Shown in pieces: positions 1-64,000 of a stretch of 64,000 nt of DNA. Position 1 is the stretch's first letter. Every line of letters begins with the position of its first letter. The notes below the pieces were generated by a model, which was not told the origin of the DNA, searched no databases, and saw only the letters and a list, made by a program, of their open reading frames with translations. A program made the position numbers and the translations under genes. Origin of the DNA: Exobasidium rhododendri (taxonomy: Eukaryota > Basidiomycota > Exobasidiomycetes > Exobasidiales > Exobasidiaceae); contig CP110630.1 of the NCBI GenBank assembly GCA_026210745.1, positions 6,448,001 to 6,512,000 of the forward strand. Reading direction: 5' to 3'.

Positions 1-145
1 TTCAGCCTTCAGCCATGCGGTGTAGCGCCAACGTCAAACTTGACTCTAGAAAACGTTTGACCGAAGCTTCCATTAATTTTTCCGTCCCCTTTGAATTCCT
101 CTCGGCACCCTTGAGAATTTTGCTTCTCTACATCACCATCTCATC

Positions 146-808
146 ATGCTTCCTGTAGTGGCGCTCTTGCTCCTGATCTCAGCTCTGAATTTGCAGGCAG
201 CGGGCCATCCCGTCGCCGCATCTCGATCAAGTTCATTCGACAGCGACAGTTCAGGACGAAGTTCACTGTCAGAATCGGGCAAGGAAGACTGGCGCGATTC
301 CCGAGCGCTGTATCGAAATTTCCAAGAGCAGAATAGGCCTTCCTCTCATCCTTTCTCCGATACTTGGGGTCCAATTCAACATCCAAACTTGTCGACGGTG
401 AATGGCGATCGACCTGTGGACAACTTCTTCGAGTTCCCATCGACGATGCTTTCGGGTAGACGGCCGACTTCTCTCCCGAGCCCGGCTTTGTTCGAGCATG
501 AAATAGGTCCCAGCAGACAGCTAAAGGCACAAAAACAAGCTACGGCAGCCTCTTCATCCGCAAAGGATACGCTGGCGTCACGACGGTATCGTGACAAGGG
601 AAAAGCAGTGTTGCAGCCTAGCTATTCCGCATTGTCGTCCTCTAGAAGCGACCGTCATGTAGACCACTTCGTACCTCCGTTACCCCGATTCATCGAGGTA
701 GGCAGTACGTCAACGGCTCAGACAAACACTGCCGGGAAGAAGAGCAGCAAGAAGAATGTCTCAAAGTACATGAGCAAGTTCTTCCAGAGCTGTCGTCGAA
801 TTGACTAA
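146..808 (+). CDS. Small secreted protein, candidate effector
   Basis: A single-exon 220-aa protein. Residues 1-19 form a clear signal peptide with a leucine-rich core (MLPVVALLLLISALNLQAAG), and cleavage is likely near Ala19. No membrane segment follows. The mature part is rich in Ser, Arg and Pro, has almost no cysteine, and ends in a Lys-rich stretch (residues about 195-220) with KKNVSKYMSKFFQSC. I recognise no domain. Size, lack of introns and composition fit the fast-evolving secreted proteins of plant-associated basidiomycetes, but the effector role is inference. It is convergent with the Rrn11-like gene, 37 bp apart. The ATG at 146 is the first one in frame with the signal peptide. Confidence 0.6.
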   Translation: MLPVVALLLLISALNLQAAGHPVAASRSSSFDSDSSGRSSLSESGKEDWRDSRALYRNFQEQNRPSSHPFSDTWGPIQHPNLSTVNGDRPVDNFFEFPSTMLSGRRPTSLPSPALFEHEIGPSRQLKAQKQATAASSSAKDTLASRRYRDKGKAVLQPSYSALSSSRSDRHVDHFVPPLPRFIEVGSTSTAQTNTAGKKSSKKNVSKYMSKFFQSCRRID

Positions 809-845
809 GAATGGCTGCAGTCGTAGGCTCCTTTATCGAGGATCG

Positions 846-2181
846 TCACATCTCTTCATCGCTATCTTGTATTCGCGCCGGAGCCACAAAGGGAGCACGC
901 AGTACCTCCAGATATGCTCGAGCCAAATTTCGAGCCCATTTATCATTACCCACTTCGATCTGAGGCTCTTCTCGTTCATCCTCTGAATTCATTACTATGT
1001 CATCGTCTTCGTCTTCGTCGTCGTCATTGTCTTTTTCTCCTCCGTCAGATTCGCTGCCACTCCTCCAGTTTTCTGCCTTAATTCTACTTTTGCTAGTCGA
1101 TCGATTCCGAGTCCCGCTTCTGCCTTCGCTCCGTCTTTGGCTGAGAGTGCGACTACGACTCCGACTACTGAATGCATCTGACCGTCCTCTCTTCTGACCT
1201 ATTCTTCCCACATTGAGTACAGTCTCAAACTTGCGCTCAGCTTCTCTCAAGATTGACTGAGCGGTCTTGTCCCCACGCTCGCGTAACACCAAGAGATTGT
1301 GAGGCACAGCTGCTATCACTTGATCGACTTCCGATACACCCTTTAGCGTGTAGTACAGCTGTGTGTTGGCGAGCTCATCCGACGGTGCAGATAGCTTGAG
1401 AAACAAGAGTGCGCTATAGAGGTGTAGAATAGGTTCTAGTCGATACGGATGTTGATTGATGACGATGTCGATCTCTGCCAAAGCTTGCTCTTCTTCACCC
1501 AGTGTGAGCAGCTCTGGAATGATTTCGATGAAGACATCGAGTTGCTACACGAGAGAGATGGCACGTTAGGATCGATCACATCAAGGAACGTCTCGAATGT
1601 CCCTGACTTACCAGCCCTGTCCGCGCTTTGCTCAGTTCACGCAGAAAAGCCAGACGCTTTCGTGCTACCTGCTCTCTCTTCGTCAAAGCTGGAAAGTCTG
1701 TACTATCGTCGAGCATATCTTCTTCGTTTGCATGTCGACCGGTAAGCGTTGCGACCTCAAGGGCGTACCTCCATAGCTCAATAGGCCTCCATTCATGCGA
1801 CTTGAGCAGAATCCTCAAACAACGAAAAGCTCGGACTCCATCCCTACGTCCTATACTGAGATGCAAAAGATCGAACACCTTTTGAAGATGCAAACGTCGA
1901 TGGGACGGCTCTTTGTAAATCTTATTGTGAATGTCGTAATTGTAGTCGACTTCGATCGTAGGCTGCTCTGAGAAAGAGGAGAGGGACCCTGTATCTTCTT
2001 CGCCAGATTCGTCATTTGTCCAAGGTGACCTTGATCGACTCTGGCTGCGTTTCAGTCTATGATGGAGCGGTTGAGAGTGAGCATGAGTGTACAATCTTGA
2101 CCTGCTCTGGGAGGGAGCAGGAGCAGCAAAGAGCGTCGAAGAAGGCGGCGAGATTGCACGACGAATCCTCCGCTTCACCAT
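846..2181 (-). CDS. RRN11: RNA polymerase I initiation factor Rrn11-like
   Basis: Two exons: 2181-1612 and 1544-846, with a 67-nt intron (GTAAGT...GTAG), giving about 422 aa. The N-terminal 70 residues are Arg/Ser-rich. The middle part (IYKEPSHRRLHLQKVFDLL, LRILLKSHEWRPIELWRYAL) and the segment after the splice (QLDVFIEIIPELLTLGEEEQ) resemble the helical TPR-like region of Rrn11, a core-factor subunit that recruits RNA polymerase I to rDNA promoters. The C-terminus is acidic and Ser/Arg-rich. An in-frame ORF extends 30 nt upstream only through a TTG codon, so the ATG at 2181 is preferred. The family call rests on remembered sequence patterns and is moderate; a generic helical-repeat nuclear protein is the alternative. 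Confidence 0.55.
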
Positions 2182-2441
2182 AGGCACCTCCTCGCCTTTG
2201 ACGTCTCGCAATGACGTTCACAAGGGGGGAAACTTAAGAATTGCGCGGAGTAATTATTAAGGTTGCGTGCGACCCTTCGACTTTGGATCGGGCCTACACA
2301 AACTTCAGCTTCACGTTTAAATGCACGGCCTGGTGAGAGGAGGAAAACAGCAGACGAGACGACAGAATATGGATCTAAGAGGTGGAATAGAGAGCTGTCT
2401 ATAAGGGACCAATTATGCTATTGTACAACCATCACTACACT

Positions 2442-3507
2442 TCACCCCTCTATTCTACAGTTGGCGAGCTGCATGACGAGAATGTCTTGCGCTCCTACCG
2501 ATTCTAATTCGTCGCAGATGAGGGCCACATTGTTTCGGAGAACCATGGCCTGTACGGCAGACCAGGTGGAAGCATCCAAAGGCATCACTGTTGCCGCTCG
2601 TCTGCCAGGTGTAATCTTCATGGCTCTTTCTAGCGTGGGCTTATCGACGTTGTAAGTGACCAGGACATAACGAGAGGCCGCAATGACTCCTCGGAGACGT
2701 CTGGTGATCAAGTTGATGAGGTCTGTATTGCTGCGTTCGTGTGGTTTCTTCGATCGGATCAGGACTGCCTGCGATTTGAGCAGGGTAGCAATAGGGTGAA
2801 GACCACAAGCTCGCATTGTTTCACCTGATTCCACCAAGTCGACTGCAAAGGGAAAAGGTACATGATCGATGTCAGCCGGACATTCCTGCATAAATCTAAA
2901 ATTCCCACCACAACTCACCTATACCATCAGCTAGACCCAAAGCGCATGCTGCCTCTACACTGCCTCCGACATACTCGATCTGCGTCTTGACTCCCTTCTT
3001 CTTGTCCAGGTCTGCAAAGTATTCTGCTGCCAGATAATCAAAGCTGGTAGCTACCTTCTTCCCGACCAAGTCCTCCACTGTCTTCAGTGGGCTCTCCTCG
3101 GGCACTTGCACTTGCAGTGAGCATTTACCGAAGCCCAGCTGTAGCTCTTCCTGAATAAGAGCCGAGACGTTGGCACCTGCTTCTGCAACCATATCTTGAC
3201 CAGTGATACCCAAGTCTACATTTCCCTCTCCTACGAAGCGAGGTATGTCGGCAGCGGGCAAAAAGACGAGAGCCATGGGATGGTTCTGAACAAGTGCAAC
3301 ATCCAGCCTGTGCGCTCTCTTGAATTGAACATCGGCACCCTGAAGCAATTCCAAGCATTTCTCATACAGGCGGCCTAAGAAATGAAGTGATCAGTATTAG
3401 ATCGCAAAAGTGACTCTAGCATTATGGAAAATCACACACTCACCTTTCTTGGGTATCGCGAAGAGCATCCTCCCTTCGAGGGCTTCTGGCGACAGCAGAT
3501 TGCTCAT
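2442..3507 (-). CDS. HIS1: ATP phosphoribosyltransferase, histidine biosynthesis step 1
   Basis: Condenses ATP with PRPP, the first and committed step of histidine synthesis. Three exons: 3507-3444, 3374-2919 and 2842-2442, giving 306 aa, close to the fungal length of about 300. Joining them gives RMLFAIPKKGRLYEKCLELL at the start, LVFLPAADIPRFVGEGNVDL and GITGQDMV in the catalytic domain, and DGIVDLVESGETMRACGL at the PRPP-binding region. The C-terminal about 100 residues are the regulatory ACT-like domain (KPTLERAMKITPGRRAATVM). Two splice sites fall inside these conserved blocks and restore the frame exactly, which supports the exon model. The start codon lies only 85 bp from the left end of the Harbinger element, so the element sits in its promoter or 5' leader. 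Confidence 0.95.
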
Positions 3508-3591
3508 GATGTGGGAGGTGAAAAGTGGTGGAGAGCAGCGAGGAAGCAGGGCTGTAGAAGCCTGGCGTCTACCTGCTCTCCAGTCATACAG

Positions 3592-3594
3592 ACT
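3592..3594. repeat. Left target-site duplication (ACT) of the Harbinger element
   Basis: ACT directly precedes the left terminal repeat and is repeated at 8378-8380 directly after the right one. A 3-bp duplication is what PIF/Harbinger transposases make. Confidence 0.8.
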
Positions 3595-3610
3595 AGGGGG
3601 TTTCACGCGT
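3595..3610 (+). repeat. Left terminal inverted repeat of the Harbinger element
   Basis: AGGGGGTTTCACGCGT, identical over 16 bp to the reverse complement of 8362-8377. Similarity stops after this point (TTGCA on the left against ATTCA on the right). Confidence 0.9.
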
Positions 3611-3950
3611 TTGCAACCCGAAACGTGATTTACAGCCAATCGCGTTTAAATTTGAACACCCCACCGATCTCACTTTTTAACTTTGTACAACCATCACCAC
3701 ACCTGGTAAGTGGTAAAAGCTGGCTGACTGTTGTCCTGAGCCTTTTGGGTTAGCTAGAGAGCTTGGGAAGGGTGGAGGGGGCGTCTGGGAGACAGCTGCC
3801 GGGTCCCATTGCCACCTTGGCTCCCTAAAGCTGGCCCAAGAGGTAAAGGGCAACTATTGGCTGGCCGATGGGAGGTGCCAGGAATATGGGAGGTCATGCC
3901 ATTTTTTTTTTTACTGACCATAGGACTTTTCTCTTTGCGCAGCAGCACGC
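3611..3950. other. Left subterminal leader of the element, no gene seen
   Basis: A 340-bp gene-free leader before the dioxygenase ATG. It contains TTTACAGCCA, also found at the right end, a G-rich stretch around 3755-3900 and a T-run at 3902-3912. A pyrimidine tract followed by GCGCAG lies just before the ATG and could be an acceptor of an upstream non-coding exon. I see no coding potential. Confidence 0.4.
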
Positions 3951-5216
3951 ATGCCATTTTACACATCATCAACGCTCACCATCAACAACTTTCATGAAGA
4001 CTGGGCCGACTATCACAGAGCAATGACAAGTCTAAGTATCCGTGATGGATTCAGAAGCTTCAGAAGAGACATGCGAGAGTTTAATTCTGAAGCAGGATCA
4101 GATGCCATTGATGTAGTCGAATGCAACTTCGACTTCACCAAGCTTTATGAAAAGGGTTACTTGAGAGGACGACCATTGACAAACACTCAAGTTCAAGCAT
4201 ACCGTCAAGAAGAGGCAGATGATTACCTTCAAGTATTTTGCAAGGGCGACAGTCATATCATCACTCACCTTGTTGACCAAAACAACGTACACTTTGCTTC
4301 CGTCTGCTGGAAAGGAAATGACACGACTGAAGCAAAGGCAATAGCAACTGCCACCAGCAAGCTTTCTGACAATATCTTTCATTCTGTGGAAGAAAGCCGT
4401 GGCAACTTCACGACTGCTCATGCCAAATTGGAAGGACCAGGCCAAGCAACACCAAGGAACAACGAGGGGGAATATGACTTGTATTACAACAGTCAATTTT
4501 GGAAACATTACAACGATTGGGAAGATTTCCTCACAGAGCCAGCAATTAAACGTCTCAAGCAACGTACTGCAACATTGTTTCACAGATGTTTTCCTCACCA
4601 TGCAAGAGACTACTACAAGGTGGCTTCTCACAGCAAATTTGAAAACATCAAGCCGTGTGGCGGCTTTCTTTGGGGCATCCAGTCTTCTGTGGCTATCAAC
4701 AAGGAAGGAAATTACACTGTCTGCAAGCCTCACCGCGACACCAGTGACTTGGTCACTAGTCTCTGTGCCGTCACACCCTTTGGTGACTTTGATCCAACAG
4801 TCCAGAACTCAGGCTCACTCCTCCTTCATGATGCCTTTGCTTGCATACAATTGAGAGCAGGCGACATCTGCTTCTTTCCGTCTGCTCTTGTTGCACACTC
4901 CAATGATCCAATGGTGAAAGGTCATAGTCGAGGTTCAATTGTTAGTTTCACACACACAAGCCTCTTCCGATTTGTCCATCTTGGCTTCAAGACATTGTCG
5001 GCTTCAACAGCAAAGGAAAAAACAGCGTGGTACAATGCTTGTGAAGATCGTTGGAAGTACTTCTGTGACATCAACACAAAGGGTGATTTGGAATGGGACT
5101 TCCTCTACCAATATGAAGATGACCAGATTGATGAAAGCAACTACAGCGACAAAGATGATGATGTTGATTCTGATGATAACGAAGTTGTAACTGAGAATGA
5201 AGAAGACATGAACTAA
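3951..5216 (+). CDS. TET/JBP-like 2OG-Fe(II) dioxygenase, transposon cargo
   Basis: A single-exon 421-aa protein. The C-terminal half has the double-stranded beta-helix signature of 2-oxoglutarate/Fe(II) dioxygenases: the iron ligands H261 and D263 in CKPHRDTSD, the distal ligand H316 in SALVAHSNDP, and R327 in GHSRGSIVSF for the 2-oxoglutarate carboxylate. The blocks CAVTPFGDF and LRAGDICFFPSALVAH match my memory of the TET/JBP proteins associated with fungal transposons, which oxidise 5-methylcytosine. Residues 1-235 are not recognised. The last 30 residues are very acidic (Asp/Glu), as in chromatin proteins. All catalytic residues are present, so activity is plausible; methylcytosine as substrate is inference. 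It lies wholly inside the transposon, on the same strand as the transposase and 372 bp upstream of it. A prolyl-hydroxylase-type enzyme is the main alternative. Confidence 0.75.
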   Translation: MPFYTSSTLTINNFHEDWADYHRAMTSLSIRDGFRSFRRDMREFNSEAGSDAIDVVECNFDFTKLYEKGYLRGRPLTNTQVQAYRQEEADDYLQVFCKGDSHIITHLVDQNNVHFASVCWKGNDTTEAKAIATATSKLSDNIFHSVEESRGNFTTAHAKLEGPGQATPRNNEGEYDLYYNSQFWKHYNDWEDFLTEPAIKRLKQRTATLFHRCFPHHARDYYKVASHSKFENIKPCGGFLWGIQSSVAINKEGNYTVCKPHRDTSDLVTSLCAVTPFGDFDPTVQNSGSLLLHDAFACIQLRAGDICFFPSALVAHSNDPMVKGHSRGSIVSFTHTSLFRFVHLGFKTLSASTAKEKTAWYNACEDRWKYFCDINTKGDLEWDFLYQYEDDQIDESNYSDKDDDVDSDDNEVVTENEEDMN

Positions 5217-5588
5217 TAGTATTATGATGAATGCGCTTTGCTAGATTCTTCTTGCGTCTAAAGATCCGAGCAAAAACACAAATGTTCGAGCAACAGTGTA
5301 GAAGACACTTTTCATTATTTTCTTAAGTGCTTCAAACCACAAAATATGCTACCTCTGAACTTTTTAAAATGATATCAAACATATCTCTAGCATGGCAGAG
5401 TGACCCACAGTAAGCGTTTATAACTAGGATGCCTGTAAGAGATTTGTTCCAAAAAAGCGTGTGGCAGAGAATTTTTCATTTCATCCATTCGGATGCCTGT
5501 AAGGATTTTATCTTTTGTAGGACAAAATTGAATGACATGAAATATATTCTAGCTCTGTTGCACTCTCTTTGTATCCACACACAGGAGT
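5217..5588. other. Spacer between dioxygenase and transposase genes
   Basis: A 372-bp AT-rich stretch inside the element. It contains GGATGCCTGTAAG (around 5428) and a near copy CGGATGCCTGTAAGG (around 5490), a direct repeat of about 12 bp. Otherwise I see nothing; it may hold the transposase promoter. Confidence 0.3.
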
Positions 5589-7076
5589 ATGGTGCGCCAC
5601 AGTTACCGGCAACAACAGCTATCAGCAGCATACAGCTTTGTGTCATACTTTGTCACTTCTTCACAGCTTCAATATCTTTTGCAAAACAAGATTGCCGTTA
5701 AGTACAATGGCGGGACGTCATGGCCTTCTTCGTATCAAAAAAAAGTAATGGTTGAGATTTTACAAGCTATTCTCCAGACTATTGATGACCTACAGGCAAA
5801 GCGCTACTTCCGCAAACGTATCACTGTCCCAAAGACAGAAAGAATGATTGACAAAGTTGGATACTTTGCAGTACATAACCACCATTGCTACAGAGGATTC
5901 ATGCGCATGACACCAGCAGCATTTGATGACCTTGCTGCACGTCTGAAGAAGACTACGCCTTTTCTTAGGTGTAGCAACAGTACATTACACAAGCGGCTTG
6001 CCGTGGCAATGCACAGGCTAGGCAGGGCAGGAAATGGCGGAAGTGTTCGTGATGTTGCTTCTGCATGCGGCTGTTCAGAGGGTTCCGTCCACAATTGGAC
6101 AAATATGGCTGTTGAGGGGCTTAATGAACTTGCAGCCTCTACAATCTTGTGGGCAAGTGAGTCGGAGCGAGCAGTAGCCAAGAAATGGGTGGCCAACAGA
6201 TGTGGTGTTGATGAGTGGGAGAAGGGCTGGGCAGTGGTAGATGGTACACACATCAACCTTGCATTCAAACCTGGCCAACATCACCGCGAGTACTACAACT
6301 ACAAACGCAACTACTCAATGAATGTTCAATTAGTAATGTTGCCGCATTCACTACGTATCATTGAATGTGTCATTGGCTTTCCAGGTTCTGCACAGGACTC
6401 AAGGGTGTGGGCTGCAGGGAGCAAGGTGTTGCGTAAGCCACGTCTCTATCTAGATGAAGGTGAATTTATCTGGACAGATGGGGGATATGGACATAGCGCT
6501 TTCACACTTGCTCCTTATACAAATAGTAAGGCTTTTGGAGTCAAAGACCTTGCAAGATTCAACTATCAGCAGTCTCGTATCCGTAGTAGAGCAGAACATG
6601 GAATTGCTTATCTCAAGAACCGCTTCCAGGTATTGACAGGATACCGAGGAAATTTATACAGAGAACAAGACGAGATGAACTTTTCGAAAGTGGTTATGGC
6701 ATGCATTGTGGCACATACAATTGCATCGGCACATGATAAAATAGCTAATATTGAGACATGGCTTAATACAGACAACATGGATGGAAGTCTTTTTGAAGGG
6801 GGTCTAGGTGCGGCTGCTGATTTAGAAACAGCTACTGTTTGCGCTGCCCCTCTTATTGACAAAGATCTATTCCTGCATCGACAACAAGCTCAGCAGGCAT
6901 ATGAAGAACAGTCTAATCTTGAGAAGGCACAGAGAGGATCAAGCAGTTTTGATCATCTCAGAAAGCAGAGAGCACTCGATCTTCGAGAGGAGATGCACTT
7001 GGCGCTCTTCGAAGCACATGATTGGGATTTTGTAGACACTGACAAGTCTTCACGCAGGAAAGAGCGTGCTTGCTAA
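5589..7076 (+). CDS. PIF/Harbinger DDE transposase (HARBI1-like)
   Basis: A single-exon 495-aa protein. It is the nuclease of the element and cuts and joins DNA through a DDE active site. A helix-turn-helix-like region (residues about 135-180: RDVASACGCSEGSVHNW) precedes the DDE_Tnp_4-type core. Acidic positions are D218 in VVDGTHI, D270 in FPGSAQDSRVW, D297 in WTDGGYGHS and E336 in RSRAEHGIAYLKNRFQ, the expected spacing for HARBI1/PIF proteins. Length is at the upper end of the family range. The ATG at 5589 is used; later in-frame ATGs would still keep the catalytic core. The C-terminal 120 residues are not recognised. It converges with the Myb/SANT-like gene, with only 14 bp between stops. 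No frameshift or stop interrupts it. Confidence 0.92.
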   Translation: MVRHSYRQQQLSAAYSFVSYFVTSSQLQYLLQNKIAVKYNGGTSWPSSYQKKVMVEILQAILQTIDDLQAKRYFRKRITVPKTERMIDKVGYFAVHNHHCYRGFMRMTPAAFDDLAARLKKTTPFLRCSNSTLHKRLAVAMHRLGRAGNGGSVRDVASACGCSEGSVHNWTNMAVEGLNELAASTILWASESERAVAKKWVANRCGVDEWEKGWAVVDGTHINLAFKPGQHHREYYNYKRNYSMNVQLVMLPHSLRIIECVIGFPGSAQDSRVWAAGSKVLRKPRLYLDEGEFIWTDGGYGHSAFTLAPYTNSKAFGVKDLARFNYQQSRIRSRAEHGIAYLKNRFQVLTGYRGNLYREQDEMNFSKVVMACIVAHTIASAHDKIANIETWLNTDNMDGSLFEGGLGAAADLETATVCAAPLIDKDLFLHRQQAQQAYEEQSNLEKAQRGSSSFDHLRKQRALDLREEMHLALFEAHDWDFVDTDKSSRRKERAC

Positions 7077-7090
7077 AGACAATCTTGAGA

Positions 7091-8155
7091 TCAAGGATTT
7101 GGTGCAGAAAAGTGCTGTTGTTGGGCCCCTCGTGCTAGATCAAATAGAACTTGCATCATGTTTTGTCTTTCCCTTGCCAAGTCTTCTCTTTCTATACGTC
7201 TCTCCTCTTGTGCAAGTTCAATTTTCTTTCTCTCAAAATCCAATTCAAGTTCACGCCTCTTGGTGATCTCACGCTCAACTTCTGCTTGGTGTTTGTATGT
7301 TCCATCCATGGCTTGATGCACGGTGTTTGACATCATTTCCTGCGCTGACATATCTTTCCGTGGCGTGCGTCCACTTGTCTTTCTTTTGGTAGACACTCTT
7401 GTCACGCTGGGACTTCTTGAGGCTTCCATTTGGTCATCCTCATCACCAATGTCCTCCTCGTTGTCTAGCCAAGATGAATGATTGTATTGCAGCCTCTCAG
7501 CTAATGGATCATGCTGAGAAAGATTTATAGAGCTTTCCAGACCAGAAAGACCTCGACCATTCTGCAAGTTGGTATCGCTGTCACTGTCATCCACTACATC
7601 AGCCACATAGGTAGACAAAGGTGGTGCATGCTGCAGAGCCGGCGCATGTGTTTGGCTGTTGCTGCTGCTTGCAACAATGCCGTCAATCTCATTGTCACTA
7701 TCTCCTCCATAGCCAGCACTTGTTATGAGGCTTGTTGGTCCAACATCTTGTCGGTCAACCATCATCTTGTGCCATGTCTCCCACCAGGGCACTTTAAGCA
7801 AAAGATGCTCTCGTTGCGTTCTCAGCTTTGTTCCTGCAGTAAGCTCTTCAAGACGCAACCCTTGTCCTGTCTGGTCAAGTCTATCCCTCTCCTGCTTGTA
7901 AACCTTTTGAAGTGAAGTAATCTTGGATCGAATGCGGTCTGGATAAGCTGATGAAGTGTTGGGCCAAACCTCTCTGTATACACGTCTAAGTAGTGTGGCC
8001 TTGCTTGTTGAGCCAATACGTGTACCTTCTGGATTACGTCCTGGGAGGAGAGCAGCTTGCAAGGCAGGTGAGGTATATAAACAATTGACCAAAGAGTCTA
8101 CTTCTGCATCTTGCCAAACATGTGCGCTGCGGCGTGGACTGTGAGGTGGAATCAT
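7091..8155 (-). CDS. Myb/SANT-like DNA-binding partner of Harbinger transposase
   Basis: A single-exon protein of 354 aa from the ATG at 8155 (an in-frame ATG-less extension reaches 8263). The N-terminal part (residues 10-100) is a Myb/SANT or trihelix-like domain: VWQDAEVDSLVNCLYTSP, then RRVYREVWPNTSSAYPDRIR and KITSLQKVYKQERDRL. In PIF/Harbinger elements the second protein of this type helps bring the transposase to the nucleus and bind the element ends. The middle is acidic and low-complexity, with a basic patch KRKTSGRTPRK. The C-terminus (about residues 290-350) is a highly charged coiled coil (REITKRRELELDFERKKIEL). Its start lies 222 bp from the right end of the element, next to a field of ATCGTGATT repeats. 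Confidence 0.82.
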   Translation of the reverse strand: MIPPHSPRRSAHVWQDAEVDSLVNCLYTSPALQAALLPGRNPEGTRIGSTSKATLLRRVYREVWPNTSSAYPDRIRSKITSLQKVYKQERDRLDQTGQGLRLEELTAGTKLRTQREHLLLKVPWWETWHKMMVDRQDVGPTSLITSAGYGGDSDNEIDGIVASSSNSQTHAPALQHAPPLSTYVADVVDDSDSDTNLQNGRGLSGLESSINLSQHDPLAERLQYNHSSWLDNEEDIGDEDDQMEASRSPSVTRVSTKRKTSGRTPRKDMSAQEMMSNTVHQAMDGTYKHQAEVEREITKRRELELDFERKKIELAQEERRIEREDLARERQNMMQVLFDLARGAQQQHFSAPNP

Positions 8156-8194
8156 GTTATAGGAATTTTTATAGAGGAGATGAATAAGGAAGAC

Positions 8195-8361
8195 GTGAAT
8201 CGCGTTTCGTGCCAAACAGGCTCTTGAAGCTGATTCGAGCCAATCGTGATTGGACTGAATCACGATTCACTTTTTACAGCCAAAAACCACCAACACGTGG
8301 CAAAGTTGAATCGTGATTCACTCGAATCGGGTTTCAAACACGATTCGCCTCAATCGTGAAT
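8195..8361. repeat. Subterminal ATCGTGAT/ATCACGAT repeat field
   Basis: Between the Myb-like gene and the right terminal repeat the motif GAATCGTGATT or its complement AATCACGATTC recurs several times with variants (AATCGTGATTGGACTG, GAATCACGATTCAC, GAATCGTGATTCAC, CACGATTCGCC, CAATCGTGAATA). The left end has only weaker forms (AACGTGATTTACAG, CCAATCGCG). Short repeated subterminal words are typical transposase or Myb-partner binding sites; that role is inference. Confidence 0.6.
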
Positions 8362-8377
8362 ACGCGTGAAACCCCCT
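8362..8377 (-). repeat. Right terminal inverted repeat of the Harbinger element
   Basis: ACGCGTGAAACCCCCT, the exact reverse complement of 3595-3610. Confidence 0.9.
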
Positions 8378-8380
8378 ACT
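8378..8380. repeat. Right target-site duplication (ACT)
   Basis: Matches ACT at 3592-3594. Removing the element and one copy would restore CATACAG-ACT-AGAAG. Confidence 0.8.
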
Positions 8381-8554
8381 AGAAGATTCAACTTCCGTGG
8401 CTTTGATTTTCCGCTACGCACGTGTCCTTGCGCCTACTTCAGTGGTGTTGGCGTCTCGCTCCAGTCTCGAGGCTAGCCTTCCAGAGCGCCTTCCACGATC
8501 GGTGACGGTGAATGCGGTTTTTGTTGCCGCCTTCGTGTGCCAACTATCGTCGAA

Positions 8555-11500
8555 ATGCCAAAAGCTCGCTTTGTGCGCTCATGGAAGGCGGAGTAAGACG
8601 TGCTGATCGTGTCACTTACTGCATCTTCCCTCCCTTCATATAGAGGCCAGTCGTATACGATTATGCCTCTTCTTCCTCTTCCACGTCTCGAGCAGCTCAG
8701 AGCCGATTTCGCAGTCGCTCTTGCTCTTCAAATAGTTCAGCAAATGCTCAGCAGATTGAGCCTCTTGAGGACGAGATCGAGGCTGACACGACATCAGGCT
8801 CTGTGAATAATCCAGACGAGGGCTCTGCCACCAGCTTTATAGACCACGGTGACGTATTCATGAGTATTTGCGTAAATCGCGAAAGAGTGGGATGCGCCGT
8901 GTATGAATTTGCCAATGGCCGCCTGTCCCTTTTGGAAGATTGTCCGATACAGACAAGGAAGTGTCGCCCCACACTTGAAAGGAGAGAAGACAAGGATGAT
9001 GAAGATCAGTACGAGACCATCTCTGAGAATAGCCCTGAGGCTGCTCAAGCACCAGAATCAAAAGACCAAGCCTCCGAGCTAGTCTCATCAAGTGAGTGGT
9101 GAGGAAAAGAGTGTCAAATCTTGTCTGCTCATCCGAATATCGCATTCAGTGATCCAACGCTTCCGGCCCGATCTCGTTCTGATCAGTAAACGGTGCCCAG
9201 ACGTGGTATCGAGTATAATCATATCTGAACGTAAGGCTTTCCATGCAGATTGGCACACTAATCTAGAAAAGGCACTCATTTCCCGCACTGATTGACTGTA
9301 CATCCCAGTGGCCAAATTGAGTTCCGTCTTGCAGATTCGGCCGGCTAAAGAGTTCAACAAAGATGACGGTCTGGCCAGAATCCTTGACCTGAGATGCCGT
9401 AGCTCTCTTGCAATTCGTGGCGCTTCTACTCCTCTGTACCGTGCTTCACAGATCACATTGAGCACACTGCCTCTTTCGGTAAGTGCAGCTCATGCTCTAC
9501 TCGCACACCTAGAGCGAAGCAGTACTCTCCAACAGAACAAAGACAGCTGTGACCCTCAGACAACACCCACGGTCACCAGCATCGAGTTGATCGCTCTTTC
9601 CGACACTATGTTTGTCAGCGCGGATACTCTCAAGGCGCTTTGCATCTTCGATGAAGAAGATCATGCCGTCAGTCAATTGCAGAGAAGGAAAGAAGGACTG
9701 TCGCTTTTTGGAATATTCGACTGCATACAGACGCCAACGTCTCGCGCTCTGCTTCGTCGCTGGCTTCTATTTCCCAGTCGATCTATCCCGACGCTGGACG
9801 CTCGATTTGATGCAGTAGGCTTGTTTCTCACAGACAAGACTGCGTGCAGACTACTCCGAAATGAGATCAAAGGAGTCAAAAACATAGAGAGATTGTCTTC
9901 TCGTCTCCTCGATGGAAACGCAGATCTTAGCACTTGGAAGGGCATTTCGGACTTTGCGTCCAGGTGTCTCCTCATTCGACGTCACTGTGCTTCCATCGCA
10001 GAGGCAGGACGCGGAGTCCTCATCGTCGAGAAAGTAAACACCATCTTCACTGGTGATCGACTTCGACAAGTACGGCAATCGATAGAAGAAGTCATAGACT
10101 GGGACGAGAGCCGCTTGAGTCAGCGAGTAAGCGTGAGAGCAGGCCTGGATGCCCAATTAGATGAATGGCGTCAAGTCTACACGAATCTACCGTCCATTTT
10201 GCACTCTGTTGCCCTCAGGTTGAGAGACGAGCTAGGCAACAGTCTTCATGCGGCATATCATCTGTATGTCGAATACTTTCCACAGGTAGGCTACCTTCAA
10301 GCCTTGTGTCGCATAGATGGACGTCCGTCAGACGAGAACAGCATACAGGCAGGCGAGGCTATGGGCTGGACTTACCAATACTCCAGCGAGATCAAAGCCT
10401 ACTTTAAGACAAACGAAACAAAGGACTTGGATAGCCAGCTTGGTGACCTCTACTCTTTCATTGCAGGTCGTGAAGTAGAGATGCTGCAAGATCTACACGA
10501 GAGGGTAGCGCAGCATCTGAGCTGGCTAACAGCCTGCAGCGAGATTCTAGCCGAACTTGACTGTCTCTTGGCCTTTGCCTTCGTCGCGGCAAAGAATGGG
10601 TACATTCGCCCGCATATGATAGAGGAACCTTCTCTAGACATCCGCGAAGGTCGTCATCCAATGCAGGAGTTGATAGTGGAAGCGTACGTGCCCAACAGCA
10701 CTGCCCTTGAGGGAGGAAGAGGGCTAGGGGTCGAGGTGGGAGAGGAAGAAGAGAGGTACCACAGCGTGACTGTGGTGACGGGTGCAAACGCTTGTGGCAA
10801 GTCCATCTACCTCAAACAGTGTGCTTTAATAGTGTGCATGGCGCAGATAGGCTCGTTCGTTCCCGCAGAAAGTGCAACAATAGGTGTCGTAGACAAAAGT
10901 GAGTCTCTACTCCTAGTCTGAGACCGCATTCTTCGACCCTACTAATGCGGTCTTATGTCCAGTCTTCACTCGCATGCAGGCCGTCGAGTCGTCCAGCACG
11001 ATGCAGAGCAGCTTCCTCATCGACATGCAACAAGTAAGTCATGCGCTGCAGAGCTGTACTCGCCACTCGCTGCTTCTGCTCGATGAGATGGGAAAGGGCA
11101 CGTCGAGTACCGATGGAGCATCCCTCTTTGCCGCCACGATCAGACACCTGCTAGCAAGAGGCTATCACTGCCCTCGAACTCTCGCTGCCACACACTTCCA
11201 CGAAGTCTTTCACCCCGACCTCCTTCCGGAAGAACTTCCCTTCACGCCGGCGCACATGCAAGTCTTGCTCGGTAGCGATGCCACTAGACTGAAGGAAGAC
11301 ATAACTTTCCTCTACAAGCTTCGATATGGGCTTGAGTTGACGTCGCATGCCACTCAATGTGAGATACTATGCGGTGTTCCTCCTTCCGTGGTGGAAAGAG
11401 CGGCCTACGTTGCTCAATTGTCCCGAGATCACAACCTGGGAGAGCTTCAACTCCGTATCCAAGACGCAATGCAAAGCCAAGACCGACCACGAGACGACGA

Positions 11501-11657
11501 CAAGAACAGCAGTCAGGATCTTCAGTGGGCTGAGAGAGTAGCTCGGGCTTTTGTGCAGTGGGATTTGAACGCAGACGAAGCGAATGCTGCAAGGAATGGC
11601 GAGGACGCTTCTCTCGACCCTCTGCGTAGACTGAGCACCATCCTTGCGGGTCCTTAA
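8555..11657 (+). CDS. MSH5: MutS homolog MSH5, meiotic crossover factor
   Basis: Forms the Msh4-Msh5 clamp that stabilises meiotic recombination intermediates. Five exons: 8555-8592, 8646-9091, 9150-9230, 9309-10898 and 10963-11657; every junction keeps the frame, giving about 949 aa. The ATPase domain has a Walker A GANACGKSIYLKQ (about residue 680), where the usual GPN reads GAN, then FVPAESATIGVVDKIFTRM across the last intron and Walker B LLLLDEMGKGTSSTDG (about residue 758). GLSLFGI in the core and FVPNST-like YVPNST before the ATPase domain match MSH5 rather than MSH2-4/6. The mismatch-sensing domain I is absent, as in Msh4/5. The 38-nt first exon is the least certain part. The gene is divergent from HIS1 across the transposon. 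Confidence 0.9.
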
Positions 11658-11745
11658 CCAGCCCTCAATGGGACATATTATGTACCTCGCCTTCATCACG
11701 ATCGTGATCTGTTGTTCGATTGTATCTATGTCTTCCAATACATTC

Positions 11746-12722
11746 TCACGTTGCTCTCAGAGCATCGAAGAGCTCTTCGACCTGCAAGAATAATGCGCAC
11801 TTAGCACTCCCTTCTACTCTGGATCATCAGCGTACATCGACTCACCTCCCATGCATCAGTCCAATATCGAATCTCACACTTCACCCCTCCCCGCTCCTTG
11901 ATCCTCCTCTGAAGTCCCTTGCCGGTTCGAACCAAGGCGACATCATTAGGCCCCATTCTCAGCACTGGACAGAAGTCATTTGCTCCATCGCCGAGGTAGA
12001 TGAGCCTGTCGTATGAGGCTCTTCCTCCATGCCTTTCCAGGTATGCTTCTAGCTCGTCTCCTGTTGTGAGATCGTCCCGATTTAGCATTCCATCAATATT
12101 GGGAAAGAGCCTGTTCCACACCCTCTGAACTTACCTTTGCACATGTTGGCGCTGCAACCAACTTTGCAGCCGTGCTGTGGCCCGTCTGGCGATACTCGGC
12201 GAGACAATTTGAGCAAGCCGCTTGGCTCAAAGTGCGCGGGATTGGTGACGATTTCGCTAAAGAGGTCAAAGTGAGGTCGATACACACCATTTGCCTGCAA
12301 TAATACCTCAGCTCGATCAACTTGTGAATGTTTCACTCTTGTAGATCCAGACTCACCTCCAAAACTGTCTTGAGGTAGATTTCATTACTGTTACTCAGTA
12401 GGAAGCATTCTGTCTTTGGATTCGAAGCGCTCTTGAGGTTCTTTACACCTCGAATCATGGCAGGGTGAACGTAGAGTCTCTTTTGGGCTCCAATGATGTC
12501 TTCTGGCGTTTTCCCCTCCTTGTGCAATTCAGCCAGAAGAGACGCACACATGTCGGTGAACTGCATGGTGTTGCTGAGAGCGATCTCTTCAAACCGCCTC
12601 CGAAGGACTGGACTCAGGACCTCAAACACCCATCGATCAGTATCGGCATCAGAAAAAGATTCGTCAAAGTCGGAGACCAACAATTGTGTCTTGACTGGCG
12701 TAAAGGGAGCTGGTGAAGGCAT
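11746..12722 (-). CDS. PHOSPHO1/2-like HAD phosphatase
   Basis: Four exons: 12722-12357, 12294-12135, 12060-11846 and 11781-11746, giving 258 aa. HAD-superfamily phosphatase of the PHOSPHO family (phosphoethanolamine/phosphocholine or pyridoxal-phosphate phosphatases). Motif I is VSDFDESFSDADTD with the two catalytic aspartates, motif II SNSNEIYL, and motif III/IV YLGDGANDFCPVL. The family signature GCSANMCKG follows VTNPAHFEPSG, as in PHOSPHO1/2 (FTNPA...C..C.KN.C). The ORF is open 33 codons further upstream, but starting at 12722 puts motif I at the usual distance from the N-terminus. The last exon has only 12 codons including the stop. The substrate cannot be told from sequence. Confidence 0.85.
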
Positions 12723-13230
12723 CTTTGACAAAGAGAGGAGGAAGGAAGGGAGAAAAAGAGCGGACCAGCCGAGGTATTCTGATGAATGAGAAGGATTAGC
12801 GGCGAAGGAAGGAGCAGGCAAGTGTTATTTGCACTCTGAACTTGCAATCGAGCGTTGCAAGTGCTCACTTCCACGGCCACGTGAGAGTTATGATGACCAT
12901 TGTGATGCAGTCACATTCGGCCCTTAGCAGCGGAAATCGAGCTCTAGGCCACTGCCAGAAAGGGTGGAGAATGGTTATGCATGAATATATCTGCGTACAA
13001 AATACAAGATGAAGTGTTTGGGAAGCGATGCGTGTTGGGTAGTGGACATTTTGGACGTGAGGTCGAGGGTTTTGAAGAGATGATTTGAGTACTACGTCCA
13101 TGTTGGTCAGTAGTATCGGCGGTGATACTTGCTGGGCTCGTGCAGCTTTTGTGCATCCTCAGGAATTGAAAGTGATTGTGGGAGAGTCCACTGATGGTAG
13201 CATCTCCCCTGGAGAATCTTGAGAGGTACT
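12723..13230. other. Intergenic, no gene seen
   Basis: 508 bp between two minus-strand genes. Short ORFs here have no recognisable content. It would hold the promoter of the phosphatase gene and the 3' end of the uS8m gene. Confidence 0.3.
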
Positions 13231-13698
13231 TTAGCCGACTCGGGCGACAACTTCCCCTCCCAGGCCCCTTCCTACAGCGTCCCTGGCCTCCATCCATTCT
13301 TCCCCCTTTTCACTCTTACACCTGACGACAGCAATCTCGCCTAATTGCAGTGGTGAAACAAATTGTGCTCTTCTGCCTGTGATCAACCTCAGCAGCTCGC
13401 GACTGTCCAGGAAGATCTTCCTACTTGGCTTGCTGATTGCTAATGCATGACCTAAGACTGGTCTGTCGTCATTTGAGTACTTGATGTCCACCCACAGCCT
13501 CTTTGAAGGTTCGGAAGCTGTCAGGAATTGCGCTGGCGAAGCACCCTGCACTGTGCCTCTAGTGACGTTGTGAATGAAGCCGTGATGTAGTAAGATGGAA
13601 GTAAGTCCTAGTGCTGCCTTGGTATATGGTATAGGAACACTGCGAATCCTTGCTCTCGCTCCGTTCTGTAGAGTTGTCAGCACGTTGTGGAGCGGCAT
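13231..13698 (-). CDS. MRPS8: Mitochondrial ribosomal protein uS8m
   Basis: A single-exon 155-aa protein, the usual length for fungal mitochondrial S8. It binds helix 21 of the small-subunit rRNA. It starts MPLHNVLTTLQNGARARIRS, continues with YTKAALGLTSILLHHGFIHN, RLWVDIKYSNDDRPVLGHAL and the diagnostic SKPSRKIFLDSRELLRLITG, and ends with GEIAVVRCKSEKG and EARDAVGRGLGGEVVARVG, the characteristic uS8 C-terminus. The reading frame stays open far upstream to 14172, but that part is antisense to PDCD5 and low-complexity; the ATG at 13698 matches the family start. It shares a 273-bp divergent promoter with PDCD5. Confidence 0.9.
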   Translation of the reverse strand: MPLHNVLTTLQNGARARIRSVPIPYTKAALGLTSILLHHGFIHNVTRGTVQGASPAQFLTASEPSKRLWVDIKYSNDDRPVLGHALAISKPSRKIFLDSRELLRLITGRRAQFVSPLQLGEIAVVRCKSEKGEEWMEARDAVGRGLGGEVVARVG

Positions 13699-13971
13699 CG
13701 TACCAGAGCCTTGCGAATCTCGATCGTGCCAGAAGGAGCAACGGAAGCTGCTGGCTGAAGATATTAGGGAAGTGTCTGAGAGGTAGAGAGAGTGTAAGAT
13801 ATCCCGGTTCCTTCTCACAAGACCAAGCTCGCGAAGAGGCAAAAACAAAAAAAGGTCGCTCTTTCCCTTTGATCCAATACCAAAGCCACGTGTCGAGCGT
13901 ACCATTGGAAACAGACATCGACGTCGAGAGCTTTGATTCCGTCCACTCAACAAAGTCAGCATTGAGCAGGT

Positions 13972-14631
13972 ATGGATGATCCAGAGCTTGAAGCGATAAG
14001 GAGAGCGAGGATGGCAGAGCTGCAAGGCGGCAGCGGAGGCGGGGGCGGAAGAGGCAGCAGCGGAGGCTTCTCGACGGGGGGAGCAGCTGCAGGAGGGGGG
14101 AGACCCGGGGCGGGAGGTGATAATGGCAAGCAACAACAGGACATGGAAGCGCAGGAGGAAATGAAGAGGCAAGCTTTGAGCACCATCCTTGATCCAGAAG
14201 CGCGAGAGAGGTGTAAGTCCATTTTATTGATCATTGCGAGCTTGATTTATCACCTGCATGTCTAATGTAGAAGCCACACCTTCTTTCTCACATGTAGTGT
14301 CCAGGATCGCACTCGTGAAGCCAAGTAAAGCTAAACAAATACAGGAGCTTCTCATTCGAATGGCACAGTCAGGACAAGTAAGGCAGAAGATCACAGAGCA
14401 ACAGCTGATAGGACTGCTGGATCAGGTGGAAGGTCAAGGACAGGCCGGTAATGGTGGAGCAGGTGGAGCAGGCAAGATCACTGTGAGTCTCGGAAGATGT
14501 CTTTCGATCAGGAATTCATAGTCGATCTGTGTTGAGCCCGTTCCTACTCCTTCATTTCCCCTTTTCCCCGCCCCCTTCAGTATACGAGGAAGAAGACTTT
14601 GAGCGACGATGACGATGACTTCGACTTGTGA
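13972..14631 (+). CDS. PDCD5/TFAR19-like protein
   Basis: Three exons: 13972-14212, 14298-14482 and 14581-14631, giving 158 aa. A DNA-binding PDCD5-family protein linked in animals to apoptosis and tubulin folding. The conserved core is EARERLSRIALVKPSKAKQI, ELLIRMAQSGQVRQKITEQQ and LIGLLDQV, ending in KITYTRKKTLSDDDDDFDL as in human PDCD5. The L of ERLSRIALV is created exactly at the first splice junction, which fixes that intron. It differs from the family by a Gly-rich insert at residues about 19-48 and a second short Gly-rich loop before the C-terminal motif, making it about 30 aa longer than human PDCD5. Confidence 0.93.
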
Positions 14632-15068
14632 TTTTCTCCGTCACTTTACATGGTTCAGCAAGTGTCGCCATAGCTAGGAAGAGCAAGAGCGAGCTCCCCA
14701 TTCAGATGAACTCTACTTAATTGCAGTGAATGACAGAGTCCTCTAGCTGGCCGGCTTGTCGTATCTATCAGAGCTCTTTGACACTATAAGCTTCCTCAAG
14801 GCGATTTTCCTTCTATGTCGGCAGCGAAGTTTCACTAGCGGACCAGACTCTATCTCTTCTGTAATTTTATACAACCATTCAATGTCATGAAAAGAGTGGA
14901 AGGTTCCTTGATGTGTGCGACCATGGCTGCTGCAGGCATGCCGATTGTTGGAATCAAGTTGGACGTCGAGGGGGTGGGGGAACGGTGCAAAACACGTGAA
15001 ATATTCTACTTCTAATTCTTAATCGTCTTCTTTCTCAGCTTGAGTAGGTCATCGTTCCTACCTGCATC
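14632..15068. other. Intergenic, no gene seen
   Basis: 437 bp between PDCD5 and the mL54 gene, both on the plus strand. I see nothing beyond likely 3' and 5' untranslated sequence. Confidence 0.3.
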
Positions 15069-15846
15069 ATGCTGACGAGACTAGTATCACCCAGTCGGGC
15101 CCTGCAGCACGTATCCCTGACTCGACTATCACTCGAAGGCTGCACAAGGAGGGGATTTGCGTCGACGAGTTCAACGAAGAAGGATGCTGCCGCTGCCTCT
15201 ACAAGCACAGTCGGTGAGCAGAATCCAACCTCTGATACGCCTTCAAAGTGTGAGTGATCTAGATTACTTCCAGACATGAGAAAGATGTACTCATTCTCCC
15301 TTCATTCTTTCTCGACACCGCGATCCAGCATCAACTTCCGGCCCTTCGGTTCCATCTTCATGTCCCGCGGGAACGGTGCTGTCAGGTCTCTCACTCTACA
15401 AAGATCGAGCTGATCCTGTAGCACTTCCCGATTCAGAATATCCCGCTTGGCTGTGGAACATTCTGGACGATCCTTCGGCAACTTCAGCCTCTGGTGCCAT
15501 CTTGGAATCAACCGCAGGTCTGTCGAAAGGAGAGGCACGAGTGGTACAAAAGAGGAATGTGAAAGCTGTGCGAGCAGCGTCAAGAGGCAAGGGGAAGGGG
15601 CCTGCTGGACCAGGCTTGGCTGGCGGAAGCGGTGCAGGAGCAGGCATGAATGCTACTGGACCCATCAGTGAAGGAGACGTAGACGTCTCAGGAGCAGGAG
15701 AAGCAGAGATGGCGCATGGCGCGGCAGCCACTGTTGTGGGGAAAGCCGATAGAAAATCAGCAGCAGAGGAAGCAGAGGCCAAGAAAGCGCTCAGAAGAGC
15801 GAGCAGGGAAAAGATCAAGGCAAAGAATTTCATTGTGGCCAGATGA
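15069..15846 (+). CDS. MRPL37: Mitochondrial ribosomal protein mL54
   Basis: Two exons: 15069-15249 and 15329-15846, giving 232 aa. The N-terminus is a mitochondrial presequence (Arg/Ser/Leu-rich, MLTRLVSPSRALQHVSLTRL). The second exon carries the mL54 signature SSCPAGTVLSGLSLYKDRAD and PVALPDSEYPAWLWNIL, followed by a variable Gly/Ala-rich linker and the C-terminal basic helix KKALRRASREKIKAKNFI, which ends mL54 proteins. The Ser codon spanning the splice keeps the frame. It is longer than yeast Mrpl37 (about 105 aa) because of the linker. Confidence 0.85.
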
Positions 15847-16087
15847 GCTTTGTGAATTGGTCTTGAATGTGTAATCAGATCACTAGAATACGATCGCCAC
15901 AATAGCGGAGTAATAACTTATATCCCTTTGCACTCGTCTCGCTGACATGTTGTAATAACGAGGACGGGGAGTTGATAATCTTGCTCGCACTGGTTGCGAT
16001 GGCGCTGTATCTTCGTCGTGTGAAGAGGATGACTCGGACCGTACCTTTGGCTGAATGAGGCACGCATGAAGGGTATATAAATTGGCC

Positions 16088-16321
16088 TCACTTTGAGGTG
16101 GTGGGTGGAGGAGTGCTCCTTCCCAACAAGGCCTTCAAGTCATCTCTGTAGATAGCAGCGATGATACACAGCCCGAGGAAGACTGCGTCGACTATGAGCA
16201 GCGTCGAGGGTCGATACGATGCGAGATTAGAAGTCCACGACGACGGTTTCATTCCCGGCATGACTGGATGTCCAGCAGGTGGAGTCCCTGTAAATCCTAG
16301 AGGGCACTTGGCTTCTGACAT
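16088..16321 (-). CDS. Small single-pass membrane protein, unknown function
   Basis: A 77-aa ORF from the ATG at 16321 (it could begin upstream at 16417). The N-terminus MSEAKCPLGFTGTPPAGHPV has a CPxGF-type start. A single hydrophobic segment (STLLIVDAVFLGLCIIAAIY, residues about 39-58) is followed by a short charged tail ending in a Pro/Thr stretch. It looks like a small organellar or ER membrane protein with a cytosolic or matrix tail. I do not recognise the family. It is convergent with the mL54 gene. Confidence 0.45.
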   Translation of the reverse strand: MSEAKCPLGFTGTPPAGHPVMPGMKPSSWTSNLASYRPSTLLIVDAVFLGLCIIAAIYRDDLKALLGRSTPPPTTSK

Positions 16322-17149
16322 GATGGAGATCCTCTGCCACAGAATGGGAGAAGGAAGTTCTTTACCCCATATTAGCACCACCACACGAGCACAGTGTAAG
16401 AATCTAGACCTGATCACTACTCGCCTGTTAGTCTAGCGGAGAATGAAGAGATGGACGTTAAATAGATTGCCGTTTCGAGACAATCGACGCTTTCCATATT
16501 CGGTACGTACATATGAAAGTCCAATGGGCTGTTTCCCCTTTCGTCACTTTTTGTCCCCACGCGGCCGAATCGCAACGGCCAGTGCGCGCTTTATTTTGTC
16601 ACGATTGCCTGAGCTAAAAGAGAGAGAAAGACATCTATAGGAATCTAAGATAATTGAATACGCAGAGTGATAGAGCCGTCAGAACAGATTAGACAGTCCT
16701 CCGTTGTATTCTCTCTCCTTTTTCCTTTTTCCTAAAGTGGACCAACGATCAAAAAGTAGAGGCTTGACCGCAATCGGGATTCCTGCCAGTATATAGAGCT
16801 CACTCAACGATCAAGAGGACCCTAAGGAGCCCTCTCCCTCAACACTCACCTTGCCTCAACCTGAAACTCTCTACTGGGGTTGCATAGATTGATCCTGCAC
16901 AGAGCGTCTCTACACCAGACTTTGCACGGCGGCACCGCTCACCGGGCTTTCTCGCCAGCTAAGACCGATCGACAGGAAGACAATAGTGTCCCCCGTCTCT
17001 GACGCCGAACTGCCATCTCCGAAAATTACAGAAGTTGAGCGACTCATCATCTCCTTCGTCCGCCCTCTAAACTCGTCGCCGGCAAGGCGTTCTCAGCTAC
17101 ACAGCTCGTCACGTAGCTTCACTCATCACAGCATTTCACTGCTCCCAAC
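16322..17149. promoter_or_regulatory. Long upstream region of the Ypk1/Gad8 kinase gene
   Basis: 828 bp without a gene. It has a pyrimidine tract at about 16710-16732 and a TATATA at 16790, the latter a plausible TATA box with a 5' leader of up to about 330 nt. The leader would be unusually long, as is common for kinase genes under translational control; start site not determined. Confidence 0.35.
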
Positions 17150-19184
17150 ATGTCTTGGAAGCTAGGAAAGAGTGCGTGGTTACCTGTTGAGCGGCTCGGT
17201 GGAGAGGATCAAGCGCTGACGATGCTGACGATCCATACACTATCCTAACTTTCTCCCTTTTGCAGAATTCAAGGAAGGCGCTCTCGGATCGCGCTCACCC
17301 TCTCTTGCCAGTACACCTATTGATCGCAGCGCTACACCTACACCTGCCAGTGTAGCTTCGGCGGCAGCAGCAGCAGCAGCAGCTCAAAACAGCAGCAATG
17401 CAGCAGGACCTGCGAACAATGCACTTGCATCTTCTACTGGCGCACCAATCAATCGTACTGGTTTGCTAGTCATTCGAGTCGTCAACGCTAGAGGACTTTC
17501 TATACCACAGGGCCATTCTACACCACCTGCCGTTGCTCGCGCACTCGCTCAAGATAAGGCTCACTCTGTGACTAGCAATTTTGACAAGCGACAAAGCATT
17601 CAACGGAGGAATTGCTGGTGGTTGCCATACTTGGTGCTGGAGTTCGACAAGAATGAAGTGTTGATTGATGCCATGGGTGGTGACGTTCAAGGTCCAACCT
17701 GGATGTACAAGGCTCACTTCGACGTTTCTCGTAACTCGGAGATATCGTTGCAGTGCTACCTCCGATCGGGTGATGGTCCCTCCTCCTCCGGCGTGCAAGA
17801 CGGCGGCATTGGTAAGGATGGACAGGGCGATGAAGTGATGGGCGTAGGAGACATCTACTTAGGAGGGGTGAAATTTGTGCCAGACTTCGGCAACCAGCAA
17901 ATAAGCGACCAATGGTATCCCATCAGTGGAGGCCCTGGTCAAATACACGTTCAGGTATCCTACAAGAGTGATCATGCTACATCACTAAACATGGAGGCTT
18001 TTGAGCTACTAAAGGTCATTGGAAAGGGCAGCTTCGGAAAGGTGATGCAAGTTCGAAAGCGAGATACTTCTCGAATCTATGCGCTGAAGACGATTCGAAA
18101 GGCACACATTGTGTCGAGGTCGGAAGTCACGCACACTCTGGCAGAAAGGACTGTACTTGCACAGGTCAATAACCCTTTCATTGTGCCGCTCAAGTTCAGC
18201 TTCCAGTCGCCTGACAAGCTCTATCTGGTCCTGGCCTTCATTAATGGAGGTGAACTATTCCACCACTTGCAAAGAGAAGGTCGCTTCAACACGGAGCGAA
18301 GCCGATTCTACGCTGCTGAACTACTTTGTGCTCTCGAGCATTTGCATGGCTTCAACGTCGTCTATCGTGACTTGAAACCGGAAAACATCTTACTGGACTA
18401 TACGGGTCACATTGCCCTGTGTGATTTCGGTCTTTGCAAGCTCAACATGGGAGACGACGAGACGACCAACACATTCTGCGGCACACCTGAATACCTCGCT
18501 CCAGAGTTACTGTTGGGTCATGGCTACACAAAGGCTGTCGACTGGTGGACTCTGGGAGTACTTCTCTATGAAATGCTGACAGGACTACCACCGTTCTATT
18601 CGGAAGATGTCAACGAAATGTATAGAAAGATTCTACAAGATCCACTACGGTTTGGAGATGAAGTATCAAAGGATGCCAGGGATATCCTCACTTTGCTGTT
18701 GAATCGAGATCCAAGCAAGCGTCTCGGATCAGGAAGCAACGGAGCCAACGACATCAAGAATCACGACTTCTTCGCTAAACATATCGATTGGAATCGCCTG
18801 ATGGCAAAGAAGGTGCAGCCGCCCTTCAAGCCTGCTGTCGTGAGTTGCAAAACACAAACTGTGGAGACGGTTCGCAGTCTATAATCTGACCCCACCCTCA
18901 CTCCTCCTGGATTTCACTTCTTGTTTCCTCCCTTCTCACAGGCTTCTGCTGTCGACACTTCGAACTTCGATGCAGAATTTACCAACGAGCAGCCAGTAGA
19001 TTCCGTGGTCGACGACAGCCATATGGTGGGTAGCGTTGTGCTGGAGAGACGTTTCGACGCGCTTGCGTTTAGGGTCATTGACACATTCTTCCTACAGCTG
19101 AGTGCGACAGTTCAAGAGCAATTCCAAGGCTTCAGCTACAATGGCAATGAAGGTGGTTTGGACGTAGGCAGCTTCCGGGGTTAG
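17150..19184 (+). CDS. YPK1: AGC protein kinase Ypk1/Gad8 family
   Basis: Four exons: 17150-17171, 17266-18839, 18942-19025 and 19098-19184, giving 588 aa. The SGK-like kinase acts below TORC2 and Pkh/Pdk1 in membrane and actin homeostasis. After a Ser/Ala-rich N-terminus with a polyalanine run comes a C2-like domain (LLVIRVVNARGLS, residues about 75-230). The kinase domain starts at FELLKVIGKGSFGKV (about 253), with ALKTIRKAHIVSRSEVTHTL, catalytic VVYRDLKPEN, DFG at about 394 and the activation loop TNTFCGTPEYLAPELL. The tail holds PPFKPAVASAVDTSNFDAEF and the hydrophobic motif FQGFSYNG. Both tail introns restore known family sequence (PAV/ASAV and SHM/LSATVQEQ). The high identity to Ypk1 in the kinase domain makes the call firm. 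Confidence 0.95.
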
Positions 19185-19409
19185 GCGGGTCCCTTTCCTG
19201 CTCCTTTTCCTTCTTTCTACTCCCCTCTCACTCTCCCGACATATTTCGCTATATCCCCACTTTCCGCCTTCTCTGCAGCTGGAGAAAGATACGCCATTGT
19301 ACATATCTACTCGCCTTTTGGTCTCAATATGGACGCTTTTCTTCCGACTGCAATGCACTTTGTATTCCAACGTGGGGTGGTCGAAGACATCGAGCGATAC
19401 TGACTCTCA

Positions 19410-20240
19410 TCAAAAGTATTGCCTTTTTTTGGCTGGAGTTGGCTTCAAAATCTTCGCTTTCCTCTGCTGATAAAGCGGTAAGGAAGGAGTCGCCTTTCTC
19501 TGCATGTCGGACGATGCTCGCTTTTTCGGTGCCTCACTGAATGCGCGAATTAGCACACTCTTTACTTCATCTATGAGGACGTCAGCGGAGGTGCTGCCGA
19601 CCTCCTTGTTCGCGATAAAGACAAAAGCTCTAGTCGAGTCTCTTGGCACCTGATTTTGGCCGCCTTCCAGTTGCTGTACTGCTTTATCGAACGCACTGAA
19701 CAATTTCCGGGAGACTGCATTTCTCACGACTGCCCTTTTATCCACTGACTTTTTCGGTGTGACAATCATCGTTGGGATTCTATCGATCATGTCATCAGAC
19801 TTGTCAAGAAAGGGGATCCTCTGCAATAGATGCCTCTCCTTTTCCTTTTCCCATCTGGCGTGATCTGCTTCGCTTTCATCTCCTTGCCGCCAATTGTCGA
19901 TGGGTACCTGATTGACGAGTCGACGCTTCTCCTGGCCTTTCGCCAGCGTTCCAGGAGGGTAAGCGCCCCGTAGCCAACTTGGGCCATCGTTGATTTCTTT
20001 GATATAATTCTGCGGTAAAGTCCGAATGTTCAGTCGAAATCGTGGAGATGTGAATGCCTTTTGAAACGAATCTTTTGGAGGGTAGAATGTCGGTGGTATG
20101 ACCGACATCGGGACTCGATAGAGGCGACTCTTGGCGACTTCAGAGTCCTTTGAAAGGGATGAAGGTGACGTCGATGGCAGTGCGATTTTTGTTCTGCCTC
20201 TCAGGAGCTGTGATGCCGGCTGCCGGACATTGCTCGCCAT
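19410..20240 (-). CDS. Basic protein with RnpA-like segment, probably mitochondrial
   Basis: A single-exon 276-aa protein from the ATG at 20240 (open to 20441). The N-terminal 40 residues are basic and Ser/Leu-rich, fitting a mitochondrial presequence. Residues about 165-245 resemble the bacterial RNase P protein RnpA: IVTPKKSVDKRAVVRNAVSR followed by KLFSAF, then RAFVFIANKEVG, and a final helix IDEVKSVLIRAF. In RnpA the equivalent K..(K/R)AV.RN..(K/R)R motif binds P RNA and is followed by a strand with FVV/VIA and an amphipathic helix. The C-terminus is Lys-rich. This is a pattern resemblance, not a proven homology; a mitoribosomal or other RNA-binding protein is equally possible. Confidence 0.45.
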   Translation of the reverse strand: MASNVRQPASQLLRGRTKIALPSTSPSSLSKDSEVAKSRLYRVPMSVIPPTFYPPKDSFQKAFTSPRFRLNIRTLPQNYIKEINDGPSWLRGAYPPGTLAKGQEKRRLVNQVPIDNWRQGDESEADHARWEKEKERHLLQRIPFLDKSDDMIDRIPTMIVTPKKSVDKRAVVRNAVSRKLFSAFDKAVQQLEGGQNQVPRDSTRAFVFIANKEVGSTSADVLIDEVKSVLIRAFSEAPKKRASSDMQRKATPSLPLYQQRKAKILKPTPAKKRQYF

Positions 20241-20478
20241 CACATTGCCAGACTGTGCCAGCTGTGTGCCGATAGTGGGTGTGGAAGAAGGATAGACCAG
20301 GACGACTCTCGCGCTCCAGCCTAAGAGATTCCAACTTCCTTGCTCTTTCTCTCGGAAGACGGAATACTGAGTGCAAGGAACATGATAAATTGGAAATGGG
20401 AAAAAAAGATTTATGGCTTGGTGCATTAGAATCCTGCTCAAACCCCTCCTCTCTCTCTAAACTCGTCGCCTAGCCAGG

Positions 20479-21598
20479 ATGCTGCGCTCACAGACAGCTT
20501 CGACGTCCAAGTTGTTGGTGATGCAAACCAGAACACTGGCGACACAATCGTCGCCCCGCGTGAGAGCTTCATCGCATTGCAAAGTTCTACTCTCGTCACT
20601 TCCTTCCACAACTTCACAGACCGACATTAGATTGTTGGCCTTCAAACCAGACGTATCACCAAGGCCTAACAGTCCTGCGCCAAAGACACAAGAAACAAGA
20701 GTGAATATCGATGCAACCGCACTATCCTCAAGTATGTACGACATACGAATATTACGAGATAGGTCTCTGCAAACGACAGGCAACGCTCTGGTCTCATTCA
20801 ACAGCCTAGAAGTAGCCAACGAATTCGTAGCACTGGCTAATAGGAGGACTCTGGGAGGCCATACGATCAAAGCAAAGATCGTGAGTAGACTTCCCCTCAT
20901 ACTTTGCTTGTCTACCCCACCGAAGCTCTAACACTCTGACATCCATCTATTGCCTATCTTAGAGCGAGAAGGAGGCATCAGACAATGGTCAACTGGTGAA
21001 GCTGCTCACTCTCTTCCAGCGGCAGTCACCCGGTCGAGTTGTTCTGATGAAAGGCCTACCGAAAAGCACCTTCACTGTGCATCTGACGAGACTGCTATCA
21101 AAGCAATATGCTCTCGCTAAGGATTTGATTCCATGGGAGACGACTATGACAAATTCACGCCCACGGGACGCAGAAAGAGAAAGAGTACAAAATCTAGGAC
21201 CAATTGTCAGATTGGGTGACATTACCGAAAGAAGTCAATTCAACAACTCGTTTCTGCTGAGACTGGCAACCGTTTCGGATGCCACAATGTTGGTCAGGAG
21301 GTGGCATCGAAGGATATATATCTCCAAGGCAGGTCTGAAATTACAGAACGAAGAGGCTGGAGATTCGGAGAAAGTCATGAATGCAGTAGGAGACAAGAGT
21401 CAGGAGGAGGGCGACTTGACGTTCGGGGCGCTGGAGGAGGAGGCGGAGTACGAAGGTGATGGAGAAGGCATCGAAGGTGATGACGACATAGCAAGGGCTA
21501 CTGTCAAATGGCAAAATGAGATTCGAAACGGAAGCCGGCTCAACATCTCCAACAATGAAGGAATACGTTGCATCGTCGACGCCTACTTGATGCATTAA
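20479..21598 (+). CDS. Putative mitochondrial RNA-binding protein (RRM-like)
   Basis: Two exons: 20479-20880 and 20963-21598, giving 345 aa. It begins with an Arg/Ser/Thr presequence (MLRSQTASTSKLLVMQTRTL). Residues about 90-135 resemble half an RRM: MYDIRILRDRSLQTTGNALV, then SFNSLEVANEFVALANRRTL and GGHTIKAKI. A second RRM-like start, GRVVLMKGLPKSTFTVHLTR, lies after the intron, with NNSFLLRLATVSDATMLVRR later. The C-terminus has an acidic Glu/Gly stretch. The exact family is not recognised. It is divergent from the RnpA-like gene over a 238-bp interval; both look mitochondrial. Confidence 0.55.
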
Positions 21599-21645
21599 GA
21601 AAAAGTAGGAGAGGGAAAAAATGGGGGCTATCGTACAGATTGTTT

Positions 21646-22443
21646 CTATTTCTTGAGTCCACCACCGACCTCCTTTATTGTTTCGAGAAATGCTTTAGGG
21701 TCATGGGCGAATCGACCGAGGAAGAGTCCGTCGACGCCTTCCTTGAGTTTGTCAAATAGGCCAGGACCTGCGCTTCCTCCGTACAAGATACGAACGGTAC
21801 CGCTTCGACCGGTCTCTCGCACCTTTTCGCGAATCAACTTCGTCACGGCAATGACATGCGCTGCACTTGCGGGTTCGCTCTTTCCTATTGCCCACACCGG
21901 CTCATATGCAAGTATGACTTCGCGATGCTCATCGATGGCACCCTCTCCCTCAAACACGGCAGAGACCTGTTTCCAGCACTCTTTCAGTGCATTATCTGTA
22001 CCACCTTCTTGACGTTGCTCTCCAATACAAATAAGAGGGACCAAACCATTCCGAGCGGCGCCTTTTGCTTTCTGCACTACCCATTCATCCGTTTCTCCAA
22101 ACAGCTTCCTTCTCTCGGCATGTCCAATCTCCACCAATCGTCCACCGACTTGGCTGATTGCCTTGGGTGAGACTTCACCAGTGAATGCACCCGAATCCTC
22201 ATGATAAGTGTCTTGAGCTCCAATCCAGATCGGTGCGTTGGCTTCTTTCACCTTTCGTGAATAGTCGAGAATATGGAGAAAGTCAGGCACGATGAAGACA
22301 TCTGTTTCGCGGTTCAGCTTCGGCAATGTTGATGGCACTGTATCCAAGATGGTCTTTAGGTAGTCGTCGTGCTTTTGATGATCAAAGTACATCTTGTATG
22401 AGACTCCTACCAAACGGCGAGATGAATTAGACACCGTCGCCAT
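21646..22443 (-). CDS. Triosephosphate isomerase-family paralog
   Basis: A single-exon 265-aa TIM-barrel protein. The catalytic Lys (VGVSYKMYF), His (VEIGHAERRKLFGE) and Glu (LAYEPVWAIG) and the phosphate-binding YGGSAGPG are present, and loop 6 reads EPVWAIGKSEPAS. It departs from glycolytic TPI at the start, where the invariant GGNWKMN is VGVSYKM; the lost Asn contacts substrate in TPI. Similar non-glycolytic TIM-family enzymes isomerise tetrulose phosphates (EryH/LerI type) in bacteria and accompany sugar-alcohol catabolism, so a C4 or triose derivative is a plausible substrate. It is not part of a visible cluster here. The main glycolytic TPI must lie elsewhere if this is the paralog. Confidence 0.75.
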   Translation of the reverse strand: MATVSNSSRRLVGVSYKMYFDHQKHDDYLKTILDTVPSTLPKLNRETDVFIVPDFLHILDYSRKVKEANAPIWIGAQDTYHEDSGAFTGEVSPKAISQVGGRLVEIGHAERRKLFGETDEWVVQKAKGAARNGLVPLICIGEQRQEGGTDNALKECWKQVSAVFEGEGAIDEHREVILAYEPVWAIGKSEPASAAHVIAVTKLIREKVRETGRSGTVRILYGGSAGPGLFDKLKEGVDGLFLGRFAHDPKAFLETIKEVGGGLKK

Positions 22444-22759
22444 GTTGCCTGACTATGTATGTAGTGGGCGGTGTCGAAGAGAGAGTAGAGATTCTTCTAG
22501 GTATAACGAACTCACTGTCCCTTAGACGATCTTCCTCTCAGGGAATATCAGACTCAGACTACTCGCGACCCGACTTGTACAGTACTTTAGAACACTTTGG
22601 CACTTTGGGTGTGGAGGAGTGGCAGAGCACGTGGGGCATACCTCGCGACCCTCTTCTTATCACCAAACTAACCCCGTGCATGAGAGATACTGTAGATGCG
22701 TTCAACAACTGCCTTAGACTGGGGCGAGCCTTATTTCCCTCTCCCACTACTTCTTCCTC
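22444..22759. other. Intergenic, divergent promoter
   Basis: 316 bp between the TIM-like gene (minus) and the Shr3-like gene (plus). A weak ORF crosses it but shows no recognisable content. Confidence 0.3.
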
Positions 22760-23585
22760 ATGGGTTTCCGCACGGGTTTCGTTCTCTGCTCCGTCTCTTT
22801 CTTGTACGGAGTTCTCTTTATCGCATCCATTTACGACTTCCCGCTTCTATACGGAACGTACACCGACGCCCACTACGATGCAGCCGAACGCTTCTACTTA
22901 GGACTTTATCGGGGTCCTACTGCCATCTCGGCCCTTTTGCATGGTATCGTCGGACTGGGAGTCTTGGGTCTCGTAGCAAAGATTCACAGGTGGACGGAGA
23001 CGGCAAAGTGGTTCGATGGCTTCAGTCTAGGTACGTTGTTCTCTTTGTTGTGTTGATTGCGTGTGAGCAATTATATCTGACTTTGAAAAAATGCAACTCT
23101 CTCTATTCTGATGCACAGCCCTGATGGTAGCAGCCATTGCCATGTACGGTGGAGTGCAGATCCCAAACATCCGCTTGCTTGCCGATCCAAGTAACACAGA
23201 TCTACTGCTACGATCCTCCATCCGGACTCAACGAGAAGCCGCCGCTAAAGCTCAAATCAAGGCTGGAATTTTACCGGCCGACGCAGAGGTCGACTTGGCT
23301 GCTGAAGCGATGAATGGAAGTGAAAGAGAAAGTGCGCTCAAGATCTTAGGAGCAGGAAACACGATCGTAATGGTGTTCTTGGCAGGAATTCTACTTATGC
23401 AAGGTGCTGAGTGGTGGGTGGAGAGAGGAGAGCGAATCGAAGAGGAGAGGAGAAGAGATGCGGAAATGAAGGCACTCGGTCTTGACACTGGTTCAAGCAG
23501 TAGCATCACCACTACCACTACCGTCGTCACCGAAGCAGACAAGGGCAGTACCAAGGAAAAGAAGAAGGAGAAGAAGAATAAGTGA
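22760..23585 (+). CDS. Shr3-like ER chaperone of amino-acid permeases
   Basis: Two exons: 22760-23030 and 23119-23585, giving 245 aa. Four hydrophobic segments: FRTGFVLCSVSFLYGVLFIA (residues 3-22), AISALLHGIVGLGVLGLVAK (about 54-73), ALMVAAIAMYGGVQI (about 91-105) and NTIVMVFLAGILLMQGAEWW (about 168-187). The C-terminus is a cytosolic charged tail with a Thr/Ser run and a KEKKKEKKNK end, resembling an ER-retrieval or COPII-binding tail. Four segments plus a charged cytosolic tail is the Shr3/Psh3 architecture. Shr3 folds and packages amino-acid permeases in the ER. Family call is by architecture and partial sequence memory. Confidence 0.6.
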
Positions 23586-23892
23586 TGTGGTTGTCATTCC
23601 TACAGTCGGTTCATGGAGCAAAGGCTTCTCATAATTTTGCAGTGATCGGGCCCGGTTTGAATGCAGCATGTGTCATTTCGAGTGTTGCATGGTGAACCCC
23701 TTGTTGGACCAGCTGGAACGAGGATTCGTAAACTCTTGTAATAGCGCATCTATACCTCTCTCACACCGAATTGAAAAAAGAGCCAGGACGGTGAAATAGA
23801 ACCGGTTGCAGCGTAGATGTGAATCGCACTCGATCAGAAAGCGGGTAATGAGTCGTCATTGGATGAAAGAAGCTGGCAAGCAAATTGTAGCA
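23586..23892. other. Intergenic, convergent 3' ends
   Basis: 307 bp between the stops of the Shr3-like and SDH5 genes. I see nothing in it. Confidence 0.3.
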
Positions 23893-24622
23893 CTACAGAT
23901 TGGGCATGGATCGGGTTTCCTTATTCTCGTTCTTTGTATGCTTCCGTAGTCTCCATCCCAGTCTGTTCTCTGTCTCGAAAGTCTCCTTCCATCGATCCGG
24001 CACCTCTTTTCTCGCCGTCATCCAATAGTAGATGTCCCAGTCTGGTTCATCGAGGAGCTGTATGATGGAAATGCGTCAGTCTTTGCGCAGTGAGGAGAGT
24101 AACGAAGAGCGCGCGGGGACGGTAACTCACAGTATCGAATTCGTCAAGTTCGGCATCACTGAGACCAGCCAGATGTTCCTTTGAGAACGTGCTGAGTATG
24201 AGATCTGTCTCCAAGATTCCTCTGTGTCTAATCTGATACTTTAGTCTGGCAATCTTGATCTCTCTGCTTTCGTCTCCAGGTTCTCTTCCAGGCACCCTCA
24301 ACGGGAATGCATCTTCGCCACTTTTTGTCAGGTTCTCCAATTGATGCTTACTCGACAGCGACAAGCCCTCTAGTCTCGGATCAAAGGGCAATGGAAATGG
24401 ATCGGAATCGATGGAAGGTGCTGCATCTTTTGCCGGGGGTGCTTGACGCAGCGTCTCCTTGGTGGTGGTGTAGCCAGGGTCCGACGTGGTGGCTTCCGCG
24501 TCACTTTTGCCAGCGTACACCTGGCGAGTGACAGACAGGAAGCGAGTAGTCTGACGACTGCTACTTGAGGCCAGAGACGGCACTCCCTTTCTCAATAATG
24601 GCGCTGCTGCTCGATGAAACAT
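23893..24622 (-). CDS. SDH5: Succinate dehydrogenase assembly factor 2 (Sdh5)
   Basis: Two exons: 24622-24131 and 24057-23893, giving 218 aa. It promotes covalent FAD attachment to Sdh1 in the mitochondrial matrix. The N-terminus is a presequence (MFHRAAAPLLRKGVPSLASS). The core KIARLKYQIRHRGILETDLI, LSTFSKEHLAGLSDAELDEF and, across the intron, LLDEPDWDIYYWMTARKEVP is the Sdh5/SdhE signature with the RG-E-D motif. The splice joins DEFDT to LLDEPDWD exactly as in the family. The open frame reaches 24709 upstream, but the ATG at 24622 starts the presequence. Confidence 0.93.
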
Positions 24623-24910
24623 GGTTAAAGTTGAAAGAAAGGACCTTCCTGACACATCCGACTCTTCTCTACTATTCTCACCAACTAAGCTTTGGGACGG
24701 AGAACCCAAGGCTTACGTAAATTAGATAAGATTTTGTCAAGCACAGTAAGTGGAGTCCCTTTCATCCAGGAGATTGAGGACGCGCCATGCGGAAAAGAAA
24801 GAAGGCGCGTCTCTCTCCTGCAACCTTTCGGCCTGAATAAAGGTGCACACAACAACCCTAAGCAGTGTGGCTCAGAAAGCAACATCAACACCTGCGCGCT
24901 TCCATGGGTG

Positions 24911-25713
24911 ATGGCGAGCAACGACATTATACCACCGGAGGACCTAGCGTGAGTTGGGAAATAAGGTCGGAGGATTGCTTGAAGTACTTTTCAAGGCTCA
25001 CTCAATGACGTGCTTCTCCACAGCGAGTGTACGCAGGCGTTGATTGAAGTCCTTGATCCAGAAGCCAATGACGACGATCTGCAATTCTACGCCAGGATCG
25101 AGCAGAGGATCAAGAAGAGTGAGCAACAGCGATTCAGAGATCTTGAAGAGACTCAAAGGCAGCTGAAAGGTTAGTTGGTGGTCCGCTGTAGTGCTTACTC
25201 CACTACATTGACTAGCATGTAAGACGCTCAAACATCATTTTTATCTCTTGTCTAGTCCTGTCGCAGACCTTGACACAGCTTCGGACCACTTCGACACGAG
25301 AAGCAGCAAATTGGAAATCGAGCAAGGACCATCAAGACGACATCGAGGAATTGCAAGTCGCTAATTTCGATCTGGCAAGGAAGATCAACGAGAAAGAGAA
25401 GAAATTGCAGACGACTAAGAATGAAGCCGAAGAATTAAGTAAGGCGCTAGACAATCTAGATCAAGTCGATGTGGAAAGTCAAGAGGAGATGGACAAGGAC
25501 GCCATTGCTGTAGTGCTATTTCGACAGATGGGATTCGTGCCATCCTATGGGAAAGATGATACAAAGGAGGAAGCGAGTGTGTTTGATTCGATCATGGTCA
25601 CGTCAGAGACAAAGAATCGTTCGATCATGCTCGAAGTCAACGATGAGATGATGAAGGCGAAGTCGATCACTCCTTATATACTTGCAAATCACCTCTGGTT
25701 GGCGAGTGAGTAA
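24911..25713 (+). CDS. SPC24: Kinetochore Ndc80-complex subunit Spc24-like
   Basis: Three exons: 24911-24948, 25024-25169 and 25256-25713, giving 213 aa. Starts MASNDIIPPEDLA. Residues about 40-140 are a long coiled coil (ARIEQRIKKSEQQRFRDLEE, then the KINEKEKKLQTTKNEAEEL region). The C-terminal globular part has VLFRQMGFVPSYGKDD and ends with PYILANHLWLASE, matching the F/L...NY(I/L)W end of Spc24. Length and architecture fit yeast Spc24. An alternative ATG 7 nt earlier is in another frame. Other coiled-coil kinetochore proteins are the alternative. Confidence 0.7.
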
Positions 25714-25891
25714 GAGAGGGTAGCTCGTCCTCCCCAGTCATCTGCCTTCTCCTCTTCTCTCTCAACCTTGTAGTGGTATAGGTCTGTAAGAATATAATTG
25801 TAATAGTAGTGTACAAGCGTCTATGTCGTCGATTTATCGCCTCAGATCTGCTTTTCCCTCCTTCCACTCGATGTCGCTGTCTTTGCCAGTG

Positions 25892-27493
25892 CTAGGGTCT
25901 GGTAGCTCGCAGATCCTTCGAGTAGTAAAAGTCGTCCTTTTTGTCGATTTTTCGCAGTTCTCGTTCTTCCTTTTCCTTTTGTTCCCTTTCAAGCATGGCA
26001 CCAGCTTTGCTTGCTTCTTTTCGAAGGACCTCCAGCGCATGTTTTGCTCCACCAAGCCGGAGCGATTTGCGAGCCAGCTCAGTGCAGGCCCCTAGCGTTG
26101 GAGCTCTTCCTGCGACATAGAGTAACGCAGATGTTTGAATCAGGACAAATGTGTAGATAGCGTCGAGGTGAGTGCCTGCAGGAATGGTGTAGGAGACCGG
26201 AGGCGAACCAGAAGTAAAAGTAATTGGAGAAGAGGTGGGACCGTCGGGGATGCCTCCTTCCTCTTCATATGTCTCTGTGCGGAAGAAGTAGCGAGCGATG
26301 GCAGCATTTTGCGCAGACGTCCCCGACTTCACATGGGCTAACGGGTACCATCTCAATGCAAACGAAGCCGGTCTCACGACAAAGTGTTCAATGTTACCGT
26401 CTTTGAGCTCCCAAACCTGTGACAGCAAAGGCTTCGTCTTGAGCTGCAATTCAAACACAGAAGATCTCCTGCAAATATCACACTCACATCAGTCCAACCG
26501 TCGACGGAGATCTCGTCTAAGCCTTCCCTGCCACAAACCACCCAAGCTCGTTCGCATTTCCTTTCCCTCAGTGCTTCTGCAAAAGTTCTGCCGAGACCCC
26601 AGCTGTGAACTCCAATGATGCAGCGTTTAGGTCGAGAAGGATTGATGAGGGGACCGAGGACGTTGAAGATCGTTGGGAAGCCAAGCGATCGGCGTATAAG
26701 AGCGAGAGGAGCCAGTGTAGGATGGTATAGCTGTGCGAACAAGAATGTGAATGGAGAGTGGGGTAGTATCGATGGGAGAGTAGACGGTGTCAAGTTGGAG
26801 AGTGTGATGTCAAGCGCTGCTAAGAGGTCTGCTGAGCCAGAGGTCGAGGAGGAAGCCCGAGCACCGTGCTGAAGAGAAATGAGATCATGCGTGAGCAATC
26901 TTTAAACAAGCTGTGCAATACTACCTTCTACCCTGACCCACCTTGCATACTCGAATGCCCGGCACGCCTGCAGCCACAATGGCAGCTGTTGTTGACACGT
27001 TGAAGGTATCGTGACCATCACCTCCTGTTCCGACCAAGTCTAGTGACCCGTCATACACATCAACCTGTTCCGCTTCGTCATCTTTTCTCTCGTCACCGGT
27101 CTCCGTCGAGGTGATGATGCCCTTGGTTTGCAATTCAGGTATCTGTACAGGGAGTGCCTTTTCTAGGAAGATTTCGCTCGCTATTGTCAGAGCTTGACTG
27201 CTCATGTCCCAGCCGCTCATGCGCAAGCTGGTCAGGCATGCGCCAATTTGGGCATGATGAGCTGTGTTGGAGGTGAACACTGAATCGGCCAAGTGTTCAA
27301 ACAACGTGTGAAGCTCTTGCAGGCTTAAAGGCGGTCCTGTCGCTTTGATTGGAGGGGTCGGGATGGTCGACGAATTTTGATGAGCGTCAGTGACGGGAAT
27401 GGGTATCGAACAAGAGAGAGTCAGCTTGATCAAGAGTGGCCGAAGCGTCTCAAGCGTATGCTTGGGAGCATCAAGTTCATGTGCCTTGCTCAT
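25892..27493 (-). CDS. TRP4: Anthranilate phosphoribosyltransferase
   Basis: Three exons: 27493-26942, 26868-26488 and 26416-25892, giving 485 aa. It transfers phosphoribose from PRPP to anthranilate in tryptophan synthesis. The motifs are [20 protein letters not shown] (PRPP loop), [20 protein letters not shown] formed across the first splice, [20 protein letters not shown] and [20 protein letters not shown] across the second. It is about 100 aa longer than yeast Trp4, mainly from an N-terminal insert (residues about 30-50), an insert near residue 135-155 and a charged C-terminal tail of about 40 residues. A frame extension to 27553 exists; the ATG at 27493 is used. Confidence 0.93.
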
Positions 27494-27755
27494 GAATGGA
27501 AGACGCAATGAGTGTCGTGGCAGAGGAGGGGGGAGAACGATAGGGCCAACCAAGATATCGAGAAGAATGGGCTACGGCACGTGCCACCACTCAATTGCCA
27601 TGGCGACAAAGTGAGTGAGCACAGAGAGTGACGGGGATAGCAATCATGTTGAACGGTGCAAAGTCATGAAAGATTGAGCCTCGAATTTAATCAATTAACA
27701 TACAATGAGTAGGTGCTCGAATGAGTCGGAGAAAGTTTGTCAGGGCAATGTGCGC

Positions 27756-28485
27756 CTAAAGCAAACCGACTCGGCTGGAGATGTCAAGGGCGTCTTGGTC
27801 GGGTGACAACTTGATGTATGCCTTCTTCTTTCCATCGGGACTGTAGAGAAGGAAGCAGCGCGAATGTTAGTACATCAATCCAGAGAGACATCATGTAGTC
27901 TGGGGAATGAGTACCGAGATACGTACGTGATAAGTGTTCGAACCTTCTCGGCTTCTACCTCGTACAGCTTCTTGATGGCAGCCTTGACTTGTCGCTTGTT
28001 AGCTCTGCGGTTGACAATGAAGACCAGTGTGTTGATCTCCTCGATCTTCTTCATGGCCGATTCGGTGTTAAGTGGGTACAAGATAGTCTTGTAGGCGTCC
28101 ATTCGAGGTGCATGAGGAATTGATTTTCGGGGATATCTAGGGCTTCGAGCCAATTGCAAAGTCTTTGGTCGTCGGAAGCTGACTGATGTTCGTACTTTGC
28201 GGATCTTCTGTCCGGAGGTTCCCTTGAGGGCAGCCTTCTTGGCGGCAGCAGCCTTGACGGCAGCGGGCTTAGCCTTAGCCTTTCCTGCAGCTGTTGGTGT
28301 AGGTGTAGGAAAGCGAGACGATGGTTAGTCATGCTGTACTTCATGTATGTCAACCACCATGGATTCCACAATCCCCCCACAAGGACCAAATTCCCACATG
28401 TACTGCATATTCGACTTGCTGTGCACCATGATTCTTTGATTTACTCACCCGCAGATTTAGTAGGACCCTTGTTTCCACTCGACAT
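27756..28485 (-). CDS. RPL25: Cytosolic ribosomal protein uL23
   Basis: Three exons: 28485-28449, 28284-27927 and 27840-27756, giving 159 aa. uL23 lies at the exit tunnel and docks SRP and nascent-chain factors. It reads [60 protein letters not shown] and [20 protein letters not shown], and ends [20 protein letters not shown]. Splice 2 joins TLI to TPDGKKKAY. The first acceptor is doubled (CAACAG then CTGCAG six bases later), so an isoform with two extra Ala is possible. High conservation makes this certain. Confidence 0.97.
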
Positions 28486-29267
28486 TATTGATCTGTAGTG
28501 ATAGGATTAATGGTGCGTAAGTTCGAAGCGTTCACTTCACGATGATGATAATATCCATGCCTATCGTTCCTCTCCAGCGCTCAGGCTTTTCCCCCTGCCT
28601 CCTCATGACATCGTCGCACCCTTTTGCAATATTGCCATCCTGCACCTTGCCAATCCAGTGTCCTTCCACATAAGATCTCCCATTGCATCCACACAGCGTC
28701 CTTCCATGAGCAGATCCACCTCTCTTCGATAGTCGACCATACTAGATGCCCAGCAATACTCACTCTTGATGAATATAGGTGACGGTGTCGAATGAGGATT
28801 GATATCCGGCCTGTAGATCGACTTGACTGGACTCTACACTTTCATTCTCAAGCAGCCAGAATCCAAATCGCGAGTTCCACAAGGGCGAATTATGCTTTCG
28901 CGTGGTTTCCCTTGTTCAGCTGCGGCGCCGCTGCAAAGTCGAATGAAGCAGGCTCAGACCACGCGACTGAATGAGCTAAAGAATCAATATTTTCTCCGAG
29001 TTATCAGTATTGATTTAAATGACAGAGTTGATACAAGGTGTGCGTCGTGAGGGTGAACGGGGAGAGACGGACGAATGTGAAGTAGGGAAGGACGATTCGG
29101 CAAGCGTGTAGAGTTGGCATAAGGGTATAGCATGACCGAAAAGCAAAATCTTCGTAGTGTACAGGTGATATGTGGGTAGAACAAAGGGACGCTCTATGTG
29201 TAGAGCGGTGGGTATATTATGAGACTCGGCGGGGTCTTGGATGCTTAGCCGTGTTGTTCACGACCTT
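28486..29267. other. Intergenic, no gene seen
   Basis: 782 bp between RPL25 (its start side) and the stop of the 7-TM gene. It must contain the RPL25 promoter. Short ORFs are not convincing, and no tRNA or snoRNA boxes stand out. Confidence 0.3.
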
Positions 29268-32006
29268 TTAAGATGAATGCTCCATAGAGCCTATACTGTC
29301 CAATCGGTACAATTCGACCTTCTGAGAATCTCCCACGTCGCCATCGACATAAGCTGCAAGCTTTCGATACTGTTCTTCTATGGCAGACAGGGGTGGGGAC
29401 GCATTCTTTTGAAAACCAAACGGCTTCAGATCAGATCCACCATGGCTTGTGGTAGGTCTTTGGTGGTCATCTGATGTTGCATCTTGGCCAGAGGCACCTA
29501 GTCCAAAGGCGTCATTCTCGTCAGTGCGTGTTCTCTGCTGTCCCAACGCGCTTACAAGACTGCCTCTTGAAGTTCGTGGCCGTGCAAGTTCTTCTACCCC
29601 ATTCTTTCGGGCGGCAGTATCATCTTCAATCACCTGCAGGAAAGCATCGAGTGCGTTTGGGGCAGAAAGACATTCACGGGACGTCTCTTCTTGGGGCACT
29701 ATATGCCCTTTGGAAGGCCTCGATGAAGCAGTCATTGGTCGTGTCGCGTTGAGGTTGCTGCGAGTGCTATCCTGTGGTCGCCTCAATGCCGTGTTCTGGC
29801 TGATCCTCTCATCAGGTGAGCCGTAGCCTGACAACGGTGATCCTTGCCTTGTTTGAGGTCGCTCCAAGATAGTTTTCGACAACACTCTTGAGGGTGCACC
29901 AGGGGTACGTCTCCTGTCGCTTTTCAGACTTTGGTCAGCAATAGAAGATCGCAGAAAACTCTCCTTAGGGATGGCACTTGTGAAGGAAGGCGATTTCTTC
30001 TCGTCGGCGAATCGCCAGGCTTGACCCTGGAGTGCTTCTCCCGCTTCGTTTGCGTTGTCGAGAATGGTTCGTTTGTCCGCTCCTGTCAGTCTTTGTTCTA
30101 GTGCCTGTCCGGCATGTTTGGGAGAATAAGAGGTAGAGGTGAGAAAGGAGGTGCCTACATTGCTAGAGGGGGGAGCGACACTCTCTGCAATTAGCGGGCT
30201 GCTTCTTCCCGATGCAGCTCCTTCCATTCGATGCCTTTCTGCGCGAGAGTCTGTCCACAATTTGCTACGAGCAGGTGTCTGATTCAAGTCTTCGCGAGTG
30301 AGAATCGCTGACACGCCCGGACTTTCTCGCTGCCGATGCTGAGCATCTTGATCATCGCTCTTGACGCCTTCTCCCTCGCCCTCGCCCTCTTCCTCTCCTT
30401 CCTTTGCTTCCACTATTTGAATAGGGTCGTCTGAAGAGATCGTCGTTGGCATGGTGGAGGGTCGCTTTTCCTGTATCCTGCTTATCCGCTGCATGTTTGC
30501 CTTTCTGACTGCAATTTGCTCGGGGTCAGTCTTTGGACGAGTCACTCCTTTGCTTCTATATGAGTTGCTTGACCTGTGGTGCTTTCTGGGACGAGCAAGT
30601 GGAGCTGTCGGGTCATTTGTCGCAGAGAGGGAGGTGCTCCCTCCAGCAGGTGCAATCGAGTCCGCGTCAGCACCTCTCGTGGTGCCTGGCTCGATCTCTA
30701 CAACAGTCTCCGGAACCTCTTCACCTTCTTCCCTTGCGCTTTTCTTCTCCGATGCAGCGTGTCGATCAGCTAGCATTTGGGCTGGTGTTCGTGAAGCGAG
30801 TATCGTACTTTTGAACTCTTGTGTACTGTAGAACTCTCCCTCTATGTACGACGACTTCTTATCGTCATCTTCGCCAGGCCTTTTCAACAGGCAAGAAGTG
30901 GGTGGGCTCTGCGTGCACATTCTCCTCCCTCCCCCTTCTGTGTCTTCCGCCCACCCGGGATAGTAACTTGGAGGCCGATTGAGATTTCCACTATCGATGT
31001 CTCGAGTCAACCTCCAGCTCTTTCTAAACAACCTGCCAGCCATAGAAGAGGTGATAGCCTTGAATGCCACAAAGTTCATGATTCGGTAATTTGCGTCCAG
31101 CGGGAGGTAGTACAGGACGACCATGACGACGATGATGACCAGTTGCATCGCGAAGAAGGCAGTGGTTCTTTGCACGAGCATGACATTAACATCGTCCGAG
31201 TCGACATTTGGCTTGCTTTGGGGAAGTAGGGCCCTCGGCAGTGCTTTCCACCCTTGTCGATGCAGTTTGCGTACAGTAAAGTACAAGACGAGCGAGGCAA
31301 AGATGAACACACCCACTGGATGAAGAGGAGGAGGAGGAGGACGTCCAGGCTCAGAGGCTCGGCACTGGCGGAGGAAGAAGACGGAGCGACCACTCACCGA
31401 ACAAGGCCCCCACATAGAAATCTGGGAGAGCCCGAAGACAGACTCCATCGACATTCTGTGCATGTGTCTTCGCGGGTAGAGCAATGGCAAAGCCGACGAT
31501 GACCAACCACGAGATAGTCAAGGGAACGATCACAGTGAGACGCATGTTCCAGATAGCAATCGTTCGCAGCAGAAAGGACAAGTTGATGCAGCACAGACTG
31601 ACTGAAAACACGGCGGCGGTGGAGACGACGGTGACTTTGCACTTGGTGGGATTAGCCGATGCTTGATGAAGGAAGAGCGCTGCAAACACCAGAGTCGTAT
31701 AACGAGAGAGGTAGTAAGACGTCGAATGCAGTGCCGAGAGGGGCGATCTCCACTTCGTCTCCTTTGCAAGTCGGTAGTCGAATGGACTCGACAAAAGCAT
31801 CTCCCATCCTATTGCACCTGTCCAGAGAGATGCGTATATGACCCTGGGGGGAAAAGGTTAGAAGGATTTAGTTCTTGCCCTTTGCTCTGAATTCTCGACT
31901 CGACTCACAGCACTAGAGTCGATTGAGAGGGACTACCGTCCAGTCCTGTAAAAGGCAGTGCGCCAAGGTGAGTCCCTGCGACCTCTGCGACACTGTTGCC
32001 CTCCAT
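29268..32006 (-). CDS. Seven-TM receptor-like protein with a 600-residue cytosolic tail
   Basis: Three exons: 32006-31909, 31843-31398 and 31315-29268, giving 863 aa. After an N-terminal 30 residues there are about seven hydrophobic segments: VIYASLWTGAIGW, YTTLVFAALFL, VTVVSTAAVFSVSLCCINLS, LTVIVPLTISWLVIVGFAIA, VGALFVGVFIFASLVLYFTV, AFFAMQLVIIVVMVVLYYL and a last IMNFVAFKAITSS. The topology resembles the fungal DUF6533/GPCR-like membrane proteins. The C-terminal about 600 residues are disordered, Ser/Pro/Arg-rich and acidic in part (EGEEEGEGEGEGVK). No G-protein motif was recognised. Both intron junctions fall inside TM regions and restore hydrophobic sequence. Function unknown; a nutrient or pheromone-like sensor is only inference. 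Confidence 0.7.
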
Positions 32007-32633
32007 GACAGCAGTGGGTTTGCTCCTTCTACCGTTGTCACTTCTTGTGTCACAAGCACTGCATTGGAGGTATATAGCCGTTCTTACAGATCCTGTTCAC
32101 AGGTCCTACGTGTGCAGAAAAGAGCGTCGAGGTGGGAGAATTTAGCGTCGACCAAAACGTTTTCGAAGGGCAGGATTGCGCTATTGGTCGGCAAGGAGAT
32201 GGGAAAGAGTATTGTGATGGGCGATCGAGTACCCTCAGCTCACTCGTCTGTGCCGTTTTAAAATTGTCGACAGCGGATGGGGATGTGGGTATGGAGGGGA
32301 GATTAAAGGATGGGGGCTCTTGCTCGCTACGCTCCCTATCTTCGCACGATGGGCTGCTTGCTGCCCATTTCACCCCAGGAGGAAAAATAGTCGTCATCAG
32401 AGCACCACAGCGCAGTAGTGTACTGTGTCTTGGGTAGCGGCTCTCTCGAGAATAAAATCGAGACTAAACATTGCTTTCGGGAGGATCTCATCTCCCTTCT
32501 TGAGCTGTAGTTCCTATTTGGAAAAAGAATGGTCGTCTAAGCTCCGGAATACATCCGCATACATCCCGAGTCCGTCGCACTATCTTTTTTCCGATTTGTG
32601 TACAATAATCCGGGCTTCTACCTATCTACGGTA
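32007..32633. other. Intergenic, no gene seen
   Basis: 627 bp upstream of the 7-TM gene, becoming AT-rich toward the MITE. It holds that gene's promoter; I see no further gene. Confidence 0.3.
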
Positions 32634-33003
32634 CAGTAGAACTTCTCTAATCTTATACCCTCAAATTCTATATATTCCCATACCTTATTGAAATCTGGCC
32701 GTACAGAATCGGGACCTAGTGTTTTAAAGGAAAATCCCCATTTCTTTTAATTTATGAGATCTGAAATAATCCTACTAGTGATTATAAGATATGAGGACTT
32801 ACACGTGGAAGTATTCTGTATTCAAATTCCAAATTGTAATGCGCAATTCTTGTATTCCGCCTTATCTTACTCCTCTTTTCAGTTCTAAAACCTGGTCTTG
32901 GAACGATTTGCTTCCTGTCAAATTGAATTCCCATATTCTATAATCCCCATAACTGATAGAAATCGCTCGGTCCCGCGCGTATAAGATATGGGAAGTTCTA
33001 CTG
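32634..33003. mobile_element. 370-bp pogo/Tc1-mariner-type MITE
   Basis: Non-coding AT-rich element with inverted ends: left CAGTAGAACTTCTCTAATCT and right, inverted, CAGTAGAACTTCCCATATCT; 22 of the first 25 bp match. TA lies on both sides (32632-32633 and 33004-33005). CAGTAGAAC-type ends with TA duplication are typical of pogo/Tigger elements. It also has a diverged internal direct repeat (ATTCTATATATTCCCATA and ATTCTATAATCCCCATAA, each followed by GAAATC). It carries no transposase, so it must have moved with one supplied in trans. The mismatches suggest an older copy. Confidence 0.75.
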
Positions 33004-33005
33004 TA

Positions 33006-33674
33006 TATAGTGAAGCTCTCTGTATTTCCTCCATAATTTATGATTTGCCAGGCTGACTGAGACTGAAAGTGTAAAAGACGCTAAGGATGGTCGTCACATA
33101 GCATAGACTGCCTTAATTTATTCCAAAGCTAAGACAAGAAAGGAATTTATGCCTTTTTATACAATTTTCTCGCGCGTAGGAATCGTCGCATTTAATTTCG
33201 GTATTACACTCTAATACAAGAGCGGCTCCTCTCGACTGAGATCCAATCTATGCATCTCACACCATGCAAAGTCGAAGTTAAATTCGACTGCCTTGTACGG
33301 ATTCGATCTCCACCTTTTCGGCCTCCTTTGCATGGCCACCAACAGCTGATCGAGTCCCACATCCTCAGTCGTGGGACACTATTCTAAACTTGCGAAAGGC
33401 AGCCATTCCATCCAAATGAGAGAGGTGCATGTCATGACCGCGTCTTTCGCTGCGAGTGAACATTAATTCCATTTTCGCATTCTCCTTTCCTCTCCTATCG
33501 CAAGCATGTGCTGGGTAGTAAATATTAGAAGCTAAAAAAAGGCGGAAACTTCAATTTCCCGGCGGCCAATTGACGACAAGCCTATCCTATAGCAAGAGTA
33601 GAGCTCTAAAATCTCCTGTTGTACCTCTCACTCCCTCCTCTTTTGCCGCCGCCGCTGCTTCCAGGGTGGACTAC
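33006..33674. other. Intergenic, no gene seen
   Basis: 669 bp between the MITE and the end of the WDR7-like gene. No ORF with recognisable content. Confidence 0.3.
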
Positions 33675-36600
33675 TTACTGCACATCAAAGGTCATGCTAG
33701 TCTTTCCCACTTTAATTCGCACACTCCTGAGTCCAATCCAATCAAAGCTTATTAGTGCTAAATCGGTGGCTTCTCTCTCTGAGTCCCCTTCTTCCGCCAT
33801 CCGAACAAACTCGTAGCTTTTGTACGGCGTTGTCCCTCGAGCAGTCTTTTTTTCCGAAGAAGATCCGTGATTGTTGTTGCTGCCATTTGAGGATGGGAGA
33901 GTACTGCTGCTACCGGCGCTTGCAGCAGGAATCCCGCTAGAGAGTAGACCACCCTGTCTAGGCGCTCCTCCAAAGTTGAGAAACGAAGTGAATCCGACCC
34001 CCGTCTTCCACACTTTTACTATCGCATCATGTAGAGATATACTGATGAGCCTTCTGCCGTCTTGTGAGAAGCTCAAGCCACTCAAACCACGTTGATGAGC
34101 TTCGATGACGTACAGTCGTGTCGACGTTTTCAAGTCATACATGATGATTGCACCTTCGAACGTGCCTACTGCTAATCGTTGCAAGTCTTTCTGGAAAGAG
34201 ATGGTCGGATATGTTGTTATCAACTCTGAAATGATGATTGTCGCCGAACGATGAATGACACTCCGAAGGGAGGTAATCGTAGGGTCGAGCGACTTTACCA
34301 CGGCTTCGGCTAAACGGGGTAGATTAGGAAACAAGATCAGGGGCCGCTTTCTTACCATCAGGGCGACCAATCGCATCGTCGCATTACAGTGAGCAGGGCT
34401 CTGAGCGTGAAGAATGTCCATACTCAGCGTCGTCATAAAAAGTGGCGTATTGTCTTCCGCTATCTGCAAAACAGCCTTTCTTGCCAATGCTCTGTTCTCA
34501 ACGGTGATGGTGGGCACGATTATTTCCTCCTTGCTGTCTTGATTCTTGTTCGTACTAAGGCTGAACAAGCTTCGAACGATATCCATGGCGTCAAAGTAGT
34601 GTTGGAAGATGGTGAAGCCTCGATCGCACAAAATAATGGCAGGTGATTGATGCACAGGCAGAGCGTCTTCGCGGATGAAGAGTGTGATAGAATTGGCCAC
34701 TTCCTTGAGAAGAGCAGGTGGTAACATCGTGTACCTTTCTGTTGCTATCAGTCCAAGGAGGAGAAGCGCCTTACTTGCTTCTGGACCTCCATTCCTGGAA
34801 GGAAGGTGTTGTGTCCACTCACTACATAGTCGATCGATCTGATCTTGAGACATCACACTCAAGGTCATGGTGAAGAGCTTTTGAGCAGCTTGTTGTAGTT
34901 CTGTGACTGAATCGGTAATGTAGTCGGTCAACATCGCGAGGCATGCCGGTTGAAATGATGCTTCTCCCACTAATGCGGAAATAGATTGAAGCAAGGTGAG
35001 GTACTCGTCGCAACTTGACTGCAGCTCATTGATGTTGCTGACCACCAACAGCATGGCAGTCAAAGCCAGCAATCTAGCGGTGGTAACAACGGGAGATATC
35101 GACAGCAGCCCTTTTGATGAGGTGGCATCGTTCATAGCCAAGGCGACGCAGCCAGATGAAGAGAACGTTCCCGATCTGACCCAAGCAGCGGCCTCTACCT
35201 GGCTCACATCCAGTAATTTCTTGCTCAATTCGTCCCCTTCTTCGGTCACTCCCAGCGGCATCAAACACTGCATCAACGAGCGCAAGGTGTGCAGAACCTT
35301 CTTGCCGTTTGTCGACGTTATTGACACTGACACACTCCTCTTCACGGCCAATTGCTCGTCTACAGGGTCGACATCATCCGCTCTGTTGTCCTTTTTCTTG
35401 GACAGTGCATTGAGGACGGCGATGGTATTTGCAGATGAAATCATCCGACTGGCAGCTTCGATCGCTCTTCTCAAATTCGCCGTCATTGATCCTGCAGCAA
35501 AATCTCTACAAGAAGGATTGCTAGCTAGCACACCCGATGATCCTCTCTCGATCTTCATCTGCGAGGCTCCTAGCTTGTACTGTGACCACCAACCCTTGCC
35601 GTCATCAAGAAGAGCGAGAGCCTGATCCAATCCAATACTTCTTCTCAATTCCAACTTGCGCATATCCCATACCCTGGCTCGCGAATCGTCGTAGATGAGT
35701 AGTAGTTCATCAGCTCGTACTGCCACAGTCTGCAGTGGCACACCTCGACCTGGTATCGTATACAATCTGGGCGGATAGAGACAGTTCGTCAGAAGATGCA
35801 TTTGTGGAGGGCATCTCAAAACACAAGTCAGATACTCACTCCTGCAGCCCATCGAGTAGGAAGACGACTAGGCTACCATCAGCTCCAACACAAGCCAAGC
35901 ATCCATTCAGCCTGAGCGTGTTGTCTTCTTTGCCCAGGATCACCAAGTCAACAACAGGACACGTCAACAGCGACCTCTCTGCTTGCTTCTTGAGCGTGGT
36001 GGCATCCCAGAAGATGACGTCGCCTTCTTCTGTTCCTCCCACTACATGCTTGACCTGTGTCCTCGGATTGACAACCAGTCGGAGCAGGACGACTGTACCT
36101 TTGTGATCGGGAGGGATGTCTAGTGCAGGCAGCGGTAGCTTTCCCGACACGAGGTCAGAAAGCGAAGACATGGCCATGTGACCGGAAGCTGAGCGAGGTG
36201 TGTGTAAGTGATTAGTACCACTGACACATATGTGGCGTGTCCCACCATAGATCACTCACAAAGACTCAGGACCACTCTCTCCATACTATACGGTAAGGAT
36301 GCTGTGACGAAACGAGCATCTTGACGTGCTTCACCTTGCCAAATTATTCCTTCGTCGCATTTGATGTGCAGTCGATCATCAAGCAGAAAGCATCGGAATG
36401 CAGAACATGCTAATGTCGACATTGTTTGCATAATCGGAGAAGCATTGGCGAGATACTGCACCTTGTGCTGTAATTTGCTTCCTTGCTCTATGCTGTACAA
36501 AGACGTCCCGATCTTTGACTCAACGAGGAAGGTGTCACCTTTCAAAGTCACACTGAGGAGACCCTCGACATCTAGTGAGTCAATCACAACCAGACTGTCG

Positions 36601-38666
36601 GCTACTTGGCGCATCAATTGTACCCCAGAGCCTGTCCAAGTCAGTATCAGATCGTCTGCGACTGTATACAAGCCGATCACTGCTTCTTGCATACCTCCTT
36701 TCCCCAAGTCCACACTGTCTGTTCCTCTCTCCTCCACAATGGAGGGTGCTCTTGAAGTGGCGTTTGACAGACCTTCTCGACGCAGAAAGGCAGAGGCTGA
36801 GCTCAGGTGAGTATTGGCCTTATGGCTTTCGATAACAGATGCCAGCGCTTTCGTGGGTGCGACTCTGATGGGTTGAAGCGAAATCGTACCCCTCGTATTG
36901 ACGTAGAAGACTTCGACATATTCCTCATCGATATTCATCCTTGCAGCAGGAGTGATGGGGCCACACCCTTGCAAGGAATGTGGATTATATATTCTAGCCT
37001 CCTCGACTCCAACAATGGACACCTTGAGCTTCACATCATCAAAGCAGAGGAGTAACGGCTTTGTCGATGGTTGTCCACTCGTCTTTATCGCCCGCATTGA
37101 GCACATCCGGCTGACTCCCTGCATGATGCTGCCTTCCAGAATAGCCTTCGCTGGCTGCGTTGCCCCTGAATTGGCCCTTGATCGTGGAGCTGGTGAGTTC
37201 GTACTACTGCGTAGATTGACAAAAGGCGAGAGGCTGTGTGAAGGAACAGGCAATGTAGCTGGAGCTGTCGTGCTCTCCACTGAAACGCTTGGAGCAGCCA
37301 AGAGATTGATGCTACTCATCGCTATGGCATCCCTCAAGGACCATAAGATGTACGTGCCGTCTTCTTGAAGGGAGGCCAGTCTGTCTATCGAAGAGAGACT
37401 CACAAGGGAAATCACAGGTGAGCTGGAGGGGGACTGTAGAGCGACTGACACTTCTAACTCTTCCACTTTTTTCCTCTCGCTGCTCTTCTTCTTCCTCTTC
37501 TTCTTCTCCTCCTCTTGCAAAGGGTTTCCTTCCTCGTGCGTATCTTGAGTCGCTACAGAGCCCATTCTCGGTCTAGTTCCAGCTGTAGCCGCATTCATCA
37601 GCTTTGACAAGCGAAGTCTCTCGTTAGAATTATGCTCTGCAGCTCCTTCTCTATCCCATTGTCCTGATGATGTGGCATTACTAGCAGTGCGAGACCGACT
37701 GTTAATTGAAGATGATGATGATGGTGAAGAAGGCAAATTTAAGAGTGATATTCGAGAAGCCTTTTTAGTGTCTTGTGCAGGACGCCTTTGATGAGGGGGA
37801 GTGTATGGTGTTGAAGAGCCACTCGGCACTTGCGAATTACTATGAGAATTGGTATGTGAGCTGGAGTGGGAGTGAGAATGAGAGTGTGCATTTGTAAGGT
37901 GCTGGGTCGAGTTGTTGAGGCCAAGAGCTTCCATCATGCCTCCTACTACAGTGTGATTCTCCCTCCCTGCATGCCACTGCGTCTCCAGACTCTCTTCCGC
38001 ATCAACACATGTGCTATTCCTGACAGGAGAAGCCAGCACATTCACGTCAGATGTGCCAGCGATAGGCACAGTTGGAGAGAAAGCATCATCCGGATCGATG
38101 GATATTTGTTTCCCAGCGATGCTTGCAGAGGAAGGTGAAAGTACCTCACTCGTCAGGATGCTACTCCGGCTAGCTGATCGAGCTATGGTTATCGGCTCGG
38201 GACGTTGAAGTGAGCCTTCCAAAGATGCACCCTTCTCTTTGTATAACCATATAGTACCATTCTGGAATCCCAGAGCAACTTTAGTCCGCCCAGAGCTCCT
38301 TCCCATGGACCCACTACCTGATGATGCACCGATGTCCTGCCCAGTTTCATCTCCATTCTCATCAGCATTCAGTATGTTGGGTTTAGACACCGAACTATAA
38401 GACATCGACAATGCAGAGCCTTCTGTAGCTGCATCTATGCCGGAGACTGCCTCTTCCTCCCAAACTTCCATACAAGTCGCCCACCTCTTGAGATCTTCAT
38501 CAGGCCAGTCCTCGTCGAAACCTTGCGTGACGTCGACTGCCGGCCGAGGATAGTCTGTCCTGTGCCATTTCTCTTGCCAATCTTTGGGAACAATGGGTCC
38601 ACCAACTTGCGGCCGCGAGGAAGACGCAAAGTGCAGAGGTATAATCAGTGGCACAGACGTAGACAT
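33675..38666 (-). CDS. WDR7/rabconnectin-3-beta-like WD40 protein
   Basis: Three exons: 38666-36260, 36188-35840 and 35766-33675, giving about 1615 aa. The N-terminal WD repeats (about residues 1-600) are interrupted by long Ser-rich inserts, one with a His/Ser run (HSHSHSHSSSHTNSHSNS). The middle is helical (ALLLLGLIATERYTMLPPAL, LALTAMLLVVSNINELQSS). The last two WD repeats read LAVGTFEGAIIMYDLKTS and LSFSQDGRRLISISLHDAIV, then VKVWKTGVGFTSFLNFGG, the order and end of human WDR7. WDR7 partners DMXL/Rav1 in V-ATPase assembly. LLIYDDSRARVWDM-type repeats support this. Later ATGs than 38666 are possible and an upstream extension stays open to 38849. Confidence 0.7.
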
Positions 38667-38888
38667 GCCGAGTCTATTCGTCCTTCCAAGGACACGAAAA
38701 AGGAAGAAGAGGTGGTCCTTGAGATCTTGTACAGTGAAGATGCTTTGTCTCCCTTGACAGTTCTTATCCCTTGCTAGGCGCGCACGGGCCAAGGGCACAA
38801 TCACAGAAGAAGTTGTTGCCCTTTCCCTCTTCTCCTTCTGCTGCATCACATAACCCCTTGTTCCTTCAGCACCACATCTCGACCAACA

Positions 38889-39812
38889 ATGTCGTCAAAT
38901 GCTCATAAAACCACGTCGGGACATCACAAAGGTACGTAAGTCGGGTCTACTGTCGAAGCCTACTTGCTGCTCACCCTTTCACTTTAGATCAATCGCCTAC
39001 CATTATTGATGGATCGATATACATGCAAAGCAACAGTATGTCATTGATCGAAAGCATGCTCTCTCGTGAGTGATGGCTACATGATGAGAGGTCAAGACTC
39101 TACTTTATTCTTCTTACCTTCTTGCGTCACTACATCTCCTGTGGCAGACCTTTCCTTCCATCAATTCGACAACGAGATGGCTTTTGCAATTGGAGAGACG
39201 ATTCGAAAGAACTATTACGGCCTACAATCGACTACCGGCATTTTGATCTCCATTCGACTCTTTAGTGGTCTGACACTATTTCAAGCGGCCTGTGGTCAGA
39301 ATGTGAATCCCAACAATGAAGATTGGGTGCGGAGGAAATACAATACTGGTCAGCATGGGTGATGTCATAATCTTTGCGAATGCAATGTGAAGCTAATTCA
39401 TACATCGCCCTTTCCCCTTCCTCCAGTGAGAGATTTCGGACTTCCTACACTTCTCAAGGGAAGGGATCTGCAGAAGAAGGGCAAGGACATCAACTCGCTC
39501 GGTCCTGATTACGCAGCCCACGGCGGAGGCTATCCGATCATGATCAACGTGAGTGAGCGGATCGAAAGAAGAGTGAGACGGATGATCTGTAGCCTGATGC
39601 AGTACCTTCATTCTTCTCTAGTCGGTCGGCCCCATAGGTGAGTATATCGGCGTAGGGCAGGTCAAATCACATGCTCACGATCTCTGTCTCAACACGCCCC
39701 TTCCCTTGCAGGTGCCATCGTCGTTTCGGGCCTTAGTCAGGAGACCGACCATGCCCTGATCGTGGAGTCTTTGCGCAAATTTGTGGGCCCGGAGGAATTT
39801 CCCAGTAACTGA
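38889..39812 (+). CDS. UPF0303/HbpS-like heme-binding-fold protein
   Basis: Six exons: 38889-38931, 38988-39065, 39148-39348, 39427-39548, 39622-39637 and 39712-39812, giving 186 aa. The GlcG/HbpS-type fold (PF03928) is shown by HQFDNEMAFAIGETIRKNYY, ISIRLFSGLTLFQAACGQNV, DWVRRKYNTVRDFGLPT, DYAAHGGGYPIMIN and VGPIGAIVVSGLSQETDHAL. These are the conserved blocks of the UPF0303 family, whose function is poorly known. Exon 5 is only 16 nt (VGPIG region) and all joins keep the frame. The third donor is GTCAGC rather than GTRAG. Divergent from the WDR7-like gene. Confidence 0.88.
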
Positions 39813-39914
39813 GAAGTGATGAAACGTATTGTCATAGAGCAATTGATTGAGTCCACGACAGGGTGAAAGCATGGCTAAAGGTGTGGTACATGGTGACATA
39901 TGACGTCTGAATTC

Positions 39915-41874
39915 TCATTTCTTTTCGCTGCCTGCAAATCCCATGAGAGCCCTCTTCACGCCAGTCAGCTCATTCAGAATTTCAAAGCCGTTGCTTCTGC
40001 CCCAAACTACTGCTTGACTCCAGACATTTCCCAAAATTCCGTTACGGGGATCGCCCGGGGGAGGAAGCGCGAAGAGCCAATGAAGATGATCGACTGCACT
40101 CAGCATGGCCTGGTTGGCCAGGTAGCGATCTTTAGGATAGGAACTGAGTGTCAGGTGGCTGCCGAGGTCTCCACCGACTTGAACTGCACGAATTAATGAA
40201 GCAGACAAGGATCGTGCGTCCGCCAGTCCTAAGTTGAGACCTTGACCGGCCAGAGGATGGATCGTATGAGCTGCATCTCCGATTAAGGCTGTCCTTCCTC
40301 GGACGGGTCGATTGTCTTGATCTCTGGTGCCAGTTGCAGCTGAAATGATGCGGCCTAAGATGGCAGAAGGTTGAATGGCTCCCGCTCCAGATTCAGCAAA
40401 CGTCGTCTTCAAGAGTGACGATCCCAAGTAGCACTCTGCGTGAGACAACTTCAATGGAAAAGCAGCCACGCTTTTTTGATCTATGCTGGAGATTGTTGGC
40501 GGTACACTGCCCTCCAAAGCACCGTCTGCAGCTGTGATAAGGTGTTCCTCGATGGTGGGAACAATCCAGGCATAGTCATGATGGTCTGCTTTGTGGTTGA
40601 CGACCAACTTGTCTAGAATTCTTTCCACATTAGACCATGGCAAGCGGAAGGCCGCAGTGACGAGGGATCCGAGAGGCGAAGTACCTTGTGATGCTGCAGC
40701 CTCCGTGTCTTTTTGCATGACGTTGATAGCTTTGGCCATATCTGGAGGAAGTGTCCAGACCAGTGAAGCGCAGTCATCGGCGAGCTGTCATGTGAAAGAA
40801 GAGAAATGCAAAGTCGGGTCAAAGAGATTCCTCATGGATAGAACGGTTGTGCATACTCACAGGTAGGAAGGCAATAGTGCCGGTCGGTAGGAAGCGCTGG
40901 AAAGCCGTCCTCTCCGATAGTCCTGAGCTGACTGTACGCATAGTCGCCACCACGCCCATTCTGCCGTACTCCCACCCCGTTGCCTTTATACCGGCATAAT
41001 TACGCACAGGGGAATTGTGACCGTCAGCACCTACTAGCAGCCTTGACTTGAGCAGGGCCTTGCTTGCACTATGTCGAAGAAGAGGCCAAGAATCCACATG
41101 AGGGCTGAGTCCCCCTGAGTCACCATCAGCATTCTCTCCATCTGCTTCGATTGACTCGACTCGACTCGAGTCAACGACATCTACATTGACGCCTTTGATC
41201 GCCTTGAGGTCCTCGATGTTACGCAGCATAGCTTGTTGTAGATTGCTGATCTCCACCATTGTCCCCATTCTGTTGTGTGCTGGATTCGGGGCATCGAAAT
41301 TGAGTGAAGCCCCGGAAACACCATCGGTGACTACCATGGAGTGCACAGGTCCCAATTGTGACGAAGCAAGGTAAGGGGTCACGCCAATCTTGTCCAGCCA
41401 ACGTCGATTCTCCTCTGTGAGATAGATCACTCTATTTTCCCACGTACGAGTCGTGCTTTCCTGTTTGCTCTTTTCTTTCGCATCCGCCCAGCTTCGAGCT
41501 TTCTCCAGTGAGGCACCTTCTATGAGAGTCATTGTGGCGCCAGACGACTGAAAAGATGGATCAGAAGCCAAGGAAGATGCCAATGCTAAGCCTACTACGC
41601 CTCCCCCTACGATTGTGATGTCAGAAAACTCCGTATGAGCACCTTCGCTCAGGTCTGATCTGCTCTCTCGCACAGCTGCTTGACATAGTGAAGAGCTAGT
41701 CGAGTAGGAACGTCCCGGCAATGCTGACACTTGAGCAGGAGGACAAGGTGAGAGTCGAGAAGTTGAGGCCACTGATGAAGCCCTAGCGAGAAATCTCGAA
41801 GTGGTGCTCCCATCCCTGTACCTCAAGGCCTTGAATTCTTCCAGTGGAAGCTTCTTACTTCGATTTCGAATCAT
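39915..41874 (-). CDS. COQ6: Ubiquinone biosynthesis monooxygenase Coq6
   Basis: Two exons: 41874-40861 and 40784-39915, giving 627 aa. FAD monooxygenase that hydroxylates the ring at C5 in ubiquinone synthesis, matrix side of the inner mitochondrial membrane. The presequence is Arg/Ser-rich. FAD motifs: ITIVGGGVVGLALASSL, LLVGADGHNSPVRNYAGI and ALIGDAAHTIHPLAGQGLNL. WEYGRMGVVATM and FQRFLPTGTIAFLP followed across the splice by LADDCASLVWTLPPD are Coq6-specific. Longer than yeast Coq6 (479 aa) through the N-terminus and loops. Confidence 0.93.
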
Positions 41875-42126
41875 GATGTTGTTCGAGGAAGAAGAAAGAC
41901 CGTGATGATTAAGCTCAAATCTTGGTCAATGTCTAAGTCCGAGCTCTGAGCTTTTTACACTTATTCATGGCGCGTAGAGCCTATTCACAATGCTAATAAC
42001 ATGAAGCGTCTACTTGGAAAGGCAGTAGATTTTCTGTATCTGTTATCCTGCTCAGACCGTTCACAGATCTACATCTGAAAAAGCAAGTGTCATGATGGAA
42101 TCAATCCTTTGCAAAGCTCAGTACGA

Positions 42127-43398
42127 TTAATTCTTCTTGGCACCAGATTTGTACATGCTCTCTACGTTCTCGGCGGCTGCTCGACTCGCCAAGACTATTG
42201 CTTTACCACGCGGAATCATCTTACTGGCATACTGTTGCAGCAGGTCGTGGACCAAATCCTTATCATTACGTTGCTCATCAACAGCTGACGCTCTGGCTTC
42301 TGTGATGGCATTAGTAAGATCTTGAGCATCCAAAATTGCTGTGTTCGCCGCGCTACCAAGAAACGGCATCATAGAATGTGCTGCATCGCCGAGAAGTGTC
42401 ACTCTGCTTTTGGGCATTGAATCTGGTGGTATGTAGTCCCAGTATCTTATCGGTGGTTGACGCATTCCACTTGGTCCCGTCAACCGAATGAGGTTCAAAA
42501 GTTCGGCGGACAGTATGTCCTTTGTCTGTTCGGTTGCTTTCTTGAACAGATCTTCTTTGCTCAGCAAAAGCACACTCTTCGCTTCCTCCTCATAGTCGTC
42601 ACTTTCGTAGCTTACTGTCCAGTAGTAGTCCGCCGTGCTCAAATCAGCTGCTACATCTTGAAGTCCAACAAAGAGGCGGAGTCTGGGCTTACCAACGATA
42701 CAAGCGGATCTGACAAGGTCGTAGATGGGCTTGATTTGATCTGCGTTGAGACGACACTCGCCTAGAATAGGTATGAATGGAGCTGGACATTGTCGTTGGT
42801 GCAGCAATTGGTAGCGTACGCTGGAGGAAGCCCCATCAGCTCCTATCAAGATGGAGCCTCGGGCTTGGCTACCATCAATAAAGAATGCGGTCACGCCTTC
42901 TTCATCTTCTACGTAGTGTGAGAATCTCTTTCCATACGATATAGGGATGTTCTTTTCTAGCATATCACGAAATTCTTCTCGACGAACCCGACAGACATGA
43001 CCAGCTTCACCTTCCGGTGCATTGCCTACTTGAGCGAGACATTCTCCGCTCAAGGCATCGTACAACGAAAGCGTGTCCAGACGGCCAGTCTTGGAATTGA
43101 CGCTGGCCTTGTGGACGTTCCCGAGATCACTGCACGTCATCTTCTGTAGAGGAGAAAGCCCACTGCATGAGAGGCAGTACAAGACGTATTCGTGAGCATT
43201 CAGCACGATGGCATTCAGCCTCTCGAATGCTCACACTCACCTATGCAGTGATATAGCCAGCCCCTGCGTGCGGAAGTCCCTCTCAGAATCTCTTTCAAAG
43301 ATCTCGAATGCAACACCTTGCTTCCGAAGCATTTGTGCAAATACAAGCCCACCAATACCTGCTCCTACGATCAAGACTGTCTCAGTAGCAGTCACCAT
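42127..43398 (-). CDS. FAD-dependent aromatic-type monooxygenase
   Basis: Two exons: 43398-43241 and 43162-42127, giving 397 aa. Group A flavoprotein hydroxylase of the salicylate/3-hydroxybenzoate type: VLIVGAGIGGLVFAQMLRKQ (FAD GxGxxG), SILIGADGASSSVR (DG motif) and TLLGDAAHSMMPFLGSAANT (GD motif). No N-terminal targeting signal or C-terminal extension. The splice joins ISLHS to GLSPLQK. Substrate cannot be predicted. It lies next to COQ6, a different branch of the same superfamily with no local similarity suggesting recent duplication, and is divergent from the QutR-like gene, which hints at aromatic-acid metabolism. Confidence 0.8.
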
Positions 43399-43971
43399 GT
43401 TGCTACTTCCTTCTTGTACAGTCTGGTAGAAGGGCAGGAGAGGAAGTGGGATGGGCAATAACTATAACAGCGCTTGACCCTAGTATCGACCGCATCTTGG
43501 CGGACTATACGGACTCAGATTGCAAGCCAGCTGTAGCCCCGTGGTCATGAAGAGTTGCGGCTCGAGCGCCACACACGGATACATCTGCTAGCATCCACAT
43601 TTCCGTTGCTCTAATCACCAAGCGAGGTAAATGCCAAGACCCGAGACCGTCTCTGACCGCTGACGGCTGGAATGGGGGACGGCATCCTCAGATCGAATTC
43701 ATCAGTCCGATCGCTCCCTCTTACATTTGCGTGTGCAGTAATCATGTTTCCGCTCTAGTCACGATCCCAAACTCCCCTTATAGCGAGATTGGCGGAGTGG
43801 TGATGTTGGTGGTGATAGGAAGGCGAGACTGCCAGGGACTGCATTTTCGCACGGTAGCATCGTTAGACTTTGTCGATCTCTCTACGCGCTAAGCTTGTCC
43901 ACTTTCGCAGTCCTTCCTCTACCCTATGTATCCCTTTCAAAGTAGTGTCCACCCTCCCGCGAAGCACAGCC
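43399..43971. promoter_or_regulatory. Divergent promoter between monooxygenase and QutR-like genes
   Basis: 573 bp between two divergent starts. No ORF of note. A shared regulatory region is plausible; I could not identify specific operators. Confidence 0.4.
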
Positions 43972-46384
43972 ATGCAAAGGGGGAGGAGCAGAAGTGTTAC
44001 AAGTATGGACAAATCAATTGAAGACCTGACTGGATCAGCGCCTTCCTTACTCTTGATGGGCATGCGAGGGGCCGGCAAGACTACTCTGGGCAAATTAGCA
44101 GCAGAGCATCTCAAGGTCCCGTTCATCGATGCAGATGAGCTCTTCATGGAAAGGCATGCGCCGCATAGCGCAAAGACGTACGTTGCAGAGCATGGATGGC
44201 CTGCCTTTCGGAGCGAGGAGACGAAGCTTTTGGTAGAGATCCTTGGCCAGATCCAGCAGGAGGGGAAGCCGAGGGTAGTGAGCTTAGGAGGAGGCATCGT
44301 TGAGGAGGAAGTCAATCGCAAACTACTCAAGGAGAGCTGGATCTGTAAAGAGAGCGGTCAATTCGATCGTAGCAAAAGAGTGGCAGTAGTGCACATCTTT
44401 CGAGAGGTAGAGAACGTTCTACTGGATGGAAGGGGTCTGCCCAATTGGGGTATGAAAAGTGGGGCGGAAGTGTGGGAGAGGAGGCGACCTTGGTTTCGCG
44501 AAAGTTGTGAGTGTCGTCGTTTGAGACCTGAAGAAGAAGGCTTGCCATCTCGTTCGCCTGTTCTGACACAGTGTCTTTCTTCCTTCAGCATCGCACGAGT
44601 TCGTCAACTTCACTGATAGCGAATTTCTGTGCCTTTCGAGTCCAGAGTCATCGCGAGCTAGTAGGCTACGCTTTGAGGCAGTCGAGCGTGACTTTGTTCG
44701 CTTTCTCATTCGCCTACTCACTGTGTATGAGCCAGTTCCGACTCGTTTTGAGCCGTCCAGAAAGGACAGAACCTATCTGGCCACCTTTCCGTTCAGCGAT
44801 CTACACCCCCATGTCAAAATACTGCGTCTCCTTACACTAGGTGCTGATGCTGTCGAATTGCGGGCCGATCTGCTGCGAGATCCAATGGCAAGGAGTACGA
44901 AAATCATTGAAGCGTACGAGAATCCATCGCTGTCGTACTTATCCGAGCAGGTCGCTCTCATTCGCCGACATCTGCCTAGCTTTCCGCTCGTCTTTACGTT
45001 GCGTACTCCTGCTCAAGGAGGGCGATACCCATACCCCGCCGACGCTCCCGCGGAAGCCCTCTTCAAGTCACTGCATCATGCTCTCAAATTGGGCTGCGAT
45101 ATGATCGACATTGAGATGGGTCTAGATCGACAGCTGTCCAAGAAGCTCATCGAGGATGCGAAAGAACGAAACATCTCCGTTCTAATATCTTGGCGGGACA
45201 AGATTGCGCCAAACAAGGGGGGGTTCAGTTGGTCCAGTGGAGAAGCAAAGGCGTTGTATGATGAAGCTAGGAATATGGGAGCTGATGTGGTCAAAATTGT
45301 CGGCACAGCAGGTCAAGTGTCGGACAATTTTGCCTTGCGTGTGTTTGCAGCCAGCATTGAAGAGCAGGAGCAGGAAGATGATAACGGGGAGGAGGATCAC
45401 GAGAACGGCAGCGACACCATCACCACACCATGTCCGCCCCTACTGAGTGCATACAACATGGGCTACAAGGGAAGGATCAGTCGCTTCCTAAATGCCACCC
45501 TCGCTTCGATTACACACGATTTGGCAAAACGGTTGACTGGTAGCGGTGTCATTGGGAATCCATCCATGACCTTTAGTGAGATTCAAAAAGCACTACATTT
45601 AAGTGGCTTGCAGGAGAAAGTTGCCTTTCTACATCTTTGCAGTGGGCAGGACACAATCGCGACAGAGAGAGATTGGATGAGCATCATGTATCGAGACTGG
45701 TTCGACGTCATGGGTCTGCCATTCTCCATGGAGACTCACGTCACCTGGGACAAAAAGCTGACTGACATCGTGAAGGAGTATGACGTCGGTCTGAATGGTG
45801 ACTTACACGGCATCCTGGTAGGAGATGGAGTCGATGTGGTGGATCAAGTGGTTGCAGATGAAAACGTCCGAGTGACTGGCTATTGCGATACTGTAATAAT
45901 CTCTCGAGAAGGACACTTACTTGGCTTCAACAAATTGGTGGAAGGTCTGATTCAGCTCATACAAAGTTCCATATCGCCTTCAATACACCTCAACAAGCAA
46001 TCGTTAGCCGTCATCTTGTCTTGGAACCCTTCCAGTGCCTTTGCAAAGTCGGCTAAGCAGGCTATCCGCACTCTAGCGATAGAGGATGTCAGAATCGTCA
46101 CTCCCTCATCTGTCCCCCTTCAACTACTCGGCACACCCACGATCATCATCGACACTTGTGGAGATACTTTGCAGACACCTTTAAGCGTCTATCAAGAGCT
46201 GTTGGCGGGCGAAGATGGAGGACTTTACGTTGACTTCTTTGGCAACGCGAGAGCAAAGAACATGGTGCAGGAGGAGCACTATAGAGAAAAAGGTTGGCGA
46301 TACCTCGGGGGAGAAGCGGTAGCCCAACAGACGCACTCTCTTCGGTTCTGGCATTTTACTGGTCGGAGAGCGCCTTTAGTGTGA
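43972..46384 (+). CDS. QutR-like repressor: pseudo-AROM kinase/dehydroquinase/shikimate-dehydrogenase fusion
   Basis: Two exons: 43972-44506 and 44589-46384, giving about 776 aa. Three domains in the order of the AROM C-terminus. Shikimate-kinase-like part: P-loop GMRGAGKTT (residues 30-38), VSLGGGIVEEE. Type I dehydroquinase-like part: VELRADLL, FTLRTPAQGG, DIEMG, then LISWRDKI where the catalytic His is Arg (about residue 380), while VVKIVG keeps the Schiff-base Lys, and NMGYKGRISRFLNATLASIT. Shikimate-dehydrogenase-like part: VIGNPSMTFSEIQ instead of the SxSxSP-type loop, FNKLVEG instead of NTDW, and no GxGG nucleotide loop. This matches the quinate repressor QutR/qa-1S, which senses pathway metabolites rather than catalysing. 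The first ATG is 43972; a second is at 44005. Confidence 0.78.
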
Positions 46385-46412
46385 CAAAGCGCAAGCACAC
46401 GCTGCATGTATA

Positions 46413-47114
46413 TTATCCCTCCTTTTGTAATAGTAAAGACAGACCCAAAGCACCCAGCAGTAGATACTTTAGCTTGGGGTAATCGTTGAGAGCAATCGTG
46501 ACGTAGCCGACATATGGCATGTACCTTTGTCACCAGGGAAGAAGATGAGCTCTTGGTATTTCTCCATCTCTTCTTCACGCCGTAAGACACTCACCCTCGA
46601 ACCTTTCCGACGATGTTACGCCGCCTCATCCATCTTGGTCCGTTGTATAGCCCAAGATCATCGGCGTCGTTGTTGTCACCCTTTGTCAGTATAAGTTGCT
46701 CGTTCGATTTGATTCTGAAGAGTGCGAAGAAAGACAGTGTACGAAGACGACAGTATCACAGCATTAGAGGCTGCAGAAAATCGCGCCGCCGCCCCTCTCA
46801 AGATGCTGCGTATGAACTTACTCGTCATGCACCTCGATGACACGGTGAACGATTGGTATCTCAGCACCTGGAACCTTGTATACGGTAATATCGCCTACGC
46901 GAAGTTGAGTGCTAGGCATCGAGAGGAAAAGGAGGTCACCTCGATAAAATGCTGGCTCCATTGATCCACTCAAAACCACGACGACGGGCGATTCAGTGTC
47001 GGTCAAGACGGAGAGACCTTTCCACATGCACAGAGCGGTTGCGATGACGCTTACAAAGTTTAGAGCTTGTAGCAGAGCCGGCCTGAGGCTCATGTTCTTC
47101 AAAGAAGACAGCAT
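46413..47114 (-). CDS. SEC11: Signal peptidase catalytic subunit Sec11
   Basis: Three exons: 47114-46822, 46714-46595 and 46524-46413, giving 174 aa. ER membrane serine protease of the signal peptidase complex. One N-terminal membrane anchor ([19 protein letters not shown]), catalytic Ser in [20 protein letters not shown], His in [14 protein letters not shown], Asp residues in [20 protein letters not shown] and a C-terminal hydrophobic segment ([16 protein letters not shown]). The GG/G splice restores [13 protein letters not shown], as in other Sec11 proteins. It converges with the QutR-like gene, 28 bp between stops. Confidence 0.95.
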
Positions 47115-47389
47115 GGCAAGGTGGTCGAGTTTGTTGTTGGTCGTTGGGAGGGCGAGAGAGAGAGAGAGGCAAGACACACAGACAGCTCACCGCCGAGGTC
47201 CGAGCGAGGCCGCCATATCGAGGCGTATTGTCGATTCCTTCCTTTAAGCTTTTGGCTTGTCACACGTGTAGTGGTAAGAAGAGAGACCTTCATAATTTTT
47301 AAATCTCTGGTGGAGAAGCCAAGAAGTGTGTAGAGGGTAGGTATAAGGGCCAAGTTTGAGTCTTCAAGTGATACTGGAGGAGCGACACC

Positions 47390-48540
47390 ATGGACAGAGA
47401 TCAGCCATCATCATCGAAAGGAGAGGTCGAAATCAGACCCATTGAGGTGTCTATCATCCTTGGCGAAGCTTATGTCTGGTCAGCGGTGTCAATCGCCCTG
47501 CTGCGACGCAAATACGGAATTATTGGATTATTGACCGGCAGTCTGCCACTAATCCCACAACAGAACGCATTCTTGGGTGTGCCATTGCAGTTGTTTGAAG
47601 AGGAGGTAGTCTATCTTTTGAGACGAAAGGCAATTATCTTGGTGGACGACATCAAAGCGCACAACGTAGAGGGGCTAAGTCGAGAAGAGCTCGATCTATG
47701 GCAAGAGCAAAGGCTGACATACATATTGGACAAGAGACGACTTGCCGCAGAGGAAGCCCGAGAACTCAAGGAGAAGAACAAGAAGCAATTCGCAATGTCT
47801 GAAGCTGCCAAACAGAAGAAGAAGAGGAGAGACGAGAAAAAAAAGATTGACGCTGAAGCTTTGAAGAACGACGAAGGGGAGGGAGAAGAGATCTTTTCTC
47901 GACCTGTCGCGAATCCTCTCCCCTCTGAGCAGTTAGAAGATGATCTGGACAACGTATCGCATCTCATCACGATACCCTCTTCTTCGTCAGGGCTGGAGTG
48001 GTATCAAATTGAAGCAGGAGTAAACGCATTCGATTCCCTATCCTCGGCTGCTGCAGCTGGTCTATGGCAGTACCCCAGGACGGCCGATCAGCGTGCCAGA
48101 TGTGCTGCCTTTGAAGCTCTGAAGGCGAAGAATTACTACCTGGGGAAAGGTCTGAGATTCGGAGGAGACTTTGTCGTATATCCTGGTGAGTACTTGGAAG
48201 TCTATCATGGAAGTGATACAGTCTCTGATCTCTTCTCTTACTTCTGATGGCAGGCGACCCTCTTCGATACCATTCCCATTTTACAGCAACAGTGCAGACG
48301 ACGCCTCAGTCACTGATCAGCGCACAAGAGCTCATTGCTGCCGGCCGATTAGGCACGGCAGTCAAGAAAGCTCACTTGCTGTGTTCGGTCAGAAGCGCTA
48401 GCACGGTGGCAGATGGGAATGATCACAACGTGGAAGGGGCGGCCTTGCAGAGAAAGCTTGAGGGTCTCGAAGATAATCTAGAACAGAGCTGGGGAGAAGT
48501 GGACTTTGTCAGTCTGACATGGGCCGGCTTCGGTGTATAG
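47390..48540 (+). CDS. SEN34: tRNA-splicing endonuclease catalytic subunit Sen34
   Basis: Two exons: 47390-48185 and 48254-48540, giving 360 aa. Cuts the 3' splice site of pre-tRNAs. The N-terminal domain (VWSAVSIALLRRKYGIIGLL) is followed by a Lys/Glu coiled coil (residues about 110-165) and the nuclease domain AFEALKAKNYYLGKGLRFGG, DFVVYPGDPLRYHSHFTATV and VKKAHLLCSV, holding the catalytic Tyr, His and Lys. The splice sits inside VYPGDPLRY. A Ser/Asp acidic stretch separates the halves. Confidence 0.93.
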
Positions 48541-48707
48541 TAGACCTCAGCGAAGGACTTGTAATGTATGTATCATTAATTAGTAGGCATTCCTTGGCAT
48601 CGTCCCAAGTATGATCTTCTGCTTTCACTTCCGAAGGGCGCGGAAACCTCCACACCAATGTGACACTATTTCTGTCTTTCTTCGATCTCCATCCCCTTCA
48701 TGCCCCT

Positions 48708-49343
48708 ATGCGACCCATACGGTCTGCCGTGCGTCATATTCACCTTGGCAATTTGAGCACATCCTCACCACGCATGACCACTACACGCTTCCACAACTTC
48801 GACGTCTCCTCGCAAGTCTTTCTGGAAGGGAAGTATACGATTGGAATAGTTAATCTCAAGCCAATCGTGCCCCTCCATGTCCTCATCATACCTCGCAAGG
48901 AATACAAGAGACTAGGAGACGTCCCAAGAGAAGAGTTGCATGACCTGTTTGACAATGTACAGTATGTCTCAAGCAAGACACAAGAGCTGGTAGGAGCAAG
49001 TGCCTGCACTGTGAGCATACAAGACGGAGCGGATGCTGTGAGTGCAGGGGGAGAGATGAGAGTGTATTTCATAGCTTGCGCTCATGCTTGAAGCTGGTCT
49101 CAGGGACAATCAGTACCACATCTGCACGTACACATCCTCCCAAGGAAGAAGGGAGACATCACTCCGAATGATCTCATCTACGACCATCTGGAAGCATTCG
49201 GTTTGGGCTTGAAGAGTGACTTGGAGTGCATACAAGCTGGTCAAGAGAAAGCTCTGGCGCCTGATGCTGATGAGAACAGAAAGAGTCGGACGGTAGAGCA
49301 GATGAAGGAGGAAGCAGATTGGCTCAAATTGAAGCTTGCTTGA
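48708..49343 (+). CDS. HNT2: FHIT/Hnt2 diadenosine-triphosphate hydrolase
   Basis: Two exons: 48708-49037 and 49104-49343, giving 189 aa (167 if started at 48774). Cleaves ApppA to AMP and ADP. Sequence [40 protein letters not shown] with the HIT triad HLHVHIL, and [18 protein letters not shown] match FHIT. The intron lies inside QDGADA/GQSVPH. The preferred start is unclear: the segment 48708-48773 could be a short presequence. Confidence 0.9.
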
Positions 49344-49499
49344 ACGATTCATAGACTGTAGTACTATTGCTCATTCTCTCTCGAGGCTCCCCCTTCCAAC
49401 GCCATGCCATACCGATCCTTCACCATTGTTACCAATGCCTGCCTCTGTCCATTAGAACTCCAAAGTTGCAGGGGCAAAACGTGATACAAAGTAGACCCG

Positions 49500-49507
49500 T
49501 TTGTTTA
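49500..49507. repeat. Left 8-bp target duplication TTTGTTTA of the MITE
   Basis: Perfect copy at 49925-49932. Confidence 0.85.
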
Positions 49508-49924
49508 GGGGGGTGATACGTATACGAGGCAAAAGAAGCTAAATCTGCAGAGTTCATTAACACTCTAAAAAGTGTTTAACGCGTGTACATATACGTTACA
49601 ATTAGTCTCTAATTCAATTTGACACCTATTATAAAACGCTCGGAGTAAAAAGACAGATGTTGTGTAGCCTTATACAATAGCGATCATCACTCACGACCTT
49701 CTGACTGTCTCAGTGTACCATGTCACTCTGATGATGGTGTTGATATTGTCATATTGAGGACATTCTACTTGACTTTTGACAAATCTAGAGGCTCCCATCC
49801 AAATTCATGGTCAAGAATCAGAAACCTGCACGTGATCAGATTGTAAGTGAATTTGTAGTTAAAAATATTTTATAATGATTCTTGCATGATTAGCTTCTTT
49901 TGCCTCGTACACGTATCATCCCCC
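49508..49924. mobile_element. 417-bp MITE with 8-bp target duplication
   Basis: A non-coding element with inverted ends of about 35 bp: left GGGGGGTGATACGTATACGA and right, inverted, GGGGGATGATACGTGTACGA, continuing GGCAAAAGAAGCTAA on both sides; two mismatches in 35. It is flanked by TTTGTTTA on both sides. Eight-bp duplications are made by hAT, P-type and Kyakuja/Zisupton transposases; the G-rich ends do not look like typical hAT CAG ends, so the superfamily is open. No ORF inside. The perfect duplication implies a fairly recent insertion. Confidence 0.85.
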
Positions 49925-49932
49925 TTTGTTTA
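49925..49932. repeat. Right 8-bp target duplication TTTGTTTA
   Basis: Matches 49500-49507; the pre-insertion site would read CCCG-TTTGTTTA-TCCTG. Confidence 0.85.
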
Positions 49933-50400
49933 TCCTGCGACGCGCCTAAATTTTGAGGGAGGAACGGCGCTAAGAAAGTAACACTTCCTGTCAATGTTAA
50001 TCGGTGGCACCTTTGGAGGTGTAGAGGCAAAAGGGATGATCAGCCCCTGAGTGCAATGAAGGAAGACATGTGTCGATCGGGAGGCGCGAAAGGGGCTTCT
50101 CAACAAGTAAGATCCAACGAAGAGGAGGAGCTTAGGAGAACAACCTATGCCTGTGATTAGCGGACTAAATTTTTTTCATTTAGGGGGAAGAGCAAGTTCA
50201 CTGACGGCATCTGTGGTAAAAATTTTAGAAAGAAGGAACAATTTAAAGGGGTAGAAGTTGAGCCTGCGCGTGCATAGATATTCGCTCCTGAGCAGAGTGG
50301 TAGAGTCGTTCGCTCACTGAGAGCCCTTGCATCTTTCGGCCCGCATCATCAGCACAAGAAGGGTAGAAGAGGAGGTTTCCAAGATCACTTCAAGCACAGG
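49933..50400. promoter_or_regulatory. Upstream region of chitin synthase 1
   Basis: 468 bp between the MITE and the chitin synthase ATG. No gene. The MITE lies about 480 bp upstream of the start codon, close enough to affect the promoter. Confidence 0.35.
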
Positions 50401-53361
50401 ATGCCAAGCCCTCACCGCAAGCCGGCGCCCATAGAGCCAGACGATTACCAGTACACTTACAACCAACACCTTGACGAGGAAGGCTACCAACCAGATGCAC
50501 CCAATTTGGATGTGGAAGCCAACGATCCAGTCTACGGCCATGCTCCTCAATTGAGTCACTCTTTCTACCATGAAGCAGCAGCAGCACTAGCTGGTGTCAA
50601 CACTCCTGCCTTTTCAGATGCTGTCTTGTCACCGTCAGCAACACCGATGGCAACGGCAGCCTTGAATGCTTACCTGCCGAACCTTCTACAGAGCCCCTAC
50701 GAGTCAGATGTGAATGCACCGACTCCTTCTTATCACTCCAATGTCACGCCAGCCATGAACACTTATGATGATGATGATCAGTCACCATACGTCACTCAGT
50801 ATCCCCAAGACGGCTACGCAGAGGAAGAAGTGGGAGGGGGCTACGATTACGCACAAGGATACTCTCAAGCTGCAGCACAGGAATATGAACATGGGTATAT
50901 GGTGCAGCCAGGTGGTCGGGATACTCCCGATGTTCAGTATGATGAGAAGACAGAGATGGAACACACGTCGATGAACTTGCCATACAATCAAGTCGTCGAT
51001 GATGACGCTACGTATCATGAGTACGAAGTAAAAGGAGGCGACTCGAGAAGCTTCGAGGAAGCCAACGATGGATACTACCATGGCGACGCTAACCCTGGTC
51101 CCGGCATGCAAGGTGGGGTGACAATGCACTTTGGACCAGCACCGGCTAGAGGAGCACAGCTTCGACGACACAAGACCAAGAAGAACGTCAAGCTTACGCA
51201 GGGAAACCTTATCCTTGACTGTCCCGTTCCCACCAAATTACAGAGCTTTTTGACGAGGAGAGGAGACGACGAGTTCATGAGCATGAGGTATACAGCCGCG
51301 ACTTGCTCTGCGGATGAGTTCCCAAGGTCAAACTTTAATCTCAGGCCCTCTTTGCTCAACCGACACACGGAGATCTTCATTGCTATCACTCTGTACAACG
51401 AGGACGAGATCTTGTTCACACGAACGTTGCACGGAGTCATGAAGAACATTGCCCATCTCTGCTCGCGAAATAAGAGTCGTACATGGGGACCAGATGGCTG
51501 GAAGAAAGTCGTGGTGGCGATCATTGCCGACGGAAGGAAGAAGATCCACCCAAGGGTACTAGACGTATTGGCCTCCCTGGGAGTCTATCAAGAGGGTGTG
51601 GCCAAGAACATGGTCAATGGCAAGCAAGTCCATGCACACATCTACGAGTACACCACACAGCTCTCGATTGACTCCAATCTACAATTCAAGGGCGCGGAAA
51701 GAGGCTTGGTGCCGATGCAGATTATCTTCTGTATGAAGGAGCAGAACTTGAAGAAGATCAATTCACACAGGTGGTTTTTCAACGCCTTTGGACCGATCCT
51801 GCAGCCCAATGTGTGCATCTTGCTCGATGCCGGTACTCGACCGGAGAACAAGTCGATCTACTACCTCTGGAAGGCGTTTGATCTCAACTCCAACGTAGGA
51901 GGGGCCTGTGGTGAAATATGTGCCGACGTGAAAGGGAAGTGGGGTGTAGGTCCTGCTCTGATCAACCCATTGGTGGCTGCCCAGAACTTCGAGTACAAGA
52001 TCAGTAACATCCTCGACAAGACGACGGAGAGCATTGCTGGATACATCTCCGTACTCCCAGGAGCCTTTTCGGCCTATCGATACATTGCTCTTCAGAACGA
52101 CGAGATGGGACTCGGACCGCTAGCCTCCTACTTCAAGGGAGAGACGATGCATGGTTCGGACGCCGACATCTTCACATCCAACATGTACCTCGCCGAAGAT
52201 CGAATCCTCTGCTTTGAATTGGCGGCCAAGCGCAACGAGAGCTGGGTGTTGCGCTACGTCAAGAGCGCGCGAGGAGTGACAGACGTGCCTGATGCGATGC
52301 CTGAGTTCATCAGTCAGCGCAGAAGATGGCTCAATGGAAGCTTCTTTGCTGCCGTCTACGCCCTCACTCACACTGGCCAGTTCTTGCACAGCGGCCACAG
52401 CAGATGGCGCAAGACGATGCTGCTCATCGAAAGCTTCTACAGCTTTGTCAATTTGGTCTTTGCGTGGTTCAGTCTGGGAAACTTCTACATCTTCTTTCGT
52501 ATTCTCAGTCAGTCACTCGAGAGTCCCACCTTCAAATTGAAAGGTGTCGGTGTGTGGAACACGATTGTGCAGTACATCTACCTGGGAACCACGATCGGAT
52601 GCTTCATCTTGGCGCTGGGCAATCGACCGCAAGGAAGTGCCAGAAAGTACCTGTTGGCCGCTTGTATCTACGCTTGCCTGACTGCCTACATGATGATCGC
52701 AGCCGTTTTTTGCTTGGTGAAGGCGGTCAAGAACACGGAACACAGTGCGATCTATAGTCAGATGGTCTTTTCCGTCATTGCAACGTACGGTGTCTACTTC
52801 ATGTCGAGCATCATTGCCATGGATCCACTGCATCTCCTCACCAGCTTCCTGCAGTACCTCCTTCTCGCGCCCAGCTACATCAACATCCTCAACACGTACG
52901 CCTTCTGCAATCTGCACGACTTCAGCTGGGGGACAAAGGGCTCCACTGCGGCTGACAACGACTTGGGCACCGTCACCAGTACCAATCAGAAAGGTGTCGT
53001 AGAAGTGCTGTTGCCTACCACGCAAGCAGACATCGACTCTCTGTACGATCAGTCACTCAACAACCTAAGAACAAGACCGATGATCATCAAAGGCCAAGAA
53101 GGCGGAGAGGAAAAAGAGCTGAGAAGACTGGATTTCTACCGAAACATCAGAACGGACGTCTTGTTGGCTTGGTCACTCAGCAACGCTGTCTTGGCTGCCT
53201 TGATTCTTGGAGGGGACAACACGACCACCTTTGAGCCAGGCAGTGGAACAACACGAAGTAAGGTGTACATGGTCATCATCCTCGTCTTTGTCGGCGCCAT
53301 GGCCTGTATTCGATTTGCCGGAAGCTCCATCTTCATGCTGATGCGACTCATTGCGGGCTGA
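50401..53361 (+). CDS. Chitin synthase, division 1 (class I-III)
   Basis: A single-exon 986-aa integral membrane glycosyltransferase (GT2) that polymerises N-acetylglucosamine into cell-wall chitin. The N-terminal 260 residues are Tyr/Asp/Pro-rich and disordered. Catalytic region: [60 protein letters not shown] (about 470), [18 protein letters not shown] (about 597) and [20 protein letters not shown] with the QRRRW signature (about 639). Six to seven C-terminal membrane segments follow. Class I/II/III cannot be separated safely by eye. It has a close paralog at 62132, 9 kb downstream on the same strand. Confidence 0.93.
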
Positions 53362-54066
53362 AGAGCTTCTCTTTTCACACTCAATCGCATAATCCAATTG
53401 TACACAGTAACGAGCGACGAATTACCCTCTCATCAGCACTTCTTTTTCTCTATCCTCTTTTCACAACATTCCACACTTTGCTTCCCACTCTGCATATACA
53501 CCCACCCTTCGTTTCCTTTCTTTCACATTTTTTTTCTCCTTTTGCTAACAATCATGTCTGTCCTGCTCTGTCTCTTTGCTCGCTGTAATCGCTGACTGCA
53601 ATCATCATCAACTGAACTATAAATGCTTGCAGCTACAGATTCTAGACCACTTGATCAAAGCGACACTTGACCGGGCGCGAGACAATTCGGTGAGCGGTGT
53701 GAAGGCGGTACACTGCTCGTGCCCTGTTCTGACACAGCTACGCCGCAACGCAGAGGAGACCGACTGCTCCAGTGCGTCTCCTTCATCGGTCGACAACAGA
53801 CTGGGCGCAATGACGGGCAAATCTCAATATCAACTTCAGTGACATGTTCGATTGGAATGCTGGAGTAGTCCTTAAAGTGAGCAAAGGTCCTACTTTGCAA
53901 TGCAGTTCCCTTCTTCACCTACCCATCTCGATATCGCTGTGCTTAAAAGGAAGCTCGAACGCTCTGATTCATCTGGCAATCAGAACCTCTTTCAACTCCT
54001 TAGCAGTTCAGCACTTGCAGAGCGTACAAGACTGTTTCTTACTTTTTCCTTTTTCTGGCACAGAAC
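53362..54066. other. Intergenic, no confident gene
   Basis: 705 bp between chitin synthase 1 and a secreted-protein gene. It contains a pyrimidine-rich stretch (about 53440-53560). Small ORFs are unconvincing. Confidence 0.3.
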
Positions 54067-54624
54067 ATGATGACTTTCAGTGTGAGGAGCGCCCTCTCCA
54101 TGATAGTTGTGGTCATGTCGGCCGTCAACTTAGCCTCAGCTATGGATCCTTCGATGAAAGGGAACGGGAACACCTTCCATACTGAGTACCAGGCCCAACC
54201 TCGAGAGTCAGGTGGCACTGCATCAGGTCAAACTCAGTATCAGCAAATGAACTATCACTCGAACAGCGCACCACTCATGCGCTATCCAGATCAGAGTCAA
54301 CACAACAGCAAAGGGGCGGTCGTGTGGTACGACCACCAAGGCAAGAGTCACAGACGCGTATTGGACGACACAAGGGACCCTTCCCTCGACGCTTTGCGAC
54401 CCCACCGCAAGCGAATACAGCAGTCCTACGCCGACATGACGTATGAACAAGCTTACGATGCCGTAAAGTTGCAGTACAAACGCAGACAAGCGATGCGGAA
54501 CGAATTGGTGTACAGCGGACTGGCTCCGAGTTCGTTGCTGACAAGTGGATCTTTTGAAGAGGTGGAGGATCTCTACGAACAGAAAACTGGCAAGGAAGTC
54601 GTTGATCTGAAGTGGGCTAATTAG
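54067..54624 (+). CDS. Small secreted protein, candidate effector
   Basis: A single-exon 185-aa protein with an N-terminal signal peptide (SALSMIVVVMSAVNLASA, cleavage near residue 25). The mature part is cysteine-free, Gln/Tyr/Ser-rich at first and basic and helical later (ADMTYEQAYDAVKLQYKRRQ, then SGSFEEVEDLYEQKTGKEVV). No known domain. First of three neighbouring secreted-protein genes on the plus strand between the two chitin synthases. Two ATGs in tandem (54067 and 54070) are possible starts. Confidence 0.65.
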   Translation: MMTFSVRSALSMIVVVMSAVNLASAMDPSMKGNGNTFHTEYQAQPRESGGTASGQTQYQQMNYHSNSAPLMRYPDQSQHNSKGAVVWYDHQGKSHRRVLDDTRDPSLDALRPHRKRIQQSYADMTYEQAYDAVKLQYKRRQAMRNELVYSGLAPSSLLTSGSFEEVEDLYEQKTGKEVVDLKWAN

Positions 54625-55200
54625 ACCGCCGAGGTTTTGGAGTGTGCTACATGCTCTTGACGTCTTGGCTTGTCGCTCCCTCACACTGTGTAAGGTGGGG
54701 TCTTTATGTTGCCGTAATCTAAGTCTTCCATCCGGGGAATTTCTATCGACCGTATTGTCAGCAAGTCGATCTCGTTAGCAGTCTTGACCCTCTTCGGTAC
54801 CGATATTGATAAGTATCACCTGCATGAGATATCAATGAGAGCAAATTCGGACTGTACCAGCGGACACTGAAAATTTGCGTGAGAAGGTCGCCATCTACAG
54901 AGCCGATCTTGTGCCGACGGCGTCTTCATCGCCATCAAGAGGTGCGACTGCCTGCACTCGCAATCGTAGAGTATAAATCCAATGGCTAGCATCGATACTT
55001 CCTCCTTTTCTCGAACCTCTCTTGCAACTATCTTCCTTACGCAGCTGTCATTGAAGCTGGTCTTCCCCGACATCTGCGCATAGCCGTCTTTCCTTACACA
55101 AGCCCGTGTATTCAGAGGGCGTCAAAAGAGATTCTAAAGAAGCTGGTCTTCATCAACGCCAAATAACATCAACCCCAAATAAGTAGATCGAAAGCAGACG
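54625..55200. other. Intergenic between secreted-protein genes
   Basis: 576 bp, no convincing gene; would hold the promoter of the next secreted-protein gene. Confidence 0.3.
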
Positions 55201-55761
55201 ATGACTTTTACCAGATCTTTCAGCGCCGTGAGGGTGACGTTTACTCTTCTAGCCTTGCACCTTACACTTGTCAATTGTGGACCACTTCCTGGCATGGAGG
55301 ATGCTCTGGCCAAGACACAACGTGTGGGCAAGGTATTCGACGATAGCACCGACTTCGTCAAGAGAGGTGGCAATCAAATCCAGACCGTTCAGTTCTCAAG
55401 TCATTTGCAGTCCGAATCGAGCGACAACGGTCGTCACAACTTCTCTTCTCATGAGTACAACCACTTCGAGGAATCAAATGGTGGAAAGACGACCAAGTTC
55501 TCACGAGAGAAGAAGACCTGGACGGACAAAGACGGTAATCTCCATCAGGTTGAGACGACGACTCGCCCTGATCTTGCTGAGGGTGACTTGACTGATACCA
55601 TTAGCTCCGCCCAAAATGACCACACAAAGACTAAGACGGCATCCGATCGATTTTGGCCACTAAAGGAGGAAAATATACAAGATTTGATGCAAAGATACTA
55701 CTCTGCTCACTCACCCGAGTGGCAGGAGAATCGAAATTACTACTTCGGACTGCCAGAATAG
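55201..55761 (+). CDS. Small secreted protein, candidate effector
   Basis: A single-exon 186-aa protein. Signal peptide with core VTFTLLALHLTLVNCG (cleavage near residue 27), then a hydrophilic mature chain with NHFEESNGGKTTKFSREKKT, TWTDKDGNLHQVETTTRPDL and a Tyr/Glu-rich end (YYSAHSPEWQENRNYYFGLP). No cysteine after the signal. No domain recognised. Its end overlaps a convergent minus-strand ORF (55740-56129) by 22 bp. Confidence 0.65.
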   Translation: MTFTRSFSAVRVTFTLLALHLTLVNCGPLPGMEDALAKTQRVGKVFDDSTDFVKRGGNQIQTVQFSSHLQSESSDNGRHNFSSHEYNHFEESNGGKTTKFSREKKTWTDKDGNLHQVETTTRPDLAEGDLTDTISSAQNDHTKTKTASDRFWPLKEENIQDLMQRYYSAHSPEWQENRNYYFGLPE

Positions 55762-56129
55762 ACTTGGAAGGTGCCGTCTTTCATCGCTTCTAAGATCCCC
55801 TCTCCTACCTGGCCGATATAAAGCAGTTCTCTCATTCCTTCCTGAGTTTGTGTCCTGTATGAAGAATGTGATCCTGCGCCCATCTTGTAAATGGAACGGT
55901 TGGCGCCGTCGTGCATGTATACATGACCATGCATTGCACCAGCGGTAATGGAGTGATCAGTCGAGTGTCGTTCCTTGACATCATTGCAGTAGCAACGAGA
56001 GGAAGACTCGCATAAGAGCGAGCCTAATCGGCGCCAAGCATAAGCGTAGGAGTCGCCGAATCTAAGCCCAAAAGGCGCGAAGGTGCTCTTACGGCCACTG
56101 GGCTGAGCTCTCGCATTACTATTCAACAA
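55740..56129 (-). CDS. Hypothetical ORF, possible secreted-protein exon
   Basis: A 129-aa open frame with CESSSRCYCNDVKERHSTDH followed by HGHVYMHDGANRSIYK. The C-x5-C-x-C spacing recalls small secreted fungal proteins, but there is no signal peptide in this frame, so an upstream exon would be needed. The frame may also be fortuitous. It fills most of the gap between two secreted-protein genes, on the opposite strand. Confidence 0.25.
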   Translation of the reverse strand: MLNSNARAQPSGRKSTFAPFGLRFGDSYAYAWRRLGSLLCESSSRCYCNDVKERHSTDHSITAGAMHGHVYMHDGANRSIYKMGAGSHSSYRTQTQEGMRELLYIGQVGEGILEAMKDGTFQVYSGSPK

Positions 56130-56267
56130 TCCGTCGTACCCTATATGAGAGGCTTTCCTGCTGCTATTTCCAGTCTTGACTAAGATACTAAGCTACTACT
56201 GCAAGTAAGAGGGTTTCATCGCATCAAGATCGAATACTATTCTAAGGTGAGTGGTGCGACGCTCTAG

Positions 56268-56612
56268 ATGGCAGCAAGTGCTTCGATGTTGATGGTGAAC
56301 CTTTCGCAGACGACGATGACTGCCACGAGATTCGTCACCCTTTTCGGAGCAGGTGTAATTCTACTATTAGCCTTATCCCTATCCGTGCAGGTCTATGCAA
56401 GCTCCCAAGAACGAGACCTCTCTAATTCGCAGAAGGCAAAAGAGAGCAAACAACTGAAGCTCTTGACGAGCTCGCCAAAGGTGACTGAGGAATGGGAACA
56501 GCTAGTAAAGAGTGAGCACAAGAGAAAGCCGATCAGATCATTCAAGCCAAAGTCGAAGTCAGGAGGACAAGAGATGAAGTCTGGTGAGGATAAAGTCGGT
56601 CCGAGTCACTGA
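56268..56612 (+). CDS. Small secreted or membrane-anchored basic protein
   Basis: A single-exon 114-aa protein. A long hydrophobic segment (FVTLFGAGVILLLALSLSVQ, residues about 22-41) follows a 20-residue N-terminus, so it is either a late signal peptide cut near VYA-SSQ or an anchor. If translation starts at ATG7 or ATG17 the segment becomes a standard signal peptide. The remainder is Lys/Ser-rich and disordered (KRKPIRSFKPKSKSGGQE). No domain. Third in the secreted-protein row. Confidence 0.5.
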   Translation: MAASASMLMVNLSQTTMTATRFVTLFGAGVILLLALSLSVQVYASSQERDLSNSQKAKESKQLKLLTSSPKVTEEWEQLVKSEHKRKPIRSFKPKSKSGGQEMKSGEDKVGPSH

Positions 56613-56955
56613 GATGTCTCTCGAGAGGCAAGTGCATCTCTGGAACATGAGAGAAGCATTCAGTGTACGTCATATTCCTTCTTATCATGCCCGCGTATGC
56701 TTTCACTACCTTGACACTCATACCGAGTCCTTCAAAGTGCTCACTCCCTGAAGAATCAAAGAGAAGAGTACGGCGTAATTCTGATTAGCATAGAGAGACG
56801 TACTCCTAGCTCGCTGCTTATAAGACGCGGATCCTGTAGACTTACGACACGTGGCTTGCAGTCTTTCTTGCATGGGTAAAAAGGGATCGTCGTCTTCATC
56901 TGTCGCCTTGATCAACTGACTACATCTTCCCAACCCGATCACATAAATCCACGAG
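56613..56955. other. Intergenic, no gene seen
   Basis: 343 bp upstream of the mS33 gene with nothing recognisable. Confidence 0.3.
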
Positions 56956-57402
56956 ATGCGGCCGCCAAGTCAGATTCTGCGGACTCTGGCAGAGGCTCGG
57001 TCCAAAATCTTCTCTACTACGCCTCCACCGCCGGTAGGCCAGCCATCACTCCGCACAGGTGCCAAAATCCTTCGAAAGAGACTCGTTGGACCTTCTATGC
57101 TCAAGTATTACACACCAACAGTGAATCTTCGTTCCTTCGCTGCCTCCTTTCCTGAACTAAATAGGCTGGATCCAGAGACCGGGCGAATCAAGTCTGGCCT
57201 AATCGATCCAGCAGAAGTGCAAAGACTGAAAGATGTAGAGAAGAAGAAAGCGATTGGTAAAGGACCGCCAAAGAAGGGTGAGTTGTAGGCGTGCAGGAAG
57301 GGATAGACACACAGAGCGTACACTGACCACCGCTTTCCAACCTTTTCTACATCAGGGCAAGGAAGAAGAGCACTCATGAAAGGAAAGAAGCGCGGCAAGT
57401 AA
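56956..57402 (+). CDS. RSM27: Mitochondrial ribosomal protein mS33
   Basis: Two exons: 56956-57277 and 57356-57402, giving 122 aa. Small-subunit mitoribosomal protein. Diagnostic blocks are RTGAKILRKRLVGPSMLKYY, the LNRLDPETGR linker and the basic C-terminus VEKKKAIGKGPPKKGQGRRA, with LMKGKKRGK at the end. The N-terminus is Arg/Ser/Thr-rich. Length agrees with fungal mS33 (about 110 aa). Stop at 57402, 71 bp before the stop of the convergent JMJD7 gene. Confidence 0.88.
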
Positions 57403-57473
57403 TGCTTGCAATGGATGGCGGGCTCGTGATATCAATGTACTTTTACTTTCAGTGGATTCAGGATCATTACATT

Positions 57474-58752
57474 TTAGTGTTTGCCTCGAACCGCCTGACC
57501 GATCTCCTTTACAAACGCTTCAAGAGCCCATCGATCGCTAAAGGCGAAATCCGACTCGTACCACCAATTGACACAAATACAGAGTCCTTCCCTGTCGTCG
57601 CCTTGTTGTTCGACTTGGTGGAACCAGCTGGGAGAGCAGAGGGTAAAGGGCCCGGTCAGCAGGGAAGTACTTTGTCTCTCCAATTCATTTTTCTGTCGCT
57701 CACCCTGCCGGTAGGTACAACGTTTCGCCTTCCTGTACTTCAATCGTCAGGGGAGGCAGCGCTTTGGAATAGAGGGGGTGACGTCGATTGCGTGTCGAGC
57801 CCGCCGGTTCAGTTGGATCGATTGGAATCCATGGCGTGGAAGGTAGGTCTGTAGGGAGCAACCGCCAGTCCCTGTCATTCTCCAATGTCCACTGGTAAAC
57901 TTCGTATGGGACATCTGTGAATGCCAAAGGAAGTCTCGACTTTTAGGTCACAGTTCTCCGTCCTTGCCTTCTGTATACTTTTATTACTCACCGTCACACA
58001 GATAATATGCTTCACTGGGTGGATATAGGGTGAAGATCTTCATGCCTCGTATCACTGTAAAGAGATTCTCATAATGATCTCGATGCATGGATGTTCGGCT
58101 TCTCGCAGTTCCAATCCAGAGATTGGTAGCGTCGGGTGTCTTGCCTAATGCTTCGTCTGCCCAAGTCAAGCTTGATGCTCGATGACTGCTTCCGTCCCCG
58201 AGAAAGAGATCTTCTAGCAAGGGAGACAGATCTCCTGCACCATCTTCAGTCATATTCGAATTCTGCGATTGTAGGTATGCTACCGGCGAGTCTGTACGCA
58301 GTCTGGATATCAAGTCTTTGAAGGTGCTGCAGTGGGAAGAGAGCTATGCATCGTTAAGAGAGAGTAGCCTTGCAAAGAAGAATGATAGCAATTACGCACA
58401 CTTTGACAGTATGAGGCAGCGCGAAGACGTCCGTCCCTTGGCCAGTAGTGTGTATATCGTCGGCTTGTCCATCGGGGGTGAGGGTGACATCGACCAACCT
58501 GCTTCCCATCCTTTCCACTAGGTATTCAGAGTTCTTCCATTTCGTAGAACATCGTCGGTCGTCGATGCACTTGTCTATCAGGAGTGGGCTATGTCGAGCT
58601 ACGATTCGCGAAAACTCTAGTGGTGTGGGTGGGCTAGACAAGTGCTGGAACCATTTGGTCTTTACTGACTCAAGAGGCAAGCCGAGCAGCGATCTCGACT
58701 CTATCGCCAATGTACGAGCTGCTTCATCTACTCGACTTTCCGACAATGACAT
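57474..58752 (-). CDS. JMJD7: JMJD7-like JmjC dioxygenase
   Basis: Four exons: 58752-58400, 58326-57992, 57914-57704 and 57627-57474, giving 350 aa; in-frame ATGs at 58782 and 58827 could lengthen it to 375. JmjC 2OG-Fe(II) oxygenase; human JMJD7 hydroxylates a lysine in DRG GTPases. Core motifs: WADEALGKTPDATNLWIG, the iron site SMHRDHYENLFTVIRGMKIF, LYPPSEAYYLC, PWIPIDPTEP, ETLYLPAGWFHQVEQ (distal His) and CICVNWWYESDF. WASEALGK-type and WIPLDP-type motifs are JMJD7-specific. The TPDGQADDI block precedes the core. All three splices preserve these blocks. Confidence 0.9.
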
Positions 58753-58927
58753 ATGGCAAGGGAAGCAGGTCGTGCTCGTCATCTTCCCGAAGTCTCTTGA
58801 CTTGGGAGCGGTCCAGAGCTGAGACACACGTGTGTGCTGAAAGATGGCGTCGCGAAAGTCGCGCTCGACATTGATGATGGATGCTCTTCAGCTTCTGAAC
58901 GGCATCATTCAGCTTTGAATCCTCACC

Positions 58928-59503
58928 ATGCCGACGATTGCTAGCTTGGACGCACCACTTCCAGGCTCCCTGGAGGAAGCCCAACAGCGGTATGAAACGA
59001 CTAAGAAGACGCTCAAAGCCAATATCTCGAAAAAGCGACAAATAGACCGAACGTTGACTGACTTGGAATCACAGATATTTCTCTTTGAAGGCTCATACCT
59101 CACCAACACAGCCGCTTCTGGCGGGAATATTGTCAAAGGATTCGACAGCTATCTCAAGACAGGATCTGCCATAGGAGCGAGCTCAAGTAAAGCAACCAGT
59201 ATCAATACCAGTGTGCTGGGCAGTCAGGATGTACCGCCAGATGATCGCATGTTTAGCCTGAGTAGTTCGACATTCAAGAGAAGTCTAGAATTGAAAGCCA
59301 ATGAAGCCCGATCGAGGGAAGAGAGCCCAGTAGCGATTCGAAAAGAGAAAGAGAAGGATAAGGATCGAGAGAGCGTGCAGCGAGACAAGGAGAGGGATGC
59401 AGCGAAGCAGCTCAAGCGAAAAGAGAGAGAGTCGATGGGCAGCAGTGCGGGAGGGGAGGGCAAGAGCAGTCACAAGAAGAAGCAGCGAAAGGACGAGGAT
59501 TGA
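58928..59503 (+). CDS. EAF6: NuA4/MEAF6 chromatin subunit Eaf6
   Basis: A single-exon 191-aa protein. Eaf6 is a coiled-coil subunit of the NuA4 and NuA3 histone acetyltransferases. Family blocks are SKKRQIDRTLTDLESQIFLF, EGSYLTNTAASGGNIVKGFD and DDRMFSLSS. The C-terminal 80 residues are a Lys/Glu/Arg-rich low-complexity tail absent from the short yeast protein. It is divergent from the JMJD7 gene with a short shared promoter. Confidence 0.9.
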   Translation: MPTIASLDAPLPGSLEEAQQRYETTKKTLKANISKKRQIDRTLTDLESQIFLFEGSYLTNTAASGGNIVKGFDSYLKTGSAIGASSSKATSINTSVLGSQDVPPDDRMFSLSSSTFKRSLELKANEARSREESPVAIRKEKEKDKDRESVQRDKERDAAKQLKRKERESMGSSAGGEGKSSHKKKQRKDED

Positions 59504-59592
59504 CACGGGAAGGAAAACTCGTATCTCCAGTGTTAGATTAGGCACGACAATTGTACAAGACTAGCATTGCATGTCACTTTCCCTTCGGCGTC

Positions 59593-60709
59593 TCAGTGGA
59601 ACTTCCCAGGCACGACTGGATGACTGGCAGACAGGCCTCCGTCAACAGGCAGCGCGATGCCGTTGACGTACGACGCCTCATCCGATGCTAGGAATACGAC
59701 TGCGTTGGCGATCTGGTGTGAAAGTCACAGAGAAGGAAAGGGTCAATGGAGTGGTAAGCGACTCTGCCTGACCAACAATCTCCTCACCTCTTCTGCAACA
59801 CCATATCGACCAGTCGGATTCAGTTGTCCGATCTTGCCTGCATTTCCTCTCGATCTAGCCATCTCAAATGTCGGTGCTGTCATCCCTGTTTCGATCAAGC
59901 CGGGACAGATGGCATTGACCCGGATGTTCGTCTTGGCTAATTGCCACGCTGCAGTCGAAGCCATGTTAATGACGGCAGCCTTGGATGCACTGTAATCCAG
60001 TGAGCCGGCTCCGCTTCTTAGACCGGCAACCGAAGCGGTCATTATGATCGATCCACCGGACTCTGACTTTTTCGACGAGGTGACTTTCATAGCTTCCGAA
60101 GCATGTTTGATAGCGATGAAGCAGCTGCCAAGGGGTGCGTCGTTAGAATCGAAATGTATCCCGGATAGCACTTTGTTGCTTACCTGTTGACATTGATTCG
60201 AAACGTCTCTGTCAAGTCCTCGGTGTCCGTACTGGCGAGTGGAGCAGCGGTTGCAATAGCAGCATTGGCAAAGAAGACATCCAGCTTTCCCTCCTCGTTG
60301 ATCGCCTGCTGAATGACCTCCTTGACTGCTTCCTCGTCAGCAGCATCACACTCCCTTGTAGTCACTTTGACGTCAGGATACTGTTTCTTCAGCAATTTCG
60401 AAAAGTCCTCAAAGTTCTCGTCGTTAAAGTCGAGTAGATATAAATGCGATGCACCTTCATGAGCAAACAGAAGCGCTGATGCCCGTCTATTATAATCGAT
60501 AATTGTGATCTTAGTCATGTCGCATCCCTTCAAATGAGTGGGCGGCAAGTGAACAGAGCGACTCACCCGATCCCAGTCAGACTCCCCGATCCAGTCACTA
60601 TGCACACTTTCCCTGCCAATCGACCTGATCGTGGCTTCCTCTCCAAGTGAGACTGTATCAGCTCTATCCTCTTGAGCGTTGCGTCGTATGCTGATTTATT
60701 GTCTGCCAT
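59593..60709 (-). CDS. Short-chain dehydrogenase/reductase
   Basis: Four exons: 60709-60567, 60486-60184, 60124-59788 and 59712-59593, giving 300 aa. Classical SDR with the NAD(P) loop [17 protein letters not shown] formed across the first splice, VFFANAAIA (NAG-like), catalytic Ser in [14 protein letters not shown] as YxxxK ([10 protein letters not shown]) and [21 protein letters not shown] after strand 2 has an Asp, suggesting NAD preference. An unusual 45-residue N-terminal extension precedes the loop. Substrate unknown. Confidence 0.87.
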
Positions 60710-60997
60710 ATTGTATACAAGGAAGGGTAGGGAGGGAGAGGGGGGGGGTTTAAAGGTGGGGTTGGTCTCTAAAGCTTGTCTCGCTCGGCTTTCGGTGTTC
60801 TCATGTCTCCGCCTCTCTCCTCCACGTGTAAAAACGGATCGATCTTTCTCGTTCAGAAAGAGGCATCTCTCGACGTCGTGCTCCCTTTCCTTGCAGATCT
60901 ATAGCGAACTTCTCCCACGGCCATCTGAGAGTAACGGAGAGCAACGCTTGTTTCGACTTGCAGAGGTATAGCCACTCAATTCTGGTCACAAAGCATC

Positions 60998-61597
60998 ATG
61001 GCCGGAAATTACGGCGATGGTTCCGCCTCTCCTGTTCTGTCTAAGATCAAGGAGACACCTTTTCCACCACCAACACCACAGCGTAAGCGGCATAGGGAGG
61101 CTCAGATAGCCACTGCCTATGACTTGCAGCGGGTGAGTGAAGGCAAGGTTCCGATCCTCTTTTCTTTCGATGGATGAATGCTCAAGTCACACCTTCTCTC
61201 TCTCTCTCTCTCTCTTTCCATCCCTTACGTAAAGTAGAGAGCTGCCATAAAGGGAGCCTCAATCTACACTATGATAGGCGTCTCGTCTACCGTGCTCTCC
61301 CACCATCTCTTTCCCAAGTTTCGATCACAGACGTTGGCGCTGAAAGCGTTCATCGTGTCTGGCTTCACCATCTTTGGATTCGTCGTCGGTGCAGATACTG
61401 TCCTTCTCAATCACGAGGGAGTGCAAAGGACTGAGGAAGATCTCATAAGGACGGTAGCAAGGAGGGAATTGGCAAAGAAGGGGATCATTGGGAGCGAGAG
61501 TGAGATTGAAAAGTGGAAAGATCAAACGAGAGAGAGACTACTGAGGGAGAGGGAGGCAACCGTTGGTCAAGAGGAGGAGCCAGCTACACTGAATTAA
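60998..61597 (+). CDS. Two-TM protein resembling Rcf2 N-terminus/ENOD93
   Basis: Two exons: 60998-61132 and 61238-61597, giving 164 aa. After a Pro/Lys N-terminus come two hydrophobic helices, GASIYTMIGVSSTVLSHHLF and ALKAFIVSGFTIFGFVVGAD, then a long charged helix (EEDLIRTVARRELAKKGIIG). This pattern (KGA...FPKFRSQTLALKAF...) recalls the N-terminal half of the mitochondrial respirasome factor Rcf2 and plant ENOD93. The resemblance is weak. The intron contains a CT microsatellite. Confidence 0.5.
61195..61215. repeat. CT dinucleotide microsatellite in an intron
   Basis: About ten TC units in the intron of the two-TM gene, close to its 3' splice site and serving as part of the polypyrimidine tract. 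Confidence 0.8.
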
Positions 61598-62131
61598 GTC
61601 GAGGAGTGCTTGTCAGCTCGAGACCTGCCTTGCACACATATGTACAACACAACTTATATAGGCTTCCTGCCAACATCATTATAATAGATCTGTCGATTCT
61701 TGAACTAGACCTGCCTTGCACAGTAATCCAATCAGACACTGAATCCATCTCACCGAGGTGTGATCTAATTTGGTAAAAAAGCTGTGTGCGCGGGAAAGGT
61801 AGTCAAGATTATAAAGAGGTGTTGATCTCCGGGGTACCGACGCCGCTAGCGTGCCTATTTGGAGAGGAAGTAATAATTAGCACCTCGCCCGATCTTTTTG
61901 ACCCCTTTCTGATTCTGTACATGGGGGAAACACTGGACACTTATTCGTCTACTCACTCTTCTTCCTTGAGTCGGCATCTACGCCTCAGTGCCATATATAC
62001 CGACAAACTTGCGTCATACTGTTTTGCATCCACCTGCACGCTGTTCCTCAAGTCCCTCAGGAAGCACGGCTTAACATCGACAATCTGCACTCAGACTTGA
62101 GCCCCTAAGTGGATAGTGTTACGACTCAAAT
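61598..62131. promoter_or_regulatory. Upstream region of chitin synthase 2
   Basis: 534 bp without a convincing gene. CATATATAC at about 61990 is a candidate TATA box for the chitin synthase starting at 62132. Confidence 0.35.
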
Positions 62132-64000
62132 ATGCCTCCACGCAATCCCTCCTATGGGTCGTCTCCGCCTCCAGGGAATCATCGGTCGTATCCGACATAC
62201 GATGAGGGAGCGGCTCCAACTGGTCAGCCAAGCTATCCACTATATGATGACCACGATCAGTCTCCTCCAGTTCATCATGACGAATACGATGCACACTTTA
62301 ATACCCGTTACGCAGAAGCACCATACTCAACTTCTGCTGACCCAGAAGCCGAGCAGTATGGGATGGTGCCACCTTCTTCATCTATGGGCGGCTATGCAAG
62401 ACCTTCCGACTCCCGTCACAATTTCCAACCTCGACCTCGTAACGATTCGTACGGAATGCCATCACCCCTGAACAACCCGTTTGGCGGTGATGGATCAAGT
62501 GCGAATCATGGCTACGACGACCGGATGAGTGAGATTGGACCAGGTTTGTATGCAGGCAGACAGAGCACAAATACGCTGCCTGGCTATGGTGGCCCAGACC
62601 CTGGGGAAGAAGATCACGAAGGAATAGGAGATGTGCCGCTGCTACCTGCCAAGGGAGGTAATTACAATTACGCACCTGCCTCTTCCTTCGATGCTGATGG
62701 GCATCATGTGGGGGGAATGTCCATCAACGATGAAGAGGGAAGATACCCGGGTGATCAGGGATTGAGGCAAAGGCAGCGAATTGCTTCAGAAGCGTCTTAT
62801 ATGCCAGGCGGATTTGATCCTAGTCTGATGGATCAAGGAGGCAATGTCCGATTTGGAAAGATTCCTCAGAGAGTGCCTCGAAGGTACAAGACACTCAAGC
62901 GAGTCGAACTCTTTCACGGGAATCTGGTACTCGATTGTCCCACAGCACCTGCTCTGCTAGAGAAGCTCAATGATCGAGAAAGTCGAGAAATGACACACGC
63001 TCGATACAGTGCGGTAACTTGCGATGCAGACGACTTTCTTGAGGAAAGATACACCCTTCGACAGGTACTTTTCGATCCTCCCCGACGCACGGAATTGATG
63101 ATTTGTCTGACGATGTACAACGAAGATGAACAGCTATTCTGTCGAACGCTCCATGGAGTCCTGACCAACGTCGCCTTTTTGTGCAGTCGAACAAAATCGA
63201 GGACGTGGGGAGCTGATGCCTGGAAGAGGGTGGTGGTGGTCATTGTAGCTGATGGAAGAATGAAGTGCAACCCGAGAGTTCTTTCTGTCCTGGCAGCCAT
63301 GGGAGTGTATCAAGAAGGTGTTGCGAAGAACGTCGTCAATGGAAAGCCGGTTCAGATGCACCTCTACGAGTACACGACACAACTCAGTGTTGATCCCAAC
63401 ATGAAATTCAAAGGAAAGGAGAAAGGTGTGATGCCGACGCAGATCATCTTTGCCATGAAAGAGAAGAATGCAAAGAAGATCAACAGCCATCGATGGTGCT
63501 TCAATGCGATCGGTAGAGTACTGCAGCCAAACGTTTGCATCCTTCTCGACGTAGGAACGATGCCGAGGGCAAAGAGTATCTATCACCTATGGAAAGCTTT
63601 CGACATCAACTCGAACGTCGCTGGTGCTTGTGGTGAAATCGTTGCTCTCAAGGGGAAGCTCTGGACTGGTCTGCTGAATCCTCTCGTAGCAGCACAGAAC
63701 TTTGAGTACAAGCTGTCGAACATTCTGGACAAGCCTCTCGAGTCGGTATTCGGGTACATTACCGTCTTGCCAGGAGCATTTTCTGCCTATCGTTATATAG
63801 CGCTACAGAATGATGCAAAGGGAAATGGGCCGCTGGCTTCCTACTTCAAGGGGGAGACATTGCATGGAGGAAACAGCAACGCCGACATCTTTACCAGCAA
63901 CATGTACCTCGCCGAAGATCGAATCCTGTGCTGGGAGCTGTGTTCAAAGCGAGACGCTGCGTGGATTCTGCATTACGTGAAGAGTGCGCAGGGTGTGACG
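62132..64000 (+). CDS. Chitin synthase, division 1, truncated by window edge
   Basis: Open from the ATG at 62132 to the end of the window (623 codons, no intron seen). The N-terminal 250 residues are Pro/Tyr/Gly-rich. The catalytic region reads [60 protein letters not shown] and [25 protein letters not shown] and the membrane segments lie beyond the edge. It is clearly paralogous to the chitin synthase at 50401 but with different N-terminus and small changes (LLDVGTMP against LLDAGTRP; an [10 protein letters not shown] insert), so it is probably another class of division 1 rather than a recent tandem copy. Confidence 0.93.

Follow-up and report, generated by a model that had tools for sequence, protein, structure and literature searches.

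Kojima (December 2025, PMC12730594) has published fifteen families of rust Harbingers that bear TET genes, and the view taken in a preliminary description of the locus studied here, that no Harbinger element with such cargo was known, is therefore superseded. As characterized in that paper, the PHISTA elements of rusts make TA duplications and encode a third protein without a Myb/SANT domain; Nuwa-type and other Myb/SANT Harbingers encode two proteins and make 3-bp duplications. Further transposon-linked enzymes are CcTET, described there as oxidising both 5mC and 6mA, and the Kyakuja-borne AG-type TET of Agaricomycetes, which differ from the case below in element type and in enzyme sequence. 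Exobasidium is unnamed in the main text of PMC12730594.

We analysed a 64,000-nucleotide stretch of Exobasidium rhododendri contig CP110630.1 (the window) and found at positions 3595-8377 a complete PIF/Harbinger element of 4783 bp with three frames, all open in this copy (Table 1). Its 16-bp termini, AGGGGGTTTCACGCGT and ACGCGTGAAACCCCCT, form a perfect inverted match, for which a uniform-base estimate gives a chance expectation of about 0.004 such pairs per 6 kb; the exact 16-bp end occurs 18 times in the genome, left and right ends counted together. An ACT duplication flanks the element, and across the family the duplication is a 3-bp ANT (AAT/ATT, ACT or AGT) present in 10 of the 11 elements examined, with none visible at the flanks of the remaining one, the derivative L054. 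Short inverted ends with 3-bp duplications are a PIF/Harbinger feature and are found here, in a form that differs from the classical TWA. The ends, ACT duplication, DDE transposase and ORFs thus bear out the initial proposal of a complete Harbinger carrying a 2OG-Fe(II) oxygenase inside its own boundaries. The subterminal inverted repeat is a candidate protein-binding region.

Table 1 Features of the Exobasidium rhododendri element (window positions).
Feature	Positions	Strand	Basis
Left target-site duplication, ACT	3592..3594		Sequence
Left 16-bp terminal inverted repeat	3595..3610	+	End comparison
Possible 5'-UTR intron of dioxygenase transcript, GTAAGT...GCGCAG	3707..3942	+	Predicted; splice-like sequence, by eye
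421-aa 2OG-Fe(II) dioxygenase	3951..5216	+	ORF from ATG
Stretch absent from short copies L047, L048, L050	3966..5551		Breakpoints from L047; L048 and L050 same in alignment
Stretch absent from short copies L046, L051, a separate deletion	3991..5573		Copy alignment
PIF/Harbinger DDE transposase frame, first ATG 5589	5586..7076	+	PF13359, E 4.4e-21
354-aa Myb/SANT-like second Harbinger protein	7091..8155	-	PF13837, E 0.0033, below cut-off
Subterminal 27-nt inverted repeat, 85% complementary	8248..8328		Sequence
Right 16-bp terminal inverted repeat	8362..8377	-	End comparison
Right target-site duplication, ACT	8378..8380		Sequence

Like PHISTA, the Exobasidium element combines a Harbinger-type DDE transposase with a dioxygenase, and the same anti-silencing role has been proposed for both (PMC12730594); unlike PHISTA as defined in that paper, it makes ANT 3-bp duplications and has a Myb/SANT-like ORF, and so falls outside that group. 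Compared by description, it has the 3-bp duplications and probably the two-protein set of Nuwa-type Harbingers and adds a third protein, the dioxygenase. In Pfam the transposase scored 75.6 bits with DDE_Tnp_4 (PF13359), above the cut-off of 24.8 bits, which places it in the superfamily. Its relatives, 35-54% identical, were Harbinger-type DDE_Tnp_4 proteins of Ustilago, Sporisorium and Tilletia, the only named matches outside Exobasidium among the 40 listed, with scoring confined to the 8000 candidates sharing most words. A tree of 28 of these 40 matches (at least 370 aa) plus the window and L052 transposases, with no PHISTA or Nuwa rows, joined both Exobasidium families to the metagenomic P0006, separate from the other rows. 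Whereas the transposase has relatives in Ustilago, Sporisorium and Tilletia, a search for dioxygenase relatives that needs shared 5-residue words (2 matches at E<=0.01, 3 at E<=1) found none from these fungi. The Myb/SANT partner originally claimed stands as an intact ORF, but its Myb_DNA-bind_4 match reached only 18.2 bits, short of the 27-bit curated cut-off. The sister element L052 encodes a counterpart 39% identical to it, in which Pfam found no Myb match.

We next consider the dioxygenase. Inspection identified an HxD motif (H261/D263), a distal histidine (H316) and a likely 2OG-binding arginine (R327); the first three residues are invariant in a five-row family alignment, and R327 is present in four rows and replaced by Q in P0001, the product of a decayed copy. 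Because such an HxD...H...R core is common to 2OG enzymes in general, it is not specific to TET/JBP. The Tet_JBP profile (PF12851), the comparison first suggested for this protein, gave no match to it up to E 10 with hmmscan; in a search of the genome the same profile weakly matched seven other ORFs, all below cut-off, with the window dioxygenase not among them. Searches with the single sequence gave no match in PDB up to E 10 and none in NCBIfam, and PHROGs returned phrog_12057 (E 0.014), outside the core. Searching phages by tblastn with P0002, a protein 53% identical to the window dioxygenase, gave three weak records (E 0.2-0.6), of which two carry the annotation 2OG-Fe(II) oxygenase and one SNF2 DNA repair protein. 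AlphaFold models intended for fold comparison were unusable (mean pLDDT 33.7 and 31.4, from 4 and 3 sequences).

The cargo could be a general oxygenase of the 2OG-FeII_Oxy_3/PKHD kind whose substrate is not 5mC in DNA and which benefits the element or its host by some other route; protein, RNA, and alkylated or N6-methylated DNA are candidate substrates. The absent PF12851 match agrees with this, as do the weak matches to 2OG-FeII_Oxy_3 (PF13640), both below cut-off, of the window protein (E 0.057, its only Pfam match) and P0002 (E 0.02). A subtelomeric relative better matches general 2OG/PKHD-type models (phrog_61, E 5e-6; the NCBIfam model NF003974, E 5e-4), and the three MT-A70 loci of the genome leave methyladenine possible. 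We nevertheless consider a general oxygenase rather unlikely. When a profile of five family members was searched against 177,635 PDB sequences, the only two matches below E 1 were to Naegleria TET (E 0.071 and 0.098), the sole 2OG enzyme among the four matches up to E 10, the other two being unrelated. The PHxD, FGxF, GxLxLxD, GDxxFF and distal-H positions align; near HxD and the distal histidine the arrangement of motifs is that of the Naegleria Tet-like dioxygenase (5cg8, 4lt5). To our knowledge, the latter is not a transposon gene. At E 0.07 the match is not significant alone. The genome's other TET/JBP-like family, compared profile to profile, aligned at this motif as well (P 2.5e-4, probability 43%). 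A profile built from two sequences of that family found Naegleria TET at E 3e-5, and its L059 protein as a single sequence matched only cupins in PDB (E 0.85 and 1.2) and Cupin_2 in Pfam (E 0.0013).

The TET/JBP assignment of the preliminary description is an interpretation: PF12851 does not match, and the best PDB match of the family profile is a TET enzyme. By these comparisons we regard the enzyme as likely, though unproven, to be TET/JBP-type, and a divergent one. By inspection it has Asp and Cys at the ungapped offsets from HxD of CcTET Gly331 and Asp337, and HxD instead of the HxE that is the hallmark of PE-type transposon TET.

Eight copies in the genome have both exact ends, three with the dioxygenase and five without. 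The long copies occupy three sites, each with its own duplication, and show 0 substitutions among them. The short copies fall into two deletion classes, in both of which the ATG of the dioxygenase survives, with 5 codons left in one and about 13 in the other; three of the five show 0 substitutions among them, one with a 1-bp indel. One-base frame differences occur in the copies at L045, L049 and L050. Since most copies are without the gene and three of these are mutually substitution-free, recent movement does not require the dioxygenase in cis. The more diverged L054 has termini close to those of the family (1 and 2 mismatches) and has kept the dioxygenase, with 94.9% DNA identity in this gene; its transposase is absent. 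Two different deletions that leave the start codon, together with retention of the gene in L054, indicate that the dioxygenase belonged to this family and that at least two losses followed. The gene-free short copies and the sister elements L052 and L053, likewise without a dioxygenase, point to either an older gain by the family or a loss by the sister.

These losses raise the question of whether the dioxygenase is a passenger, that is, a captured host or foreign gene, functionless for the element and being lost. Deletion from five of eight copies in two classes would fit, as would the frame broken in one of the three long copies by a single-base change within a run of G, which may be an assembly error. 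We think this improbable: P0002, encoded elsewhere, shares the HxD and the distal H, dN/dS against L054 is about 0.3 (0.036/0.116 over 419 codons, distorted by CpG decay), and unrelated repeats of the genome also bear TET/JBP-like genes. Nesting of a separate gene into one Harbinger copy, of which gene-free copies had been named at the outset as a sign and which the gene-free sisters would also fit, is contradicted for the present copies and highly improbable, because the gene-free copies proved to be internal deletions that leave gene remnants at two different breakpoint pairs, and L054 carries the gene between family-type ends.

The host encodes a DNMT5-like frame (E 1.3e-125 to PDB 7r76, named there 'DNA repair protein Rad8', which we take to be Cryptococcus Dnmt5) and DNMT1-like frames (best E 7e-12). 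Polarised C>T changes between copies lay at CpG in 13 of 22 cases, against 13.5% of cytosines (p 7e-7), and at TCG in 9 of 22, against 3.0% (p 8e-9). Where the dioxygenase of the window copy has TCG or CpG, L054 reads T at 13 of 21 and 24 of 64 sites, respectively, versus 18 other such sites. Long copies retained 200 CpG and short copies 184-190, in the expected direction and not significant (p 0.057, 0.18). Because the host has these methyltransferase genes and the copies show TCG/CpG decay, the best mechanism is that DNA demethylation counters silencing, and the self-demethylation suggested at the outset, still an inference, gains circumstantial support.

We lean, by a small degree, towards a recently active three-gene PIF/Harbinger whose TET/JBP-type enzyme oxidises methylcytosine against host silencing. 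The transposase and Myb/SANT-like protein would move the element into ANT sites, and the third protein, presumably expressed and acting in the nucleus, would oxidise methylated cytosine in element DNA. This may counter both methylation-based silencing and TCG-directed decay, to the benefit of the element, and action in trans would let copies without the gene still spread.

Other TET/JBP-like genes were observed in the genome. A Crypton-like tyrosine-recombinase repeat bears one in 7/7 copies found, and in one copy an exchanged oxygenase, 54% identical, lies next to a recombinase 99% identical; the recombinase as a single sequence had no match in PDB. A further gene adjoins an ORF for a SWIM protein, and four contig ends carry a subtelomeric repeat with a dioxygenase relative. 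Literature searches combining Exobasidium with DNA methylation matched only tea plants, Crypton with TET and dioxygenase only a weevil genome, and Cryptons with methylcytosine and dioxygenase, or TET with transposons and Ustilaginomycotina, nothing. More tentatively, E. rhododendri may be a further fungal hot spot, beyond Kojima's three lineages, where unrelated mobile or repeated DNA (a Myb-type Harbinger whose enzyme would be a new, fourth type, the Crypton-like element, the SWIM-adjacent gene and the subtelomeric repeat) is armed with methyl-DNA oxygenases against a system of methylation and mutation aimed at TCG.

Compared with the rust families in PMC12730594, this element differs in the ANT duplications, the Myb-like partner, the occurrence in Ustilaginomycotina and the divergent enzyme. 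Because this small genome (17.6 Mb) holds enzyme-bearing copies, enzyme-free copies and a decayed relative, cis versus trans protection against methylation and TCG mutation is testable in one strain's methylome. If the enzyme removes methylcytosine, transposon recruitment of such enzymes would reach a third basidiomycete subphylum, Ustilaginomycotina, and would involve more element classes, among them perhaps one that a tyrosine recombinase mobilises.

The preliminary description had placed an intact dioxygenase gene inside the boundaries of a complete Harbinger transposon, and this was upheld: perfect 16-bp ends and ACT flanks enclosed three open frames encoding the dioxygenase, the transposase and a Myb/SANT-like protein. 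The neighbours of the element were a minus-strand HisG gene, matched by PF01634 at E 1.4e-31, and, on the plus strand, a gene of the MutS family, matched by PF05192 at E 2.4e-28. By eye, the start codon of HisG (ATP phosphoribosyltransferase) appears to lie at about 3507 on the minus strand, with the start of the element (window 3595) roughly 90 bp upstream of it.

Coordinates of the window element, its relatives and other TET/JBP-like loci in Exobasidium rhododendri (Ustilaginomycotina, Exobasidiomycetes)
Feature	Position	Size or strand	Remarks
Window	C1:6448001-6512000		
Harbinger element	window 3595-8377	4783 bp	perfect 16-bp inverted ends, ACT on both flanks
Dioxygenase frame	window 3951-5216	+	open in window copy
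Transposase frame	window 5586-7076	+	open in window copy
Myb/SANT-like frame	window 7091-8155	-	open in window copy
Gap in short copies L047, L048, L050	window-equivalent 3966-5551		
Gap in short copies L046, L051	window-equivalent 3991-5573		
L052 element	3041-6342 of its locus		
L054	G000:C1:413687-415837	2151 bp	non-autonomous derivative, both ends retained
Crypton-like repeat, L059-L064	G000:C1:2816742-2820356 and five more places		six near-identical copies
Crypton-like repeat, seventh copy	G000:C1:988776-992146		
L065	G000:C1:4229421-4230215	265 aa	single-copy TET/JBP-like ORF; PF12851 E 0.0043, under cut-off
Subtelomeric repeat, L055, L056, L057, L058	both C1 ends, left ends of C2 and C3		

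A pattern search located the 16-bp end at 21 genomic places with up to two mismatches (18 exact), compared with 8 for the reversed pattern at the same tolerance. Eight elements accounted for two exact ends each and the sister elements L052 and L053 for one each; the other three places were the ends of the derivative L054 (one and two mismatches) and a single further site with two mismatches. Searching the genome with the transposase gave 13 rows from 10 elements, and with the dioxygenase 10 rows, comprising three long copies, L054 and four subtelomeric relatives. The dioxygenase proved not to be a constant part of the element: it was present in three of the eight (the window copy, L045 and L049, with no substitutions among them) and deleted from five short copies of about 3.2 kb, which retained its ATG, both gaps beginning inside its first 14 codons. 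Long and short copies differed by 0.9-1.0% across their shared part. Our reading of these alignments is that the dioxygenase is older than the present copies and was lost by deletion in two lineages. A G run was one base shorter in the dioxygenase of L045 and in the transposase of L049, with the same change at the same place in L050, and these differences may be assembly errors; the transposase frame of L051 was broken too.

L054 had no transposase and little of the Myb region, and retained the terminal 214 bp and the dioxygenase (94.9% identical, with one stop codon and one gap); its product is CBS101457_000179, encoded at C1:414 kb. It appears to be an older copy, judged by a divergence that CpG decay inflates. 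The sisters shared the left 16-bp end and 56% transposase identity with the window family, were flanked by AAT and AGT duplications, and contained a transposase and second ORF without the dioxygenase, a gene that either a deeper ancestor of the window family may have gained or the sisters may have lost. They form a second Harbinger family, and cross-mobilisation with the window family is conceivable.

The genome encoded a DNMT1-like gene, found in pieces, as well as a DNMT5-like frame 2287 aa long. Among haplotypes of the window copy, L047 and L051, polarised by majority and with sites taken as independent, 13 of 22 C>T changes fell at CpG, a context holding 13.5% of cytosines (binomial p 7e-7), and 9 at TCG, which holds 3.0% (p 8e-9). 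Compared with the window copy, L054 showed 42 C-to-T sites, 11 in reverse and 10 transversions, with 13 of 21 TCG and 24 of 64 CpG changed. L054 documents RIP-like mutation in a member of the Exobasidiomycetes. For Pucciniomycotina, including Puccinia and Microbotryum, PMC12730594 describes hypermutation of repeats at TCG, citing others. The observed/expected TCG ratio was 0.87 for the element and 1.15 for the remaining window from position 9000; L054 gave 0.40, and L052, with some 0.46 kb of flanking sequence counted in, gave 0.46. The shared part held 200 CpG and 45 TCG in the enzyme-bearing haplotype and 184-190 and 36-40 in the short ones, a difference in retention that was not significant in paired tests on three lineages (p 0.057, 0.18).

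The motif and a weak PF13640 match (E 0.057, under cut-off) identify the window protein as a predicted 2OG-Fe(II) oxygenase. Its proposed membership of PF12851 (Tet_JBP) was not borne out, as the Pfam profile search gave no match. Searched singly against PDB, it had no match with an E of 10 or less, and a profile of five relatives had Naegleria Tet-like dioxygenase (NgTET) as its sole matches below E 1 (0.071, 0.098). The genome's other TET/JBP-like family gave PF12851 matches under cut-off (E 4.9e-4, 4.3e-3), and its two-sequence profile matched NgTET at E 3.2e-5; queried singly, one member hit nothing but cupins in PDB, and Cupin_2 (E 0.0013) in Pfam. Aligned by hhalign, the two families gave P 2.5e-4 and 43% probability, with the motif aligned. 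Evidence that speaks against TET is that a subtelomeric relative of the window protein matched PKHD-type models (E 5e-4) and a family of 2OG proteins from phages (E 5e-6). Structure prediction was uninformative because relatives were too few; a search of 5.8 billion proteins, which detects relatives sharing short exact words, returned only L054's own product, one 53%-identical metagenomic protein and one partial protein. Taken together, these comparisons make a TET/JBP identity fairly likely.

Elsewhere in the genome, six copies of one repeat, 99.8-100% identical over about 2.5 kb, encoded a 308-aa TET/JBP-like gene adjoining a frame that resembles a tyrosine recombinase. This frame was 643 aa long in one of the seven copies found and 678 aa in the others, and in all seven a dioxygenase match lay within 1.4 kb of the recombinase match. 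The recombinase-like frame had weak matches under cut-off (GCR1_C E 0.0067, Phage_int_SAM_1 E 0.072) and none in PDB; we take its motifs, judged by eye, to be of Crypton type, and the repeat appears Crypton-like in make-up. In the seventh copy the recombinase was 99% identical and the dioxygenase just 54%, suggesting cargo exchange. Next to the L065 ORF lay one of 411 aa that contains a SWIM zinc finger and may be a MULE-like transposase. The subtelomeric repeat, adjoining TTAGGG arrays, encoded a 402-aa oxygenase, a distant relative of the window enzyme (36-38% across some 110 aa). The repeat's large ORF (605 aa in L058) had no Pfam match over cut-off.

A Harbinger with such cargo had been thought unreported, a view overtaken by Kojima (2025), who described TET genes in 11 transposon lineages, including fifteen Harbinger families from rusts (PMC12730594); the window element is therefore a variant of an established type. 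Unlike the window element, the rust families have TA duplications and no Myb/SANT protein (PMC12730594). The main text of that paper does not mention Exobasidium, Ustilaginomycotina, Crypton or tyrosine recombinase. Ustilago had transposase relatives among the matches listed, and a protein search limited to shared short words found no dioxygenase relative there. DNA methyltransferases are reportedly absent from Ustilago maydis (PMC13297926, PMC7862722), and PMC7862722 also gives a methylation value of 2.26% by HPLC. This single contrast is suggestive only.

The anatomy, repeated insertion and mutational pressure were observed, and the remainder of the mechanism is our best reading. The transposase and Myb-like protein would mobilise the element, while the dioxygenase, acting in trans, would oxidise methylcytosine on element DNA and so lessen both TCG decay and silencing. 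Enzyme made by the long copies could serve those that lack the gene, as transposase serves non-autonomous elements.
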